Positions 1 through 51,449 of a DNA stretch of 51,449 bases are shown piece by piece (the first letter of the stretch is position 1; each line of letters starts with the position of its first letter). Origin of the DNA: Candidatus Mediterraneibacter stercoripullorum (GTDB taxonomy: Bacteria > Bacillota > Clostridia > Lachnospirales > Lachnospiraceae); assembly GCA_019115765.1 (NCBI GenBank), contig DXCZ01000003.1:1-51449 (forward strand), given 5' to 3'. The notes beneath the pieces are model-generated. The model did no database searches, was not told the DNA's origin, and saw only the letters and a program-made list of their open reading frames with translations. The translations under genes and the position numbers were made by a program.

Positions 1-26
1 CAACCATGATGCCTACGGATTGTTCC

Positions 27-208
27 GTGCTGCGCACTCCCACATCTACACTCCGTTTCGGTCGGTGCTAAACGCGCGTCACTGGCGCGCAGCACCCTCC
101 CCCATATTCGCATATCGTGGGATATACATCCCACTTTTATGCTCATATCGGGGCGGGTCCCAAGGTCTTTCACCCACTTATGAGCGAGCTCATGTGGGCT
201 CAGACCTT
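27..208. repeat. Cluster of nested inverted repeats
   Basis: Three separate strong hairpins lie side by side. The first pairs GGTGCT (65-70) with AGCACC (91-96) around an inner GCGCG/CGCGC stem; GTGCTGCGC at 27-35 can also pair with GCGCAGCAC at 87-95. The second runs from about 100 to 153, with CCCC/GGGG, GCATA/TATGC and GTGGGAT/ATCCCAC as successive stems. The third pairs AAGGTCT (162-168) with AGACCTT (202-208), enclosing CCCAC/GTGGG and ATGAGC/GCTCAT. No reading frame here looks like a protein. It could be a palindromic intergenic repeat or part of a structured RNA entering from the left; the sequence alone does not decide. The rest of 1-336 holds only the terminator at 240-280. Confidence 0.6.
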
Positions 209-239
209 TTGACCCTGGCATCATATACATTACAGGATA

Positions 240-280
240 AAAAAATAGAGGCGTCGTTCTGCTGTCGGCAGAACGGCGCC
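240..280 (-). terminator. Rho-independent terminator of the DUF1836 gene
   Basis: A 13-bp stem (250-262 with 268-280, one G-T pair) has a 5-nt loop. Read on the minus strand it is followed by a T-rich run (rc of 240-249), which fits termination of the leftward gene ending at 337. Confidence 0.75.
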
Positions 281-336
281 TTAATCATGCCTGCTCTGTT
301 GTTTTGTCACTATTGTCATTATAAAATATAGATCAA

Positions 337-942
337 TCAGGTATCTTTTTTAGCCTGGGAAAACTGATCCAGGATCTTCTCAACGATCATTTTTTTCAGA
401 TATACGTCAAGGCTGAGGCTGCACAGAAAAGAAAAAAGCCGCAGTTCCTCCTGATCTTCTCCCTCGGGAATATCGGGAAAAGCTTCCATTGCTTTTTCAT
501 ACGTTTCTCTGATGTTTTCCTTCAGAGGCTCAATCTGTTCCTTCCCCCGCCGGCAGACCTCGTCGTAGACAGAAACAAGATCCAATTCTCTCCCACCGGA
601 AAAATATTTCTCTTTTAAAGGAGTCAGGACAGTTTCGATATCTTTGATCGAAAGGATATTTTTATAGTAATAAATGAAGATGAGCATCAAAACATGCTCG
701 CGGGTATATTTCTTTTTAACCGGTGGAGGGAGAAGATGATTCTTTGTATAATTGTTGATCATCGTCTTTGTCAGCACTTTATCCTCTTCGTAGCGTTTGG
801 CGGAAGATAGATGCTCATCCATGAAAGTTGTGACCTGGTCCATATACAGGTCGATGTTAGGAATCTCCTCTGGCCGGATATAATCTATCTTTGAGAGGTT
901 TTCCAGAATACTGTTTAACATATCATTTGTATCAATTTTCAT
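337..942 (-). CDS. DUF1836 domain-containing protein
   Basis: A 201-residue protein resembling the DUF1836 family, which is common in Lachnospiraceae and other Firmicutes and has no established function. The family pattern is visible as an N-terminal helix region, then the central KKYTREHVLMLIFIYYYKN stretch and a mostly helical, charged C-terminal half. It is soluble, with no signal peptide or membrane segment. The ATG at 942 has a GAGGTG ribosome site 5 nt upstream, and a consensus promoter lies at 963-991. It is divergent from pcrA and transcribed alone, ending in its own terminator at 240-280. Some family members carry a helix-turn-helix-like N-terminus, so a regulatory role is possible but only inferred. 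Confidence 0.8.
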   Translation of the reverse strand: MKIDTNDMLNSILENLSKIDYIRPEEIPNIDLYMDQVTTFMDEHLSSAKRYEEDKVLTKTMINNYTKNHLLPPPVKKKYTREHVLMLIFIYYYKNILSIKDIETVLTPLKEKYFSGGRELDLVSVYDEVCRRGKEQIEPLKENIRETYEKAMEAFPDIPEGEDQEELRLFSFLCSLSLDVYLKKMIVEKILDQFSQAKKDT

Positions 943-962
943 ATTATCACCTCAATGTGTTT

Positions 963-991
963 ATTATATAGTATTAAAAACCATATGACAA
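963..991 (-). promoter_or_regulatory. Sigma-A promoter of the DUF1836 gene
   Basis: On the minus strand TTGTCA (986-991) and TATAAT (963-968) are separated by exactly 17 nt. This places the transcript start about 15 nt upstream of the start codon at 942. Confidence 0.75.
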
Positions 992-1042
992 GAGCGCGCA
1001 ATAAACTTTTCATGTATGAGTGTACAATAACTTTTTCTGCCA

Positions 1043-1071
1043 TTGACAATCCCCGCCCTGTGACAGATAAT
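1043..1071 (+). promoter_or_regulatory. Sigma-A promoter of pcrA
   Basis: TTGACA (1043-1048) and GATAAT (1066-1071) have a 17-nt spacer. The promoter lies downstream of the longest open-frame start at 955 and so supports the internal ATG at 1111 as the real pcrA start. Confidence 0.8.
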
Positions 1072-1110
1072 GAGAGTCAGACAAAAACAGGAATAGAACA
1101 GGAGAGCCAT

Positions 1111-3387
1111 ATGAGTATTTATGATACATTGAATGAACCCCAGAGAGAGGCGGTGTTTCACACAGACGGCCCGCTGCTGATCCTGGCCGGCGCGGGATCG
1201 GGAAAGACCAGGGTGCTGACCCACAGGATCGCCTATCTGATCGAAGAGCGGGGAGTGAATCCGTGGAATATCCTTGCGATTACATTTACTAATAAAGCGG
1301 CAGATGAGATGCGCCAGAGAGTGGACGGTCTGGTCAGTTTCGGCGCGGAGAGCATATGGGTGAGTACCTTTCATTCCGCCTGTGTCCGTATACTCAGACG
1401 TTTTATCGACAGGCTGGGGTATGAGAACCGTTTTACAATCTACGATACGGACGATCAGAAGACACTGATCAGAGAGGTATGCAGGAAAACAGATGTAGAT
1501 ACGAAGGTCTTCCGGGAGCGGAATCTGCTGGCTGCGATCTCATCTGCGAAAAATGAAATGATCATGCCGGATGAGTTTGAACTGAACACAGCAGGTGATT
1601 TTGCAAAACAGAAGATCGCAAAGGTCTACCGGGAGTATGAGGCTCAGCTGAAGGCCAACAATGCTCTGGATTTTGACGACCTGCTCGTGAAGACTGTGCA
1701 GCTGCTGGAGACACAGCCGGATGTGCTGGAAAATTATCAAGAGAGATTTCGTTATATCATGGTGGATGAGTATCAGGATACGAATACGGTGCAGTTTCGT
1801 CTGGTAAGACTGCTGGCGGGCAAGTACCGCAACCTGTGCGTGGTGGGTGATGACGATCAGTCCATCTATAAGTTCCGTGGTGCAAATATCAGGAATATCC
1901 TGGATTTTGAACATGAATTTCCGGATGCCCGGGTCATCAAACTGGAGCAGAACTACCGTTCCACAGGAAATATCCTGAATGCGGCCAATGGAGTGATCTC
2001 CAACAACAGAGGACGTAAGGAGAAGACGTTATGGACTGACAACGGAGATGGGGAGAAGGTGCAGCTGCGGCAGTTTGATACAGCCTATGATGAGGCGGAT
2101 TTTATCGCTGATGATATCCGCCGCGAGGTAGAGGATGGAGCGGCATATAATGACCACGCTGTACTTTACCGGACTAATGCCCAGTCCCGTATGTTTGAAG
2201 AAAAATTTATCGCCATGAATATTCCTTATAAGATCGTGGGCGGCATTAACTTCTATGCACGCAGGGAAATCAAGGACATTCTGGCTTATCTGAAGACAGT
2301 GGACAATGGCCGTGATGATCTTGCCGTTCGCAGGATCATCAATGTTCCGAAGCGGGGTATCGGCCTGACTACTATTAACCGGATACAGGAGTCAGCTGAT
2401 GAGCGGGGCATCGGATTCTATGAGGCGCTGCTGGCTCCGGATCTGATTCCCGGTGTGGGGAGGAGCGCTTCGAAACTGGATTCCTTTGCAGCTCTGATGG
2501 AATATTTCAAAAGCAGGGCGCAGCAGGCAGACATTTCTGATCTGCTTCGCGAGATTATAGAGAAGACGGGGTATGTAGAGAATCTTGAGGCTGACGACAA
2601 GGAAGACGCAGAAGCCAGGATTCAGAACATTGACGAGTTGATCAACAAAGCCGCGGCTTATGAGGAAGACTGTCAGGACCGGGGAGAGCCGGCTCTGCTC
2701 AGTGGATTCCTGGAGGAAATCGCTCTGGTGGCGGATATTGACAGTCTGGATGAGGAACAGGATTATGTGGTGCTGATGACGCTCCACAGTGCAAAGGGAC
2801 TTGAATTCTCTCATGTATATCTGGCGGGAATGGAGGATGGTCTGTTCCCCAGCTATATGACCATCACATCCGATAATGAAGAGGACCTGGAGGAGGAGCG
2901 CAGGCTATGCTACGTAGGGATTACACGTGCGGAACAGAAGCTGACTCTGACCTGTGCAAGGCGGAGGATGGTGCGTGGAGAGACCCAGTATAATAAGACG
3001 TCCCGATTCATCAGGGAGATTCCCCGGGAACTGATCGATACCGGGCATAAGAAGATTGAGGAAGGTCAGGATATCCCGATTCAGAATACATACGCCCACG
3101 CGAAGCAGGCGTTCCATGCCCAGGCATTTGCAGGTGTTGGAAAACGGATATCAGGCGGTGCGGGCAGGCAGCCTTTTTCTGCGCTGCAGAAGGGCAGCCA
3201 GCTGACTGCCCAGAAAGGCGGAGAACTGGGATATGAGGTAGGAGACAGGGTACGCCATGTGAAATTCGGGGAAGGAACTGTGCTGGAGATCAAGGAAGGC
3301 GGCAGGGATCATGAAGTCACTGTGAACTTTGACAGTGTCGGGGTGAGGAAGATGTTTGCCATGTTCGCCAGACTGGTCAGGGTATAG
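1111..3387 (+). CDS. pcrA: ATP-dependent DNA helicase PcrA (UvrD/Rep family)
   Basis: A 758-residue superfamily 1A 3'-5' DNA helicase used in repair, replication restart and plasmid replication. The Q motif (NEPQREAV) is followed by Walker A AGAGSGKT at residues 26-33, motif Ia TFTNKAA, Walker B VDEYQDTN, motif III GDDDQSIYKFRGA, motif IV QNYRS, motif V TLHSAKGLEF and motif VI YVGITRAE. The C-terminus has the Tudor-like tail typical of PcrA (GDRVRHVKFGEGTV), which in homologues binds RNA polymerase. Length fits the family (about 720-760). The frame stays open upstream to 955, but that part lies before and across the promoter, and the ATG at 1111 has a GGAGA site. Confidence 0.95.
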   Translation: MSIYDTLNEPQREAVFHTDGPLLILAGAGSGKTRVLTHRIAYLIEERGVNPWNILAITFTNKAADEMRQRVDGLVSFGAESIWVSTFHSACVRILRRFIDRLGYENRFTIYDTDDQKTLIREVCRKTDVDTKVFRERNLLAAISSAKNEMIMPDEFELNTAGDFAKQKIAKVYREYEAQLKANNALDFDDLLVKTVQLLETQPDVLENYQERFRYIMVDEYQDTNTVQFRLVRLLAGKYRNLCVVGDDDQSIYKFRGANIRNILDFEHEFPDARVIKLEQNYRSTGNILNAANGVISNNRGRKEKTLWTDNGDGEKVQLRQFDTAYDEADFIADDIRREVEDGAAYNDHAVLYRTNAQSRMFEEKFIAMNIPYKIVGGINFYARREIKDILAYLKTVDNGRDDLAVRRIINVPKRGIGLTTINRIQESADERGIGFYEALLAPDLIPGVGRSASKLDSFAALMEYFKSRAQQADISDLLREIIEKTGYVENLEADDKEDAEARIQNIDELINKAAAYEEDCQDRGEPALLSGFLEEIALVADIDSLDEEQDYVVLMTLHSAKGLEFSHVYLAGMEDGLFPSYMTITSDNEEDLEEERRLCYVGITRAEQKLTLTCARRRMVRGETQYNKTSRFIREIPRELIDTGHKKIEEGQDIPIQNTYAHAKQAFHAQAFAGVGKRISGGAGRQPFSALQKGSQLTAQKGGELGYEVGDRVRHVKFGEGTVLEIKEGGRDHEVTVNFDSVGVRKMFAMFARLVRV

Positions 3388-3505
3388 GATTTCTCTATAA
3401 AATTTTGCCCAAGAATTTGACATAAATCAGTAGTAATCTGAAAATGATAGTGGTATAATAACAGAAAGTAACCGCCGCCTGAGGGTGGGGAAAGGACGTG
3501 TAGAT

Positions 3506-3748
3506 ATGAACAAAAAAATAGAAGACCTGATCGCTGAATCAAAATTAACTGAACTGCTGAAGAGAAATGATGCCGAGAAACAGAAAAATACGGTGATCTG
3601 GATTCTGGCGATCATCGGAGCGGTCGCAGCGGTGGCGGCTATTGCATATGCAGTATACCGTTTCTTTACACCGGATTATCTGGAAGATTTTGAGGATGAT
3701 TTCGATGATGATTTTGATGACTACTTCAACGAGGATGATCAGGTTTAA
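3506..3748 (+). CDS. Small single-pass membrane protein with acidic tail
   Basis: An 80-residue protein of no recognised family. It has a charged N-terminal segment (about 1-30), one hydrophobic membrane span (about residues 31-52, Ala/Ile/Val rich), and a C-terminal tail made almost only of Asp, Glu, Phe and Tyr. The start chosen is the ATG at 3506, behind AAAGGACG; an in-frame GTG or ATG-like start at 3485 would overlap the ribosome site. It stands between pcrA and the rRNA methyltransferase gene and ends in its own terminator. The acidic tail could bind cations or a partner at the membrane, but nothing in the sequence fixes a function. A TATAAT-like box at 3455-3461 has no good -35 partner. 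Confidence 0.7.
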   Translation: MNKKIEDLIAESKLTELLKRNDAEKQKNTVIWILAIIGAVAAVAAIAYAVYRFFTPDYLEDFEDDFDDDFDDYFNEDDQV

Positions 3749-3776
3749 AGACCGGGCATTGTGAAAGGAACAGAAT

Positions 3777-3820
3777 ACAGGCAGGATGTGGTGAAAAAAC
3801 TGCACCCTGCCTGTTTTATT
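3777..3820 (+). terminator. Rho-independent terminator
   Basis: ACAGGCAGG (3777-3785) pairs with CCTGCCTGT (3806-3814), followed by TTTTATT. It separates the small membrane protein gene from the methyltransferase gene. Confidence 0.75.
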
Positions 3821-3833
3821 GCGGGAGGAAAAC

Positions 3834-5201
3834 ATGAAAAAAGGTATGGTTTATGAAGGGACGATCAGCCGGGTGGATTTCCCTAACAAAGGGATTGTCT
3901 ATATTCCTGAGGAAGACAGACTTGTTACAGTAAAAAATGGGATGCCGGGTCAGAAGATACGTTTTGTAATAAATAAATTCAAAAAAGGAAATGCAGAAGG
4001 CAGGCTTCTTGAAGTACTGGAGAAGTCTCCTCTGGAGACAAGAAGACCGGTGTGCAGCATATTTCCGGCCTGTGGGGGATGCATGTACCAGACTATGCCC
4101 TATGAAGAGCAGATCAAGATGAAGGAAGGGCAGATCCGCCGTATCATGGACGAAGTGGTACAGGGGGATTATATTTTCGAGGGTGTGAAATCCAGCCCGA
4201 AGGAGTTCGGATACCGGAATAAGATGGAGTTCTCCTTCGGGGATGAGTACAAAGATGGTCCCCTCTCACTGGGACTTCACAAAAAGGGCAGTACTTATGA
4301 TATCCTGACTGCGTCAGACTGCAGGCTGGTTCATGAGGATATGAACAGAATCCTTGTATGTGTCCTGAAATATTTTCAGAAGCAGAATGTCTGTTACTAC
4401 AGAAAGATGCAGCATGAGGGGTACCTCCGTCATCTGCTGCTCAGACGTGGTGACACCACAGGAGAGATTCTGGTCAGTCTGGTGACCACCTCCCAGGAGG
4501 AGCATGACCTGAAGCCTCTTGCAGATGAACTGCTGAGTCTGGAACTGGAGGGCCGGATTGTGGGGATCCTTCATATTATCAATGATTCCCTCTCGGATGT
4601 AGTACAGAGTGATGAGACAAGGATTCTCTGGGGACAGGATTACTTCTACGAAAAGATCCTTGGACTGGAGTTCAAGATCACACCTTTCTCTTTCTTCCAG
4701 CCGAATTCCCGTGGAGCAGAGGTGCTCTATGAGATTGTTCGGGAATACATTGGTGATATCCGTGACATGACTGTATTCGATCTGTTCAGCGGTACTGGAA
4801 CCATCAGCCAGGTGCTGGCTCCTGTTGCAAAGCAGGTGGTGGGTGTAGAGATTGTGGAGGAGGCAGTAGAAGCTGCGAAAGAAAACGCTGCAAGGAATGG
4901 TATTTCCAACTGTAAATTCATAGTGGGCGATGTATTTCAGGTGCTGGATCAGATTCAGGAAAAGCCGGATGTGATCGTCCTGGATCCGCCGAGAGACGGC
5001 ATCCATCCGAAGGCTCTGCCGAAGATCCTGGATTATGACGTGGAGAGAATTATATATATTTCCTGTAAGATGACAAGTCTGGCGAGAGATCTGGCAGTGA
5101 TACAGGCAAAAGGGTACCGGGTGGAGAAGATGACGGCGGTAGATCAGTTCTGCGAGACAGTGCATTGCGAAGTCATCGCTTTGGTCTCGCGTATAAAGTA
5201 G
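3834..5201 (+). CDS. rlmD: 23S rRNA (uracil-5)-methyltransferase, RlmD/RlmCD family
   Basis: A 455-residue TrmA-family enzyme that methylates C5 of a uridine in 23S rRNA using S-adenosylmethionine. An N-terminal TRAM domain (about 1-60) precedes an iron-sulfur cysteine set (C74, C80, C83 and a later Cys in ASDCRLV). The catalytic domain has SAM motif FDLFSGTGTIS, the DPPRDG motif, the nucleophile cysteine in YISCK and the C-terminal FCETVHCE glutamate. The ATG at 3834 has a GGGAGGA site; the open frame begins at 3819. Firmicute members often act on both U747 and U1939, so RlmCD is equally possible. The exact target cannot be read from sequence. Confidence 0.88.
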   Translation: MKKGMVYEGTISRVDFPNKGIVYIPEEDRLVTVKNGMPGQKIRFVINKFKKGNAEGRLLEVLEKSPLETRRPVCSIFPACGGCMYQTMPYEEQIKMKEGQIRRIMDEVVQGDYIFEGVKSSPKEFGYRNKMEFSFGDEYKDGPLSLGLHKKGSTYDILTASDCRLVHEDMNRILVCVLKYFQKQNVCYYRKMQHEGYLRHLLLRRGDTTGEILVSLVTTSQEEHDLKPLADELLSLELEGRIVGILHIINDSLSDVVQSDETRILWGQDYFYEKILGLEFKITPFSFFQPNSRGAEVLYEIVREYIGDIRDMTVFDLFSGTGTISQVLAPVAKQVVGVEIVEEAVEAAKENAARNGISNCKFIVGDVFQVLDQIQEKPDVIVLDPPRDGIHPKALPKILDYDVERIIYISCKMTSLARDLAVIQAKGYRVEKMTAVDQFCETVHCEVIALVSRIK

Positions 5202-5310
5202 TAGCGCTAAAAGGTCTAACCCAAGGTGAAAGAAAGGGTTATATATTATCCGTATCTGTGTTAAAATCATTTTAGCAAGCGGGCGCAGTCCCGGGATGGA
5301 GCGTGAGTTT

Positions 5311-5787
5311 ATGACAGAAGAGAGAAAAGTAAGTGATTCAATTGTAGAGACTGTTCATCTGATCCGCCCGAACCATATGAATGCTGCAGGGCGGCTGTTC
5401 GGAGGAATGCTGATGCAGTGGCTGGATGAGGTTGCAGGGCTGGTGGCCAAGCGTCATACCAGATCCAATGTTATTACAGCATCAGTAGATAATCTTAGAT
5501 TTATACATGGTGCTTATGACGGAGAGATGGTTGTCATCATAGGAAAAGCCACTTATGTGGGAAATACATCTATGGAAGTTCGTGTTGATACCTATGTGGA
5601 GAATCTGCAAGACGGAATGAGACACCCTATCAATCGGGCCTATTTTACTATGGTGGCCCTGGATGAAAATGACAGACCTAAACGTGTCCCGAGGCTGATC
5701 CTTGAGACAGAAGCGGAAAAGGGAGAGTGGGAGGCGGCTGAGAAGCGCCGTCAGATGCGTATGCAGAGAAAGGCAGAAGGATTCTGA
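5311..5787 (+). CDS. Acyl-CoA thioesterase, hotdog fold (YciA/BACH type)
   Basis: A 158-residue single hotdog-domain protein that probably hydrolyses acyl-CoA to free acid and CoA in the cytoplasm. Family features include HLIRPNHMNAAGRLFGGMLMQWLDEVAG at about residues 17-44, which carries the Asn and Asp/Glu of the active site, and the following ASVDNLRF strand. The C-terminus is a charged helix. Two ATG codons are in frame; the second (5311) has GGAG 8 nt upstream and is preferred over 5296. Upstream lies a short hairpin (AACCC/GGGTT, 5218-5240) and a weak promoter-like pair. Substrate chain length is unknown. Confidence 0.85.
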   Translation: MTEERKVSDSIVETVHLIRPNHMNAAGRLFGGMLMQWLDEVAGLVAKRHTRSNVITASVDNLRFIHGAYDGEMVVIIGKATYVGNTSMEVRVDTYVENLQDGMRHPINRAYFTMVALDENDRPKRVPRLILETEAEKGEWEAAEKRRQMRMQRKAEGF

Positions 5788-5816
5788 ACCGGCAGAGAAT
5801 AAGGCTCTCGGGAACC

Positions 5817-5840
5817 ATATTCTTGGGAATATCATTTTTT
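5817..5840 (+). terminator. Possible weak terminator
   Basis: A 6-bp stem ATATTC/GAATAT (5817-5822 with 5827-5832) is followed by CATTTTTT. The stem is AT-rich, so efficiency is doubtful. It sits between the thioesterase gene and the convergent small gene ending at 5889. Confidence 0.4.
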
Positions 5841-5888
5841 AAAATGTTCTTTCTTAAGAAATATCCTTCTGCCTTTTAAGAGGTGCTT

Positions 5889-6173
5889 TCAGGAGTTGTG
5901 TTTTCGGAAGAGAGAGTCTGTCATTTTAAGCATCCGGTCGATCTGTTCCTGCTCTTCTTTTGGCTTTCCTTCTTTTAATATGTCGAGGATCAGGGCAACC
6001 TCATCCGGCGTAAATCGGAGCCCCTGCTTATTGGCTCCGGTGATCAGTGCCATCATAACAGGAACCAGATCACGGCCTGATTTCCCAGAGGTCTTTGACG
6101 CTGCCATCCGGATCAGCTCAAGTTTGGCCGGATCTATATTTTGCATTGCGGGATTATTCATCCATTCATTCAT
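5889..6173 (-). CDS. Small hypothetical protein, downstream of the Met-rich gene
   Basis: A 94-residue soluble, helical protein of unrecognised function. It starts MNEWMNNPAMQNIDPAKLELI and contains a middle segment with GKSGRDLVPVMMALITGANKQG and a C-terminal PDEVALILDILKEG. The start at 6173 lies 9 nt after a GGAG site; the alternative ATG at 6179 is only 3 nt from it. It overlaps the end of the upstream gene (6166) by 8 nt, so the two are translationally coupled and likely act together. The open frame extends further upstream to 6299, but that part lies inside the upstream gene. No database family is recalled with confidence. Confidence 0.65.
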   Translation of the reverse strand: MNEWMNNPAMQNIDPAKLELIRMAASKTSGKSGRDLVPVMMALITGANKQGLRFTPDEVALILDILKEGKPKEEQEQIDRMLKMTDSLFRKHNS

Positions 6174-6732
6174 ATTCATTATCTCCTTTTTCCATTTCTT
6201 CATGATCCACAATAATTCCGGAGCCGTCCTGATGCGGGCTGCCCTGAAGAGGCTCGCCTGCATTGGCGGAGGAGTTCTGTTCGCCGGAAAAAATATCACT
6301 ATATTCCCGGAACACTTCCTGCTGCTCCGGGGTGAGCATGGCGGCAGCCAGATCCATGGGATTGGAGGGCCCGTTACTGTTTCCCATCGTTTCTTTCATT
6401 ATTTCCGCCATTTCCATCATACTCTTCATATTTATGATCATATCAAGCATATCCTGTTCTCTGCTTCCAAGATAGGGTTTGATAATCTCAAGAATGTCAG
6501 GAAAAGATGAAAAAGCCCCATCCTCATCATGAAACATCTGTGCATGAATGCCATTTCGTCTGCCCTGAAACAGATGGAATGTTCTGCGAAGCTCCAGAAA
6601 TTTACAGCAGGCAGCAGTGGTTTTCTGTGCAGATCCTGACATGTAAGGGATGAGAGCCTTCATAATCTGTAGTTCAGGCGACGTGATCATTTCGTCAAAA
6701 GGTGTCATAGGCATGGATGATTTATTTTCCAT
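6166..6732 (-). CDS. Met-rich hypothetical protein
   Basis: A 188-residue soluble protein without a recognised family. The N-terminal half looks globular (PFDEMITSPELQIMKALIPYM), the middle is very methionine-rich (INMKSMMEMAEIMKETM), and the C-terminal third is low-complexity with many Asn, Gly, Glu and His. The likely start is the ATG at 6732, preceded by GGGGGAGTG. It forms a two-gene unit with the 94-residue protein downstream. Its position beside two genes with sigma-K-like promoters suggests a sporulation link, but no sigma-K-like site was found in front of this gene, so that is weak inference. Confidence 0.65.
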   Translation of the reverse strand: MENKSSMPMTPFDEMITSPELQIMKALIPYMSGSAQKTTAACCKFLELRRTFHLFQGRRNGIHAQMFHDEDGAFSSFPDILEIIKPYLGSREQDMLDMIINMKSMMEMAEIMKETMGNSNGPSNPMDLAAAMLTPEQQEVFREYSDIFSGEQNSSANAGEPLQGSPHQDGSGIIVDHEEMEKGDNEYE

Positions 6733-6885
6733 AAAACACTCCCCCGGTCCGGATTCAGTTCCGGAAATAAAGCTGCAGTGTGGATCTATGGCCGCGCCGA
6801 CTGTAGGGCACGGCAGAAAATGTCTCCTTCTCAGATATATATGAGATTGGGAATCGATTTATGAATTGAGGAAAGAATATAAATA

Positions 6886-6912
6886 ACGCGGCTTTTAAAA
6901 AAGCATATTATA
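6886..6912 (+). promoter_or_regulatory. Sigma-K-like promoter for a small gene
   Basis: AC at 6886-6887, a 16-nt spacer and CATATTATA at 6904-6912 match the known sigma-K pattern (AC, N16-17, CATANNNTA). It ends 32 nt before the ATG at 6945. Sigma-E shares the CATA core, so the exact sporulation sigma factor is inferred. Confidence 0.5.
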
Positions 6913-6944
6913 TTGAAAAGAGATGGAGAAAGGATGAAAAAATA

Positions 6945-7133
6945 ATGTCGAGAAAACTGGTCATTGATGGAAATGCAGTGTATGAGATTGATGAGGACTG
7001 TATGCTCAGGCGGCGGCTTGACCATAAAGAGGAGACAGATGGCACAGGGAAGGAACGAAGAAATAATGCCCGTGAGCAAAAGAAGGATACTAATTGCTCT
7101 GACAGAATATCTTCCGGCGGGAAAAAATATTGA
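6945..7133 (+). CDS. Small charged hypothetical protein
   Basis: A 62-residue protein beginning MSRKLVIDGNAVYEIDEDCM, then a strongly basic and hydrophilic remainder with many Arg, Lys, Asn and Asp. No membrane segment or signal is present. The ATG at 6945 follows an AGAAAGGA ribosome site. The N-terminal LVIDGNAVYEIDEDC motif looks like a conserved small protein, though no family name is recalled. A sigma-K-like promoter (6886-6912) suggests late mother-cell expression. A second frame starting at 7039 overlaps its last third, so a frameshift between the two is possible. Confidence 0.55.
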   Translation: MSRKLVIDGNAVYEIDEDCMLRRRLDHKEETDGTGKERRNNAREQKKDTNCSDRISSGGKKY

Positions 7134-7233
7134 TTTCAGTAAAATGAATACTGAACAGTATGAAGCACTTTTCGAGAGAAAAAGAAGGATGTGCGGCCGG
7201 AAAACCGCACATCCTTCTTTTACTGAACTTTAA
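7039..7233 (+). CDS. Possible overlapping small ORF
   Basis: A 64-residue frame with ATG at 7039 behind AGAGGAGACAG, overlapping the preceding small gene in another frame. Its middle (RILIALTEYLPAGKNIDFSK) reads like real protein. The last 17 or so residues are encoded by the perfect 16-bp stem of the terminator at 7181-7220, which argues that its 3' end is accidental or truncated. It could be the true continuation of the 6945 gene after a frameshift. Low confidence. Confidence 0.3.
   Translation: MAQGRNEEIMPVSKRRILIALTEYLPAGKNIDFSKMNTEQYEALFERKRRMCGRKTAHPSFTEL
7181..7220. terminator. Bidirectional terminator, perfect 16-bp stem
   Basis: AAAGAAGGATGTGCGG (7181-7196) is perfectly complementary to 7205-7220, with an 8-nt loop. 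T-runs follow the stem on both strands, so it can end the rightward small genes and the leftward cysteine-rich gene. Confidence 0.85.
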
Positions 7234-7264
7234 GAATACAACTTTGTAATTGATCAAATACTGA

Positions 7265-7477
7265 TCAGCAGCCGCATCCGTTATTTCCGAAACCGCCGCA
7301 GCAGCACAGAAGCAGGATGATCCACAGGCAGCTATCATTGCCGCATCCGTTTCCGCTGAAAGTATTTCCGCCGCATCCGCCGCAGCAGGCAAGAAGCAGA
7401 ATGATCCACAGGCAGGAAGACATTCCGTTTCCGTTTTCGCATCCACATCCACAGTTTGTAGCAGTTAAATCACTCAT
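7265..7477 (-). CDS. High-cysteine small protein (chorion class HCB-type)
   Basis: A 70-residue protein with 14 cysteines and many Gly and Asn. It resembles the Firmicute proteins annotated as chorion class high-cysteine HCB protein 13. The segment SCLWIILLL occurs twice, at residues 21-29 and 49-57, each time followed by a Cys-Gly run, so the protein is an internal duplication of about 28 residues. Each copy is a short hydrophobic hairpin-like element between Cys/Gly-rich linkers. The ATG at 7477 follows TGGAGG, and a sigma-K-like promoter lies at 7511-7537. Late mother-cell expression and crosslinking in a spore surface layer are plausible inferences; function is not established. Confidence 0.7.
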   Translation of the reverse strand: MSDLTATNCGCGCENGNGMSSCLWIILLLACCGGCGGNTFSGNGCGNDSCLWIILLLCCCGGFGNNGCGC

Positions 7478-7510
7478 GTTAAATCCTCCATTTGGGTTTA
7501 TTTACAGTTT

Positions 7511-7537
7511 TATATTATGCCTGCGCCAGAAAAGTGT
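7511..7537 (-). promoter_or_regulatory. Sigma-K-like promoter of the high-cysteine gene
   Basis: On the minus strand AC (7536-7537), a 16-nt spacer and CATAATATA (7511-7519) match AC-N16-CATANNNTA. The left edge of the repeat unit at 7541 lies only 3 bp upstream of its -35 element. Confidence 0.55.
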
Positions 7538-7540
7538 GCT

Positions 7541-7620
7541 TCGGGGACGTAGTTAAATTGAATTTTGCTACGTCCCCGATTGAGTTTCAGGGTGTCCCCA
7601 ATTGGATTTTGCCCTGTCCC
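7541..7620. repeat. Left inverted array of the subtilase unit
   Basis: Three 22-nt units in exact phase (7599-7620, 7577-7598, 7555-7576, read on the minus strand) start GGGACAGGG, GGGACACCC and GGGACGTAG. The outer end is a 12-bp hairpin stem (7541-7552 with 7568-7579). Confidence 0.8.
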
Positions 7621-7675
7621 AAAATGGAAACAATTAACAATTTGAGGAATATCTTAATTGAAAAAAGGTATTTTT

Positions 7676-8584
7676 ATGAGATGGGTAAAAAAAACAATCC
7701 AATATTGGTGTGACGATATAATAGAAGAAAAATACCTGGGCAGTGGTATCCGCGTAGGAATACTGGACACAGGAATCGTCGTGCATCCGGATCTGCAGAG
7801 GAGAATATGCGAATTCAGAGATTTTACATGTAACAGGCAGCGGACATGTTATGATGACAGTGGTCATGGAACTCATGTGGCAGGAATACTGGCAGGAGAA
7901 GGAAGAGCATCAAGAGGAATGTATTCGGGAATAGCGCCTGATACGGATCTCTTTATAGGAAAAGTGCTGGATCGTTATGGAAACGGGAATGTTGAAGATG
8001 TGTTAAATGGAATACAGTGGATGCTGTCACTAAAGAGGGAAAAGAACCTGAAAATCGTTAATATTTCAGTGGGAGCACAGCCGGATCTCGGAGAGGAGCA
8101 GAAGAAGAAATTTCTGGATGCTGTCGATGAAATGTGGGATGCGGGACTGACTGTTATCGTTTCAGCAGGAAATTACGGCCCATCGGCAGGCTCTATTGCT
8201 GTTCCGGGAAACAGCCGAAAAGTAATTACTGTGGGAGTGCCGGATTCATTCCGATATAATAGGAACTACAGAAAAAAGACAGATTATTCTGGCAGAGGAC
8301 CTACCAGTGAATGTATAATAAAGCCGGATGTATTCGCTCCAGGTACTGGGATTGTCAGTTGCAACAGCAGATTCTCTGAAAAAGGAGAGCCATTTTATGT
8401 AATGAAAAGTGGCACTTCCATGGCGACACCAGTTATATCCGGTGCTATCGCCTGTCTTTTGTCAAAATATCCGGATATGACAAATGTAGAGATAAAGCTC
8501 AGACTCCGTGAAACCTGTGTGGATTACCCTGGGACAGAGGCTGGATGGGGTTTATTAAATGTTAAAAAACTGATGAATGCTTAA
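7676..8584 (+). CDS. S8 family serine protease, intracellular subtilisin type
   Basis: A 302-residue subtilase with an intact catalytic set: D31 (ILDTG), H64 (GHGTHVAG), oxyanion N166 (SAGNYG) and S248 (SGTSMATP). It lacks a signal peptide, and the catalytic domain starts almost at the N-terminus with no propeptide of usual length, so it would act in the cytoplasm or be released another way. The ATG at 7676 has AAAAAAGG 7 nt upstream; an in-frame TTG at 7658 is less likely. Codon choice is visibly more AT-rich (many ATA, AAA) than in the neighbouring ffh region. It is the only gene between two inverted 22-nt repeat arrays, which suggests acquisition as cargo. Confidence 0.88.
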   Translation: MRWVKKTIQYWCDDIIEEKYLGSGIRVGILDTGIVVHPDLQRRICEFRDFTCNRQRTCYDDSGHGTHVAGILAGEGRASRGMYSGIAPDTDLFIGKVLDRYGNGNVEDVLNGIQWMLSLKREKNLKIVNISVGAQPDLGEEQKKKFLDAVDEMWDAGLTVIVSAGNYGPSAGSIAVPGNSRKVITVGVPDSFRYNRNYRKKTDYSGRGPTSECIIKPDVFAPGTGIVSCNSRFSEKGEPFYVMKSGTSMATPVISGAIACLLSKYPDMTNVEIKLRLRETCVDYPGTEAGWGLLNVKKLMNA

Positions 8585-8587
8585 AAA

Positions 8588-8687
8588 GGGACAGGGTGAA
8601 ATTCAATTTGGGACACAGTGAATAACGATTTGGGACATACTGAATTTCAATTTGGGACGTAGTGAAATTCGATTTTACTACGTCCCC
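8588..8687. repeat. Right inverted array of the subtilase unit
   Basis: Four 22-nt units in exact phase start at 8588, 8610, 8632 and 8654, reading GGGACAGGG, GGGACACAG, GGGACATAC and GGGACGTAG. The last one pairs with ACTACGTCCC (8677-8686) as a 10-bp terminal hairpin. Confidence 0.8.
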
Positions 8688-8708
8688 AAATATGTAAAGA
8701 AAAAATAC

Positions 8709-8737
8709 TTGACACCCTTTCTCCTTTCGTGTATGAT
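8709..8737 (+). promoter_or_regulatory. Sigma-A promoter of the ylxM-ffh operon
   Basis: TTGACA (8709-8714) and TATGAT (8732-8737) are 17 nt apart. The promoter begins 21 nt after the end of the repeat unit, so the unit sits directly upstream of an essential operon without breaking its promoter. It also supports the ylxM start at 8754. Confidence 0.85.
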
Positions 8738-8753
8738 AGCAAAGGTGACAACA

Positions 8754-9104
8754 ATGAATGAGATTTTAGAGCAGGCATTACTGTATGATTTCTACGGCGA
8801 GCTTCTGACGGATCATCAGAAGGATGTCTATGAGCAGCATATCCTGGATGATCTTTCTCTCAGTGAGATTGCTGAGATGAAAGGAATCAGCCGCCAGGGG
8901 GTGCATGATCTGGTACGCCGCTGTCAGAAGACGCTGGAGGGCTATGAGTCGAAGCTGCATCTGGTAGAGAAGTTTCTCTCGATAAAGGAGAAGGTCGGCA
9001 GGATCGATCAGATCCTGGAGGAATGCGAAGTGCAGAAGGCTGAGCCGGGAGAAATCGTAAGGCGTGTCCGGGAGATTTCGGATACGATCATAGAGGAGTT
9101 GTAG
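8754..9104 (+). CDS. ylxM: YlxM family DNA-binding protein
   Basis: A 116-residue helix-turn-helix protein of the YlxM/p13 family, usually encoded directly before ffh and thought to modulate the signal recognition particle pathway. The visible HTH is LSLSEIAEMKGISRQGVHDLV, similar to sigma region 4. The C-terminal half is a charged coiled-coil-like helix. The ATG at 8754 follows AAAGGTGA and lies 17 nt after the -10 box; an upstream in-frame start at 8652 lies within the repeat array and before the promoter. It ends one base before the ffh start, so translation is coupled. Confidence 0.9.
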   Translation: MNEILEQALLYDFYGELLTDHQKDVYEQHILDDLSLSEIAEMKGISRQGVHDLVRRCQKTLEGYESKLHLVEKFLSIKEKVGRIDQILEECEVQKAEPGEIVRRVREISDTIIEEL

Positions 9105-9105
9105 A

Positions 9106-10461
9106 ATGGCATTTGACAGCTTAACAGAAAAACTTCAGAATGTGTTTAAGAACCTGCGCAGCAAAGGGCGTCTTACAGAAGACGATGTGAAGACAGCGCT
9201 GAAAGAGGTGCGTATGGCTCTTCTGGAAGCGGACGTTAACTTCAAGGTCGTCAAAAACTTTGTTAAGGACGTACAGGAGCGGGCTATCGGGCAGGACGTC
9301 ATGAACGGTCTGAATCCGGGCCAGATGGTGATCAAGATCGTAAATGAAGAGCTGATTCGTCTGATGGGCTCTGAGACGACAGAGATCAAGCTTCAGCCGG
9401 GAAGCGCCATGACAGTTATCATGATGGCTGGTCTCCAGGGCGCTGGTAAGACGACGACTACGGCAAAGCTGGCCGGAAAGTTCAAGCTGAAAGGCAAGAA
9501 GCCGCTGCTTGTTGCCTGTGATGTTTACCGTCCTGCAGCGATCAAACAGCTGCAGATCAACGGAGAGAAGCAGGGTGTTGAAGTCTTCTCCATGGGCGAC
9601 AAGAACCGGCCTGCGGACATTGCAAAGGCAGCCGTGGAACATGCGTCGAAGAATGGGAATAATATCGTGATCCTTGATACGGCTGGCCGTCTTCATATTG
9701 ATGAGGATATGATGGCAGAGCTGCAGGAGATCAAGGAGGCCGTTATCGTACATCAGACCATACTGGTGGTAGACGCCATGACCGGACAGGACGCGGTGAA
9801 TGTTGCAGGGACATTTAATGATAAGATTGGGATCGACGGCGTGATCGTCACGAAGCTGGACGGTGACACGAGGGGCGGAGCGGCTCTCTCTATCCGGGCC
9901 GTGACAGGAAGGCCGATACTATATGTAGGTATGGGAGAGAAGCTTTCAGATCTGGAACAGTTTTATCCGGACCGGATGGCTTCCCGTATCCTCGGCATGG
10001 GCGATGTCCTGACCCTGATCGAGAAGGCCGGGGCAGAGATCGACGAAGACAAGGCCAAACAAATGGCCGACAAGATGAAGAAGGCCCAGTTCGATTTTGA
10101 CGACTATCTTGAAAGCATGGAACAGATGCGCAAGATGGGCGGGCTCTCGGGGATCATGAGTATGATGCCCGGACTTGGAAACATGGGTGCCAAGATGCCG
10201 GATCTCGATTCGGAGGAAAACGAAAAGAAGATGGCCAGGATGGAGGCCATGATCTATTCCATGACTCCCGAGGAGAGAAGAAACCCAGATCTGCTGAATC
10301 CCTCCAGAAAGCACCGTATTGCAAAAGGTGCGGGCGTTGATATTGCGGAGGTCAACCGTATGGTGAAGCAGTTCAACGAGTCCAGGAAGATGATGAAGAA
10401 GCTTCCAGGCATGATGGGTGGCAGAGGTGGCAAGAGGGGCAGATTCAAACTCCCCTTTTAA
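9106..10461 (+). CDS. ffh: Signal recognition particle protein Ffh (SRP54)
   Basis: A 451-residue SRP GTPase that binds signal peptides and 4.5S RNA and delivers ribosomes to FtsY at the membrane. The N domain (about 1-85) is followed by the G domain with GLQGAGKTTTTAKLA, DTAGRL and TKLDGDTRGG, and by the methionine-rich M domain from about residue 300 (GGLSGIMSMMPGL, KMMKKLPGMMGG). Length is normal for the family. The start codon is placed one base after the ylxM stop, with a GGAG site inside ylxM. It is the second gene of an operon followed by ribosomal genes. Confidence 0.97.
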   Translation: MAFDSLTEKLQNVFKNLRSKGRLTEDDVKTALKEVRMALLEADVNFKVVKNFVKDVQERAIGQDVMNGLNPGQMVIKIVNEELIRLMGSETTEIKLQPGSAMTVIMMAGLQGAGKTTTTAKLAGKFKLKGKKPLLVACDVYRPAAIKQLQINGEKQGVEVFSMGDKNRPADIAKAAVEHASKNGNNIVILDTAGRLHIDEDMMAELQEIKEAVIVHQTILVVDAMTGQDAVNVAGTFNDKIGIDGVIVTKLDGDTRGGAALSIRAVTGRPILYVGMGEKLSDLEQFYPDRMASRILGMGDVLTLIEKAGAEIDEDKAKQMADKMKKAQFDFDDYLESMEQMRKMGGLSGIMSMMPGLGNMGAKMPDLDSEENEKKMARMEAMIYSMTPEERRNPDLLNPSRKHRIAKGAGVDIAEVNRMVKQFNESRKMMKKLPGMMGGRGGKRGRFKLPF

Positions 10462-10566
10462 CACATAGATGATGCCGGAGCCGGCGGCAGATAATTTACA
10501 AGATAAGATCCATCCCCGGCCGATGGATGCAGTCAAAAATAAGAAATTCAAACAGAGGTGGAAAAA

Positions 10567-10812
10567 ATGGCAGTAAAGATCAGATTAAGAAGAATGGGAC
10601 AGAAGAAAGCTCCTTTTTATAGAATCGTGGTAGCTGATTCCAGGTCCCCGAGAGACGGAAGATTCATCGAGGAGATCGGAACATATGATCCGAACCAGGA
10701 CCCCAGCGTGTTCAAGGTAGATGAAGAGGCAGCAAAGAGATGGCTCAACAACGGTGCACAGCCTACAGAAGTTGTAGGAAAAATCTTCAAGGCAGCAGGT
10801 ATCGAGAAATAA
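10567..10812 (+). CDS. rpsP: 30S ribosomal protein S16
   Basis: An 81-residue ribosomal protein of the small subunit. The N-terminal motif [23 protein letters not shown] is diagnostic. The ATG at 10567 follows AGAGGTGG; an upstream ATG at 10558 is inside the ribosome site. In the ffh-rpsP gap, ATCCATC (10508-10514) pairs with GATGGAT (10522-10528), a hairpin that could serve as leader structure. The neighbour order ffh-rpsP-khpA-rimM-trmD-rplS is typical for Firmicutes. Confidence 0.97.
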
Positions 10813-10837
10813 GATGTCTTCGCGGAGGTGCGCGTAA

Positions 10838-11065
10838 ATGAAAGATTTAGTTGAAGTTATCGCAAAAGCCCTTGTTGATCATCCGGACGAAGTATCTGTA
10901 AATGAGAAACAGGAAGGCAAGACAACTGTTCTTGAACTTCATGTTGCCGAAGGAGATATGGGCAAGGTGATCGGTAAACAGGGACGCATCGCAAAAGCAA
11001 TCCGTTCCGTTGTGAAAGCTGCGGCAGCAAAAGAAGATAAAAAAGTTGTTGTCGATATCGTTTAG
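10838..11065 (+). CDS. khpA: KH domain RNA-binding protein KhpA (YlqC)
   Basis: A 75-residue single KH-domain protein. The GxxG loop reads VIGKQGRIAKAIR. KhpA proteins in Firmicutes bind RNA, partner with KhpB and influence cell division; here that role is family knowledge only. The ATG at 10838 follows GCGGAGGTGCG. It is followed by a terminator at 11075, so the rpsP-khpA transcript can end here before rimM. Confidence 0.92.
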   Translation: MKDLVEVIAKALVDHPDEVSVNEKQEGKTTVLELHVAEGDMGKVIGKQGRIAKAIRSVVKAAAAKEDKKVVVDIV

Positions 11066-11074
11066 CATCGGATG

Positions 11075-11120
11075 AAAAGGGACAGCCTCCATAACTGTGG
11101 AGTGTCTGCCCTTTTCTTTT
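11075..11120 (+). terminator. Rho-independent terminator after khpA
   Basis: AAAAGGG (11075-11081) pairs with CCCTTTT (11109-11115), with inner GACA/TGTC and CTCCA/TGGAG stems, then CTTTT. It could act as an attenuator inside the rpsP to trmD block. Confidence 0.8.
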
Positions 11121-11193
11121 ACCATTCGCGCGGTCTGCCGCCGGTGGCGAAAGAAAATGAACAGTAACGGATAAATGAGCAGGAGAAAACATT

Positions 11194-11700
11194 ATGGAAC
11201 AGTTTTTGCAGGTGGGAGTCATCTCATCTACCCATGGGATCCGAGGCGAGGTCAAGGTATTTCCGACTACAGATGATGCCGCAAGGTTCAAGAAGCTGAA
11301 AAAGGTGTTCCTGGATACCGGCAGGGACCGGATGGAACTGGAGATACAGTCTGTACGTTTTTTTAAACAGTTTGTGATCGTGAAGTTTAAAGGGATCGAC
11401 AACATTAATGATATCGAAAAATACCGCGGGAAAAGTCTGACAGTTACCCGGCAGGACGCAGTAAAGTTGGAAAAGGATGAATACTATATTGCGGACCTGA
11501 TCGGGATGGATGTGTTCACGGATGAAGGTCATTTCGGTACATTGAAAGATGTTATGGAAACAGGGGCCAACGAAGTATATATCGTTGATTCTGACGATCA
11601 CGGCGAGGTTCTCGTTCCCGCCATCCGCCAGTGTATCCTGGATGTGGATGTGGAAGGCGGAAAGATGAAGATCCGTCTGCTTGACGGCCTGATCTCGTAA
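11194..11700 (+). CDS. rimM: Ribosome maturation factor RimM
   Basis: A 168-residue 16S rRNA processing protein that binds S19 during small-subunit assembly. The N-terminal RimM domain has VGVISSTHGIRGEVKVFP and the C-terminal PRC-barrel domain has YYIADLIGMDVF and LVPAIRQCILDVDVEGGKM. Length is typical. The ATG at 11194 follows GCAGGAG. It is separated from khpA by a terminator and placed 36 nt before trmD. Confidence 0.95.
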   Translation: MEQFLQVGVISSTHGIRGEVKVFPTTDDAARFKKLKKVFLDTGRDRMELEIQSVRFFKQFVIVKFKGIDNINDIEKYRGKSLTVTRQDAVKLEKDEYYIADLIGMDVFTDEGHFGTLKDVMETGANEVYIVDSDDHGEVLVPAIRQCILDVDVEGGKMKIRLLDGLIS

Positions 11701-11736
11701 GTCTCAGCGGGTCCTGAACAGAAGGAGAGGTTATTT

Positions 11737-12495
11737 TTGAATTTTCATATTCTTACATTGTTTCCGGAAATGGTCCAGAACGGACTGAATACAAGCATTA
11801 TCGGACGGGCGGTAAATGCAGGACGGCTGTCTATCGATGCTGTGAATATCCGGGATTATGCATTTAACAAGCATCAGAGCGTGGATGATTATCCCTATGG
11901 CGGAGGAGCGGGAATGCTCATGCAGGCGGAACCGGTCTATCTTGCCTATGAGGCTGTGGCAGAGAAGATCCGTGCCAGATCCGGGGCACAGACAAAGCCC
12001 CGTGTGGTTTATCTTTCTCCGCAGGGAAGTGTGTTTAACCAGAATATGGCCCGGGAACTGGCTCTTGAGGAAGATCTGATCCTTCTATGCGGCCATTATG
12101 AAGGGATTGATGAGCGGGTCCTGGAGGAGATTGTGACAGATTATGTGTCGATCGGGGATTATGTACTCACAGGCGGCGAACTCCCGGCTATGGTCATGGT
12201 GGACGCCATTTCCCGCATGGTGCCCGGAGTCCTGCACAATGATGTGTCCGCCGAATTCGAGTCCTTTCAGGACAACCTGCTGGAATATCCGCAGTATTCC
12301 AGGCCGGAGGAGTGGCATGGGAAAAAGGTGCCCCCGGTGCTTCTGTCCGGTCACCATGCCAACATAGAAAAATGGCGGCGGGAACAGTCTATTCTCCGGA
12401 CAAGGGAGCGGAGACCGGATCTGCTGGAAAAATGCGAATTGACAGAGAAAGAAAAACAATGGCTCCGGGATCTGGAACAGGATCCGGAAAAATAG
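11737..12495 (+). CDS. trmD: tRNA (guanine-N1)-methyltransferase TrmD, TTG start
   Basis: A 252-residue SPOUT-fold enzyme that forms m1G37 in tRNAs to prevent frameshifting. The knot motifs are [19 protein letters not shown] and [21 protein letters not shown]. The start codon is TTG (11737), supported by GAAGGAGAGG 6 nt upstream and by [12 protein letters not shown] matching the usual N-terminus. Length is slightly above the family average. The next gene is rplS behind its own promoter. Confidence 0.95.
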
Positions 12496-12519
12496 CGGAC
12501 AAAAATTTCAACTGGACTC

Positions 12520-12630
12520 TTGCCAATAGAACGAAATTATGGTAAACTACAACAGTTGTGAAAAGAAGAGCGATGGTCCTCTGGCACGGATATGTGTTAA
12601 GAACGTCAAATATTAAGGAGGTCACACAAA
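12520..12630 (+). promoter_or_regulatory. rplS promoter and 5' leader
   Basis: TTGCCA (12520-12525), a 17-nt spacer and TAAACT (12543-12548) form a good promoter. The transcript has a leader of about 75 nt with a small ACAAC/GTTGT hairpin and an AAGGAGG site at 12616-12622. L19 genes in Firmicutes often have an autoregulatory L19 leader RNA; this stretch might be one, but its fold was not confirmed. Confidence 0.5.
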
Positions 12631-12978
12631 ATGAATGAAATAATCAAGAAGATTGAGGCTGAGCAGCTCAAAGAAAATGCTCCGGTATTCAACGTAGGTG
12701 ATACAGTAAGAGTACATGCGAAGATCAAAGAGGGAAACCGTGAGAGAATCCAGGTTTTCGAAGGAACTGTCCTTAAGAAACAGGGCGGCGGAGCAAGAGA
12801 GACATTTACAGTAAGAAAGACATCCAACGGAATCGGAGTTGAGAAGACATGGCCGCTTCACTCTCCTCATGTTGAGAAGGTAGAAGTTGTCCGCAGAGGT
12901 AAAGTAAGAAGAGCGAAACTGAACTACCTGAGAAAACGTGTCGGAAAAGCTGCAAAGGTAAAAGAGTTAGTAAAATAG
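12631..12978 (+). CDS. rplS: 50S ribosomal protein L19
   Basis: A 115-residue large-subunit protein at the subunit interface. The diagnostic parts are [26 protein letters not shown] and the C-terminal [25 protein letters not shown]. The ATG at 12631 follows TTAAGGAGGTCAC. It has its own promoter and a terminator at 12991, so it can be a monocistronic unit even though it follows trmD. Confidence 0.97.
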
Positions 12979-12990
12979 TAACGATGAGAG

Positions 12991-13025
12991 AGGGACAATT
13001 ACAGAACTGTAGTTTGTCCCTTTTC
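12991..13025 (+). terminator. Rho-independent terminator after rplS
   Basis: AGGGACAA (12991-12998) pairs with TTGTCCCT (13014-13021), with an inner TACAG/CTGTA stem, then TTTTCTG. Confidence 0.85.
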
Positions 13026-13047
13026 TGTTAAGTATCGGGGAGGGTAT

Positions 13048-13719
13048 ATGCAGGATTTGAATTTCCGGAGGAAACGGAGAAGATCGTCAGACAGACCTGC
13101 AAAGAAGGGCAGGAAACCGTCATCAGGGACGAGAAAGCTGAAGTTCGATGACGGGAGGAGAAAACTGCATTTTGAGAAGCGGGTACGTCCTGGAAAAGGG
13201 GCTGTCAGAGCGGCTGTCGGATGGGGCATTCAGATCATCCTTGTATGCGCGGCGGCATTTCTCCTTGTATTTTTATTTGGTTACCGGGTCAGCAATGCGG
13301 GAGATTCCATGAGTCCTGCTCTGAGCAACGGAGATGTGGTCCTTGTGAATCGTCTGATCTACAATTTTAAGTCGCCGTCAAGAGGGGATATTATTGTTTT
13401 CCGACAGAGCGGAAATACCCACTATTCGATCAAGAGAGTGGCGGGACTTCCGGGAGAAACAGTCCAGATCGTGGACGGAAGCATCTGTATTAACGGGGAG
13501 CCTCTTACAGATCGGATCTATGTATCTGACATTGAATACGCGGGTGTGGCTTCCGAACCGATTGAACTGGGGAAGGATGAATTTTTTGTGATCGGCGATA
13601 ACGATACGTCCAGTGACGACAGCAGGATCGCTGACATTGGAAATGTACAGAGGGATGCGATTTTCGGGGAAGCATGGTTTGTGGCGGACTCGGAGGATAA
13701 TTTTGGATTTATTGACTGA
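13048..13719 (+). CDS. lepB: Signal peptidase I with long basic N-terminal tail
   Basis: A 223-residue S26 leader peptidase that cleaves signal peptides outside the membrane. The catalytic pair is S87 (NAGDSMSP) and K129 (YSIKRVAGLPGE). A single membrane span is at about 60-80. The first 55 residues are cytoplasmic and very rich in Arg and Lys, which is longer than in the second copy and is unusual. The ATG at 13048 follows GGGGAGGG. It is the first of two lepB genes flanking rbgA. The tail may bind ribosomes or lipid, but this is speculation. Confidence 0.93.
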   Translation: MQDLNFRRKRRRSSDRPAKKGRKPSSGTRKLKFDDGRRKLHFEKRVRPGKGAVRAAVGWGIQIILVCAAAFLLVFLFGYRVSNAGDSMSPALSNGDVVLVNRLIYNFKSPSRGDIIVFRQSGNTHYSIKRVAGLPGETVQIVDGSICINGEPLTDRIYVSDIEYAGVASEPIELGKDEFFVIGDNDTSSDDSRIADIGNVQRDAIFGEAWFVADSEDNFGFID

Positions 13720-13765
13720 TCAGGAACGGCAGATGAAATGCCGGAAATGACTGGAGGGAGACAAT

Positions 13766-14650
13766 ATGCATTTTCAGTGGTATCCGGGGCATATGACAAA
13801 GGCCCGGAGGATGATGCAGGAAAATATAAAACTGATCGATCTTATCATAGAACTTGTTGATGCCCGGATTCCGGTGAGCAGCCGGAACCCGGATATTGAC
13901 GAACTGGGGAAAAACAAGGCAAGGCTGATCCTGCTGAACAAGGCGGATCTGGCGGAAGAAAAGTCGAACGATGTCTGGGTGGACTATTTCAAAGCCATGG
14001 GATACTCCGCAGTGAAGGTGAATTCCAGAAAGGGCGGCGGGATCAAATCAATCCAGGGAGTGATCCAGGAGGCATGCAGGGAAAAGATGGAGCGTGACCG
14101 GAAAAGAGGGATCCTGAACCGTCCGGTCCGGGCCATGGTAGTAGGAATCCCGAATGTGGGAAAATCTACTTTCATTAATTCCATGGCAGGAAAGGCCTGC
14201 GCGAAGACAGGAAACAAGCCGGGCGTGACGAAAGGAAAGCAGTGGATCCGGCTGAACAAGAATGTGGAGCTTCTGGATACCCCTGGTATCCTGTGGCCCA
14301 GGTTCGAGGATCAGCAGGTGGGACTTAAGCTTGCATTTATCGGGTCTATAAAAGACGAGATCCTGCAGACAGAGGAACTTGCTGCAGAACTGATCCAGGT
14401 ACTGGACAGACGTTATCCCGGAGTTGTGGAAGAAAAATATACGGTCCCTGCATCGGAAGACTCTTACGAGACACTTGGCAATATCGCCCGGAGCCGTCAC
14501 TGTCTGGTAAGAGGAAGTGAACTGGATACAGAGAAAGCGGCCGGAATACTGCTGGATGACTTCCGGAACGGACGGCTTGGCAGAATTACTCTGGAGATGC
14601 CGGAGGATTTTGATGCCGGAGCGGCAGGGCAGGAAGTGAGTGAGGCATGA
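13766..14650 (+). CDS. rbgA: Ribosome biogenesis GTPase RbgA (YlqF)
   Basis: A 294-residue circularly permuted GTPase needed for late 50S assembly. The G4 motif NKAD precedes G1 GIPNVGKST and G3 DTPG, the order that defines the permuted family. The N-terminus MHFQWYPGHMTKARRMM is diagnostic. The C-terminal helical domain binds rRNA in homologues. The ATG at 13766 follows TGGAGGGAG. It overlaps the second lepB by 4 nt (ATGA), so the two are coupled. Confidence 0.95.
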   Translation: MHFQWYPGHMTKARRMMQENIKLIDLIIELVDARIPVSSRNPDIDELGKNKARLILLNKADLAEEKSNDVWVDYFKAMGYSAVKVNSRKGGGIKSIQGVIQEACREKMERDRKRGILNRPVRAMVVGIPNVGKSTFINSMAGKACAKTGNKPGVTKGKQWIRLNKNVELLDTPGILWPRFEDQQVGLKLAFIGSIKDEILQTEELAAELIQVLDRRYPGVVEEKYTVPASEDSYETLGNIARSRHCLVRGSELDTEKAAGILLDDFRNGRLGRITLEMPEDFDAGAAGQEVSEA

Positions 14651-15183
14651 AAAGCATACTCAAGGAACTGATGGGATGGCTTCTCTATATTATCATTATC
14701 GTAGGAGCGGCCTATCTGATCGTTACTTTTGTGGGGCAGAGAACACAGGTCAGCGGTTCTTCCATGGAGACGACTCTGTCTGATGGAGACCAGCTGATCG
14801 TGGACAAGATGTCATACCGGTTCCGGAATCCGAAACGGTATGACATCATCGTTTTCCCATATCAGTACGAACCAAATACATATTATATCAAGAGGATCAT
14901 AGGTCTTCCCGGGGAGACGATACAGATTATCGACGGATATATCTACATAGACGGGGAACAGCTGGACGAACATTACGGAAATGAACTTATGAACGATCCG
15001 GGGATTGCAGCGGAACCGGTCGCTCTCGGCGAAGACGAATATTTTGTGCTGGGCGATAACCGGAACAACAGCCAGGACAGCCGGGCGGTCAATGTGGGAG
15101 TAATCCACAGAAAGGATATTCTCGGACGGGCATGGATCCGTATCTGGCCGCTGGATTCTATGGGTGTGATCCGGCATGAGTAG
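14647..15183 (+). CDS. lepB: Signal peptidase I, second copy
   Basis: A 178-residue S26 peptidase with a short cytoplasmic N-terminus and one membrane span (about 10-29). The catalytic residues are S39 (VSGSSMETT) and K82 (YYIKRIIGLPGE). The C-terminal box reads VLGDNRNNSQDSR. It is more compact than the first copy upstream. Having two paralogues may divide substrates, for example between vegetative growth and sporulation. The start overlaps the rbgA stop. Confidence 0.93.
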   Translation: MKSILKELMGWLLYIIIIVGAAYLIVTFVGQRTQVSGSSMETTLSDGDQLIVDKMSYRFRNPKRYDIIVFPYQYEPNTYYIKRIIGLPGETIQIIDGYIYIDGEQLDEHYGNELMNDPGIAAEPVALGEDEYFVLGDNRNNSQDSRAVNVGVIHRKDILGRAWIRIWPLDSMGVIRHE

Positions 15184-15215
15184 AGGCCGCCCGATATATG
15201 ACCAGGGAGAATAAC

Positions 15216-15974
15216 ATGGGAAAAAGCATAGCGCAGATCAGAGAAGAGTTTGAACAGGCAGGTGAGTCCGGTCGTCAGGAGCTGTACGAAATATACGGTT
15301 CAGATGAGAGAACTGGGGTAAAGAAGCTGATCGCTTCTTTCCGGAAGCAGGAGGAAAAACTTCAGGCTGAGAGGCAGCGGCTGTGGGAAATGAGCAGTTA
15401 TGAACGGAAGTATAGTGATTTTGAGTTCATCTGCGGGATTGATGAAGCAGGGCGCGGCCCGCTGGCAGGGCCGGTAGTGGCAGGAGCTGTGATCCTGCCG
15501 AAAGACTGTGAGATCCTTTACCTGAATGATTCGAAAAAGCTCTCTTCTGCCCGGAGAGAGGAACTCTATGATGAGATCATGGAGAAAGCGGTGTCAGTGG
15601 GGATCGGCATGGCCGGTCCGGCCAGGATTGATGAGATCAATATTCTCCAGGCTACTTACGAGGCCATGAGAGAAGCCATATCGAAGCTGGATCCTTCGCC
15701 GGATCTCCTGCTGAATGATGCGGTCACGATTCCGGATATTCCATTCCGGCAGGTACCCATCATCAAAGGAGATGCCAAAAGTGTTTCCATTGCCGCGGCA
15801 AGTATCATTGCAAAGGTGACCAGGGACCGTCTGATGCTTCAGTACGATGAACTGTTTCCCGAGTATGGATTTGCACGGCATAAGGGATACGGTTCAAAAG
15901 AACATATTGATGCGATCCGGCGTTTTGGCCCGACTCTCATCCATAGAAAATCATTTATAAAGAACTTTGTCTGA
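15216..15974 (+). CDS. rnhB: Ribonuclease HII
   Basis: A 252-residue enzyme that removes ribonucleotides and RNA primers from DNA. The catalytic carboxylates lie in CGIDEAGRGPLAGPV and in LLNDAVTIPD; further motifs are LNDSKKLS and DAKSVSIAAASIIAKVTRD. An N-terminal helical extension of about 70 residues precedes the catalytic core, as in many Firmicute RNases HII. The ATG at 15216 follows GGGAGAATA; an upstream in-frame ATG at 15198 lies before that site. A strong terminator follows. Confidence 0.95.
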   Translation: MGKSIAQIREEFEQAGESGRQELYEIYGSDERTGVKKLIASFRKQEEKLQAERQRLWEMSSYERKYSDFEFICGIDEAGRGPLAGPVVAGAVILPKDCEILYLNDSKKLSSARREELYDEIMEKAVSVGIGMAGPARIDEINILQATYEAMREAISKLDPSPDLLLNDAVTIPDIPFRQVPIIKGDAKSVSIAAASIIAKVTRDRLMLQYDELFPEYGFARHKGYGSKEHIDAIRRFGPTLIHRKSFIKNFV

Positions 15975-15979
15975 CCGGA

Positions 15980-16008
15980 ATCCCCGCAGTCTGCTGCGGG
16001 GATTTTTT
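15980..16008 (+). terminator. Rho-independent terminator after rnhB
   Basis: ATCCCCGCAG (15980-15989) pairs with CTGCGGGGAT (15994-16003), loop TCTG, then a T-run (16003-16008). Confidence 0.93.
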
Positions 16009-16060
16009 GACACGACTGTATCAGATGAGAGGACATGTGGAGAAAAATTCCAGGAGGGAA

Positions 16061-16423
16061 ATGCAGAAAATGAAGACAGATAACAGACGATCCACCGGCG
16101 CTGCATACGAACAGGCTGCGGGATATTATCTGGAGCAGCTGGGGTACGAAATACTGGAATATAATTACAGATGCCGCCGGGGAGAAATAGATATAGTTGC
16201 AAAGGACGGGGAGTATCTGGTATTCTGTGAAGTGAAGTACCGTTCGGATGATCAGAAAGGCAGTCCGCTGGAAGCGGTGGACGCCCGGAAACAGAAGGCA
16301 ATCTTCCGCTGCGCTCTGTTCTATCTGACAGAAAAGCATCTGGGAGAGGTGCCCTGCCGGTTTGATGTGATCGGCATAGAAGGCACACGGATCACACATA
16401 TTAAGAATGCGTTTTCCGGATAA
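16061..16423 (+). CDS. yraN: YraN family endonuclease-like protein (UPF0102)
   Basis: A 120-residue protein with a PD-(D/E)XK nuclease-like core: RRGEIDIVAKDGEYLVFCEVKYR carries the Asp and the E-x-K. The N-terminal STGAAYEQAAGYYLEQLGYEIL is typical. A role in DNA processing is assumed for the family; no substrate is known. The ATG at 16061 follows AGGAGGG closely; the next ATG at 16070 is also possible. The open frame extends upstream to 16007, before this ribosome site. Confidence 0.85.
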   Translation: MQKMKTDNRRSTGAAYEQAAGYYLEQLGYEILEYNYRCRRGEIDIVAKDGEYLVFCEVKYRSDDQKGSPLEAVDARKQKAIFRCALFYLTEKHLGEVPCRFDVIGIEGTRITHIKNAFSG

Positions 16424-16452
16424 GCCAAAGACACTCTTGGCAGTTGCCAGAT

Positions 16453-16500
16453 AGACATGCGGGCATGTCTGCATGCTTTGCTGTTTATGGTAATAAACAG
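16453..16500. repeat. Two adjacent hairpins before pgeF
   Basis: AGACATGC/GCATGTCT (16453-16470) and CTGTTTAT/ATAAACAG (16481-16500) are perfect short inverted repeats in the gap between yraN and pgeF. No T-run follows, so they may be operators or RNA structure instead of a terminator. Confidence 0.45.
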
Positions 16501-16536
16501 AAGTAAACAAACAGAAAAAGAATCAGGAGGGAAAAG

Positions 16537-17385
16537 ATGAGCCTGGGACTGAAGTACAAGGATAACAGACATATTTTTGATGAATGCTGCGGAGAGACAC
16601 CTTATCTGGAATACCCGCTTTTCAGGAATACCGGTATCGTCAGACATGGTTTTTCCACCCGTCTTGGCGGTGTGAGCCAGGGATGCTGGTCTTCTCTGAA
16701 TCTCAGCTTTGACAGGGGCGACGATCCGGAAGCAGTGAGGGAGAATTTCCGGCGGATTGGAGCTGCCATCGGAGTGAAGCCTGAGGATATGGTCTTATCC
16801 AGACAGACACATACTACCAATGTGCGCGTTATGACAGAACAGGACCGTGGAAAGGGGATGACCCGAGAACGGGATTATACAGATGTGGACGGGATGATCA
16901 CGAATGTTCCAGGACTCTGCCTCGTCACATCCTATGCGGATTGTGTTCCGCTGTATTTTGTAGATCCGGTGCGAAAGGCTATCGGTCTGAGCCATTCAGG
17001 ATGGAGAGGAACGGTTGGGAAGATTGGAAAGGAAACCGTCCGACTGATGGAGAAGGAATTCGGTTCGGATCCGTCGGATATTCTGGCGGCGGTGGGTCCG
17101 TCGGTATGCATGGACTGTTATGAAGTAAGTGAGGACGTGATCCGGAAAGTCCGGGAAGCATTCGATGAAGAACTCTGGCCGGAGCTGTTTTATGAAAAGC
17201 CGGATGGAAAATATCAGCTGGATCTGTGGAAGGCTAATGAAAGCATTTTCCTCGAATCGGGGATCCTTCCGGAACATATTGCGGTAACGAATGTATGCAC
17301 TCACTGCAACAGCCAGATCCTGTACTCTCACAGGACGTCCGGAAACAGAAGAGGAAATCTCTGTGCATTTCTTGCATTGAAATAA
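16537..17385 (+). CDS. pgeF: Peptidoglycan editing factor PgeF / YfiH-type purine nucleoside phosphorylase
   Basis: A 282-residue multicopper-oxidase-like (DUF152, laccase-domain) protein. The zinc-binding residues are visible as SRQTHTTNV, TSYADCVPLYF and HSGWRGTVGK, with CTHCN near the end. Family members have been shown to act on purine nucleosides and to keep peptidoglycan stems free of Ser in place of Ala. The ATG at 16537 follows AGGAGGGAAAAG. Length is normal. Confidence 0.88.
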   Translation: MSLGLKYKDNRHIFDECCGETPYLEYPLFRNTGIVRHGFSTRLGGVSQGCWSSLNLSFDRGDDPEAVRENFRRIGAAIGVKPEDMVLSRQTHTTNVRVMTEQDRGKGMTRERDYTDVDGMITNVPGLCLVTSYADCVPLYFVDPVRKAIGLSHSGWRGTVGKIGKETVRLMEKEFGSDPSDILAAVGPSVCMDCYEVSEDVIRKVREAFDEELWPELFYEKPDGKYQLDLWKANESIFLESGILPEHIAVTNVCTHCNSQILYSHRTSGNRRGNLCAFLALK

Positions 17386-17421
17386 TAAAGTGTTAAAAAG
17401 AAGGAGGAAAGGTGGAATAAA

Positions 17422-18369
17422 ATGTTGAATATGAATAGTCTGATCCGTATTATACCTCTGGCTGCTTCCACAGCGGGGAACGGTACGGCAGAACAGACGG
17501 TAAATGATGTGATCGATTCCGCTACAGAGGTGACTGCAGAAGCCGGTCAGGAGGTGAATCAGTTTGTCCAGTTCTTCCAGGATAATATCCCGAATATTAT
17601 AGCATTTGGCATCCGGGTGCTTCTGGCGCTTGTATTCTTCTTTATCGGGGGCAAGCTGATCGGCTGGCTCAGGAAGATCGTCAGAAGGTCTATGGAACGG
17701 GCCAATGCGGATACAGGAGTGTGCCAGTTTGTAGATTCTATCTTGAAATTTGGTTTATATGCGCTCCTTGTCTTTATGATCGCAATCAGGTTTGGTGTGG
17801 AATCCTCGTCGGTTGCCGCCCTGATCGCGTCTGCCGGTGTTGCCATCGGTCTTGCTGTTCAGGGAAGCATCTCCAATTTTGCAGGCGGGATCCTGATTTT
17901 GCTCCTGAAGCCATTTGTGGTGGGGGATTATATTGTTGTCAACGGGGAAAGCCTGGAAGGAACAGTTAAAGAGATACAGATATTCTATACAAAGCTTGCT
18001 ACAGTAGACAACCAGAGAGTTGTTGTACCGAACAGTATTCTGACAGAAAACAGTCTTACCAATGTTACGGCAAGACCGGAGCGGCAGCTGGATCTCAAAG
18101 TTGGTATTTCCTATGATTCGGATTTGAAAAAGGCAAAAACTCTGATTGAAAATATGCTTCATGCGGATGAGCATATTATTCAGGATGAAGAGATAAAAGT
18201 CTTTGTAGATTCACTGGCTGACAGTTCGGTTGTGATCGGTCTTCGCGCCTGGGTACCAACAGATCAGTACTGGGCAACCAGATGGAAACTGCTGGAGCAG
18301 ATCAAGCTTACTTTTGATGAGGAAGGAATTGAGATTCCCTACAATCAGCTTACAGTACACATGAAATGA
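17422..18369 (+). CDS. mscS: Mechanosensitive ion channel MscS family
   Basis: A 315-residue channel that opens under membrane tension and releases solutes. After an N-terminal region that resembles a weak signal or external segment (1-50), three membrane spans follow; TM3 has the Gly/Ala-rich pore helix ALIASAGVAIGLAVQG and SISNFAGG. The beta domain begins with FVVGDYIVVNGESLEGTVKEI, and the cytoplasmic cage follows. The length fits small MscS (YkuT-like). The ATG at 17422 follows AAGGAGGAAAGG. It converges with the DUF5721 gene, and no clear terminator lies in the 17-nt gap. Confidence 0.93.
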   Translation: MLNMNSLIRIIPLAASTAGNGTAEQTVNDVIDSATEVTAEAGQEVNQFVQFFQDNIPNIIAFGIRVLLALVFFFIGGKLIGWLRKIVRRSMERANADTGVCQFVDSILKFGLYALLVFMIAIRFGVESSSVAALIASAGVAIGLAVQGSISNFAGGILILLLKPFVVGDYIVVNGESLEGTVKEIQIFYTKLATVDNQRVVVPNSILTENSLTNVTARPERQLDLKVGISYDSDLKKAKTLIENMLHADEHIIQDEEIKVFVDSLADSSVVIGLRAWVPTDQYWATRWKLLEQIKLTFDEEGIEIPYNQLTVHMK

Positions 18370-18386
18370 AAGGCGGCTGGAAGGGA

Positions 18387-18872
18387 CTATTCTTCTTCGA
18401 ATTCAATCCCTTTCTGAAGGAGGAATTTTCTGGCCATATCATCCCACGCATGTTCCAGTGACCGGTCCATGGAAAAGGTCTTAAATGAAGTACCGGTTAC
18501 GCATGTCAGGCGGGTTCCGTCGAAACGGATATTCAGATAGAGCCCTTGTACGCTGTCAGGTGCAATGGACGGGGTGCTCTTCTGGATCGTCCGTTCCATA
18601 TTGTGACAGGACAGACTGAAAACAAGGCGGAAGCTCAGCGGAGTCCGTTTTCCGCGGATGAGAAAATAGCAGTAATCTTTTACCTCTTTCCAGTAGGAGT
18701 ATTCCTCTGTCTCTTCGTCAGAATCAAAAAAGGATTTATGGATGGCTCCGTTGATGGAGAATGTGTTGAAGGTTACGATCTCTCCTTCTATAAACCAGAA
18801 ATTGTCAAATATTTCTGAGCGGAGAAGCTGTGACATGAATTTTTTTACGTTTGTCAGAGTGAGTGCTATCAT
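18387..18872 (-). CDS. DUF5721 family protein
   Basis: A 161-residue protein of the Lachnospiraceae-type DUF5721 family, of unknown function. It starts MIALTLTNVKKFMSQLLRSE, the family's conserved N-terminus, and includes FIEGEIVTFNTFSINGAIHKSFF. The ATG at 18872 is 8 nt after GGAGG; the open frame extends upstream to 18926 without a ribosome site. There is no membrane segment. It is divergent from the SGNH gene. Confidence 0.85.
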   Translation of the reverse strand: MIALTLTNVKKFMSQLLRSEIFDNFWFIEGEIVTFNTFSINGAIHKSFFDSDEETEEYSYWKEVKDYCYFLIRGKRTPLSFRLVFSLSCHNMERTIQKSTPSIAPDSVQGLYLNIRFDGTRLTCVTGTSFKTFSMDRSLEHAWDDMARKFLLQKGIEFEEE

Positions 18873-18942
18873 AGTAAGTTCCTCCGGAATCTTTCGCAGT
18901 AATGCATCCAGACCATTGTAGCACAAAACCCGCCTGCCGTCA

Positions 18943-18971
18943 TTGACTTTTACATGTAAAAAAAGTATTAT
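18943..18971 (+). promoter_or_regulatory. Promoter of the surface-modification cluster, possibly leaderless
   Basis: TTGACT (18943-18948), 17 nt, TATTAT (18966-18971). Transcription would begin near 18978, two bases before the ATG at 18980, so the first message may have almost no 5' leader. Confidence 0.6.
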
Positions 18972-18979
18972 TATTTATT

Positions 18980-19732
18980 ATGAAGAAATTGAATCGAAAG
19001 AGAAAAAGAAGGATAATCATATACATTTTGATCGTTATTCTGGTGCTGCTTGTAATTTTTGCAGTTTATATGATCCGCAGGTTTACTTCGCCGGGGGTGG
19101 ATACTTCGGACGGTATTCAATATATTAGAAAAGCGGAGACAGATGATATCGCCTCCATTGAGCAGAAGATCAGTCAGCTGGAATCCCAGGAGAACGGCGG
19201 TGAGGATACCCGCAACGCCAGGGATAAGTTCGCGGGAACGGTCGTGATGGGGGATTCTGTGACTGCAGGCTTTACAGAATATGATGTGCTTAATGCATCC
19301 AGTGTGGTATCTAAGATGGGGGCGGCTCTGGATGATCTGGATCAGGAGGTGGAACAGGTGAAAGGACTTGCACCACGGATCATCTTCCTGGCGCTTGGAA
19401 GGGATGAGATCCTTGCAGGCGGTGACACAGAGACTTTTGTGGAAAACTATACTGCCCTGGTGGAGACTCTGAAGAAAGAAATCCCTGATGCGCATATTTT
19501 TGTTAATTCTGTTTTTCCGGCTCTGGATACAGCCGAAGGCGATTCAGCGTCTCTGCAGGATGTGTCTGCTTACAATTCGGCTCTTGAGCAGATCTGTGAT
19601 AAGCAGCAGATAGGATTTATTGACGATACAGGGATCGTCAATAGTCAATACTATGAAGAGGACGGCGTCCATTTTACAGAGGAATTCTACTCCGTCTGGG
19701 CGGAGCATATGGCGGAGGTGGCGGCATTATGA
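18980..19732 (+). CDS. Membrane-anchored SGNH hydrolase-like protein
   Basis: A 250-residue protein with a basic N-terminus, one membrane span (about 12-32) and an external SGNH/GDSL domain. Block I is GDS (91-93) and block V is D228-G-V-H231, so the nucleophile and the Asp-His pair are present. Block III reads LALGRDEI where GxND is usual, so the oxyanion Asn is absent. It is the first gene of a cluster with an MBOAT acyltransferase and a DHHW protein, which points to O-acyl transfer or removal on a surface glycan. No ribosome site is visible before the ATG; the promoter position suggests a near-leaderless message. Confidence 0.8.
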   Translation: MKKLNRKRKRRIIIYILIVILVLLVIFAVYMIRRFTSPGVDTSDGIQYIRKAETDDIASIEQKISQLESQENGGEDTRNARDKFAGTVVMGDSVTAGFTEYDVLNASSVVSKMGAALDDLDQEVEQVKGLAPRIIFLALGRDEILAGGDTETFVENYTALVETLKKEIPDAHIFVNSVFPALDTAEGDSASLQDVSAYNSALEQICDKQQIGFIDDTGIVNSQYYEEDGVHFTEEFYSVWAEHMAEVAAL

Positions 19733-20229
19733 CAGAGGTTAAAAAGGCAACTGCCGCACCAGGTGTTTTCAGTGTGATGAAATATGCATCGGCAGTGCTG
19801 ATCATTGTATATGTTGTGCTGCTTATGTTTCAGACGAGCGTCAGCAGCCGGTCCTTTGATACAGTGGCTTCTGCGGTGGAAGATTCTCTGACCGCTTCAT
19901 CTCTGAAGGAACGGGACGGACAGAGGTTCAAGCGGAATTTCGGCCTGAACAGCGCCGATTATGAAGGGGTGCTGTACTATTCTTCGGAGTCCGGAATGTC
20001 TGCGGAAGAAGTTCTGCTGATCAAAGTGTCAAATACCGCGCAGGTTCGCAAAGTGACCGGGGCAATTGAGGAGCGGATCGCTGACCGGACAGATGCGTTT
20101 GAGGAATATGCTCCTGAACAGGCAAAGATCCTGGCGGACGCCCAGCTGACCGTAAGGGGGCGGTTTGTCTTTTATGCGGCTTCACCGGATGCTGCACAGT
20201 ATCGGGCAGTATTTGACAGTAGTCTGTAA
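19729..20229 (+). CDS. DUF4358 family membrane protein
   Basis: A 166-residue protein with one N-terminal membrane span (about 18-37) and an external domain. The pattern GVLYYSSESGMSAEEVLLIKV and EEYAPEQAKIL matches the DUF4358 family, often found beside SGNH and MBOAT genes in Lachnospiraceae. Its function is unknown; the arrangement suggests an accessory of the acyl-transfer machine. The start ATG overlaps the preceding stop (ATGA), so the two are coupled. Confidence 0.8.
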   Translation: MTEVKKATAAPGVFSVMKYASAVLIIVYVVLLMFQTSVSSRSFDTVASAVEDSLTASSLKERDGQRFKRNFGLNSADYEGVLYYSSESGMSAEEVLLIKVSNTAQVRKVTGAIEERIADRTDAFEEYAPEQAKILADAQLTVRGRFVFYAASPDAAQYRAVFDSSL

Positions 20230-20282
20230 ACGGTATACTGTGAAAAGTCCGGTTAGAAAATCCACAGGAAGGAAAAGGGAAA

Positions 20283-21701
20283 ATGGTATTCAGCAGTATT
20301 ACATTTTTGTTCTTTTTTCTGCCGGTTGTGCTGGCGGTTTATTACCTGGTGCCGGAAAGGGCAAAGAACCCGATCCTGCTTCTTGCAAGTATTCTGTTCT
20401 ATGCATGGGGAGAGCCTGTCTATGTGGTCCTTCTGCTTCTTTCCATCATATTTAACTATTTCTGCGGGAGAGAGATTGACGCGGATTCAGAGAATCCTGC
20501 AAAGGCAAAACGGTGTCTTATAGCTGCTGTCGTTTTTAATGTCCTAATCCTGTTTTTCTTCAAATATTACGGATTTGTACTGGATATCGTGAATTCACTG
20601 GTGCCGGAAGAGATCGCATACCGTGAATTGTCTCTTCCGGTGGGAATTTCTTTTTACACTTTCCAGGAGATCTCCTATCTTGTGGACATATACAGGAGAA
20701 AAGTACATTCGCAGAAAAACATCTTGAACTTTGCCCTTTATATCGCCATGTTTCCCCAACTTGTGGCGGGGCCGATCATACGGTATGAGGACATAGAAAA
20801 ACAGCTGACCGAAAGAAAGATTTCCATATGGAAGGCCGGACAAGGCGCGGCGCTGTTTATTTTCGGATTGGCAAAGAAGGTCTTGCTTGCTGATACGGCA
20901 GGAAAGATATTTGAACAGATTTCCGCTGATCCTGCAGGCAGCCTCTCAGCGCTGACAGCCTGGATCGGCTGCATTTCTTTTGCATTTCAGATTTATTTTG
21001 ATTTCAGCGGATATTCGGATATGGCTATCGGCCTGGGAAAGATGTTCGGATTTGAATTCCGGAAAAACTTCGATCATCCGTATGTGGCCAAAAGTGTTTC
21101 AGAATTCTGGAGAAGATGGCATATTTCCCTGACCTCATGGTTCCGGGAATATGTATACATTCCACTGGGAGGAAACCAGTGCAGTGTGTCTGATAATATC
21201 AGGAATCTTCTTATTGTCTGGCTGCTGACCGGTATGTGGCACGGCGCTGCGTGGAATTATATCGTATGGGGCGTCTACTATGGGGTGATCCTTGTGATGG
21301 AGAAGTATGTATGGGGAGCATCTGTGGATGAGATGCCCTGTATTGTACGCCACATTTATACAATGGTCATTGTTCTTGTGGGCTGGGTTTTCTTCTTCAG
21401 CCCAAGTCTGGGATACGCGCTGCGCTATCTGGCGGCAATGATCGGTGGCGGCGCAGGCATTGCAGATATGGAAGGATGGTTCATACTGACGAGCCATTGG
21501 CTTATGTATCTGGCAGCGCTGCTCTGTTCTTCGAGAGCAGGACATGCCATCTTCCGCAAAGTGATCGGTGCTTTTGGTGTGATTGGGAATGCCAGAGTGA
21601 AATACGTGGCAGGGACAGTGGCTTATATGGCAGTCTTTGCAGTCTCTGCGGCATATCTTGTTACTGAAGGATACAGTGTGTTCATTTATTTCAGATTCTA
21701 G
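20283..21701 (+). CDS. MBOAT family O-acyltransferase (AlgI/DltB-like)
   Basis: A 472-residue polytopic membrane protein that carries an acyl group across the membrane for transfer to a surface polymer. It starts MVFSSITFLFFFLPVVLAVYYL, the usual AlgI/DltB opening. Motifs include LPVGISFYTFQEISYLVDIYRR, the FWRRWHISLTSWFREYVYIPLGG block and the catalytic His in LTGMWHGAAWN. AlgI-like members move acetate onto alginate or other glycans. The specific polymer is unknown here. The ATG at 20283 follows GGAAGGAAAAGGGAAA. Confidence 0.93.
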   Translation: MVFSSITFLFFFLPVVLAVYYLVPERAKNPILLLASILFYAWGEPVYVVLLLLSIIFNYFCGREIDADSENPAKAKRCLIAAVVFNVLILFFFKYYGFVLDIVNSLVPEEIAYRELSLPVGISFYTFQEISYLVDIYRRKVHSQKNILNFALYIAMFPQLVAGPIIRYEDIEKQLTERKISIWKAGQGAALFIFGLAKKVLLADTAGKIFEQISADPAGSLSALTAWIGCISFAFQIYFDFSGYSDMAIGLGKMFGFEFRKNFDHPYVAKSVSEFWRRWHISLTSWFREYVYIPLGGNQCSVSDNIRNLLIVWLLTGMWHGAAWNYIVWGVYYGVILVMEKYVWGASVDEMPCIVRHIYTMVIVLVGWVFFFSPSLGYALRYLAAMIGGGAGIADMEGWFILTSHWLMYLAALLCSSRAGHAIFRKVIGAFGVIGNARVKYVAGTVAYMAVFAVSAAYLVTEGYSVFIYFRF

Positions 21702-21709
21702 GTGGGATA

Positions 21710-22867
21710 ATGGATAAGAAGAAAAAAAGAAAAGGGCAGGCGGAAGTCATGCTTGGAATGGTCTTTCTGCTGTTCCTGTTTATTGTTATGATCATCAATC
21801 TTGTTGTGCCGGACAACCGTATGTCTGAGGAAGAGAACCGCGTTCTATCCTCAAGTCCTGTGTTCAGTCTGAATAATATCATATCAGGGGCATTCATGGA
21901 ACAGGCTGAGGAATATGTGAGTGATCAGTTTGTCGGCCGGGATCTTCTGCGCAGACTGAAAGTAGGAGCAGATATGCTGGGCGGTGTCCGCAAGGAAGAG
22001 GATGTCTATATCGGAAGTGATGGACAGCTGCTGGAGGACATCAAGGTCCCGGAGCAGGAGAACCTGCAGACCAATCTGGATGCGATCCGCCAGTTTACGA
22101 CGGATTATCCTGATCTGACAGTTAATATGATCCTCGTACCCGATGCGGCCAATATCCTGCGAGGGAGTCTGCCGGCGCTGGCGACCGTGGAAGATCAGAG
22201 TCAGCTGATCAGTATGGTGAGAAACAGCCTTTCGGATTCAGTGGGATGGATCGACGTCTCTACTGTATTGAACAGACACAGAAGTGAGAAAATATATTAT
22301 AAGACAGACCGGTACTGGACTGCGCTGGGGGCTTTCTATGCTTTTCAGGAAGCTGCTCCGTCGCTGGGGATCAGTGAGGATGTCTCGGATAAATATGTTT
22401 CCTATACGGTATCAGACAGCTTTAACGGATCTCTTGCAGCCAGGAGCGGGGCATGCCTTGACGAGCAGGAGACCATTGAGATCTATGCGCCCACACAGGG
22501 GGATGACGATGTGATCGTGGACTATGTGGATGAGGGAAAGAGAACTTCGTCACTCTACGATTCTTCCAGTCTGGAGGGCAGGAACCAGTATGAAGTATAC
22601 CTTGGAGGAGATACGTCTCTTCTTGATATCCGGACGGTATCAACAAGTCAGAAGCGTATCCTCGTGGTCAAGGATTCCTTTGCCAACTGCTTTATCCCGC
22701 TGCTGACGCCCTATTTCCGTGAGATCGTGGTGGTGGATCCCAGATATTACAGCGGGACGATCCAGGACATCATGGACACATATCAGATCACGGACACACT
22801 GTTCCTTTACAGTGGGAATGGTTTCTTTACAGACAACAGTATAAGCGGAGTGTTTACAGGTGAGTAA
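21710..22867 (+). CDS. DHHW family surface protein (AlgJ/AlgX-like)
   Basis: A 385-residue protein with an N-terminal membrane span (about 17-35) and a large external domain. The DHHW/AlgX-like core shows SEEENRVLSSSPVFSL, ENYVSDQFVGRD-type spacing, KIYYKTDRYWTALGAFYAF and VKDSFANCFIPLL, where the last carries the Ser of an SGNH-like triad. Such proteins perform the final O-acetyl transfer on a glycan outside the cell. The DHHW box here reads KTDRYW, so one His of the usual DHHW is changed to Arg and Tyr. Start ATG at 21710 follows GGTGGGA. The next gene overlaps its end by 8 nt. Confidence 0.82.
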   Translation: MDKKKKRKGQAEVMLGMVFLLFLFIVMIINLVVPDNRMSEEENRVLSSSPVFSLNNIISGAFMEQAEEYVSDQFVGRDLLRRLKVGADMLGGVRKEEDVYIGSDGQLLEDIKVPEQENLQTNLDAIRQFTTDYPDLTVNMILVPDAANILRGSLPALATVEDQSQLISMVRNSLSDSVGWIDVSTVLNRHRSEKIYYKTDRYWTALGAFYAFQEAAPSLGISEDVSDKYVSYTVSDSFNGSLAARSGACLDEQETIEIYAPTQGDDDVIVDYVDEGKRTSSLYDSSSLEGRNQYEVYLGGDTSLLDIRTVSTSQKRILVVKDSFANCFIPLLTPYFREIVVVDPRYYSGTIQDIMDTYQITDTLFLYSGNGFFTDNSISGVFTGE

Positions 22868-23648
22868 CAGGATCAGAGATGAATTTTTACAGAAACAAGA
22901 GCCGGTCAGGCTCAACAAATATTTGAGTGAGGCGGGAATATGTTCCCGGCGGGAAGCGGACCGGCTGATCGAGAGCGGCAGAGTCAGCGTGGACGGAAGG
23001 ACCGCAGACACCGGCATGAAAGTAATGCCGGGGCAGATTGTGCGGGTCGGAAAGAAGACAATATCCAGACAGGATGATATGATCGTTCTTGCGGTGAATA
23101 AGCCGAGAGGGATCGTATGTACAGAGGACAGGAGAGAGAGGGACAGTATTGTCCGGTTTCTGAAATATCCTGTGCGTGTGACTTATGTGGGAAGACTTGA
23201 TAAGGATTCCCGTGGGCTGCTGCTTATGACGAACAACGGAGACATCATTAACCGGATGATGCGCGCTGCAAATTATCATGAGAAAGAGTACCGGGTGACA
23301 GTGGATCATGAAATCACAGATGATTTTCTGAGAAAGATGTCGGAAGGCGTCCATATTCTTGATACAGTTACAAGACCGTGCAAGGTGGAGAAGATCGGGA
23401 AATATACGTTCTCCATTATTCTGACACAGGGACTGAACAGGCAGATCCGCCGGATGTGTGACGCGCTTGGATATCAGGTGAGAGATCTGGTACGTATTCG
23501 AATTATGAATATCCGTCTTGGATCGCTTAAGGAGGGTACTTATAGGAGACTTACGGATGATGAATTGAATGAACTCTACGAGATGATACAGCATTCCAGT
23601 GGGGTTCCGGCGGCCTATGCGGCGTCGGACAGGCATAAAAAGCGATAA
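22860..23648 (+). CDS. rluF: 23S rRNA pseudouridine synthase, RluF/RluB type
   Basis: A 262-residue enzyme that isomerises a uridine in 23S rRNA. An S4 RNA-binding domain (about 16-75, RLNKYLSEAGICSRREADRLI) precedes the catalytic domain with VGRLDKDSRGLLLMTNNGD, where D114 is the catalytic Asp, and LTQGLNRQIRRMCDALGY. The start is GTG at 22860, 9 nt after GGAG and overlapping the previous gene. RluB-like specificity cannot be excluded. Confidence 0.88.
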   Translation: MSNRIRDEFLQKQEPVRLNKYLSEAGICSRREADRLIESGRVSVDGRTADTGMKVMPGQIVRVGKKTISRQDDMIVLAVNKPRGIVCTEDRRERDSIVRFLKYPVRVTYVGRLDKDSRGLLLMTNNGDIINRMMRAANYHEKEYRVTVDHEITDDFLRKMSEGVHILDTVTRPCKVEKIGKYTFSIILTQGLNRQIRRMCDALGYQVRDLVRIRIMNIRLGSLKEGTYRRLTDDELNELYEMIQHSSGVPAAYAASDRHKKR

Positions 23649-23667
23649 TAAACATCAGGAGGAGACT

Positions 23668-25623
23668 ATGGAGAATAAGATGAAACGAATGAGGGAGCTG
23701 GTCGGGCTCCTGAACCGTGCGCGGCGTGCATACGAACAGGAAGATAAAGAGATCATGAGCAATTATGAATATGATCGATTGTATGATGAGCTTCAGGGGC
23801 TGGAACAGGAGCTGAATACGACTCTTGCTTCCAGCCCTACTGTTCAGGTAGGGTATGAAGTGCTCAGCGAACTGCCGAAAGAGCGGCATGAGAGGCCGAT
23901 GTTGTCTCTGGACAAGACGAAGGATGTGGACAGACTGAAGGAATTCCTGGGAGATCAGAAAGCGATGATCTCCTGGAAGCTGGACGGCCTTACGATCGTT
24001 CTTACTTACAGGAACGGAGAATTGGAGAAGGCTGTTACGAGAGGAAACGGTGAAGTCGGAGAGGTTATTACCGGAAATGCACGGATGTTCAAAAACCTGC
24101 CCCTCAGAATCCCTTATACAGGAGAGCTTGTGCTCCGCGGTGAGGCCGTGATCGGATATACAGACTTCGAACGGATCAATGAAGAGATCGGAGACGCGGA
24201 CGCAAAGTATAAAAATCCAAGAAATCTGTGCAGTGGTTCCGTCCGGCAGCTGAACAATGAGATCACTGCGAAGAGAAATGTCCGGTTTTATGCGTTTACC
24301 CTTGTCAGGGCGGAAAACATGGATTTCCATAATTCCAGAAGTTTTCAGATGGACTGGCTTGCCGGGCAGGGCTTTGACGTTGTAGAGCATCATCCGGTCA
24401 CACGGGATACGATCGAAGCGGAAGTGAGGTGGTTTGCAGACCATATCGGCGGAAATGACGTTCCATCTGACGGACTGGTGCTAGTCTATGATGATATCGC
24501 CTACGGGGAATCTCTGGGCACCACAGCCAAGTTTCCAAGAGATTCATTTGCATTTAAATGGGCGGATGAGATCCGGGAGACAACACTTCTTGAGATAGAG
24601 TGGAGTCCTTCCAGAACAGGACTGATCAATCCGGTTGCAATATTTGAACCGGTGGAACTGGAAGGAACGACTGTCAGCCGTGCAAGTGTCCATAATATCA
24701 GCATTATGGAAGAACTGGAACTGGGAGTAGGAGACCGGATCCAGGTATATAAGGCAAATATGATCATTCCTCAGATCGCAGAGAATCTGACCCGCAGCGG
24801 TGTAAAGGATATCCCGGCTGTCTGTCCCGTCTGCGGCGGGGCTACCCGGATCGCCATGGAGAATGAGACGAAGACTCTGTACTGCACTAATCCAAGATGC
24901 CAGGCGAAGCATGTGAAGGCATTTGCCCTCTTTGTCAGCAGGGACGCCATGAATATTGAGGGTCTGTCTGAGGCAACTCTTGAGAAATTTATCATGCACG
25001 GCTTCGTGAAGAACTTTACAGATATCTTCCATCTTGACCGTTATGCGGATGAGATCCAGAGCCTGGAAGGTTTCGGAGAGAGGTCGTATCAAAATCTTCA
25101 GGAGAGCATCCGCAATGCCAGAGTGACTACTCTGCCAAGACTGGTATACAGTCTGGGTATCCCGAACATAGGGATCGCCAATGCCAGAATGATCTGTCAG
25201 GCACTGGGGAACGACCCGAGACGTGTGGAGGAAGCTACGGAAGAGGAACTCAATGAGATATCCGGTGTTGGCGCTGTCATAGCGAAAACTTTCGTAGAGT
25301 ATTTCGCAGATAAGGAGCACAGAGATATTTTTGAAAGTCTGCTGAAAGAGGTGGAGATCCCGGAGGAAGAAGAACCGGAAGGCGGGAAAAATCTTGAGGG
25401 TCTTACCTTTGTGATTACCGGAAGTCTGGAGCATTATTCAAACCGCAGTGAATTGAAAGGGGAGATTGAGAAAAGGGGAGGAAAGGTTACGGGAAGTGTG
25501 ACTTCGAAGACAGATTATCTGATCAATAATGATGTGAATTCCACCTCTTCCAAGAACAGGAAGGCAAGAGAACTGGATATTCCGATCATCTCGGAGGAAG
25601 ATTTCATGAAAATGTTGGAGTAA
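23668..25623 (+). CDS. ligA: NAD+-dependent DNA ligase LigA
   Basis: A 651-residue ligase that seals nicks in replication and repair. The adenylated lysine is K104 in WKLDGLT. The N-terminal Ia domain, the nucleotidyltransferase and OB domains, a four-cysteine zinc finger (CPVCGG and YCTNPRCQ), HhH repeats and a C-terminal BRCT domain from about 575 are all visible. The length is near normal (about 650-680). The ATG at 23668 follows CAGGAGGAG; the frame extends upstream to 23599 without a ribosome site. The N-terminus is somewhat shortened against E. coli. Confidence 0.95.
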   Translation: MENKMKRMRELVGLLNRARRAYEQEDKEIMSNYEYDRLYDELQGLEQELNTTLASSPTVQVGYEVLSELPKERHERPMLSLDKTKDVDRLKEFLGDQKAMISWKLDGLTIVLTYRNGELEKAVTRGNGEVGEVITGNARMFKNLPLRIPYTGELVLRGEAVIGYTDFERINEEIGDADAKYKNPRNLCSGSVRQLNNEITAKRNVRFYAFTLVRAENMDFHNSRSFQMDWLAGQGFDVVEHHPVTRDTIEAEVRWFADHIGGNDVPSDGLVLVYDDIAYGESLGTTAKFPRDSFAFKWADEIRETTLLEIEWSPSRTGLINPVAIFEPVELEGTTVSRASVHNISIMEELELGVGDRIQVYKANMIIPQIAENLTRSGVKDIPAVCPVCGGATRIAMENETKTLYCTNPRCQAKHVKAFALFVSRDAMNIEGLSEATLEKFIMHGFVKNFTDIFHLDRYADEIQSLEGFGERSYQNLQESIRNARVTTLPRLVYSLGIPNIGIANARMICQALGNDPRRVEEATEEELNEISGVGAVIAKTFVEYFADKEHRDIFESLLKEVEIPEEEEPEGGKNLEGLTFVITGSLEHYSNRSELKGEIEKRGGKVTGSVTSKTDYLINNDVNSTSSKNRKARELDIPIISEEDFMKMLE

Positions 25624-25641
25624 AAGAAAGGCAGGGAAGGC

Positions 25642-27189
25642 GTGAATTTTAGAACACGGAAAATGAAAGAAAAATTGCTGGAAAAACTGAATGAAACTCT
25701 GAAGGCGGTACTGCCAATTATAGGGATCGTGCTGGTGCTGTGCTTTACTATTGCACCGCTAGAACCGGGAATCCTTCTTGCATTTCTGATGGGTGCAGTG
25801 CTTCTGATCGTGGGGATGATGTTTTTTACCCTCGGAGTAGAGATGTCTATGACGCCTATCGGTGAGACTGTGGGAACCTGCATGACCCAGACGAAGAAGC
25901 TGTGGATCATGGTCCTGCTCAGCTTTATCCTCGGATTTATTGTTACCATATCAGAGCCGGATCTGCAGGTGCTGGCAGAACAGGTGCCTTCGGTGCCGAA
26001 TATGGTCCTGGTGCTGTCGGTGGCCTTTGGCGTAGGCCTGTTCCTTGTAGCGTCGCTGCTCAGGATCATGTTTAATATCACTCTGGCGCATATGCTGATC
26101 GGCCTTTACATGATCGTATTTGCTCTGGCATTTCTTGCACCGGGAGATTTTATCGCGGTTGCTTTTGACGCCGGCGGAGTTACTACGGGACCGATGACTG
26201 TTCCGTTTATCATGGCTCTCGGTATCGGTATATCTGCGATCCGAAGCGATGAAAGAGCGGAAGACGACAGTTTCGGTCTGGTGGCTCTCTCATCTGTAGG
26301 CCCAATCCTCTCGGTCCTTGTGCTGAGCCTGATCTACCACCCGGAGAATGTGGAATATGTACCGGACAGCATTCCTGATATCGGAAATTCCGTAGAGCTC
26401 TGGAAGCTGTTCATGGAAGAGTTTCCGGCATATATGGGAGAGATGGCCGTGTCACTGCTTCCGATCATCGTGTTCTTCGTTATTTTTCAGATCATTTTCC
26501 GCAGGATACAGAAAAGAATGCTTATCAAGATTGCAGTTGGTATGGTATATACCTATGCAGGACTTGTCCTTTTCCTGACCGGAGTAAATGTAGGATTTAT
26601 GCCTGCGGGTAATTACCTGGGACAGGTGATCGCGGATAATCCTTATAAATGGGTGATCGTTCCTATCGGTATGATCATCGGGTATTTTATCGTGCGGGCA
26701 GAACCGGCGGTCTTTGTCCTGACCAGACAGGTAGAAGATATCACGTCCGGAACGATTACATCAGGGGCAATGAGCCTGAGTCTTTCCATCGGTGTGGCTG
26801 TTTCTCTTGGACTTGCCATGATCCGGGTACTGACCGGGATTTCTATTTTCTGGTTTATCATTCCAGGTTACGCAGTTGCTCTGATCCTTTCATTTTTCGT
26901 ACCGAAGATATTTACGGCAATCGCATTTGACTCCGGAGGCGTGGCTTCCGGTCCTATGACAGCTACCTTCCTTCTGCCGTTTGCTATGGGCGCCTGTGTG
27001 AGCGTTGGCGGGAATATCGTAACGGATGCATTTGGTGTCGTGGCAATGGTAGCTATGACACCGCTGATCACGATTCAGATACTCGGACTTGTATTTGAGA
27101 TCAGTTCCAGAAGAACAGAGAAAGCGGAGTCTGCCAAGGCAGCAGATACTTTCAGACAGCTTCCGGATGATGAGATCATTGAACTTTAG
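25642..27189 (+). CDS. DUF1538 family membrane protein, GTG start
   Basis: A 515-residue polytopic membrane protein made of two homologous halves. The repeated signature is FDAGGVTTGPMTVPF (about 175-189) and FDSGGVASGPMTATF (about 435-449), each between membrane spans, as known in DUF1538. Its pseudo-symmetric duplication resembles secondary transporters. The start is GTG at 25642 behind AGGGAAGG. A PII-like protein follows 16 nt later, and such pairs usually mean that the PII protein regulates the transporter. The substrate is unknown. Confidence 0.9.
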   Translation: MNFRTRKMKEKLLEKLNETLKAVLPIIGIVLVLCFTIAPLEPGILLAFLMGAVLLIVGMMFFTLGVEMSMTPIGETVGTCMTQTKKLWIMVLLSFILGFIVTISEPDLQVLAEQVPSVPNMVLVLSVAFGVGLFLVASLLRIMFNITLAHMLIGLYMIVFALAFLAPGDFIAVAFDAGGVTTGPMTVPFIMALGIGISAIRSDERAEDDSFGLVALSSVGPILSVLVLSLIYHPENVEYVPDSIPDIGNSVELWKLFMEEFPAYMGEMAVSLLPIIVFFVIFQIIFRRIQKRMLIKIAVGMVYTYAGLVLFLTGVNVGFMPAGNYLGQVIADNPYKWVIVPIGMIIGYFIVRAEPAVFVLTRQVEDITSGTITSGAMSLSLSIGVAVSLGLAMIRVLTGISIFWFIIPGYAVALILSFFVPKIFTAIAFDSGGVASGPMTATFLLPFAMGACVSVGGNIVTDAFGVVAMVAMTPLITIQILGLVFEISSRRTEKAESAKAADTFRQLPDDEIIEL

Positions 27190-27205
27190 TATGAGGTAAC
27201 AGAAT

Positions 27206-27889
27206 ATGAGTGGAATTAATATGATGATGTCGATCACGAAAAGGGCAACAGGAAAGAAGCTGCTGGAGTTTTATGAGGAGAACGGGCTGTCGGCGATTTT
27301 CTGTACTCTTGCAAAGGGAACAGCGGCCAGTGAGACTCTGGATTATTTCGGCCTTGAGGTGACAGAGAAGATTGTAATGATGTCTGTGGTGGCGGATGCC
27401 ACATGGAAAAAAGTGAAACGGGTGCTGGAGGATGATTTTCAGATCGATGTGCCCGGAACGGGAATCGCATTTCTTGTCCCTCTCTCAAGCATAGGCGGGA
27501 AAAAAGTGCTTCAGTTTATGACGGATGCGCAGCAGCTTGATAAAATAGAAGAGGAGAGTGTCATGAAAGATACGAAATATGAACTGATCGTTGTGATCGC
27601 AAACCATGGATACAGTGAAGAAGTAATGGATGCTGCCAGAGCACAGGGCGCCGGCGGAGGCACTGTGATCCATGCCAGAGGGACCGGCCTTGAGAAAGCG
27701 GAAAAGTTCCTTGGAGTATCTATTGCAGATGAAAAGGAGATCATATACATTGTGGCAAAGTCGGAAGATAAGAATCCGATCATGAAATCTATCATGGAAA
27801 ATGCAGGAATGTCCAGTAAGGCGAAGGCAGTTGTCTTCTCAATGCCTGTGACGGATACAGCAGGTCTCAGACTCAGGGAAGTGCAGTGA
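27206..27889 (+). CDS. Tandem PII-like signalling protein
   Basis: A 227-residue protein with two PII-like domains: residues about 1-112 and about 115-227. The second has the canonical ARAQGAGGGTVIHARGTG T/B-loop region; the first is divergent, with ENGLSAIFCTLAKGTA. PII proteins are trimers that sense nucleotides and metabolites and bind transporters or enzymes. A fused pair would form a trimer of six domains. It is coupled to the DUF1538 transporter upstream. The ligand cannot be read, and it lacks the classical Tyr of the T-loop as far as visible. Confidence 0.85.
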   Translation: MSGINMMMSITKRATGKKLLEFYEENGLSAIFCTLAKGTAASETLDYFGLEVTEKIVMMSVVADATWKKVKRVLEDDFQIDVPGTGIAFLVPLSSIGGKKVLQFMTDAQQLDKIEEESVMKDTKYELIVVIANHGYSEEVMDAARAQGAGGGTVIHARGTGLEKAEKFLGVSIADEKEIIYIVAKSEDKNPIMKSIMENAGMSSKAKAVVFSMPVTDTAGLRLREVQ

Positions 27890-27934
27890 AAGTGTCCGCA
27901 ATAACGGAGCCTTCAGCCTTTAGAAAATGTTTAT

Positions 27935-27963
27935 TTGTATAACAATGCTATCTGTACTATAAT
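27935..27963 (+). promoter_or_regulatory. Sigma-A promoter of the clpX-like gene
   Basis: TTGTAT (27935-27940), 17 nt, TATAAT (27958-27963). It precedes the ATG at 27996, which has an AGAAGGGATAG site. Confidence 0.75.
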
Positions 27964-27995
27964 GAGATAAAAGCGTAAAAAGAAGGGATAGACTT

Positions 27996-29474
27996 ATGTC
28001 AGATCATGATTTCATAATATTAGACGAAGAGAATACGAGCGAGGGAGAAAAGAGCAGCCGGGATGCGGCAGGGAATGAAGATAAGAGAGAGGTCAGCACT
28101 TCCGGGAAAAGCAGTGAAAAGAAGGACGATGAAGACGGATACGAGAAGGTCTGCTTTATCTGCCACCGACCTGAGAGCGTGACGGGAAGAATGATCGATC
28201 TGCCCAATAATATTACCGTGTGTCCGGACTGTATGCAGAGAAGCTTTGACGCTATGACGAACGGCTCTATAGATATGAGCCGTCTGATGAACATGCCTGG
28301 AGTACAGTTCCTGAATATGTCAGATCTTGAGAACATGCAGCCCCGGGCGCAGAAGATCAAAAAGAAAAAGGAAAAGCCAAAGGAATTTCATCAGCTGAAT
28401 ATAAAAGATATTCCTGCTCCCCATAAGATCAAGGCAAAGCTGGATGAATATGTAGTCGGACAGGAATATGCCAAGAAAGCCATGTCTGTAGCAGTTTATA
28501 ATCACTATAAACGTGTAGCCACAGATACTATGGATGACATTGAGATCGAGAAGTCCAATATGCTTATGATCGGGCCTACAGGAAGCGGAAAAACATATCT
28601 TGTCAAGACATTAGCCAGACTTCTGGATGTGCCGCTGGCGATCACAGACGCCACATCACTGACAGAGGCCGGATACATAGGCGATGATATTGAGAGCGTA
28701 GTTTCCAAGCTGCTGGCAGCGGCGGATAACGATGTAGAGCGGGCCGAGCAGGGAATCATTTTCATCGATGAGATTGACAAGATCGCGAAAAAGAGGAATT
28801 CCAATCAGAGAGACGTAAGCGGCGAATCCGTGCAGCAAGGAATGCTCAAGCTGCTGGAGGGAAGCGAAGTGGAAGTTCCGGTAGGGGCGAACAGCAAGAA
28901 TGCCATGGTGCCCTTGACCACGGTAAATACTAAGAATATCCTCTTTATCTGCGGCGGAGCTTTCCCGGATCTGGAGGAGATCATCAAAGAGCGCCTTCAG
29001 AAGAAGACATCCATGGGATTTAACGCAGAGCTGAAAGACCAGTTTGATCATGATAAGGATCTGCTTTCCAAGGTTACGGTAGAGGATCTGAGAAAATTCG
29101 GTATGATCCCTGAGTTCCTGGGACGGCTGCCTATCATTTTCACTCTCAAGGGACTTGACAAGGACATGCTCGTGAAGATATTGAAGGAGCCACGGAATGC
29201 TATACTGAAACAGTATCAGAAGCTTCTTGCACTGGATGAGGTGAGACTGGAATTCGACGACGGCGCCCTGGAAGCCATAGCAGAAAAGGCAATGGAGAAA
29301 GATACAGGAGCCCGTGCCCTGCGCGCCATTATTGAGGAATTCATGCTTGATATCATGTATGAGATTCCCAAGGATGACAGTATCGGCCAGGTGACGATCA
29401 CAAGAGAATATATAGAGGGGACCGGAGGTCCGATCATACAGCTGCGAGGGCAGGAAGTGCCGCGGCTGGGATAA
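27996..29474 (+). CDS. clpX: ClpX-like AAA+ unfoldase with extended N-terminus
   Basis: A 492-residue ATP-dependent unfoldase. A 48-residue acidic, Ser-rich extension precedes a zinc-binding domain with C53, C56, C76 and C79. A Lys-rich linker follows, then Walker A GPTGSGKT (193-200), pore loop GYIG (226-229), Walker B IIFIDE (254-259), the GRLP arginine-finger region and GARALR sensor 2. The ClpP-binding loop reads SMGF (339-342) where IGF is usual, so it can probably still dock ClpP. It is longer than typical ClpX (about 420) and not near clpP or tig, so it is likely a second ClpX paralogue. Confidence 0.87.
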   Translation: MSDHDFIILDEENTSEGEKSSRDAAGNEDKREVSTSGKSSEKKDDEDGYEKVCFICHRPESVTGRMIDLPNNITVCPDCMQRSFDAMTNGSIDMSRLMNMPGVQFLNMSDLENMQPRAQKIKKKKEKPKEFHQLNIKDIPAPHKIKAKLDEYVVGQEYAKKAMSVAVYNHYKRVATDTMDDIEIEKSNMLMIGPTGSGKTYLVKTLARLLDVPLAITDATSLTEAGYIGDDIESVVSKLLAAADNDVERAEQGIIFIDEIDKIAKKRNSNQRDVSGESVQQGMLKLLEGSEVEVPVGANSKNAMVPLTTVNTKNILFICGGAFPDLEEIIKERLQKKTSMGFNAELKDQFDHDKDLLSKVTVEDLRKFGMIPEFLGRLPIIFTLKGLDKDMLVKILKEPRNAILKQYQKLLALDEVRLEFDDGALEAIAEKAMEKDTGARALRAIIEEFMLDIMYEIPKDDSIGQVTITREYIEGTGGPIIQLRGQEVPRLG

Positions 29475-29481
29475 GAAATCA

Positions 29482-29557
29482 AAAAGGGGACAGGTACTTT
29501 TTTCTGGCGAATTCAGAATATTCTGAAAACAGAAGAAAAAAGTACCTGTCCCCTTTT
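29482..29557. repeat. Long perfect palindrome between convergent genes
   Basis: A 24-bp perfect stem (29482-29505 with 29534-29557) starts AAAAGGGGACAGGTAC. The loop holds a second palindrome, TCAGAATATTCTGA (29512-29525). It lies 7 nt after the clpX-like stop and 2 nt before the stop of the leftward subtilase. T-rich ends on both strands let it act as a bidirectional terminator. The GGGGACAGG head resembles the repeat units at 7541-8687, so it may be a related REP-like element. Confidence 0.85.
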
Positions 29558-29559
29558 CC

Positions 29560-31266
29560 TTACAGCTGCCGCATCACTTCAAATGTATTGTACAGATTCA
29601 GCTGGCCGTAACCCCATTCCCGATTCGGATATTCCATTGTGCGGGGACGTACTGCTCCAAGAATCAGAAGACTCTTGATCTGATAGGAATCAATACCGGG
29701 AACCTTCTGATCATAAATGAGCCACTCCAGCATCAGCGCTACTGCCCCTGCCGTCACGGCAGAAGAGATGCATGAACCGGAACGAGCGGTAAAACGACCA
29801 TCTGGAAGTGCGCCCTTTACATTGATCCCCGGTGCCGTAACATCTGGATTGATACGCTGCGTACGGGTATATCCCCTGCCGGACGCCTGGGCGGTACCCT
29901 CTGTATTTCCGTCATAGTAAGAGACGATAACAGGGCTGTTCGTATTTGCCGGGCTGGTCAGGGTATAATAGGGGTCTGATTCCAGGAAATATACTTCACC
30001 GCTTAGAAACTCTGAAAGAGGAAGCCACATGTGGAACGTGCCCTCTCCGAGAGAAAGAGGCTCAACGGCGATCCTCCAGATTCCGGGTGCTGGTGCATCA
30101 AAGCGGAAGAATATAAGCTCGGAGTTGCTTTTTTCTACAAGAAGACGGTAATCCAGAGTGACTTTTGTCTTTTCGAAGAGAAAATCCAGTTCAGCTTCGG
30201 CCCCGACCCGAAAGGGAATACGGGAAGTATTTTCTCCGGATGGCGATATGATTGAAATAGAAAAGATATTCGGAATCTCCGTCCAGAGTTCAAGAGCAAA
30301 GCCGCTGACATTCTCTCCTACCCGGATCTCCACGGTCTTTGTATCAGAAGTATTCTCAATCCTGTCGTAATAATGGTGGCGTTTGTCCGCTTCGTTCCCA
30401 GTGCCGATAACGGTGATCCGATTTGGTTTGGTACTGTATCCTTCGATAAGATAGGGAAACGGAAGCGTTCCTACGTGTCCTCCCATACTGGTCCCGAATG
30501 TAATACAGATAACAAGCGGCAGCCCGAGCCGGTCGGCCAGATCGTTCAGATATTTCAGCCCGAGCATGAGATCTGTTTCCTGAAAGCACGCTGTATCACG
30601 GGGAATAAAATAGTAATCCATCAGATACTGTTTTGCCTGCTTAAGCTTTACCATGGCGATGGAAGCCTCAGGAGCAGCTCCGAGAAACTGCTCTTCCGGA
30701 ACAGCAGAACCGGCGGCAAGACTGGCGGCAAATGTACCGTGCCCGGTTTCGTCTACAGAAGGAACAATGGATAATGGATCCTCGCTTTCAAGCGCTTCAT
30801 TGATAGCTTCTTCTGTATATTCACTTCCGTAGGCACAGCCTTCCGGCGGTGTACCTGACTGAACCGTCTGATCCCAGATCGCAGCAATCCGCGTGGTACC
30901 GTCAATCCTGCGGAAAATCTGGTTTTCATAGTCGATACCGCTGTCAAGGAAGCCGATCAGCACTCCCTGTCCTTTCAGCTGAAGCGTGGGATAGTTCTGG
31001 ATCGGGAGTATGCCCGCCTGGTTCAATGTCTCCATACTCATGGGAGCATAGCACTTCGGAATGGAGTTATAGGAAAAGCGGGACAGCGTGATCGGTTCGG
31101 CAAGCTCTTTTGGAATATAGATACATCTGTAGTCAAATCCTGCGTCCTGTGTACATGGGGTTCCCTGTATTATACTGTCGAAAAATGGAGTCCGGACATG
31201 GTTTCCGATAAAGTCCCGGTAGTTTTCTGAGAGGATCTGTTCCCGGCATGTGTTCATATCTGGCAT
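29560..31266 (-). CDS. Csp-type S8 subtilase, catalytic Ser replaced by Cys
   Basis: A 568-residue subtilase of the CspA/B/C type that in Clostridia handles spore germination signals. D108 (FLDSG) and H176 (ETGHGTF) are intact. At the nucleophile position the sequence reads SGSCISSAVTAGA, aligned to SGTSxAAAxTAGA; the residue is Cys499, codon TGC at 29770-29772. It has the long insert (jelly-roll-like, about 290-430) characteristic of Csp proteins, and no signal peptide. The ATG at 31266 follows CGGAG. It may be a pseudoprotease like C. difficile CspC or a Cys-nucleophile variant. Germination function is inferred from family only. Confidence 0.83.
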   Translation of the reverse strand: MPDMNTCREQILSENYRDFIGNHVRTPFFDSIIQGTPCTQDAGFDYRCIYIPKELAEPITLSRFSYNSIPKCYAPMSMETLNQAGILPIQNYPTLQLKGQGVLIGFLDSGIDYENQIFRRIDGTTRIAAIWDQTVQSGTPPEGCAYGSEYTEEAINEALESEDPLSIVPSVDETGHGTFAASLAAGSAVPEEQFLGAAPEASIAMVKLKQAKQYLMDYYFIPRDTACFQETDLMLGLKYLNDLADRLGLPLVICITFGTSMGGHVGTLPFPYLIEGYSTKPNRITVIGTGNEADKRHHYYDRIENTSDTKTVEIRVGENVSGFALELWTEIPNIFSISIISPSGENTSRIPFRVGAEAELDFLFEKTKVTLDYRLLVEKSNSELIFFRFDAPAPGIWRIAVEPLSLGEGTFHMWLPLSEFLSGEVYFLESDPYYTLTSPANTNSPVIVSYYDGNTEGTAQASGRGYTRTQRINPDVTAPGINVKGALPDGRFTARSGSCISSAVTAGAVALMLEWLIYDQKVPGIDSYQIKSLLILGAVRPRTMEYPNREWGYGQLNLYNTFEVMRQL

Positions 31267-31366
31267 ATTTGAAACTCCGTTTTTTCTGATATATACAACT
31301 CATTTAAATATATGATAAAGAGTAGAAAATAACACTTAAAAAAATATAAATTAATTTTTCAATAGG

Positions 31367-31394
31367 TTGAAGTTGGAGGATTATAGGTTATAAT
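31367..31394 (+). promoter_or_regulatory. Sigma-A promoter of the zinc-ribbon gene
   Basis: TTGAAG (31367-31372), 16 nt, TATAAT (31389-31394). It lies inside the longest open frame and supports the ATG at 31483. Confidence 0.7.
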
Positions 31395-31482
31395 GGAGAT
31401 ATGTCGAAAACAGTGTGTAAATACAGTCAGTTCTGCCGGCGGCAGATGTCAGAGAAACACACGCAGAAGGGAGAAGATTAAG

Positions 31483-32091
31483 ATGAAAGATTTCTGGGAA
31501 GACCTTGGGAAAAAAATCGGTGAAACAGCAGAGACAATGACAAATAGGGCGGGAGATGCGATTGAGATCCAGCGGCTGAAAGGCCAGGTAAGAACGCTGG
31601 CACGCGGAAATGCCGTAGATCTTATGGCTCTTGGCAAGATGATCTATGACCGCTTTAAAGAAGGAGAAGAAGTGGAAGAAGCGGCAAAAGGCCTCTGTGA
31701 AGCAATACGTACCCGAGAAGAGAACATGAACGCTTATGAGAAAAAGATTGCCAGAATCAAGGGCGCCTGTGAATGTTCAAACTGTGGGAAGATGGTGGCA
31801 AAGGATATGCTTTTCTGTCCTTATTGCGGGGAAAAGGTAAATACTTCTGTATTTGATGATGCAGAAGAAGGAACAGATGAAGCTGCTGATATTTTTGCAG
31901 ATGAAGCAGAAGAGGATGCTTACGGAGAAAAATTAAAGGAAGCCGCTGAGGAGTGTGCGGATGCAGTTAAAGAAAAGGCAGCAGATGTACTGGATAAGGC
32001 AGCAGAGAAGATGGGCGAAGCAGCAGATAAGATGGAAGAGATGGCAGATAAGATGAAGAGTGAAACAGCTGGAGAGGACAAAACAGAGTAG
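31483..32091 (+). CDS. Zinc-ribbon protein with long helical tail
   Basis: A 202-residue protein. The first 95 residues form charged helices, then a zinc ribbon with C98, C101, C112 and C115 (CSNCGK and CPYCGE). The C-terminal 80 residues are Ala-, Glu-, Asp- and Lys-rich and look like a continuous amphipathic helix with repeated EKAAD-like units, as in stress or LEA-like proteins. No membrane segment is visible. The start at 31483 has GGGAGAAG. It stands 44 nt before lspA and may share its transcript. Function is not known. Confidence 0.75.
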   Translation: MKDFWEDLGKKIGETAETMTNRAGDAIEIQRLKGQVRTLARGNAVDLMALGKMIYDRFKEGEEVEEAAKGLCEAIRTREENMNAYEKKIARIKGACECSNCGKMVAKDMLFCPYCGEKVNTSVFDDAEEGTDEAADIFADEAEEDAYGEKLKEAAEECADAVKEKAADVLDKAAEKMGEAADKMEEMADKMKSETAGEDKTE

Positions 32092-32135
32092 TCGGTCTCC
32101 GGGAGAGAAAAAGGAAAGGGCTATAACAAACGGAC

Positions 32136-32618
32136 ATGAAAATAAGAAAATTATGTTCTCTCGGCGGCGCAGCCGCTCTGTTTTCCCTTGATCAGATCAT
32201 GAAATCCTATGCAGAGCAGAACCTGGAAAAGGGTGAAGAAAAATATCTGATGGACAAGGTTGTTCTCCGCAGGGTCCACAATAAAGGCATGTGCCTGAAT
32301 CTGCTGGATGGTCAGCCAGAGACAGTGAAGAACATTTCACTGGCGGCAACAATTGTACTGACTGTCCTTCAGATCCCTCTGCTTTTTGCAAAAGGGCATT
32401 TCTGGAAAAAAAAGGGATTTGCACTTCTGCTCTCCGGCGCCTGGAGCAATACATTTGACCGGGCGGCCAGAGGACACGTGGTAGATTATATCGGATTTAA
32501 AACAGGCAATGAAAAGGTGTCGCAGATCACATACAACCTGGGGGACTTTTTCATTGCAGCCGGGAGCGTGATCCTGGTGCTTACGGCTCTGTTCCCCGGG
32601 AGAAAATCTGACGGCTGA
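32136..32618 (+). CDS. lspA: Signal peptidase II
   Basis: A 160-residue integral membrane aspartyl protease that cleaves prolipoproteins at the lipid-modified cysteine. The catalytic pair is D117 (RGHVVDYI) and D137 (YNLGDFFIAAG). The middle has the NKGMCLNL region and four membrane spans. The NTFDR motif replaces the more usual NxxDR. The N-terminus is short. The ATG at 32136 follows AGGAAAGGG. A divergent or second copy is possible, since the motifs differ from the consensus. Confidence 0.85.
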   Translation: MKIRKLCSLGGAAALFSLDQIMKSYAEQNLEKGEEKYLMDKVVLRRVHNKGMCLNLLDGQPETVKNISLAATIVLTVLQIPLLFAKGHFWKKKGFALLLSGAWSNTFDRAARGHVVDYIGFKTGNEKVSQITYNLGDFFIAAGSVILVLTALFPGRKSDG

Positions 32619-32678
32619 GATCCGGTGTCTGCACATGTCTGTCATATGTATGTATTCTGATACATGGGAGGACTGTAT

Positions 32679-32707
32679 TTTACAGGCGGGGCAAATTGTG
32701 GTATGAT
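32679..32707 (+). promoter_or_regulatory. Sigma-A promoter of nudC
   Basis: TTTACA (32679-32684), 17 nt, TATGAT (32702-32707). The downstream ATG at 32743 follows ACAGGAGAG. Confidence 0.65.
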
Positions 32708-32742
32708 AGACGGGAATCTTAGTTCAGACAGGAGAGATACAC

Positions 32743-33579
32743 ATGATACAGGATATACAGCCCCATCGATATAATAATCAGTATCGGCCGGTCCTGCCGG
32801 ATCCGGATTGTTATGCCATGTACTATGAGCCCCATGCGGCGCTGCTCAGGAAGACTCCGGATGGAATTGAGTTCCCAAGATTCCAGGATCTGGAACGGCT
32901 GAACGAAGAGATATACGAGGAGAGCATATATCTTTTTACGATCGATGAGGAACGATATTATCTGGTACAGGATATCAACCGGGAGCCGCTGTCCACATTT
33001 ACGATGGAAAATACAGAGATTTTCCGGGAGGCAGAACCGCGGTACCTCTCTTTTGCAGGAATCACAGGCTATCAGCTGAACAACTGGTATGAAAGCCATA
33101 AGTACTGCGGAAGATGCGGGCACATTATGAAAAGAGACGGGAAGGAACGGATGCTCTACTGCGAGGAATGCCATAATATGGAATTTCCCAAGATCTGTCC
33201 GGCGGTTATTATCGGCGTTACAGACGGCAGCCGCATTCTCATGTCAAAATATGCAGGAAGGGCTTATAAAAAATATGCACTTCTGGCTGGATTCACCGAG
33301 ATCGGTGAAACATTGGAAGAGACAGTGGCCCGTGAGGTAATGGAAGAGGTCGGGTTGAAGGTTAAAAATATCCGCTATTATAAATCTCAGCCATGGTCCT
33401 TCAGCGACACGCTTCTTATGGGATTCTACTGTGAGCTGGACGGTGACGGGACGATCACTCTGGACAGGGAGGAACTTGCTCTTGCAGAGTGGTTTGAACG
33501 GGAAGATATTCCGGATCACATGTCCATGGAGAGTCTGACCAACGAAATGATAATGAAGTTTAAAAACGGAGAAGTATAG
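32743..33579 (+). CDS. nudC: NAD(+) diphosphatase NudC
   Basis: A 278-residue Nudix hydrolase that cuts NADH to NMNH and AMP and in E. coli removes NAD caps from RNA. The zinc finger uses C122, C125, C140 and C143. The Nudix box spans about 183-205 (GFTEIGETLEETVAREVMEE). The NudC marker SQPWSFS follows. The length fits the family. It precedes the bacteriohemerythrin gene by 12 nt, so they are co-transcribed, perhaps for redox stress. Confidence 0.95.
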   Translation: MIQDIQPHRYNNQYRPVLPDPDCYAMYYEPHAALLRKTPDGIEFPRFQDLERLNEEIYEESIYLFTIDEERYYLVQDINREPLSTFTMENTEIFREAEPRYLSFAGITGYQLNNWYESHKYCGRCGHIMKRDGKERMLYCEECHNMEFPKICPAVIIGVTDGSRILMSKYAGRAYKKYALLAGFTEIGETLEETVAREVMEEVGLKVKNIRYYKSQPWSFSDTLLMGFYCELDGDGTITLDREELALAEWFEREDIPDHMSMESLTNEMIMKFKNGEV

Positions 33580-33591
33580 GAGGAAGCATAT

Positions 33592-34014
33592 ATGCGAGCA
33601 GAATTTGATGACAGCCTTGTAACTGGAAATGAGATGATCGACGGCCAGCATAAGGAACTGATCGATAAGATCAACAAGCTTCTTGACAGCTGTGAGACGA
33701 GTAAGGATAAGGTAGTTGCGGTGAAGACACTGGATTACCTTGCGGATTATACGGAGTTTCATTTCGGCGAGGAGGAAAAGCTTCAGGAGTCAATCGGATA
33801 TCCGGGAATCAATGAGCACAAGAAAGAACATGACAAGCTCCGCCAGGTGGTAAAGGATCTTTACAATATGCTGGAGGAAGAGGAAGGTCCGTCAGATGCG
33901 TTTGTAGAGCAGGTAAATGTTAATGTGATCGAGTGGCTTTACAGACATATCAAGGGATTTGACCGTTCTGTAGCAGAGTATAAATTTATGAATGAGAGCA
34001 GCGAGAGACTGTAA
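33592..34014 (+). CDS. Bacteriohemerythrin
   Basis: A 140-residue four-helix protein with a diiron site. The ligands are H20 (GQH), H57 and E61 (FHFGEE), H76 and H80 (HKKEH), and H119 and D124 (YRHIKGFD), a complete hemerythrin set. It binds oxygen reversibly and in anaerobes may act as an oxygen sensor or scavenger. It has no fused signalling domain. The ATG at 33592 follows GGAGGAAGC. It is downstream of nudC and ends in a terminator shared with pepT. Confidence 0.95.
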   Translation: MRAEFDDSLVTGNEMIDGQHKELIDKINKLLDSCETSKDKVVAVKTLDYLADYTEFHFGEEEKLQESIGYPGINEHKKEHDKLRQVVKDLYNMLEEEEGPSDAFVEQVNVNVIEWLYRHIKGFDRSVAEYKFMNESSERL

Positions 34015-34097
34015 ATTTGTATTGCCTTCTTGTAAATACAGGGCAGATACAGGAGCAACCATATATCAGCCGGCGTCTGGCTGACAGAACAGATAAC

Positions 34098-34175
34098 AAG
34101 CCATACAAAAATGTTTTCCCAGAACTCATTTAACTGAGTGCATATCCGGATAACATGTCTGTATGGCTTTTCTTA
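34098..34175 (+). terminator. Terminator after the bacteriohemerythrin gene
   Basis: AAGCCATACA (34098-34107) pairs with TGTATGGCTT (34160-34169), followed by TTTCTT. The long loop contains its own ACTCA/TGAGT hairpin. It lies between convergent genes. Confidence 0.65.
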
Positions 34176-34196
34176 ATGATCAGCAATATTTTGAAT

Positions 34197-35435
34197 TCAG
34201 TTTTTACTGTCTTTTTCCCATTGGGAATAAATCTTTACCAGTTCCATGGCGACGTTACATGCAGCCTCCATCCCTTCTGAAGTGATATGCTCATAGGGGC
34301 CGTGATATCCATGGCCGCCTGTACCCAGATTGGGGCAGGGAAGTCCTTTGAAGCTGAGCTGTGCCCCGTCCGTGCCACCGCGGATAGGCAGTATCAGAGG
34401 CTTGATTCCAACATTATGGCACGCTTTTTCTGCATTTTCAATCAGGTGCATGGATTCTGCAATGATCTCAGCCATATTCCGATACTGATCGGTAATGATC
34501 AGAGCCACCGTTCCCCGGCCGTATTTCTGATTCATCATTTTTACAATTTCGTGCAGTGTCTGTTTCCTCTTCTCAAAAGAAGCTGCCTGGTGATCCCGGA
34601 CAATGTAATGGAGGACGGCTTCAGCCACATCGCCCTTCATGTCGGTCAGATGATAGAATCCTTCATATCCTTCTGTGTCACGCGGTGTTTCTCCGGAAGG
34701 CAGCAGAGAATTGATCTCCATGGCCACCAGAGAAGCATTTACCATGATATTTTTTGCTGAGCCAGGGTGAACATTTACCCCTGTTATCTTAAATTCCGCA
34801 CGGCATGCATTGAAATTCTCGTACTGGATCTCTCCTTCTGTATCTCCGTCAAGAGTATAAGCAAAATCAGCGCCAAATTCTTCGAGGTCAAAATTGGCCG
34901 CTCCCAGACCGATCTCTTCATCCGGGGTGAAGGCTATGGCTACAGGGCCGTGAGGAATATCTCCATCCATAAGCCGTTCAGCCATGGTCATGATCTCCGC
35001 AATCCCTGCCTTATCATCGGCGCCCAGGATCGTGGTGCCGTCACTGGTGATCAGTGTGCGTCCTTTCAGACCGGGCAGGTGGGGAAACTGTTCCGGAGAG
35101 AGGACACGACCGCTGTCGCCCAGAGGCAGATCCCGTCCGTCATAATCCTTGTAAACTACCGGGATGATCCGATGATCACAGAAGTCAGACACGGTGTCCA
35201 TGTGAGCGATGAAGCCGAGGACCGGACGGTCCTCATAACCGGGCGAGGGCGGGATATGGGCGTACAGATAACATTTGGTATCTACCTTGACGTCCGTGAT
35301 CCCCATAGTGAACAGTTCCCGGTAGAGATGCCATGCAAGTTCAAACTGGCATGCGCTGGAGGGAACGGAGCTGCTTTCCTCGTCGCTGGGAGTACGGATG
35401 GTTACATATTTTAGAAGCCTGTCGCAACAGTTCAT
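34197..35435 (-). CDS. pepT: Peptidase T (tripeptide aminopeptidase)
   Basis: A 412-residue dizinc M20B metallopeptidase that removes the N-terminal residue from tripeptides in the cytoplasm. Zinc-binding motifs include GFIAHMDTVSDF, GADDKAGIAEIM and FTPDEEIGLGA. The dimer domain is at about 210-330. The length fits the family (about 408). The ATG at 35435 follows AAGGAG. It is leftward, as is pyrC upstream, but an 82-nt gap lies between. Confidence 0.95.
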   Translation of the reverse strand: MNCCDRLLKYVTIRTPSDEESSSVPSSACQFELAWHLYRELFTMGITDVKVDTKCYLYAHIPPSPGYEDRPVLGFIAHMDTVSDFCDHRIIPVVYKDYDGRDLPLGDSGRVLSPEQFPHLPGLKGRTLITSDGTTILGADDKAGIAEIMTMAERLMDGDIPHGPVAIAFTPDEEIGLGAANFDLEEFGADFAYTLDGDTEGEIQYENFNACRAEFKITGVNVHPGSAKNIMVNASLVAMEINSLLPSGETPRDTEGYEGFYHLTDMKGDVAEAVLHYIVRDHQAASFEKRKQTLHEIVKMMNQKYGRGTVALIITDQYRNMAEIIAESMHLIENAEKACHNVGIKPLILPIRGGTDGAQLSFKGLPCPNLGTGGHGYHGPYEHITSEGMEAACNVAMELVKIYSQWEKDSKN

Positions 35436-35517
35436 TTCAGTTTTCTCCTTATTTGTTGTCTGTTTTTCTTAATATATCCATTAACTGTCTTCCATATTTT
35501 GAGAGGATGGCGATATA

Positions 35518-36780
35518 TTAGTCATGATAAACAATATTTCCGCCGCACAGGGTCATTTTGACCTTTCCGTACAGATTCCATCCGGTAAATGGCGTATTAG
35601 AGGAAAGGGAAAGATAGCTTTCCGGCATCCACTGCTCCTCCGGGTCAAATATGACGAGGTCAGCAGGACAGTTCGGCTGAATCCTGCCGCAGGGCAGGTG
35701 GTAGAGCCTGGCCGGATTGACAGTCATTTTCTCAAGCAGCTGCATCATGGTCAGGTGGCCCGGACGCACCAGCGAAGTGATGCCCAGAGCAAGTGAGGTT
35801 TCAAGCCCGGTTATCCCGCTTGGCGCGGCAGTGATGGAGCGTTCTTTCTCTTCCATGCTGTGAGGAGCATGGTCAGTGGCGATAATATCGATGGTGCCGT
35901 CTGCAAGACCGCGGATAATAGCCTGCCGGTCATCCTCTGTACGGAGAGGCGGATTCATTTTCGCCAGAGTGCCGTACCTGAGAACAGCATCCTCCGTGAG
36001 AGTAAAATGGTGGGGAGTGGCCTCAGCGTGCAGGCTGGCTCCCAGGGAACGGAATATTCTTACCAGTTCTACGGATCGTCCGGAACTGATATGCTGTATC
36101 ACTACATGCGCCCCGGAACGGAGAGCAAGCATGCAGTCCCGCGCGACCAGCGATTCCTCGGCAACAGAAGGGGAACCGTAAATTCCCAGACGGTCAGAAA
36201 CCGGCCCGTGATTGATCCCATTGTTTTTGATAAATGAAGGATCCTCTTCATGAAGACTGATGGGAACATCAAGTTCTCCTGCCTTCTTCATGGCTTTATA
36301 CAGAAAAGCACCATCCCGGAGAGGAATTCCGTCATCAGTAAAACCGCAGGCACCTGCTGACTTCAGCGCTGCCATATCAGTCAGCTCCATACCCTTGAGC
36401 CCTATTGACACACTGGCTGCCTGATAAACGTGAACCGCCTCCATTTCTGCCTTTTCAAGATTCTGAGTGAGTACCGGAACTGAGTCAATCACCGGAGAAG
36501 TATTTGCCATGCATATGACGGAGGTAAAACCGCCTTTTGCAGCAGCCAGAGCACCGGTGTGAATCGTTTCCTTGTAGGTGAATCCGGGATCCCGGAAATG
36601 AACATGAGTATCGACAAGTCCCGGAGCAACGGTAAGTCCGGAAGCGTCTACAGTCTCTTCCCCTGGATGTTCTGGCAGATTTTCTCCTGTTTCCGTGATC
36701 AGACCGTCCTGGATACGGATATCAGCTATGCCGCTGAATCCGGAATCCGGATCCATGAGCAATCCATTTTTTATAATCAT
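35518..36780 (-). CDS. pyrC: Dihydroorotase
   Basis: A 420-residue amidohydrolase that makes dihydroorotate in pyrimidine synthesis. The metal motif is VDTHVHFRDPG; further conserved parts are CMANTSPVID, TPHHFTLTED and IATDHAPH. The ATG at 36780 has GAGGAGG at 7 nt; the frame runs upstream to 36849, which is inside the promoter region. It is of the class I (PyrC type in Firmicutes) form. No other pyr genes are near. Confidence 0.95.
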   Translation of the reverse strand: MIIKNGLLMDPDSGFSGIADIRIQDGLITETGENLPEHPGEETVDASGLTVAPGLVDTHVHFRDPGFTYKETIHTGALAAAKGGFTSVICMANTSPVIDSVPVLTQNLEKAEMEAVHVYQAASVSIGLKGMELTDMAALKSAGACGFTDDGIPLRDGAFLYKAMKKAGELDVPISLHEEDPSFIKNNGINHGPVSDRLGIYGSPSVAEESLVARDCMLALRSGAHVVIQHISSGRSVELVRIFRSLGASLHAEATPHHFTLTEDAVLRYGTLAKMNPPLRTEDDRQAIIRGLADGTIDIIATDHAPHSMEEKERSITAAPSGITGLETSLALGITSLVRPGHLTMMQLLEKMTVNPARLYHLPCGRIQPNCPADLVIFDPEEQWMPESYLSLSSNTPFTGWNLYGKVKMTLCGGNIVYHD

Positions 36781-36808
36781 CTCGATAGCCTCCTCATCGT
36801 TTTTACTA

Positions 36809-36837
36809 AGTATACCCTGAATGATGATTCCAATCAA
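36809..36837 (-). promoter_or_regulatory. Sigma-A promoter of pyrC
   Basis: On the minus strand TTGATT (36832-36837) and TATACT (36809-36814) have a 17-nt spacer. It confirms the start at 36780. Confidence 0.7.
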
Positions 36838-36874
36838 TATAGAAAACATCCATGTATCTTGCTGCCCGTGGAAA

Positions 36875-36920
36875 TAAAGGCCGGGAGGGCGTCCGCAGTT
36901 TCAGCGGCCAGCCCTCCCGG
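36875..36920 (-). terminator. Terminator after the PPi-PFK gene
   Basis: CCGGGAGGGC (36881-36890) pairs perfectly with GCCCTCCCGG (36911-36920), with an inner CCGC/GCGG stem. On the minus strand CCTTTATTT follows. Confidence 0.75.
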
Positions 36921-36936
36921 AGGAGGAGTAGTATGT

Positions 36937-38169
36937 TTAAAGCTGCCTGAAGAGGTGACGCGGAATACCGTCTACCATGATGGGGGATACATCGCCCTGG
37001 ATCAGCGGACGGACGTAATTAACAAATTCTTCTGTCACGTAGGTTCCCTCTTCATTTACCCATTCGCGGGGAACCAGTTTCTCATCGTTGGCAATCTTAT
37101 GGACATCTTTGACTTCGGTTCCGCTCTGATAAGGATCGTCGGACAGTCGTTTCAGCACGACCATTTTACCGGAGTCGCCTTCATCAGCTGCCTTGACAGC
37201 CGCGCCTCCTACCTGGGAAGCCTCCAGAATATCAATACGTGACGCACAGTGGGAGGCGGAACGCTGGAGGGAACTCAACTCTATGGAACGGGTCTTGCAT
37301 CCGATCTCCCCGGCAATGTAGCTGGCGAGATAATTGGCTGTTCCTGAGAGCTGCTTATGTCCGAACGCATCTACGAAATCAATGCTCTGTCCCAGTTCAC
37401 ATACATAGCGTCCGTCTGCAAGCCGGATTCCCTCGGATACAGCAACAACTACGGAAGGCTTCTGAGCGAGGAGATCCCTGACTTTTGCGCCAAATGCTTC
37501 GATGTCAAATGGAAGCTCCGGCAGATAAATGAGATCAGGTCCCGCGCAGTCCTCTCCTTTTGCCAGAGCTGCGGCTCCGGTAAGCCAGCCTGCGTTCCTG
37601 CCCATGATCTCAACGATCGATACCAGACCCCGTTCGTATTCCAGACAGAAACTGTCGCGTATGATCTCTTTGACAGACGTCCCGATATATTTGGCTGCGC
37701 TTCCGTATCCGGGAGTATGGTCAGTCAGTGCCAGATCGTTGTCGATCGTCTTGGGGCAGCCGATAAATCTGGTCGGCTGTCCTGTTACAATAGCGTAGTC
37801 GGACAGCTTTTTGATCGTGTCCATAGAGTCATTGCCGCCTATATAGATAAATGCTTCGATATCAAGCTTGTTCAGGATAGAAAAAATCTTCTCGTAGACT
37901 TCTCTGTCCTGATGGATCTCCGGCAGTTTATACCGGCAGGATCCCAGAAATGCGGCCGGAGTTCTCTTCAGCAGTTCTGCGTCAAGATCATTGGTAATGT
38001 ATTCCGACAGATCAATATAACGCTCTTGAAGAAATCCCTGGATCCCATGCAGCATGCCATATACTTTTCCGGCTCCGCGGTCCTTCGCTGTCCGGTAAAC
38101 TCCTGCGAGACTTGAATTGATCGCAGCGGTAGGACCGCCTGATTGTCCGACGATAACGTTTCCTTTCAT
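36937..38169 (-). CDS. pfp: Pyrophosphate-dependent 6-phosphofructokinase
   Basis: A 410-residue glycolytic enzyme. The residues that separate PPi from ATP enzymes are both of the PPi type: D114 in GGNDS where ATP enzymes have Gly, and K140 in PKTIDND where they have Gly. The substrate motifs MGRNAGWLTG and ELSSLQRSASHCAS are also visible. The ATG at 38169 follows GGAGG; the frame extends to 38196 without a site. It lets the cell save ATP in glycolysis and is reversible. Confidence 0.92.
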   Translation of the reverse strand: MKGNVIVGQSGGPTAAINSSLAGVYRTAKDRGAGKVYGMLHGIQGFLQERYIDLSEYITNDLDAELLKRTPAAFLGSCRYKLPEIHQDREVYEKIFSILNKLDIEAFIYIGGNDSMDTIKKLSDYAIVTGQPTRFIGCPKTIDNDLALTDHTPGYGSAAKYIGTSVKEIIRDSFCLEYERGLVSIVEIMGRNAGWLTGAAALAKGEDCAGPDLIYLPELPFDIEAFGAKVRDLLAQKPSVVVAVSEGIRLADGRYVCELGQSIDFVDAFGHKQLSGTANYLASYIAGEIGCKTRSIELSSLQRSASHCASRIDILEASQVGGAAVKAADEGDSGKMVVLKRLSDDPYQSGTEVKDVHKIANDEKLVPREWVNEEGTYVTEEFVNYVRPLIQGDVSPIMVDGIPRHLFRQL

Positions 38170-38388
38170 ATAAGATACCTCCGTTATAATATTCATCTTT
38201 CAGAAACAGCCCGGTTCTGAAAAAGCTCTATTACCAGTTTAGTGCATTGTGACTAATTTGTAAATGGAAAAATAAAAAATATGGGCAAAATAACGAAAAG
38301 GAGGGAAAAAAGAGAAAAAAGCAGAAAAAGATGATAAGATAACTTTAACACAGCGCAAAAGCGCGTCAGAACAAAGGAGAGGAATCAA

Positions 38389-39489
38389 ATGAAACAGTAT
38401 GATTATCTGATCGTCGGTGCGGGTCTGTACGGAGCGGTCATGGCTTATGAACTTGGAAAAAAAGGAAAGAAATGTCTTGTGATCGACCGTAGAGATCACA
38501 TTGCCGGAAATATTTACTGTGAAGATGTAGAAGGAATCCATGTTCACAAATACGGAGCACATATTTTCCATACGTCCGACCGGAAGATCTGGGACTATAT
38601 GAATCAGTTCGCAGAGTTTAACAATTATATAAATTCACCGGTTGCCGTTTACAAGGATGAGCTGTACAATCTGCCGTTTAACATGAACACATTCAGCAAG
38701 ATGTGGGGGATCCGCACACCTGCTGAGGCAAAAGAAATCATCGAGAAGCAGCGGAAAGAGACCGGGATCACAGAACCGAAAAATCTGGAGGAACAGGCAC
38801 TCTTTCTCGGAGGACGCGATATATATGAGAAGTTGATCAAGGGGTACACGGAGAAGCAGTGGGGCAGAAAATGTACAGAGCTTCCAGCATTTATCATTAA
38901 ACGTCTTCCCTTCCGTTTTATTTATGATAATAATTATTTTAATGACAGATATCAGGGAATCCCGATCGGAGGATATACAGCGATCGTGGAGAAGATGCTG
39001 GAAGGAGCGGATGTCCGGACCGGTGTTGATTTCTTCGAATTCCGGAAGGAAAACCCGGATATTGCGGAGAAGATCATATTTACCGGCATGATCGATGAAT
39101 ACTTCGGATATAGGCTGGGGGCTCTGGAGTATCGTTCCGTACGTTTTGAGACGGAAGTGCTTGACTGTGAGAATTATCAGGGAAATGCTGTTGTGAACTA
39201 TACGGACCGTGAAGTTCCATATACACGTGTGATCGAGCACAAGCATTTTGAGTTTGGAAAACAGGAGAAGACAGTTATTTCCAGAGAGTATTCTTCTGAG
39301 TGGAGCGTGGGCATGGAGCCCTATTATCCTGTAAATGACGAGAAGAACAATGCTCTTTTTGAAGAATATAAGAAACTGGCGGAAAAAGAGGAGAATGTTA
39401 TTTTCGGAGGAAGACTGGGAGACTACAAATACTACGATATGGATAAAGTAGTAGCTGCGGCGCTTGCGCGTCTGGAAGAGATGGAGTAG
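38389..39489 (+). CDS. glf: UDP-galactopyranose mutase
   Basis: A 366-residue flavoenzyme that converts UDP-galactopyranose to UDP-galactofuranose for surface glycans. The FAD motif is GAGLYGAVMAYELGKKG; other conserved parts are YGAHIFHTSD, YTEKQWGR and GGRLGDYKYYDMD. The length is normal. The ATG at 38389 follows AAAGGAGAGG. No glycosyltransferase genes are adjacent, so its product must be used by enzymes coded elsewhere. Confidence 0.95.
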   Translation: MKQYDYLIVGAGLYGAVMAYELGKKGKKCLVIDRRDHIAGNIYCEDVEGIHVHKYGAHIFHTSDRKIWDYMNQFAEFNNYINSPVAVYKDELYNLPFNMNTFSKMWGIRTPAEAKEIIEKQRKETGITEPKNLEEQALFLGGRDIYEKLIKGYTEKQWGRKCTELPAFIIKRLPFRFIYDNNYFNDRYQGIPIGGYTAIVEKMLEGADVRTGVDFFEFRKENPDIAEKIIFTGMIDEYFGYRLGALEYRSVRFETEVLDCENYQGNAVVNYTDREVPYTRVIEHKHFEFGKQEKTVISREYSSEWSVGMEPYYPVNDEKNNALFEEYKKLAEKEENVIFGGRLGDYKYYDMDKVVAAALARLEEME

Positions 39490-39531
39490 TCTGGATAATT
39501 CTAAAATAATTGTAAAAAATACAAAAGTATA

Positions 39532-39625
39532 TTGCTTTTATCTTCACATTAAAGTATAGTATAAATACTTTTATCAGTCAGATGATTTCCCGTGCAGACC
39601 CGGATGTCAGTCCGGGCCTGCACGG
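39532..39625 (+). promoter_or_regulatory. Promoter and leader hairpin of the pseudokinase operon
   Basis: TTGCTT (39532-39537), 17 nt, TATAGT (39555-39560) form a promoter. The transcript begins with a strong two-part hairpin: CCGTGCAG (39590-39597) with CTGCACGG (39618-39625), and CCCGGA with TCCGGG inside. No T-run follows, so it is probably a leader structure. A 39-codon frame (39642-39761) follows with an AAGGG site; it overlaps the pseudokinase start. Confidence 0.5.
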
Positions 39626-39736
39626 TCAATGAAGGGTATACATGGATTCCTTACAGCAGAGTTCTTTGAAATATATGAACCTGCGAAGCGGACAGCAGGG
39701 GGCTGGCCGTAACAGATCGCGGTCTGTGGATCGGAT

Positions 39737-41011
39737 ATGGAAGAAATGTATGAAGTCTTAAAGTTTATCGAACATGGCGCACACTGCAGACAGAGTATGG
39801 ACTGCGTTCAGGGTACTCTGCTTATCAGTTGTCTGCGCGGCAATCCAGAAATAAAAAAGAATATTTTATTTGAATGGTTCCGGCAGCTCGCTTTATGCCT
39901 GGAACAGTTTCAACGCTGCCGGAATGGACAGAATTACCGGTATCTCAGCCCGTACAGTATTGTCGTATCGGAGGAAGAAGGCCTGCTGCTCCTTGATCTG
40001 GACAGTCCGGAAAATGAATTTGCTATAAAGATGATGCAGCACAGGGCAGTAAGGACTCGTTTTGTCCTGCCCGTCCGGAGTGGAAACGGTGAGACGGCTG
40101 CATGTGCGGATCTGTTTGCGATGGGCAGGATAATACAGCTGATGCTTGCCTGTGTCCGTGTTTTTCCGTCGATGACAAGACGAGAGGAAATACGCCTGTT
40201 CAGGCTTACTGAACGGTGTACAGCTGCATCTGGAAAAAGATATACGGATTTCCGGCAGCTGATAAAGGATCTGCCGGAGAATTCTGTGCAGTCCGGAAAC
40301 CGAAGTCGGTTTGAGGTGTCAGAACAGGCATATCTCGGGAAGAGATCTCCATGGTCATATGCCGGCTGGAAGAAAAATGGGACTTTGGCTCTTGCAGGGC
40401 TTTTACTATTCACGTTGATAGGAGCGGCAACTGCCCGTTTTTTCTATGCGGAAAGTAAAGAGAAGCTTCCGGCAGGTCCGATTCCGGAAGAAGTGGAACA
40501 GGAGACAATGGTTGATACAGGACAACAGGCATCCGGCGAAGAGGAGAGGGCAGATGATATATGGACTGGAAGTGAAGAGGAGAAAGTGTTCTACATGGAG
40601 ATGGCTGAGAAGGCCGTTCAGGCATGGATGCTGGAAAATAATACGATGGGAAATCAGTCTGTCATCACTTATGGCTGCGAGCTGGAGCGGAGCATTCTGG
40701 CTGCCCTGGCAGCAGTCTATGAGCGGGAAGAGATGACGGAGGAAGCACTTTTGACTTATGAAAGACTGATCGAAACAGAAGAAAGGACAGAAAAGATTGA
40801 AAGTGCGGGAATAAAAAAGATGACCCTGGAGGCGGAAAGGGGACAGTATGCCCAGGCTTTGCTCACAGGTGACACGGTACTGGAGAAGATCGGATCATCT
40901 CAGCAGGTGGAAAGCCTTATGAATGAATACAGAAATCAACAGAGCGGAGAGGGGGAGAAGGATGAAGAGAATGAAGAAAACGAAGAGAAGATTCAGGAAA
41001 CACAGGAATAA
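39737..41011 (+). CDS. Membrane-anchored EssB-like pseudokinase
   Basis: A 424-residue protein. The N-terminal part (about 1-200) resembles a protein kinase C-lobe, with SPYSIVVSEEEGLLLLDLD in the place of the catalytic and DFG loops and ADLFAMGRIIQLML as a helix F-like segment. The kinase N-lobe and the catalytic Asp and Lys are missing, so it should not phosphorylate. A single span is at 215-233, and the external part is acidic and helical (TPR-like). This order matches EssB/YukC of type VII secretion in topology and length, but no other type VII gene is near. It overlaps the next gene by 50 nt. Confidence 0.55.
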   Translation: MEEMYEVLKFIEHGAHCRQSMDCVQGTLLISCLRGNPEIKKNILFEWFRQLALCLEQFQRCRNGQNYRYLSPYSIVVSEEEGLLLLDLDSPENEFAIKMMQHRAVRTRFVLPVRSGNGETAACADLFAMGRIIQLMLACVRVFPSMTRREEIRLFRLTERCTAASGKRYTDFRQLIKDLPENSVQSGNRSRFEVSEQAYLGKRSPWSYAGWKKNGTLALAGLLLFTLIGAATARFFYAESKEKLPAGPIPEEVEQETMVDTGQQASGEEERADDIWTGSEEEKVFYMEMAEKAVQAWMLENNTMGNQSVITYGCELERSILAALAAVYEREEMTEEALLTYERLIETEERTEKIESAGIKKMTLEAERGQYAQALLTGDTVLEKIGSSQQVESLMNEYRNQQSGEGEKDEENEENEEKIQETQE

Positions 41012-43244
41012 AGGATATGGACGGCTGACAGGAATCCTCCTTCTTTTGATCCTGGTGACCGGGGGCATGACGGCGGATATGGTCCGGGCGGAAGGTGAGA
41101 CGGATGTGATGTCAGATATTCAGCAGGAATCATCCGAAGAAAATGAAGAAAAAACAGAAGAAAAAGAGGAGAAAACAGAAGAACAGGGAGAAAGCGGAGA
41201 TAAGGATGAGGAGAAAACAGAAGAACCGCCGCCGCAGAAATACGTGATGCCTGCTGTGCATTGCCCGGAAGTGCCTGCAGGCAGGAGTTGGTACAGCGCT
41301 CCTCCTGTAATAACGATCACACACTATGACAAACACGCTGTCACCAAATATACGGCCACAAATGCAGAGAACGAGAGGAAGGAAGATATTCTCAAAATTG
41401 AACCTGCAGAGTCTGCCGAGGCAAATGAAAATGTAGAAGAAGGAAAAGAGGCAGTGAAGGCAGGATCAGGGCTTTCTGACGGAGAGACTGTATCTGCGGT
41501 CCTGGAAAAAGAATTTTGGAAAGAAGGGGAGAATACACTGACTGTCCGGATGGAAAGCGTGGAAGGTGAAGAATTATACCGCAAAGATATTACGATTTCG
41601 GTAGATTTAAGTAATCCGGACCAGTTATCGCTGGAGTATTCCCGCCCTCTGAAAGAGGGAATCCTGTACTCGGCATCAGAATTTACGGTTCATGCAGAGG
41701 CGGCGGATACCATATCAGGTGTGGAAAAGATTGTTTATCATCTTGATGAAGGAAGAGAAGGCGTGATAGAAGGTGAGACAGGGCTGATCCACATACCAGC
41801 AGGATATGCGGGCATGATCGAGGCATATGCTGTGGACCGGTCAGGAAGGAAAGGAGAAACAGTAGAGTCGGCATACATAATATGTGAAGACCAGTCTCCG
41901 GAAATCAGACTGGATGCTCCGGACGGACTCGAGGCATGGTACCGCGATAAGGTTACGGCAGAGGTTCATGTAGAGGAAAAACAATCCTCCGGCGGAGCTG
42001 CATCAGGCATCGGGATGATTACCTGCTATATCGACAAGAAGATCGTGATGCAGGAAACATACGAGGCACCAGAAGCGGTATATGATAAAACATTTCAGCT
42101 GACAGTGTCACCGGATAGTCAGAAAGGAATATCTGAAATTGCAGTCCATGTGACAGACAGGGCCGGCAATCGTGCTGTGAAGTATGGGCAAATACACTTT
42201 GACAGTGAGGTCCCGTCTCTGACCATGGAAGGTGTGTATGATACATTGATCAGCAGCGGTGAAGTAAAAGCCGTTTTTAAAGTGGAAGATTCCTGGCTTT
42301 CCGATGCCTCTTTGTATGTAAGATATACTGATGTGCAGGGAAACAGCAGTGACCTTATAAATCTCGATATGAACGAGTGGAATAAAAAAGAAAACGGAAT
42401 ATCGATCGAGGAAATATTTGAAAAAGACGGAAAATATGAATGCCGTGTTGTTGCTGAGGACAAAGCAAAAAACAGAGTGGAGAAAAATATAGGGTTTGTT
42501 ATTGATTCCGCCAGTCCTGTGATCCACTATGTGGATCAGATGGAAGGTCTTACAATCCCTTATTTCCAGTGGAACTACAGGAGTGAGGATATGATCAGAG
42601 ATTATTCAGAGTACTCATACCAGATCAGTTTAAACGGGAAACCCTACCTTCCAGGTTCGCGTATTACAGATGAGGGTGTCTCTCTTCTTGCGGTCAGAGC
42701 AGTGGATGCGGCAGGCAATCAGTCTCTGGCAGAGGCTGTATTCGAGATCGATCATACTCCGCCTGCCATCATCTGGGGCGATGAGATGAACGAAAAGATA
42801 TATAGAGACTGCGTGACGATGAGCGTATGGGTAGATGGCGCGGGAGAAAGGCTGAGAAAGGCCATGGTAAACGGAAAGTCCTGCCGGCTGAGCGCAGACA
42901 GCAGGATCTTTCAGTATGATATAGAGGAACCGGGGATTTATCATGTACAGATCTCCGCGGAAGATCTTGCCGGGAACCGTTCGAGAGAAGAAGTGATATT
43001 TACAGTGAAAAGGCGGCAGAGCTTTGTGCAGAATCTCGTGAATCCAGTTATTGAGACGGTAGAGAAATATACAGGAAGGCAGACAGATCCTTCAGTCAGA
43101 GGATCTGAAGCGGAAAACGAGAGGAATTTTCCCGTTTGTGCGGCGGCAGCTATTCTGGCAGCTGTATGTCTTGTGCCGGCAGGATATTATATCGTTAAAA
43201 AGAATAAATGGGAAAATAGAGTTTCAGAAGAAAAAGATCCATAA
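40962..43244 (+). CDS. Secreted Ig-like-repeat surface protein
   Basis: A 760-residue protein with a very basic N-terminus and signal peptide (1-43), a Glu/Lys-rich linker (about 45-92), then several Ig-like or cadherin-like domains. Domain ends are marked by DRSGR, DRAGN, DKAKN, DAAGN and DLAGN. One transmembrane segment is near the C-terminus (about 730-748, PVCAAAAILAAVCLVPAGYYIV), followed by a short basic tail, and there is no LPxTG. The start is ATG at 40962 inside the previous gene, with GGAGAGGGGGAG upstream. The overlap and orientation make a two-gene operon. An adhesive or wall-spanning role is inferred. Confidence 0.8.
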   Translation: MKRMKKTKRRFRKHRNKGYGRLTGILLLLILVTGGMTADMVRAEGETDVMSDIQQESSEENEEKTEEKEEKTEEQGESGDKDEEKTEEPPPQKYVMPAVHCPEVPAGRSWYSAPPVITITHYDKHAVTKYTATNAENERKEDILKIEPAESAEANENVEEGKEAVKAGSGLSDGETVSAVLEKEFWKEGENTLTVRMESVEGEELYRKDITISVDLSNPDQLSLEYSRPLKEGILYSASEFTVHAEAADTISGVEKIVYHLDEGREGVIEGETGLIHIPAGYAGMIEAYAVDRSGRKGETVESAYIICEDQSPEIRLDAPDGLEAWYRDKVTAEVHVEEKQSSGGAASGIGMITCYIDKKIVMQETYEAPEAVYDKTFQLTVSPDSQKGISEIAVHVTDRAGNRAVKYGQIHFDSEVPSLTMEGVYDTLISSGEVKAVFKVEDSWLSDASLYVRYTDVQGNSSDLINLDMNEWNKKENGISIEEIFEKDGKYECRVVAEDKAKNRVEKNIGFVIDSASPVIHYVDQMEGLTIPYFQWNYRSEDMIRDYSEYSYQISLNGKPYLPGSRITDEGVSLLAVRAVDAAGNQSLAEAVFEIDHTPPAIIWGDEMNEKIYRDCVTMSVWVDGAGERLRKAMVNGKSCRLSADSRIFQYDIEEPGIYHVQISAEDLAGNRSREEVIFTVKRRQSFVQNLVNPVIETVEKYTGRQTDPSVRGSEAENERNFPVCAAAAILAAVCLVPAGYYIVKKNKWENRVSEEKDP

Positions 43245-43253
43245 AAAGGGAGG

Positions 43254-43287
43254 ATGCCGGGCAGCTGATCGGCTCAGCTCCCGGCAT
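43254..43287 (+). terminator. Possible terminator after the surface protein gene
   Basis: ATGCCGGG (43254-43261) pairs with CCCGGCAT (43280-43287), with an inner AGCTGA/TCAGCT stem. A T-run is lacking, so it may work only partly. The stretch 43288-43576 is AT-rich and without a credible gene. It includes an extended -10-like TGTTATAAA (43477-43485) and a TATAAT (43521-43526), neither with a good -35. Confidence 0.5.
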
Positions 43288-43576
43288 GTATTATGAAAAA
43301 GTTTATTCAAATAACTTCTTGGCGTCTTTTTAATGAATTTTTTTGTTTTCCTTTGATGGTTATAGTATATGCGGGAGAAATGAAGAAAACATGATAATAA
43401 AATGAAAGATTTTTAAATGATAAATGAACAAAATGTGAACGCATCAGAAAGGCATGTCAGTGGTATATTACATTTCTGTTATAAAACATCTTTTCTGATA
43501 GAGAACTGAAAAAATGATGTATAATAGTCGAAAAGCAGGCACGGGATACGATCCGGCAGAGAAGGGAGTGACACAA

Positions 43577-44242
43577 ATGAAGATCCTGATCGTAGAGGAT
43601 GACACAGAACTGGCCAGAGAGCTGGCCCTTTTGTGCAGAAAGTGGGGATTTAATGAGGAACGTGTGAAAGATTTTCAGAATATCCGTGAAGAATATCATA
43701 CATCTCACGCGGATCTTATCCTGATGGATATCAATCTGCCATATTTTGATGGTTTCTACTGGTGCGAGAAAATCCGGGAAATCTCCAGGGTACCGGTGCT
43801 GTTCCTCTCAAGCAGGGACCAGAACGCAGACAAGATCATGGGAATGGCCGCAGGGGGCGATGATTATGTGGAGAAGCCCTTTGATCCGGAACTACTTCTG
43901 GTCAAGATCCGATCCATGCTCAGAAGAACATATGAGTATACCGGGAGCGACAAGATATATATATCACAGGACATATATTATGAAAACGGCACTGTTGCCG
44001 GAAACGGCATGGAAAAAGAGCTTACAAGATCTGAGAATAAGATCATGTCTGTCCTTCTTTCTGAAAAGGGGAATGTTGTCAGCAGAGAACAGCTTATGCA
44101 GGCACTATGGAATACAGATGAATTTGTTACAGATGCTTCGCTTACTGTTCTGATCTCACGTTTGAGGAACAAGCTGAGAGAAGTATCGGGAGACAGAGAG
44201 ATTATCCATACGCGGAAAGGAATCGGGTATTATATCGGATGA
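43577..44242 (+). CDS. bceR: BceR-type response regulator (OmpR family)
   Basis: A 221-residue response regulator. The receiver has the acidic pair in VEDDTE, the phosphorylation site D51 (LMDINLP) and K100 (VEKPFD). The winged-helix DNA-binding domain ends in ISRLRNKLREV and TRKGIGYYI. The ATG at 43577 follows AAGGGAGTG. It is directly followed by its kinase with a 4-nt overlap, and then by the ABC transporter genes, an arrangement typical of Bce antimicrobial peptide modules. The trigger peptide is unknown. Confidence 0.88.
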   Translation: MKILIVEDDTELARELALLCRKWGFNEERVKDFQNIREEYHTSHADLILMDINLPYFDGFYWCEKIREISRVPVLFLSSRDQNADKIMGMAAGGDDYVEKPFDPELLLVKIRSMLRRTYEYTGSDKIYISQDIYYENGTVAGNGMEKELTRSENKIMSVLLSEKGNVVSREQLMQALWNTDEFVTDASLTVLISRLRNKLREVSGDREIIHTRKGIGYYIG

Positions 44243-45189
44243 TAAGAGTATATTTGTCGGAGAAGAAAGGCACGATACTTGCGGCAATCCTGTTTCCGCT
44301 TTTTTTCAGTATTTATTTTCTGTATCTGTGCGGTTCTCAGGTATACAGCGCAGATGTTCTATACTTGGACGGGGTGTATGCCGCAGGCGTTGTGATCCTG
44401 TTTCTTGTGGATTTCCGAAGATTCCGCAGGAAAAGCAGGCAGAAAGAGGATATGGAACAGGAGATAGAGTGCCGGAAGGAAGAGATTGCCGTTTTGAAGG
44501 AAGAGATCACGGAGCAGAATGACTATATTACGAGATGGCTGCATGAGGTAAAGGTTCCGTTGTCTGCTCTGGAACTGATGAATGGGCGGAACAGTGACGC
44601 GGAGCTGAAGAGGGAGATGCGTTTCTGTACAGAGAGGATCGGAATGCTGCTTCGTACCATGCTCATGTACGGGAAAATGGGCAGCATGGAAAATGACGTT
44701 ACTTTTACAGCGGTAAAACTGGAAGATGCAGTAAGAGAAACTGTTAAAAACCACTCCTTTTTCCTGATTCGGGGCGGATTTGAAATCAGAATGGAACTGG
44801 CCGGAATCAAGGTGTTTACTGATCGGAGATGGCTTGTATATATGCTGGATCAGATTACGGCAAATGCAGTGAAGTATAAGGCGGAGGAATCAGACAGGGT
44901 TCCAGAGATATTATTCCGTGGCAGGAGGATATCAGATGACGAGACAGAACTTATGGTCAGAGATAACGGCCGGGGAATAGCAGCAGAAGAAATGCCATAC
45001 CTCTTTGACCGTGGATATACCGGAGGAAATGTGAGAAACGGGGATTACCGTTCTACAGGAATGGGACTTTATTTTACAAGAAAGGCGGCAGACCGCCTTG
45101 GAGTAAAACTGGAAGTTCATTCGGAAGAAGGAAAATGGACCAGTTTTGTGTTTCGCTTTTATAATAATTATTCCATCAGGCATGAATAA
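44239..45189 (+). CDS. bceS: BceS-type intramembrane-sensing histidine kinase
   Basis: A 316-residue sensor kinase with two membrane spans (about 12-31 and 40-57) and only a very short external loop, which is the mark of BceS-like kinases. They do not sense the peptide directly but through the transporter. The phosphorylated His is H102 (RWLHEVKVPL). ATP-binding boxes are DQITANAVKYK, DNGRGI and STGMGLYF. Its start overlaps the response regulator stop by 4 nt. Confidence 0.9.
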   Translation: MIRVYLSEKKGTILAAILFPLFFSIYFLYLCGSQVYSADVLYLDGVYAAGVVILFLVDFRRFRRKSRQKEDMEQEIECRKEEIAVLKEEITEQNDYITRWLHEVKVPLSALELMNGRNSDAELKREMRFCTERIGMLLRTMLMYGKMGSMENDVTFTAVKLEDAVRETVKNHSFFLIRGGFEIRMELAGIKVFTDRRWLVYMLDQITANAVKYKAEESDRVPEILFRGRRISDDETELMVRDNGRGIAAEEMPYLFDRGYTGGNVRNGDYRSTGMGLYFTRKAADRLGVKLEVHSEEGKWTSFVFRFYNNYSIRHE

Positions 45190-45284
45190 CAGAAATGTTA
45201 GAAACGGTATGACTTTGTGAGGAGAACGTAAGGATTTTGATAACGCCTTTTGTTAGTATGAAAGAGTAAAGGAGGAGTTGCTCT

Positions 45285-46046
45285 ATGGAGAAAAAAATAT
45301 TAGAGATAAGAAATCTGACAAAAGGCTTCGGCAAGCGTGGCGGATATGAATCCCGGGTGATCAAGGGGATAAATATGGATGTGTATTCCGGTGATTTTAT
45401 TGCAGTGATGGGACCAAGCGGCGCAGGAAAGACTACTTTGCTGAATCTTCTGTCTACGATTGATAAACCGGATGGCGGAAGTATCATACTAGACAGAGAA
45501 GATCTTGTAAAGACGGGCAACAGACGCCTGTCTGAAATCCGGAGAGACAAGATTGGCTTTATCTTTCAGGAATATAACCTGCTTGATAATATGTCTCTGG
45601 AAGATAATATCGCGCTCCCTCTGTCTCTGAACGGGGTGAAAAGCAGGGAAGTGGAAATGCGGGTGAGAAAAATGGCAAATATGTTTGGGCTTGGGGAGCA
45701 TCTTAAAAAGTATCCGTATCAGCTTTCAGGAGGACAGAAACAGCGCGGGGCAAGTGCAAGAGCGCTTGTGACAGAACCGGAGATCCTGTTTGCCGACGAG
45801 CCTACAGGCGCACTGGATTCCAGGTCAAGCCGTGAACTTCTGATCAGTTTGAAAAATGCCAATGACAGCGGAAGGGCAACGATATTAATGGTGACTCATG
45901 ACGCTTACGCAGCAAGTTATGCCAAACAGGTCTATTTCCTGGCTGACGGTCAGATCCAGTGCAGGCTTGTCCGTAAAGAAGACAGAAAAGAGTTCTATGA
46001 GAAAATACTGGATCTTCAGATCTCGATGGGAGGTGAGCGGGAATGA
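45285..46046 (+). CDS. bceA: BceA-type ABC transporter ATP-binding protein
   Basis: A 253-residue ATPase. Walker A is GPSGAGKTT (43-51), the Q-loop reads FQEYNLL, the signature is LSGGQKQRG and Walker B is ILFADEPTGALDS, followed by VTHD. The Bce module removes peptide antibiotics from their lipid targets. The ATG at 45285 follows AAAGGAGGAG. A 95-nt gap after the kinase suggests an extra promoter that the response regulator could drive; no clear site is defined. It overlaps the permease gene by 4 nt. Confidence 0.92.
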   Translation: MEKKILEIRNLTKGFGKRGGYESRVIKGINMDVYSGDFIAVMGPSGAGKTTLLNLLSTIDKPDGGSIILDREDLVKTGNRRLSEIRRDKIGFIFQEYNLLDNMSLEDNIALPLSLNGVKSREVEMRVRKMANMFGLGEHLKKYPYQLSGGQKQRGASARALVTEPEILFADEPTGALDSRSSRELLISLKNANDSGRATILMVTHDAYAASYAKQVYFLADGQIQCRLVRKEDRKEFYEKILDLQISMGGERE

Positions 46047-47977
46047 GCCTTCTGAAACTTTCCTGCTCTAATTTCAGGAGAAGTGTACGGGAATATGCGG
46101 TCCTGATCATTTCGCTGGCTTTCTCGGTTTTTATATTCTTTAATTTTCAGAATGTGATTTATTCGGACGCAATGGATGTTCTGGCGAATATGAATAAAGA
46201 TTATATTGATATGGTGATCCAGGCTGCATCAGTAGTGTTTTCTGTGTTTATGCTTTTTTTTACATGGTATGCAACCAATGTATTTCTGAATCAAAGAAAA
46301 AAGGAAATCGGCATATATATATTTATGGGACTGGACAATACCAGGATAGGGAAGATGTATGCTCTGGAGGCTTTTTTTACAGGAATGACAGCATGGGCTG
46401 CCGGAACTGCGGCAGGAGCCGGTTTTTCGAAATTATTTCAGATGATGCTTTTAAAAATGGCTGATATCAGTGCTGACATCCGTTTCTCATTCTCGATCAC
46501 GCCGGTCCTGATCACGGCAGGAGTATTCTGGCTGATCTATGGACTGATGATCATAAAAGGGTATCGCTCTATTGTAAAGAGCAGTGTGCTTGATCTGCTC
46601 ACAGGTGCCAGAAAAGAGGAAATGAAGCCGGAAAGACCGGTGTGGGCCGCTGTTAAATCGGTGCTTGGAATGGCGGTACTTGTATCCGGCTATATCTGCT
46701 CTATGCATACCGGGGAAGAGGAAACCCTGCTCTTTGCGCTTGCAGCGGTAATACTGGTCATTGCGGGCATCTATCTGCTGTATAACGGGCTTATTCCATT
46801 TGCGGTCCGGAAAATGTGCGGGAATAAAAATTATCTCTATCAAAAGGAACATATCCTATGGGTAAACAGTCTGGCATACCGGATCAGGAAAAATTACAGG
46901 ATGTATGCTATCGTAACTGTTTTAATGACTGCCGCTGTAACTGTGCTGGGAACTGCTTTTGCAATGCAGCACAGGTATGATAAAATGGTACACTTTCAGG
47001 GAATGTACACCTATCAGGTGATCAGCTTCGGACCGGAGCTTGAACGATCAGAAATCATTCAGGGCATCGAGGAGAAAAACCAGGTGGAATATTCAAATGA
47101 ACTGACTATACTTGCCCTGCCTTCAGAGTACTTCGATACGATATACAAAAATGCAGGCTATGCCGTTGTGTCAGAATCGCAGATCAGACAGGCGGCGGAA
47201 GATGTGGGACTTGACTGGGATTACCCTGAGCTTGAACAGGATCAGGCGGTAGATCTGTCCCATGTGATGATCCTTTCCCTGCTCAGTCCGGATAAGACAA
47301 CAGTGATAAACGGCAAGGAGTATGACGTGCTGGCTACGGATGATACGGCATATCTGGGAGATCTGCAGAGATCGATGGATATCACTGTGCTCAGTGACAG
47401 CCAGTATGAGGAACTGAGGCCCTGTGGTTCTGAGATGAAGATCTACAATTTCAAAATTGCAGATTCAGATAATCCGAAGAATGTTGACGCGTCCGCAGAC
47501 TATATCCGTTCGCTTTCGCAGCAGCTGGAAGACGGGAGCTACGTAGTGGGAAGCAATATTATCTACCCGGAAAGTAATGAAGATAGTTACATCAGAGTAG
47601 CTTATTCCATCTGTGTATTTATGTTTGTGACGCTGATCCTTGCAGCAGGAAGCATAATTTTCCTAAAAGTGGGGAATGATGCGAGAGAGGACAGAGAAAG
47701 ATATACGATATTAAAAAAAATCGGTATTTCAGAAAAAGTCCTCTGGAGATCCGCAGGAAAGGAACTAAGCTTTACTTACTATTGTCCTTTTGTGCTCATG
47801 GCTGTCAGCTCCATTTTTGCCATCCGCGCCCTGGGCAGTGCGATGAGGGAGGATCTTACGTATGTTAACGTGATCAGTGCACTTTCAATCCTGATCCTGT
47901 TTACACTGATTTACCTTATCTCTCTGAGAAATTACGGAAAACTGGCAATTGAGAGGCGGTACGGCTACAAGTCGTGA
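46043..47977 (+). CDS. bceB: BceB-type FtsX-like permease
   Basis: A 644-residue membrane protein with FtsX-like architecture. There are about ten membrane spans and a large external domain of about 200 residues (about 320-510), which binds the target complex in known Bce systems. The last three spans are the FtsX domain. It partners with BceA. Its start overlaps bceA by 4 nt (ATGA). Two terminators follow. The substrate is a peptide antibiotic by family inference. Confidence 0.9.
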   Translation: MSLLKLSCSNFRRSVREYAVLIISLAFSVFIFFNFQNVIYSDAMDVLANMNKDYIDMVIQAASVVFSVFMLFFTWYATNVFLNQRKKEIGIYIFMGLDNTRIGKMYALEAFFTGMTAWAAGTAAGAGFSKLFQMMLLKMADISADIRFSFSITPVLITAGVFWLIYGLMIIKGYRSIVKSSVLDLLTGARKEEMKPERPVWAAVKSVLGMAVLVSGYICSMHTGEEETLLFALAAVILVIAGIYLLYNGLIPFAVRKMCGNKNYLYQKEHILWVNSLAYRIRKNYRMYAIVTVLMTAAVTVLGTAFAMQHRYDKMVHFQGMYTYQVISFGPELERSEIIQGIEEKNQVEYSNELTILALPSEYFDTIYKNAGYAVVSESQIRQAAEDVGLDWDYPELEQDQAVDLSHVMILSLLSPDKTTVINGKEYDVLATDDTAYLGDLQRSMDITVLSDSQYEELRPCGSEMKIYNFKIADSDNPKNVDASADYIRSLSQQLEDGSYVVGSNIIYPESNEDSYIRVAYSICVFMFVTLILAAGSIIFLKVGNDAREDRERYTILKKIGISEKVLWRSAGKELSFTYYCPFVLMAVSSIFAIRALGSAMREDLTYVNVISALSILILFTLIYLISLRNYGKLAIERRYGYKS

Positions 47978-48021
47978 GCGTGATGTTGCGGATTCATCTG
48001 ACCGCCGGAAAAAGAGAAAGT

Positions 48022-48047
48022 GACAGTCTTAGAGACTGTCCTTTTTC
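48022..48047 (+). terminator. Rho-independent terminator after bceB
   Basis: GACAGTCT (48022-48029) pairs with AGACTGTC (48033-48040), then CTTTTTCTATTT. Confidence 0.88.
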
Positions 48048-48061
48048 TATTTGGCAAAAGT

Positions 48062-48092
48062 AAAAGACCGATGGGGGAGCCATCGGTCTTTT
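48062..48092. terminator. Second, bidirectional terminator
   Basis: AAAAGACCGATG (48062-48073) pairs with CATCGGTCTTTT (48081-48092), with T-runs on both strands. It is a back-up to the terminator 20 nt upstream. Confidence 0.85.
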
Positions 48093-48120
48093 GAGGGGAG
48101 TATAAATAATTAATAAGGGG

Positions 48121-48144
48121 TTGTAGAAAGTAACCTTTCTACAA
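48121..48144. repeat. Perfect 10-bp inverted repeat upstream of the Asn-rich gene
   Basis: TTGTAGAAAG and CTTTCTACAA are separated by TAAC. A TATAAT box follows 7 nt later (48152-48157), so this may be an operator or a regulated promoter. The stretch 48145-48319 is AT-rich and otherwise empty. Confidence 0.6.
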
Positions 48145-48319
48145 TAGACAGTATAATATATGCAATTGGAAAAAGCAAGAAAAAATTAAAAAAACTATGG
48201 CAAATAATTACATTTTTTTTGGATTTCCGGGCAAAGAAGTTTTTGCAGTGAAAAAATGTATAAAAACACAGGAAAAAGAAACAATAAGGTTGTACCATAA
48301 AAACAGGAGGGAATATAAA

Positions 48320-48532
48320 ATGGCTAAGAATTACAGCAACACAAACAATGCAAACAGAAACTCAAATGCAAACAAGAATTCCAATTCGAACAAAAATGGA
48401 AGCAGCAATTCCTACTCCTCTTATGCTGATTCACAGAACAGAAATCAGAATGCTGCAAAGAACAGCAGAAACAATGCTGAGAAGAACTGTGGAAGAAACA
48501 TGAATGACTATGAGGAGTCGGACCGTTACTAA
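48320..48532 (+). CDS. Asn-rich small protein, SASP-gamma-like
   Basis: A 70-residue low-complexity protein in which Asn, Ser, Lys, Arg and Tyr dominate. It starts MAKNYSNTNNANRNSNANK and ends NDYEESDRY. The single Cys is at 57. It resembles gamma-type small acid-soluble spore proteins and similar Asn-rich Lachnospiraceae proteins. The ATG at 48320 has AGGAGGG 9 nt upstream; the frame extends to 48197 without a site. No sigma-G site was recognised upstream, so spore expression is only inferred. Confidence 0.65.
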   Translation: MAKNYSNTNNANRNSNANKNSNSNKNGSSNSYSSYADSQNRNQNAAKNSRNNAEKNCGRNMNDYEESDRY

Positions 48533-48605
48533 ACGGAATTCGAGTTGAAAAAGCCGTTTTTATGACGGAAAAGCCGGAAAGATAAAGGCAATCCGGTGCA
48601 TGAAT

Positions 48606-48665
48606 ACAGGGCAGAGCAGGGTTTGGACTGAAAAAAGTTTGAACTTTACTCTGCCCCTGTTTTAT
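48606..48665 (+). terminator. Terminator after the Asn-rich gene
   Basis: ACAGGGCAGAG (48606-48616) pairs with CTCTGCCCCTGT (48649-48660, one bulge), followed by TTTTAT. An inner AAAGTT/AACTTT stem is in the loop. Confidence 0.65.
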
Positions 48666-48708
48666 AGTAATATATACTACAGACAAAGTGTAAGGACGGA
48701 AGATATTC

Positions 48709-49875
48709 ATGGAGAAAATGGAATGGATCGCGCCCTGTCATTTCGGACTTGAGTCGGTGCTTAAGAAGGAAATCCGGGATCTTGGCTATGAGATCTCACA
48801 GGTGGAAGATGGGCGTGTGACTTTTTATGGCGGCATTGACGCTATGTGCAGAGCCAATGTATTTCTGCGGACGGCGGAGAGGATCCTGCTGAAAGCAGGC
48901 AGCTTTCGGGCAGTGACATTTGACGAACTGTTCGAACAGACGAAACAGATCCCGTGGGAGGATTATATCCCGAAGAACGGGAAGTTCTGGGTGGCGAAAG
49001 CCGCGTCGGTAAAGAGCCGGCTCTTCAGTCCGTCAGATATACAGTCTATTATGAAAAAGGCGATGGTGGAACGTCTGGGGAGCAGATACCATATTCAGTG
49101 GTTTCCGGAAGATGGAGCGTCTTATCCTGTCAGGGTATTTCTTATGAAGGATATCGTTACCGTAGGAATAGACACAACAGGCGTTTCTCTTCACAAGAGG
49201 GGATACAGGCCAGAAGCGGGAAAGGCTCCGATCGCTGAGAATCTGGCGGCGGCGCTGATCATGCTGACTCCATGGAAAGCAGACAGGATTTTTGTAGATC
49301 CATTCTGCGGAAGCGGTACTTTCCCGATCGAAGCTGCAATGATGGCAGCTAATATTGCGCCAGGCATGAATCGCTCTTTTACAGCTGAAAACTGGACGAA
49401 TCTGGCAGAGAAAAGATACTGGTATGATGCGGTAAATGAGGCGAATGACGGCATAAAGGAGGATATTGATCCGGATATACAGGGATATGATATTGATGGT
49501 GATGTGATCCGGCTTGCAAGAAAAAGTGCGGAGGCTGCCGGAGTGGGACATCTGATCCACTTCCAGCGCAGAGCTGTACAGGATTTGCGTCATCCCAAGA
49601 AATACGGCTTTATCGTGACTAATCCTCCATATGGAGAAAGGCTGGAGGAAAAGGAGAACCTTCCCCGGCTTTATCGGGAGTTTGGCGAGAGTTTCCGGAG
49701 ACTGGACAGCTGGTCGGCATATATGATAACCAGCTATGAAGATGCGGAGCGGTATTTTGGAAGAAAGGCAGACCGAAACAGAAAGATATATAATGGGATG
49801 CTGAAGACATATTTTTATCAGTTTTCGGGGCCCAGGCCTCCCAGGCAGAAAAAGACAGAAGGAACAGGAAAATGA
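48709..49875 (+). CDS. rlmL: THUMP-domain 23S rRNA (guanine-N2)-methyltransferase, RlmL-like
   Basis: A 388-residue class I RNA methyltransferase. The N-terminal ferredoxin-like plus THUMP region (about 1-165) begins EWIAPCHFGLESVLKKEI. The catalytic domain has the SAM motif VDPFCGSGTFPIEAAM and the NPPYGERL catalytic motif. It equals the N-terminal half of E. coli RlmL (YpsC in Bacillus). It starts at ATG 48709. It overlaps rdgB by 4 nt, the usual Firmicute order with a nucleotide-cleaning enzyme. Confidence 0.88.
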   Translation: MEKMEWIAPCHFGLESVLKKEIRDLGYEISQVEDGRVTFYGGIDAMCRANVFLRTAERILLKAGSFRAVTFDELFEQTKQIPWEDYIPKNGKFWVAKAASVKSRLFSPSDIQSIMKKAMVERLGSRYHIQWFPEDGASYPVRVFLMKDIVTVGIDTTGVSLHKRGYRPEAGKAPIAENLAAALIMLTPWKADRIFVDPFCGSGTFPIEAAMMAANIAPGMNRSFTAENWTNLAEKRYWYDAVNEANDGIKEDIDPDIQGYDIDGDVIRLARKSAEAAGVGHLIHFQRRAVQDLRHPKKYGFIVTNPPYGERLEEKENLPRLYREFGESFRRLDSWSAYMITSYEDAERYFGRKADRNRKIYNGMLKTYFYQFSGPRPPRQKKTEGTGK

Positions 49876-50486
49876 AAAGAAGAATAATATTTGCAACAGG
49901 TAATGAAAACAAGATGAAAGAAATCCGTATGATTCTTTCGGACCTGGGCATGGAGATCGTGTCCATGAAACAGGCGGGAGTTGATATAGATATTGTGGAA
50001 GACGGTATGAGTTTTGAGGAAAATGCCGAGATTAAGGCAAGAGCAGTGTCAAGGGTGCTGACGAATGATATTGTTCTGGCTGATGACTCGGGGCTTGAGA
50101 TTGACTATCTCGACAAAGCGCCCGGAATCTATTCTGCCAGATTTGCAGGAGAAGACACATCCTATGATATCAAGAACAGGATCCTTCTTGACCGCCTCGA
50201 AGGAGTGCCGGACGAAGAGAGGACCGCGCGGTTCGTCTGTGCAGTGGCAGCTGTATTTCCGGATGGCACGACATCCGTTGTACGCGAGACGATAGAGGGA
50301 AAGATCGCTCATGAGATCACAGGGGAGAACGGCTTCGGATATGATCCGATTTTCTATGTACCTGAGTATGGATGCACCACTGCTGAAATGGATCCGGAAC
50401 AGAAAAATCTTCTGAGCCACAGAGGAAAGGCCCTGCGTGCCATGAAGATCATTCTTGAGGAAAAGCTCAGAGAGGAAGAGTTATGA
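49872..50486 (+). CDS. rdgB: XTP/dITP diphosphatase RdgB
   Basis: A 204-residue Maf/HAM1-type pyrophosphatase that removes deaminated purine nucleotides such as dITP and XTP. Motifs are FATGNENKMKEI, VLADDSGLEIDYL, GFGYDPIFYVPEYG and LSHRGKALRAM. It is coupled to its neighbours by 4-nt overlaps on both sides. The length is normal. Confidence 0.95.
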   Translation: MKRRIIFATGNENKMKEIRMILSDLGMEIVSMKQAGVDIDIVEDGMSFEENAEIKARAVSRVLTNDIVLADDSGLEIDYLDKAPGIYSARFAGEDTSYDIKNRILLDRLEGVPDEERTARFVCAVAAVFPDGTTSVVRETIEGKIAHEITGENGFGYDPIFYVPEYGCTTAEMDPEQKNLLSHRGKALRAMKIILEEKLREEEL

Positions 50487-50965
50487 GAATACTGATCGTT
50501 AGTGACACCCATGGAAGACACCAGGCACTGGACCGTGCCCTGGAAGAAGTGGGTGCGATCGATATGTTTATACATCTGGGAGATGTTGAGGGTGGAGAAG
50601 ACTACCTTAACGCTGTGATAGACTGTGAGAAACATATGGTGAGGGGAAATAATGATTTCTTCTCAGAACTTCCCCGTGAAGAAGAATTCTACATAGGAAA
50701 ATATAAGGTGTTTATTACACATGGTCACGCGTACTATGTTTCACTGGATGTAGAGGATATACGGGAAGAAGGCAGAGCGAGAGGTGTTGACATTGTTATG
50801 TTCGGCCATACTCACAGACCTTATTTTGAAAATAAGAACGGAATTGTTGTATTGAATCCGGGCAGCCTCTCTTTCCCCAGACAGGAAGGCCGAAGGGGCA
50901 GCTATATGATCCTGGAAACAGACGGCAGAGAGAAGCTTGATTTTAAGCAGTATTATCTGGAATGA
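50483..50965 (+). CDS. yfcE: YfcE/MJ0936-type metallophosphoesterase
   Basis: A 160-residue dimetal phosphoesterase. The metal motifs are VSDTHGRHQ, HLGDVEGG, VRGNND, ITHGHAYYV and FGHTHRP. Family members hydrolyse phosphodiesters, but the natural substrate is unknown. It begins within the end of rdgB (ATGA overlap). A hairpin with one mismatch (50982-51010) follows, without a T-run. Confidence 0.92.
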   Translation: MRILIVSDTHGRHQALDRALEEVGAIDMFIHLGDVEGGEDYLNAVIDCEKHMVRGNNDFFSELPREEEFYIGKYKVFITHGHAYYVSLDVEDIREEGRARGVDIVMFGHTHRPYFENKNGIVVLNPGSLSFPRQEGRRGSYMILETDGREKLDFKQYYLE

Positions 50966-51050
50966 GCCGGTTAGAGGACTGTTTCCGGTGATGCCTGCAG
51001 ACCGAAAACATCAGATAAAACAGAAAAAATAAAAAAAATTAAAAATATAG

Positions 51051-51079
51051 TTGACATTTGAAAATATATATAATATAAT
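51051..51079 (+). promoter_or_regulatory. Strong promoter of the tRNA cluster
   Basis: TTGACA (51051-51056), 17 nt, TATAAT (51074-51079), an exact consensus in an AT-rich stretch. A CTACG/CGTAG hairpin lies between it and the first tRNA. Confidence 0.93.
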
Positions 51080-51122
51080 CATTCATGCGCTACGGGTTTG
51101 ACAGGAAAACGTAGATGAATAC

Positions 51123-51197
<75 letters not shown>

Positions 51198-51202
51198 TAT
51201 GT

Positions 51203-51273
51203 GCGGGTGTAGTTCAATGGTAGAACACCAGCCTTCCAAGCTGGATACGTGAGTTCGATTCTCATCACCCGCT
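51203..51273 (+). tRNA. tRNA-Gly (anticodon TCC)
   Basis: The acceptor stem GCGGGTG/CACCCGC is complete. The anticodon loop is CTTCCAA between CCAGC and GCTGG, and the T-loop reads GTTCGATTC. The CCA is not encoded. Confidence 0.95.
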
Positions 51274-51319
51274 TTTCTCACGGGATCGTGGGAAAGGTTG
51301 CAAAAATATATTTGCATAA

Positions 51320-51393
51320 GAGTCTGTAGCTCAGCTGGATAGAGCAACGGCCTTCTAAGCCGTAGGTCGTGGGTTCGAATCCCCCCAGGCTCG
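51320..51393 (+). tRNA. tRNA-Arg (anticodon TCT)
   Basis: The acceptor stem GAGTCTG/CAGGCTC has one G-T pair. The anticodon loop is CTTCTAA between ACGGC and GCCGT, and the T-loop reads GTTCGAATCC. It decodes AGA and is typical of Firmicute tRNA clusters. Confidence 0.95.
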
Positions 51394-51397
51394 TTAT

Positions 51398-51449
51398 GGT
51401 GGGTATGGTGCAGTTGGTTAGCGCGCCAGATTGTGGTTCTGGATATCGT
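51398..51449 (+). tRNA. tRNA-His (anticodon GTG), cut by the window end
   Basis: The 5' end GGTGGGTATGG, the D-arm and the anticodon arm CCAGA-TTGTGGT-TCTGG are present; the variable and T-arms lie beyond the window. An extra G at position -1 fits histidine tRNAs. Confidence 0.85.

Follow-up and report, generated by a model that had tools for sequence, protein, structure and literature searches.

The names TIRYT and TIRtron have been given to Y1 transposase genes that lie between long inverted repeats of a kind that also forms genomic families (Di Nocera 2013, PMC3733652). This group probably corresponds to subclass 2.1 of the TnpAREP proteins, which is the same as RAYT group 1 (Quentin 2018, PMC6006769). 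REPtrons appear not to move as units (PMC6006769), and RAYTs are reported to be single-copy and vertically inherited (PMC8049555). Tandem REP arrays have been mentioned for P. fluorescens (Nunvar 2010, PMC2817692; Bertels and Rainey 2011, PMC3116915). As far as the body text of these papers goes, neither PMC3733652 nor PMC2817692 mentions Firmicutes or Clostridi, and PMC6006769 has no mention of Firmicutes and two of Clostridi; a single search of a limited paper collection for RAYT in Firmicutes found no paper. Here, we consider a stretch of 51,449 nucleotides from Candidatus Mediterraneibacter stercoripullorum (the window), in which a subtilase gene stands between two mirror-oriented arrays of 22-nt units. 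We conclude that both arrays are, with high probability, dispersed REP-like repeat copies that were inserted separately beside a resident protease gene, and that they were most likely mobilised by a Y1 transposase of the RAYT/TIRYT type.

The genome that contains the window (G000; 3.2 Mb, 89% complete) was compared with genomes that are mostly drafts. The left array (7541-7621) is composed of a hairpin and two more 22-nt units, and the right array (8588-8687) of three 22-nt units and a hairpin (Table 1). This confirms the initial annotation, in which three units on the left and four on the right flank the S8 protease gene as mirror images and each array is terminated outward by the GGGGACGTAG hairpin. 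The 87-nt arms are 76% complementary, whereas 2000 pairs of dinucleotide shuffles averaged 27% and never exceeded 46%. When folded as single strands, both arrays do better than every one of 200 shuffles, whichever strand is taken (z -4.1 to -6.4). The left neighbour, a gene for a Cys/Gly-rich small protein, is known from its translation, the ORF scanned there (7090-7452) being in a different frame; the flank between this gene and the array (7477-7540), where the initial annotation placed a putative sigma-K-like promoter, matches that of the closest relative, G042, at 97% identity across 63 nt. On the other side, the ylxM promoter does start 21 nt past the right hairpin, as originally described, and most of the protease-ylxM gaps compared across relatives end in a stretch that resembles it. 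The protease codons were also rightly said to be more A/T-rich than those of the neighbours: GC3 is 0.37 in the protease gene versus 0.45-0.65 in seven other measured ORFs of the window.

Table 1. Arrays, protease gene and neighbouring features in the window.
Feature	Position	Strand	Remarks
Cys/Gly-rich small protein gene, 70 aa	7265..7477	-	left neighbour; translated ORF; "spore-coat-like" by eye
Left terminal hairpin, GGGGACGTAG-N15-CTACGTCCCC	7543..7577	+	the genome has 27 of this kind
Left ladder unit 2, head GGGACACCC (as - strand)	7578..7599	-	
Left ladder unit 3, innermost, head GGGACAGGG	7600..7621	-	
S8 (subtilase) protease, 308 aa, TTG start, ATG at 7676	7658..8584	+	Pfam PF00082, E 3.5e-50
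Right ladder unit 1, innermost, GGGACAGGG	8588..8609	+	3 nt past the protease stop codon
Right ladder unit 2, GGGACACAG	8610..8631	+	
Right ladder unit 3, GGGACATAC	8632..8653	+	
Right ladder unit 4, terminal hairpin GGGACGTAG...CTACGTCCCC	8654..8687	+	
ylxM-ffh promoter-like TTGACA-17-TATGAT	8709..8737	+	untouched by the array
ylxM (UPF0122)	8754..9104	+	Pfam PF04297, E 1.3e-26; scanned as ORF 8652-9104
ffh (SRP54)	9106..10461	+	Pfam PF00448, E 1.2e-75

Both arrays belong to a larger repeat family. The GGGGACGTAG motif occurs 45 times in G000 versus 7 times for the reversed pattern, and GGGAC-N21-25-GTCCC is found at 34 places versus 16 for its reverse; by count from the list, 27 of these 34 are 33-nt hairpins with GTA or GCA after GGGAC. 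The strict hairpin is present in 43 of the 58 genomes of the genus, at 0 to 30 copies per genome (reversed control, 0 in all). Among 299 genomes drawn from the whole taxonomic family, it is present in only 11, G000 included. A repeat copy consists of a hairpin of 33-34 nt (GGGGACGTAG...CTACGTCCCC) at one end and, behind it, direct 22-nt units with GGGAC heads. Over 113 parsed arrays, which are not independent since orthologous loci recur, 198 of 206 ladder steps measure exactly 22 nt; the parser tries 22 nt first, accepts 20-24 nt and lets ties favour 22.

The order of the ladder units was also considered. AGGG is the last unit in 59 of the 79 ladders with at least two units (0 of 10,000 shuffles as high). 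Outside the transposase locus described below, this holds for 12 of 27 ladders, and these 27 include some double counts of one array or of near-copies (L043 also contains the right array of the window, and L025 has two identical arrays). As a general ladder rule, AGGG-last was dropped, the signal coming mainly from the orthologous transposase locus, where the order from hairpin to innermost unit is GTAG, then ACA/ATA/ACC, then AGGG. GCAG-type hairpins were rejected as a sister family; they are not abundant (1-3 per genome in 9 of 58 genomes).

Two observations concern individual repeat copies. At one locus of G000 (L207, contig C53), the hairpins at 1515 and 2967 belong to two identical arrays of the same direction, 1452 bp apart; together with the nearly identical upstream flanks, this looks like a segment duplication. 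By eye, hairpin ends often abut Shine-Dalgarno-like sequence (L007, L019, L029, L034 and L203), with CCTCCTTC before the hairpin or GAAGGAGG or GAAAGGAG after it, hinting at a preferred target.

The protease gene itself is single-copy in 53 of the 58 genus genomes; at E 1e-60, none was found in G009, G020, G021, G023 and G033. Stretches upstream of ffh were compared in 55 genomes, G009, G023 and G033 having no orthologous ffh match, and in 49 of the 55 the protease lies within that stretch. Elsewhere, it is 3-4 kb upstream on the same contig (G002, G036 and G054), is on a separate contig from ffh, with both contigs ending between the two (G001), or was not found (G020 and G021). Identity of the protease between the compared species is 56-84%. 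The gene also sits just upstream of ylxM-ffh, with no arrays beside it, in [Ruminococcus] torques (L040), Candidatus Dorea (L041) and a Lachnospiraceae bacterium (L042); the L040 protease protein is identical to that of G055, and the two are probably one genome. A stretch resembling the Cys/Gly-rich gene lies to the left of the protease in L039 (the G042 locus) and L040, and in L041 one extra gene intervenes. The description of the protease gene as "lone" was accordingly corrected, its neighbours being retained in relatives. Across these genomes, the protease is an ordinary, long-resident gene that is normally found just upstream of ylxM-ffh.

Five genomes show an inversion of just the protease gene with respect to ylxM (G005, G010, G018, G024 and G041; L101, L074, L102, L100 and L099, respectively), and the Cys/Gly-rich gene is unmoved in the four with a readable left side. 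On the tree the five inverted genes take 3 changes, and an AU test of one origin gave p 0.27.

The arrays show a different pattern from the gene. A strict right array is present at 10 of 52 readable loci (G000, G003, G004, G008, G025, G027, G041, G042, G045 and G047), and a strict left array at 3 of 51 (G000, G042 and G045), a count that omits G041, the left side of which is off its contig. The other 42 loci on the right and 48 on the left have no strict array, and the protease-to-ylxM gap is 68 nt in G037, G039 and G051 versus 175 nt in the window. The initial annotation had proposed a search for empty sites; with respect to the arrays such sites do exist, but they still contain the protease gene. 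On a protease tree of 52 rows, the right array takes 8 changes, of which at least 5 are forced by well-supported branches, and its label shows no significant clustering (73 of 500 shuffles were as low); the left array takes 2 changes, both forced. Gain or loss of arrays has thus occurred several times and not always on both sides at once, and, given these differing distributions, the two need not travel together. A single event may have placed both in the ancestor of G000 and G042.

This bears on the first proposal made for the locus, a non-autonomous element in which the arrays are terminal inverted repeats, the protease is cargo and, as we would now add, a Y1 transposase acts in trans. The transposase gene described below does have the same hairpin-out mirror ladders, and the protease has A/T-rich codons (GC3 0.37); the mean GC3 difference to ylxM is -0.12 at the 10 right-array loci versus -0.03 at the 42 without, as cargo would also lead one to expect. 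However, the gene is found array-free at the same place in most relatives examined, with one copy per genome in 53, and the right and left arrays are distributed differently, which makes such an element very improbable. The initial annotation also offered a gene captured between two REP-like elements. REP-like is apt, given the 27 hairpins in the genome and the link to a RAYT-type Y1 gene, but "captured" is not, since the gene is present without the repeats. The outcome that was to speak against any such element, units fixed in all relatives and repeats nowhere else, is borne out only as to the place of the gene: the repeats do occur elsewhere, and empty array sites exist.

Several loci near the protease deserve description in their own right. 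At G001:C58 (L246, 2474-2528), an AGGG unit and a hairpin lie 5' of the protease exactly at the contig end, and fit either a left array or a right array next to an inverted protease. An unrelated insertion starting TTCAGCCCGCGCC occupies the protease-ylxM gap of G015, G034 and G053; in G053, it comes directly after an array-like GGGACAG start. The arrays that follow the protease in G008, G025, G027 and G047 (L120, L111, L116 and L112) are nested, nearly perfect palindromes, the arms of which vary between genomes and are complementary, or nearly so, within each (e.g., GTCGGG and GTTGGG), as if they had been corrected against each other. Arm-pair similarity was tried as a test of joint origin and proved uninformative: the protease arms resemble each other no more than other pairs do (rank 156 of 276), but those of the transposase gene, the positive control, rank 187.

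Alternatively, the arrays could have evolved in place, as ordinary paired transcription terminators or as hairpins that stabilise mRNA, and be kept for regulating the protease and ylxM. Between the window and the G042 locus, identity is 95% for the arrays but 81% for the protease gene; for ylxM together with the first part of ffh, it is 93%. The difference between arrays and protease speaks for regulation in place, as does a GGGACGCAG-stem hairpin with a T-run in the pflB-pflA gap of G038 and G051; it may reflect constraint, homogenisation or fast protease evolution. Against this, no terminator-like site was found in 7200-9000 in a search for intrinsic terminators, and the same interval has no Rfam match at E up to 1; moreover, the dispersed copies track the transposase, and the arrays are absent from most relatives. 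Evolution in place is therefore unlikely. A regulatory effect of the arrays could, for its part, be compatible with a mobile origin.

A search for a REP-associated Y1 transposase elsewhere in the genome, also proposed in the initial annotation, was successful. A RAYT-type Y1 gene at G000:C121, which adjoins glyS in G000, stands between the same mirror ladders with hairpins outward. The product matches PF01797 (E 2.9e-8), as do 15 of 15 members scanned, and it scores 70.3 bits (E 1.5e-19) against the NCBIfam RAYT model NF047646, below the equivalog cut-off of 80. The Y1 match covers residues 13-122 of 255 aa, followed by a long C-terminal extension. In 15 transposase sequences H60-F61-H62 and Y119 are invariant, and the position of Y119 suggests that it is the catalytic Tyr. 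Pfam at E up to 1 detected no C-terminal helix-turn-helix family in the 15 members, and phmmer against the PDB returned one match, at E 0.88, which is not credible.

Homologues of this transposase (at least 58% identity) are present in 32 of the 58 genomes, with one match each in 30 of them; G032 and G052 have two. At least 5 hairpins (5-30) are present in every genome with the transposase, versus 5 of the 26 genomes without it (G030, G033, G035, G042 and G056; 11-27 copies), an association with a Fisher p of 2e-11 that ignores shared descent. The hairpins of transposase-free genomes, among them the closest relative, G042, speak against the link, though loss or assembly gaps could explain them. 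The transposase locus was compared in 30 of the 32 genomes (G004 and G017 left out), and the outer flanks of all 30 fall into one single-linkage cluster, i.e., the same site. Strict hairpins lie on both sides of the gene at 26 of these loci; the remaining 4 have a degenerate side. The position of the gene, identical in 30 of 30 loci, is thus stable, whereas its repeats are dispersed. A second Y1 transposase gene in G000 (L005, contig C108) has different flanking repeats, containing AAGTACCTGTCCCC.

The 22-nt spacing and the 3 + 4 count also recall transposons with multi-site ends. Tn7 ends have 22-bp TnsB sites, three on the left and four on the right. Unit length and count both match, and yet a remnant of such an end is scarcely credible: 0 to 4 ladder units stand behind the hairpin in other arrays, the termini fold as hairpins, and the linked enzyme is a Y1 protein with its own invariant residues (H60-F61-H62 and Y119).

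Besides one-sided arrays, the family includes two-sided elements, which measure about 227 nt and have their hairpin starts 194-195 nt apart. They lie in unrelated flanks at L131, L195 and L199 and also in the pflB-pflA gap (gene names by eye), and alignments between them, in either orientation, span most of the element at about 67-75%. The pflB-pflA survey covered 31 chosen genomes of the 58, of which 28 were parsed; two strict hairpins at a distance of 193-217 nt are present in 14, a single one in 3 and none in 11. Three genomes without the strict hairpin family (G036, G038 and G051; L231, L215 and L214) have a single GGGACGCAG-stem hairpin in this gap; in G038 and G051 it has a T-run. It may be an old repeat copy turned terminator.

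The protease is not the only bracketed gene. In G000, argJ, between argC and argB (all three identified by NCBIfam), is bracketed by hairpin-out arrays, a bracket that also encloses a neighbouring GNAT-like gene (by eye), and argJ is bracketed hairpin-out at the corresponding place in G003 (L238). At L239 and L240, other genes lie between two arrays of the same direction. Mirror arrays are no sign of cargo.

Separate insertion of repeat copies could proceed as follows. The Y1 (HUH) transposase encoded beside glyS would recognise the hairpin as single-stranded DNA, and would copy or move repeats into intergenic gaps, either as one-sided arrays or as the two-sided elements of about 227 nt; it is the presence and absence of repeats between species that points to movement. 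The transposase gene itself stays in place, as the comparison of 30 loci shows. One-sided arrays that lie on either side of a gene with their hairpins outward mimic a transposon, as seen with the protease and argJ. The 22-nt period is close to two turns of DNA, and the units may be phased binding sites for the transposase. A more far-reaching possibility, which we put forward tentatively and think rather unlikely, is a new kind of HUH-transposase end: a terminal hairpin plus a 22-bp ladder phased on one helix face, with the unit order kept at the transposase gene, would form a multi-site recognition end. What moves would then be the two-sided elements of near-fixed length, and mirror arrays on either side of a resident gene (the protease, inverted by itself in five genomes, or argJ) could act as local rearrangement sites.

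By analogy, this repeat-transposase system appears to work like TIRYT and REPtron systems. As in TIRYTs, a Y1 gene lies between long inverted repeats, of which there is a moderately abundant genomic family, and the TIRYT motif GGGGWSAS fits some of the ladder units (e.g., GGGGACAC and GGGGACAG) but not the hairpin head GGGGACGT (PMC3733652). Here, the arms are made of a terminal hairpin and a 22-nt ladder, whereas the text of PMC3733652, figures aside, has no such ladder. The RAYT-like gene between two inverted repeat copies, and the dispersed one-sided and two-sided copies, recall REPtrons and REPINs as presented in PMC2817692 and PMC3116915. In the REPs of those accounts, however, a GT(A/G)G head precedes the palindrome, while GTAG lies inside the GGGGACGTAG/CTACGTCCCC stem here. 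The repeats were accordingly not classed as canonical REPs: no GTAG/GTGG head stands 5' of the stem, and GTAG pairs within it. The two-sided elements, about 227 nt long with about 194 nt between hairpin starts, likewise differ from the REPINs of PMC2817692 and PMC3116915. The flanking repeats GGGG[AT][CG]A[CG] and the long C-terminal extension after the Y1 domain are shared with TnpAREP subclass 2.1, which has a C-terminal helix-turn-helix (PMC6006769), a domain that Pfam did not detect in the 15 members scanned here; the transposase may belong to this subclass. What is new is the 22-nt ladder behind the hairpin, together with two-sided elements of near-fixed length; a narrow literature search, covering abstracts and text passages, found no description of either the hairpin with a 22-nt ladder or two-sided elements of about 227 nt.

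An apparent one-gene "transposon" can thus be an illusion created by a REP-like family, and a resident orthologue together with empty array sites is a test for such an illusion. In addition, the repeat system described here, which is of RAYT type but has an unusual end made of a hairpin and a ladder, is documented across 58 genomes of one gut Lachnospiraceae genus.
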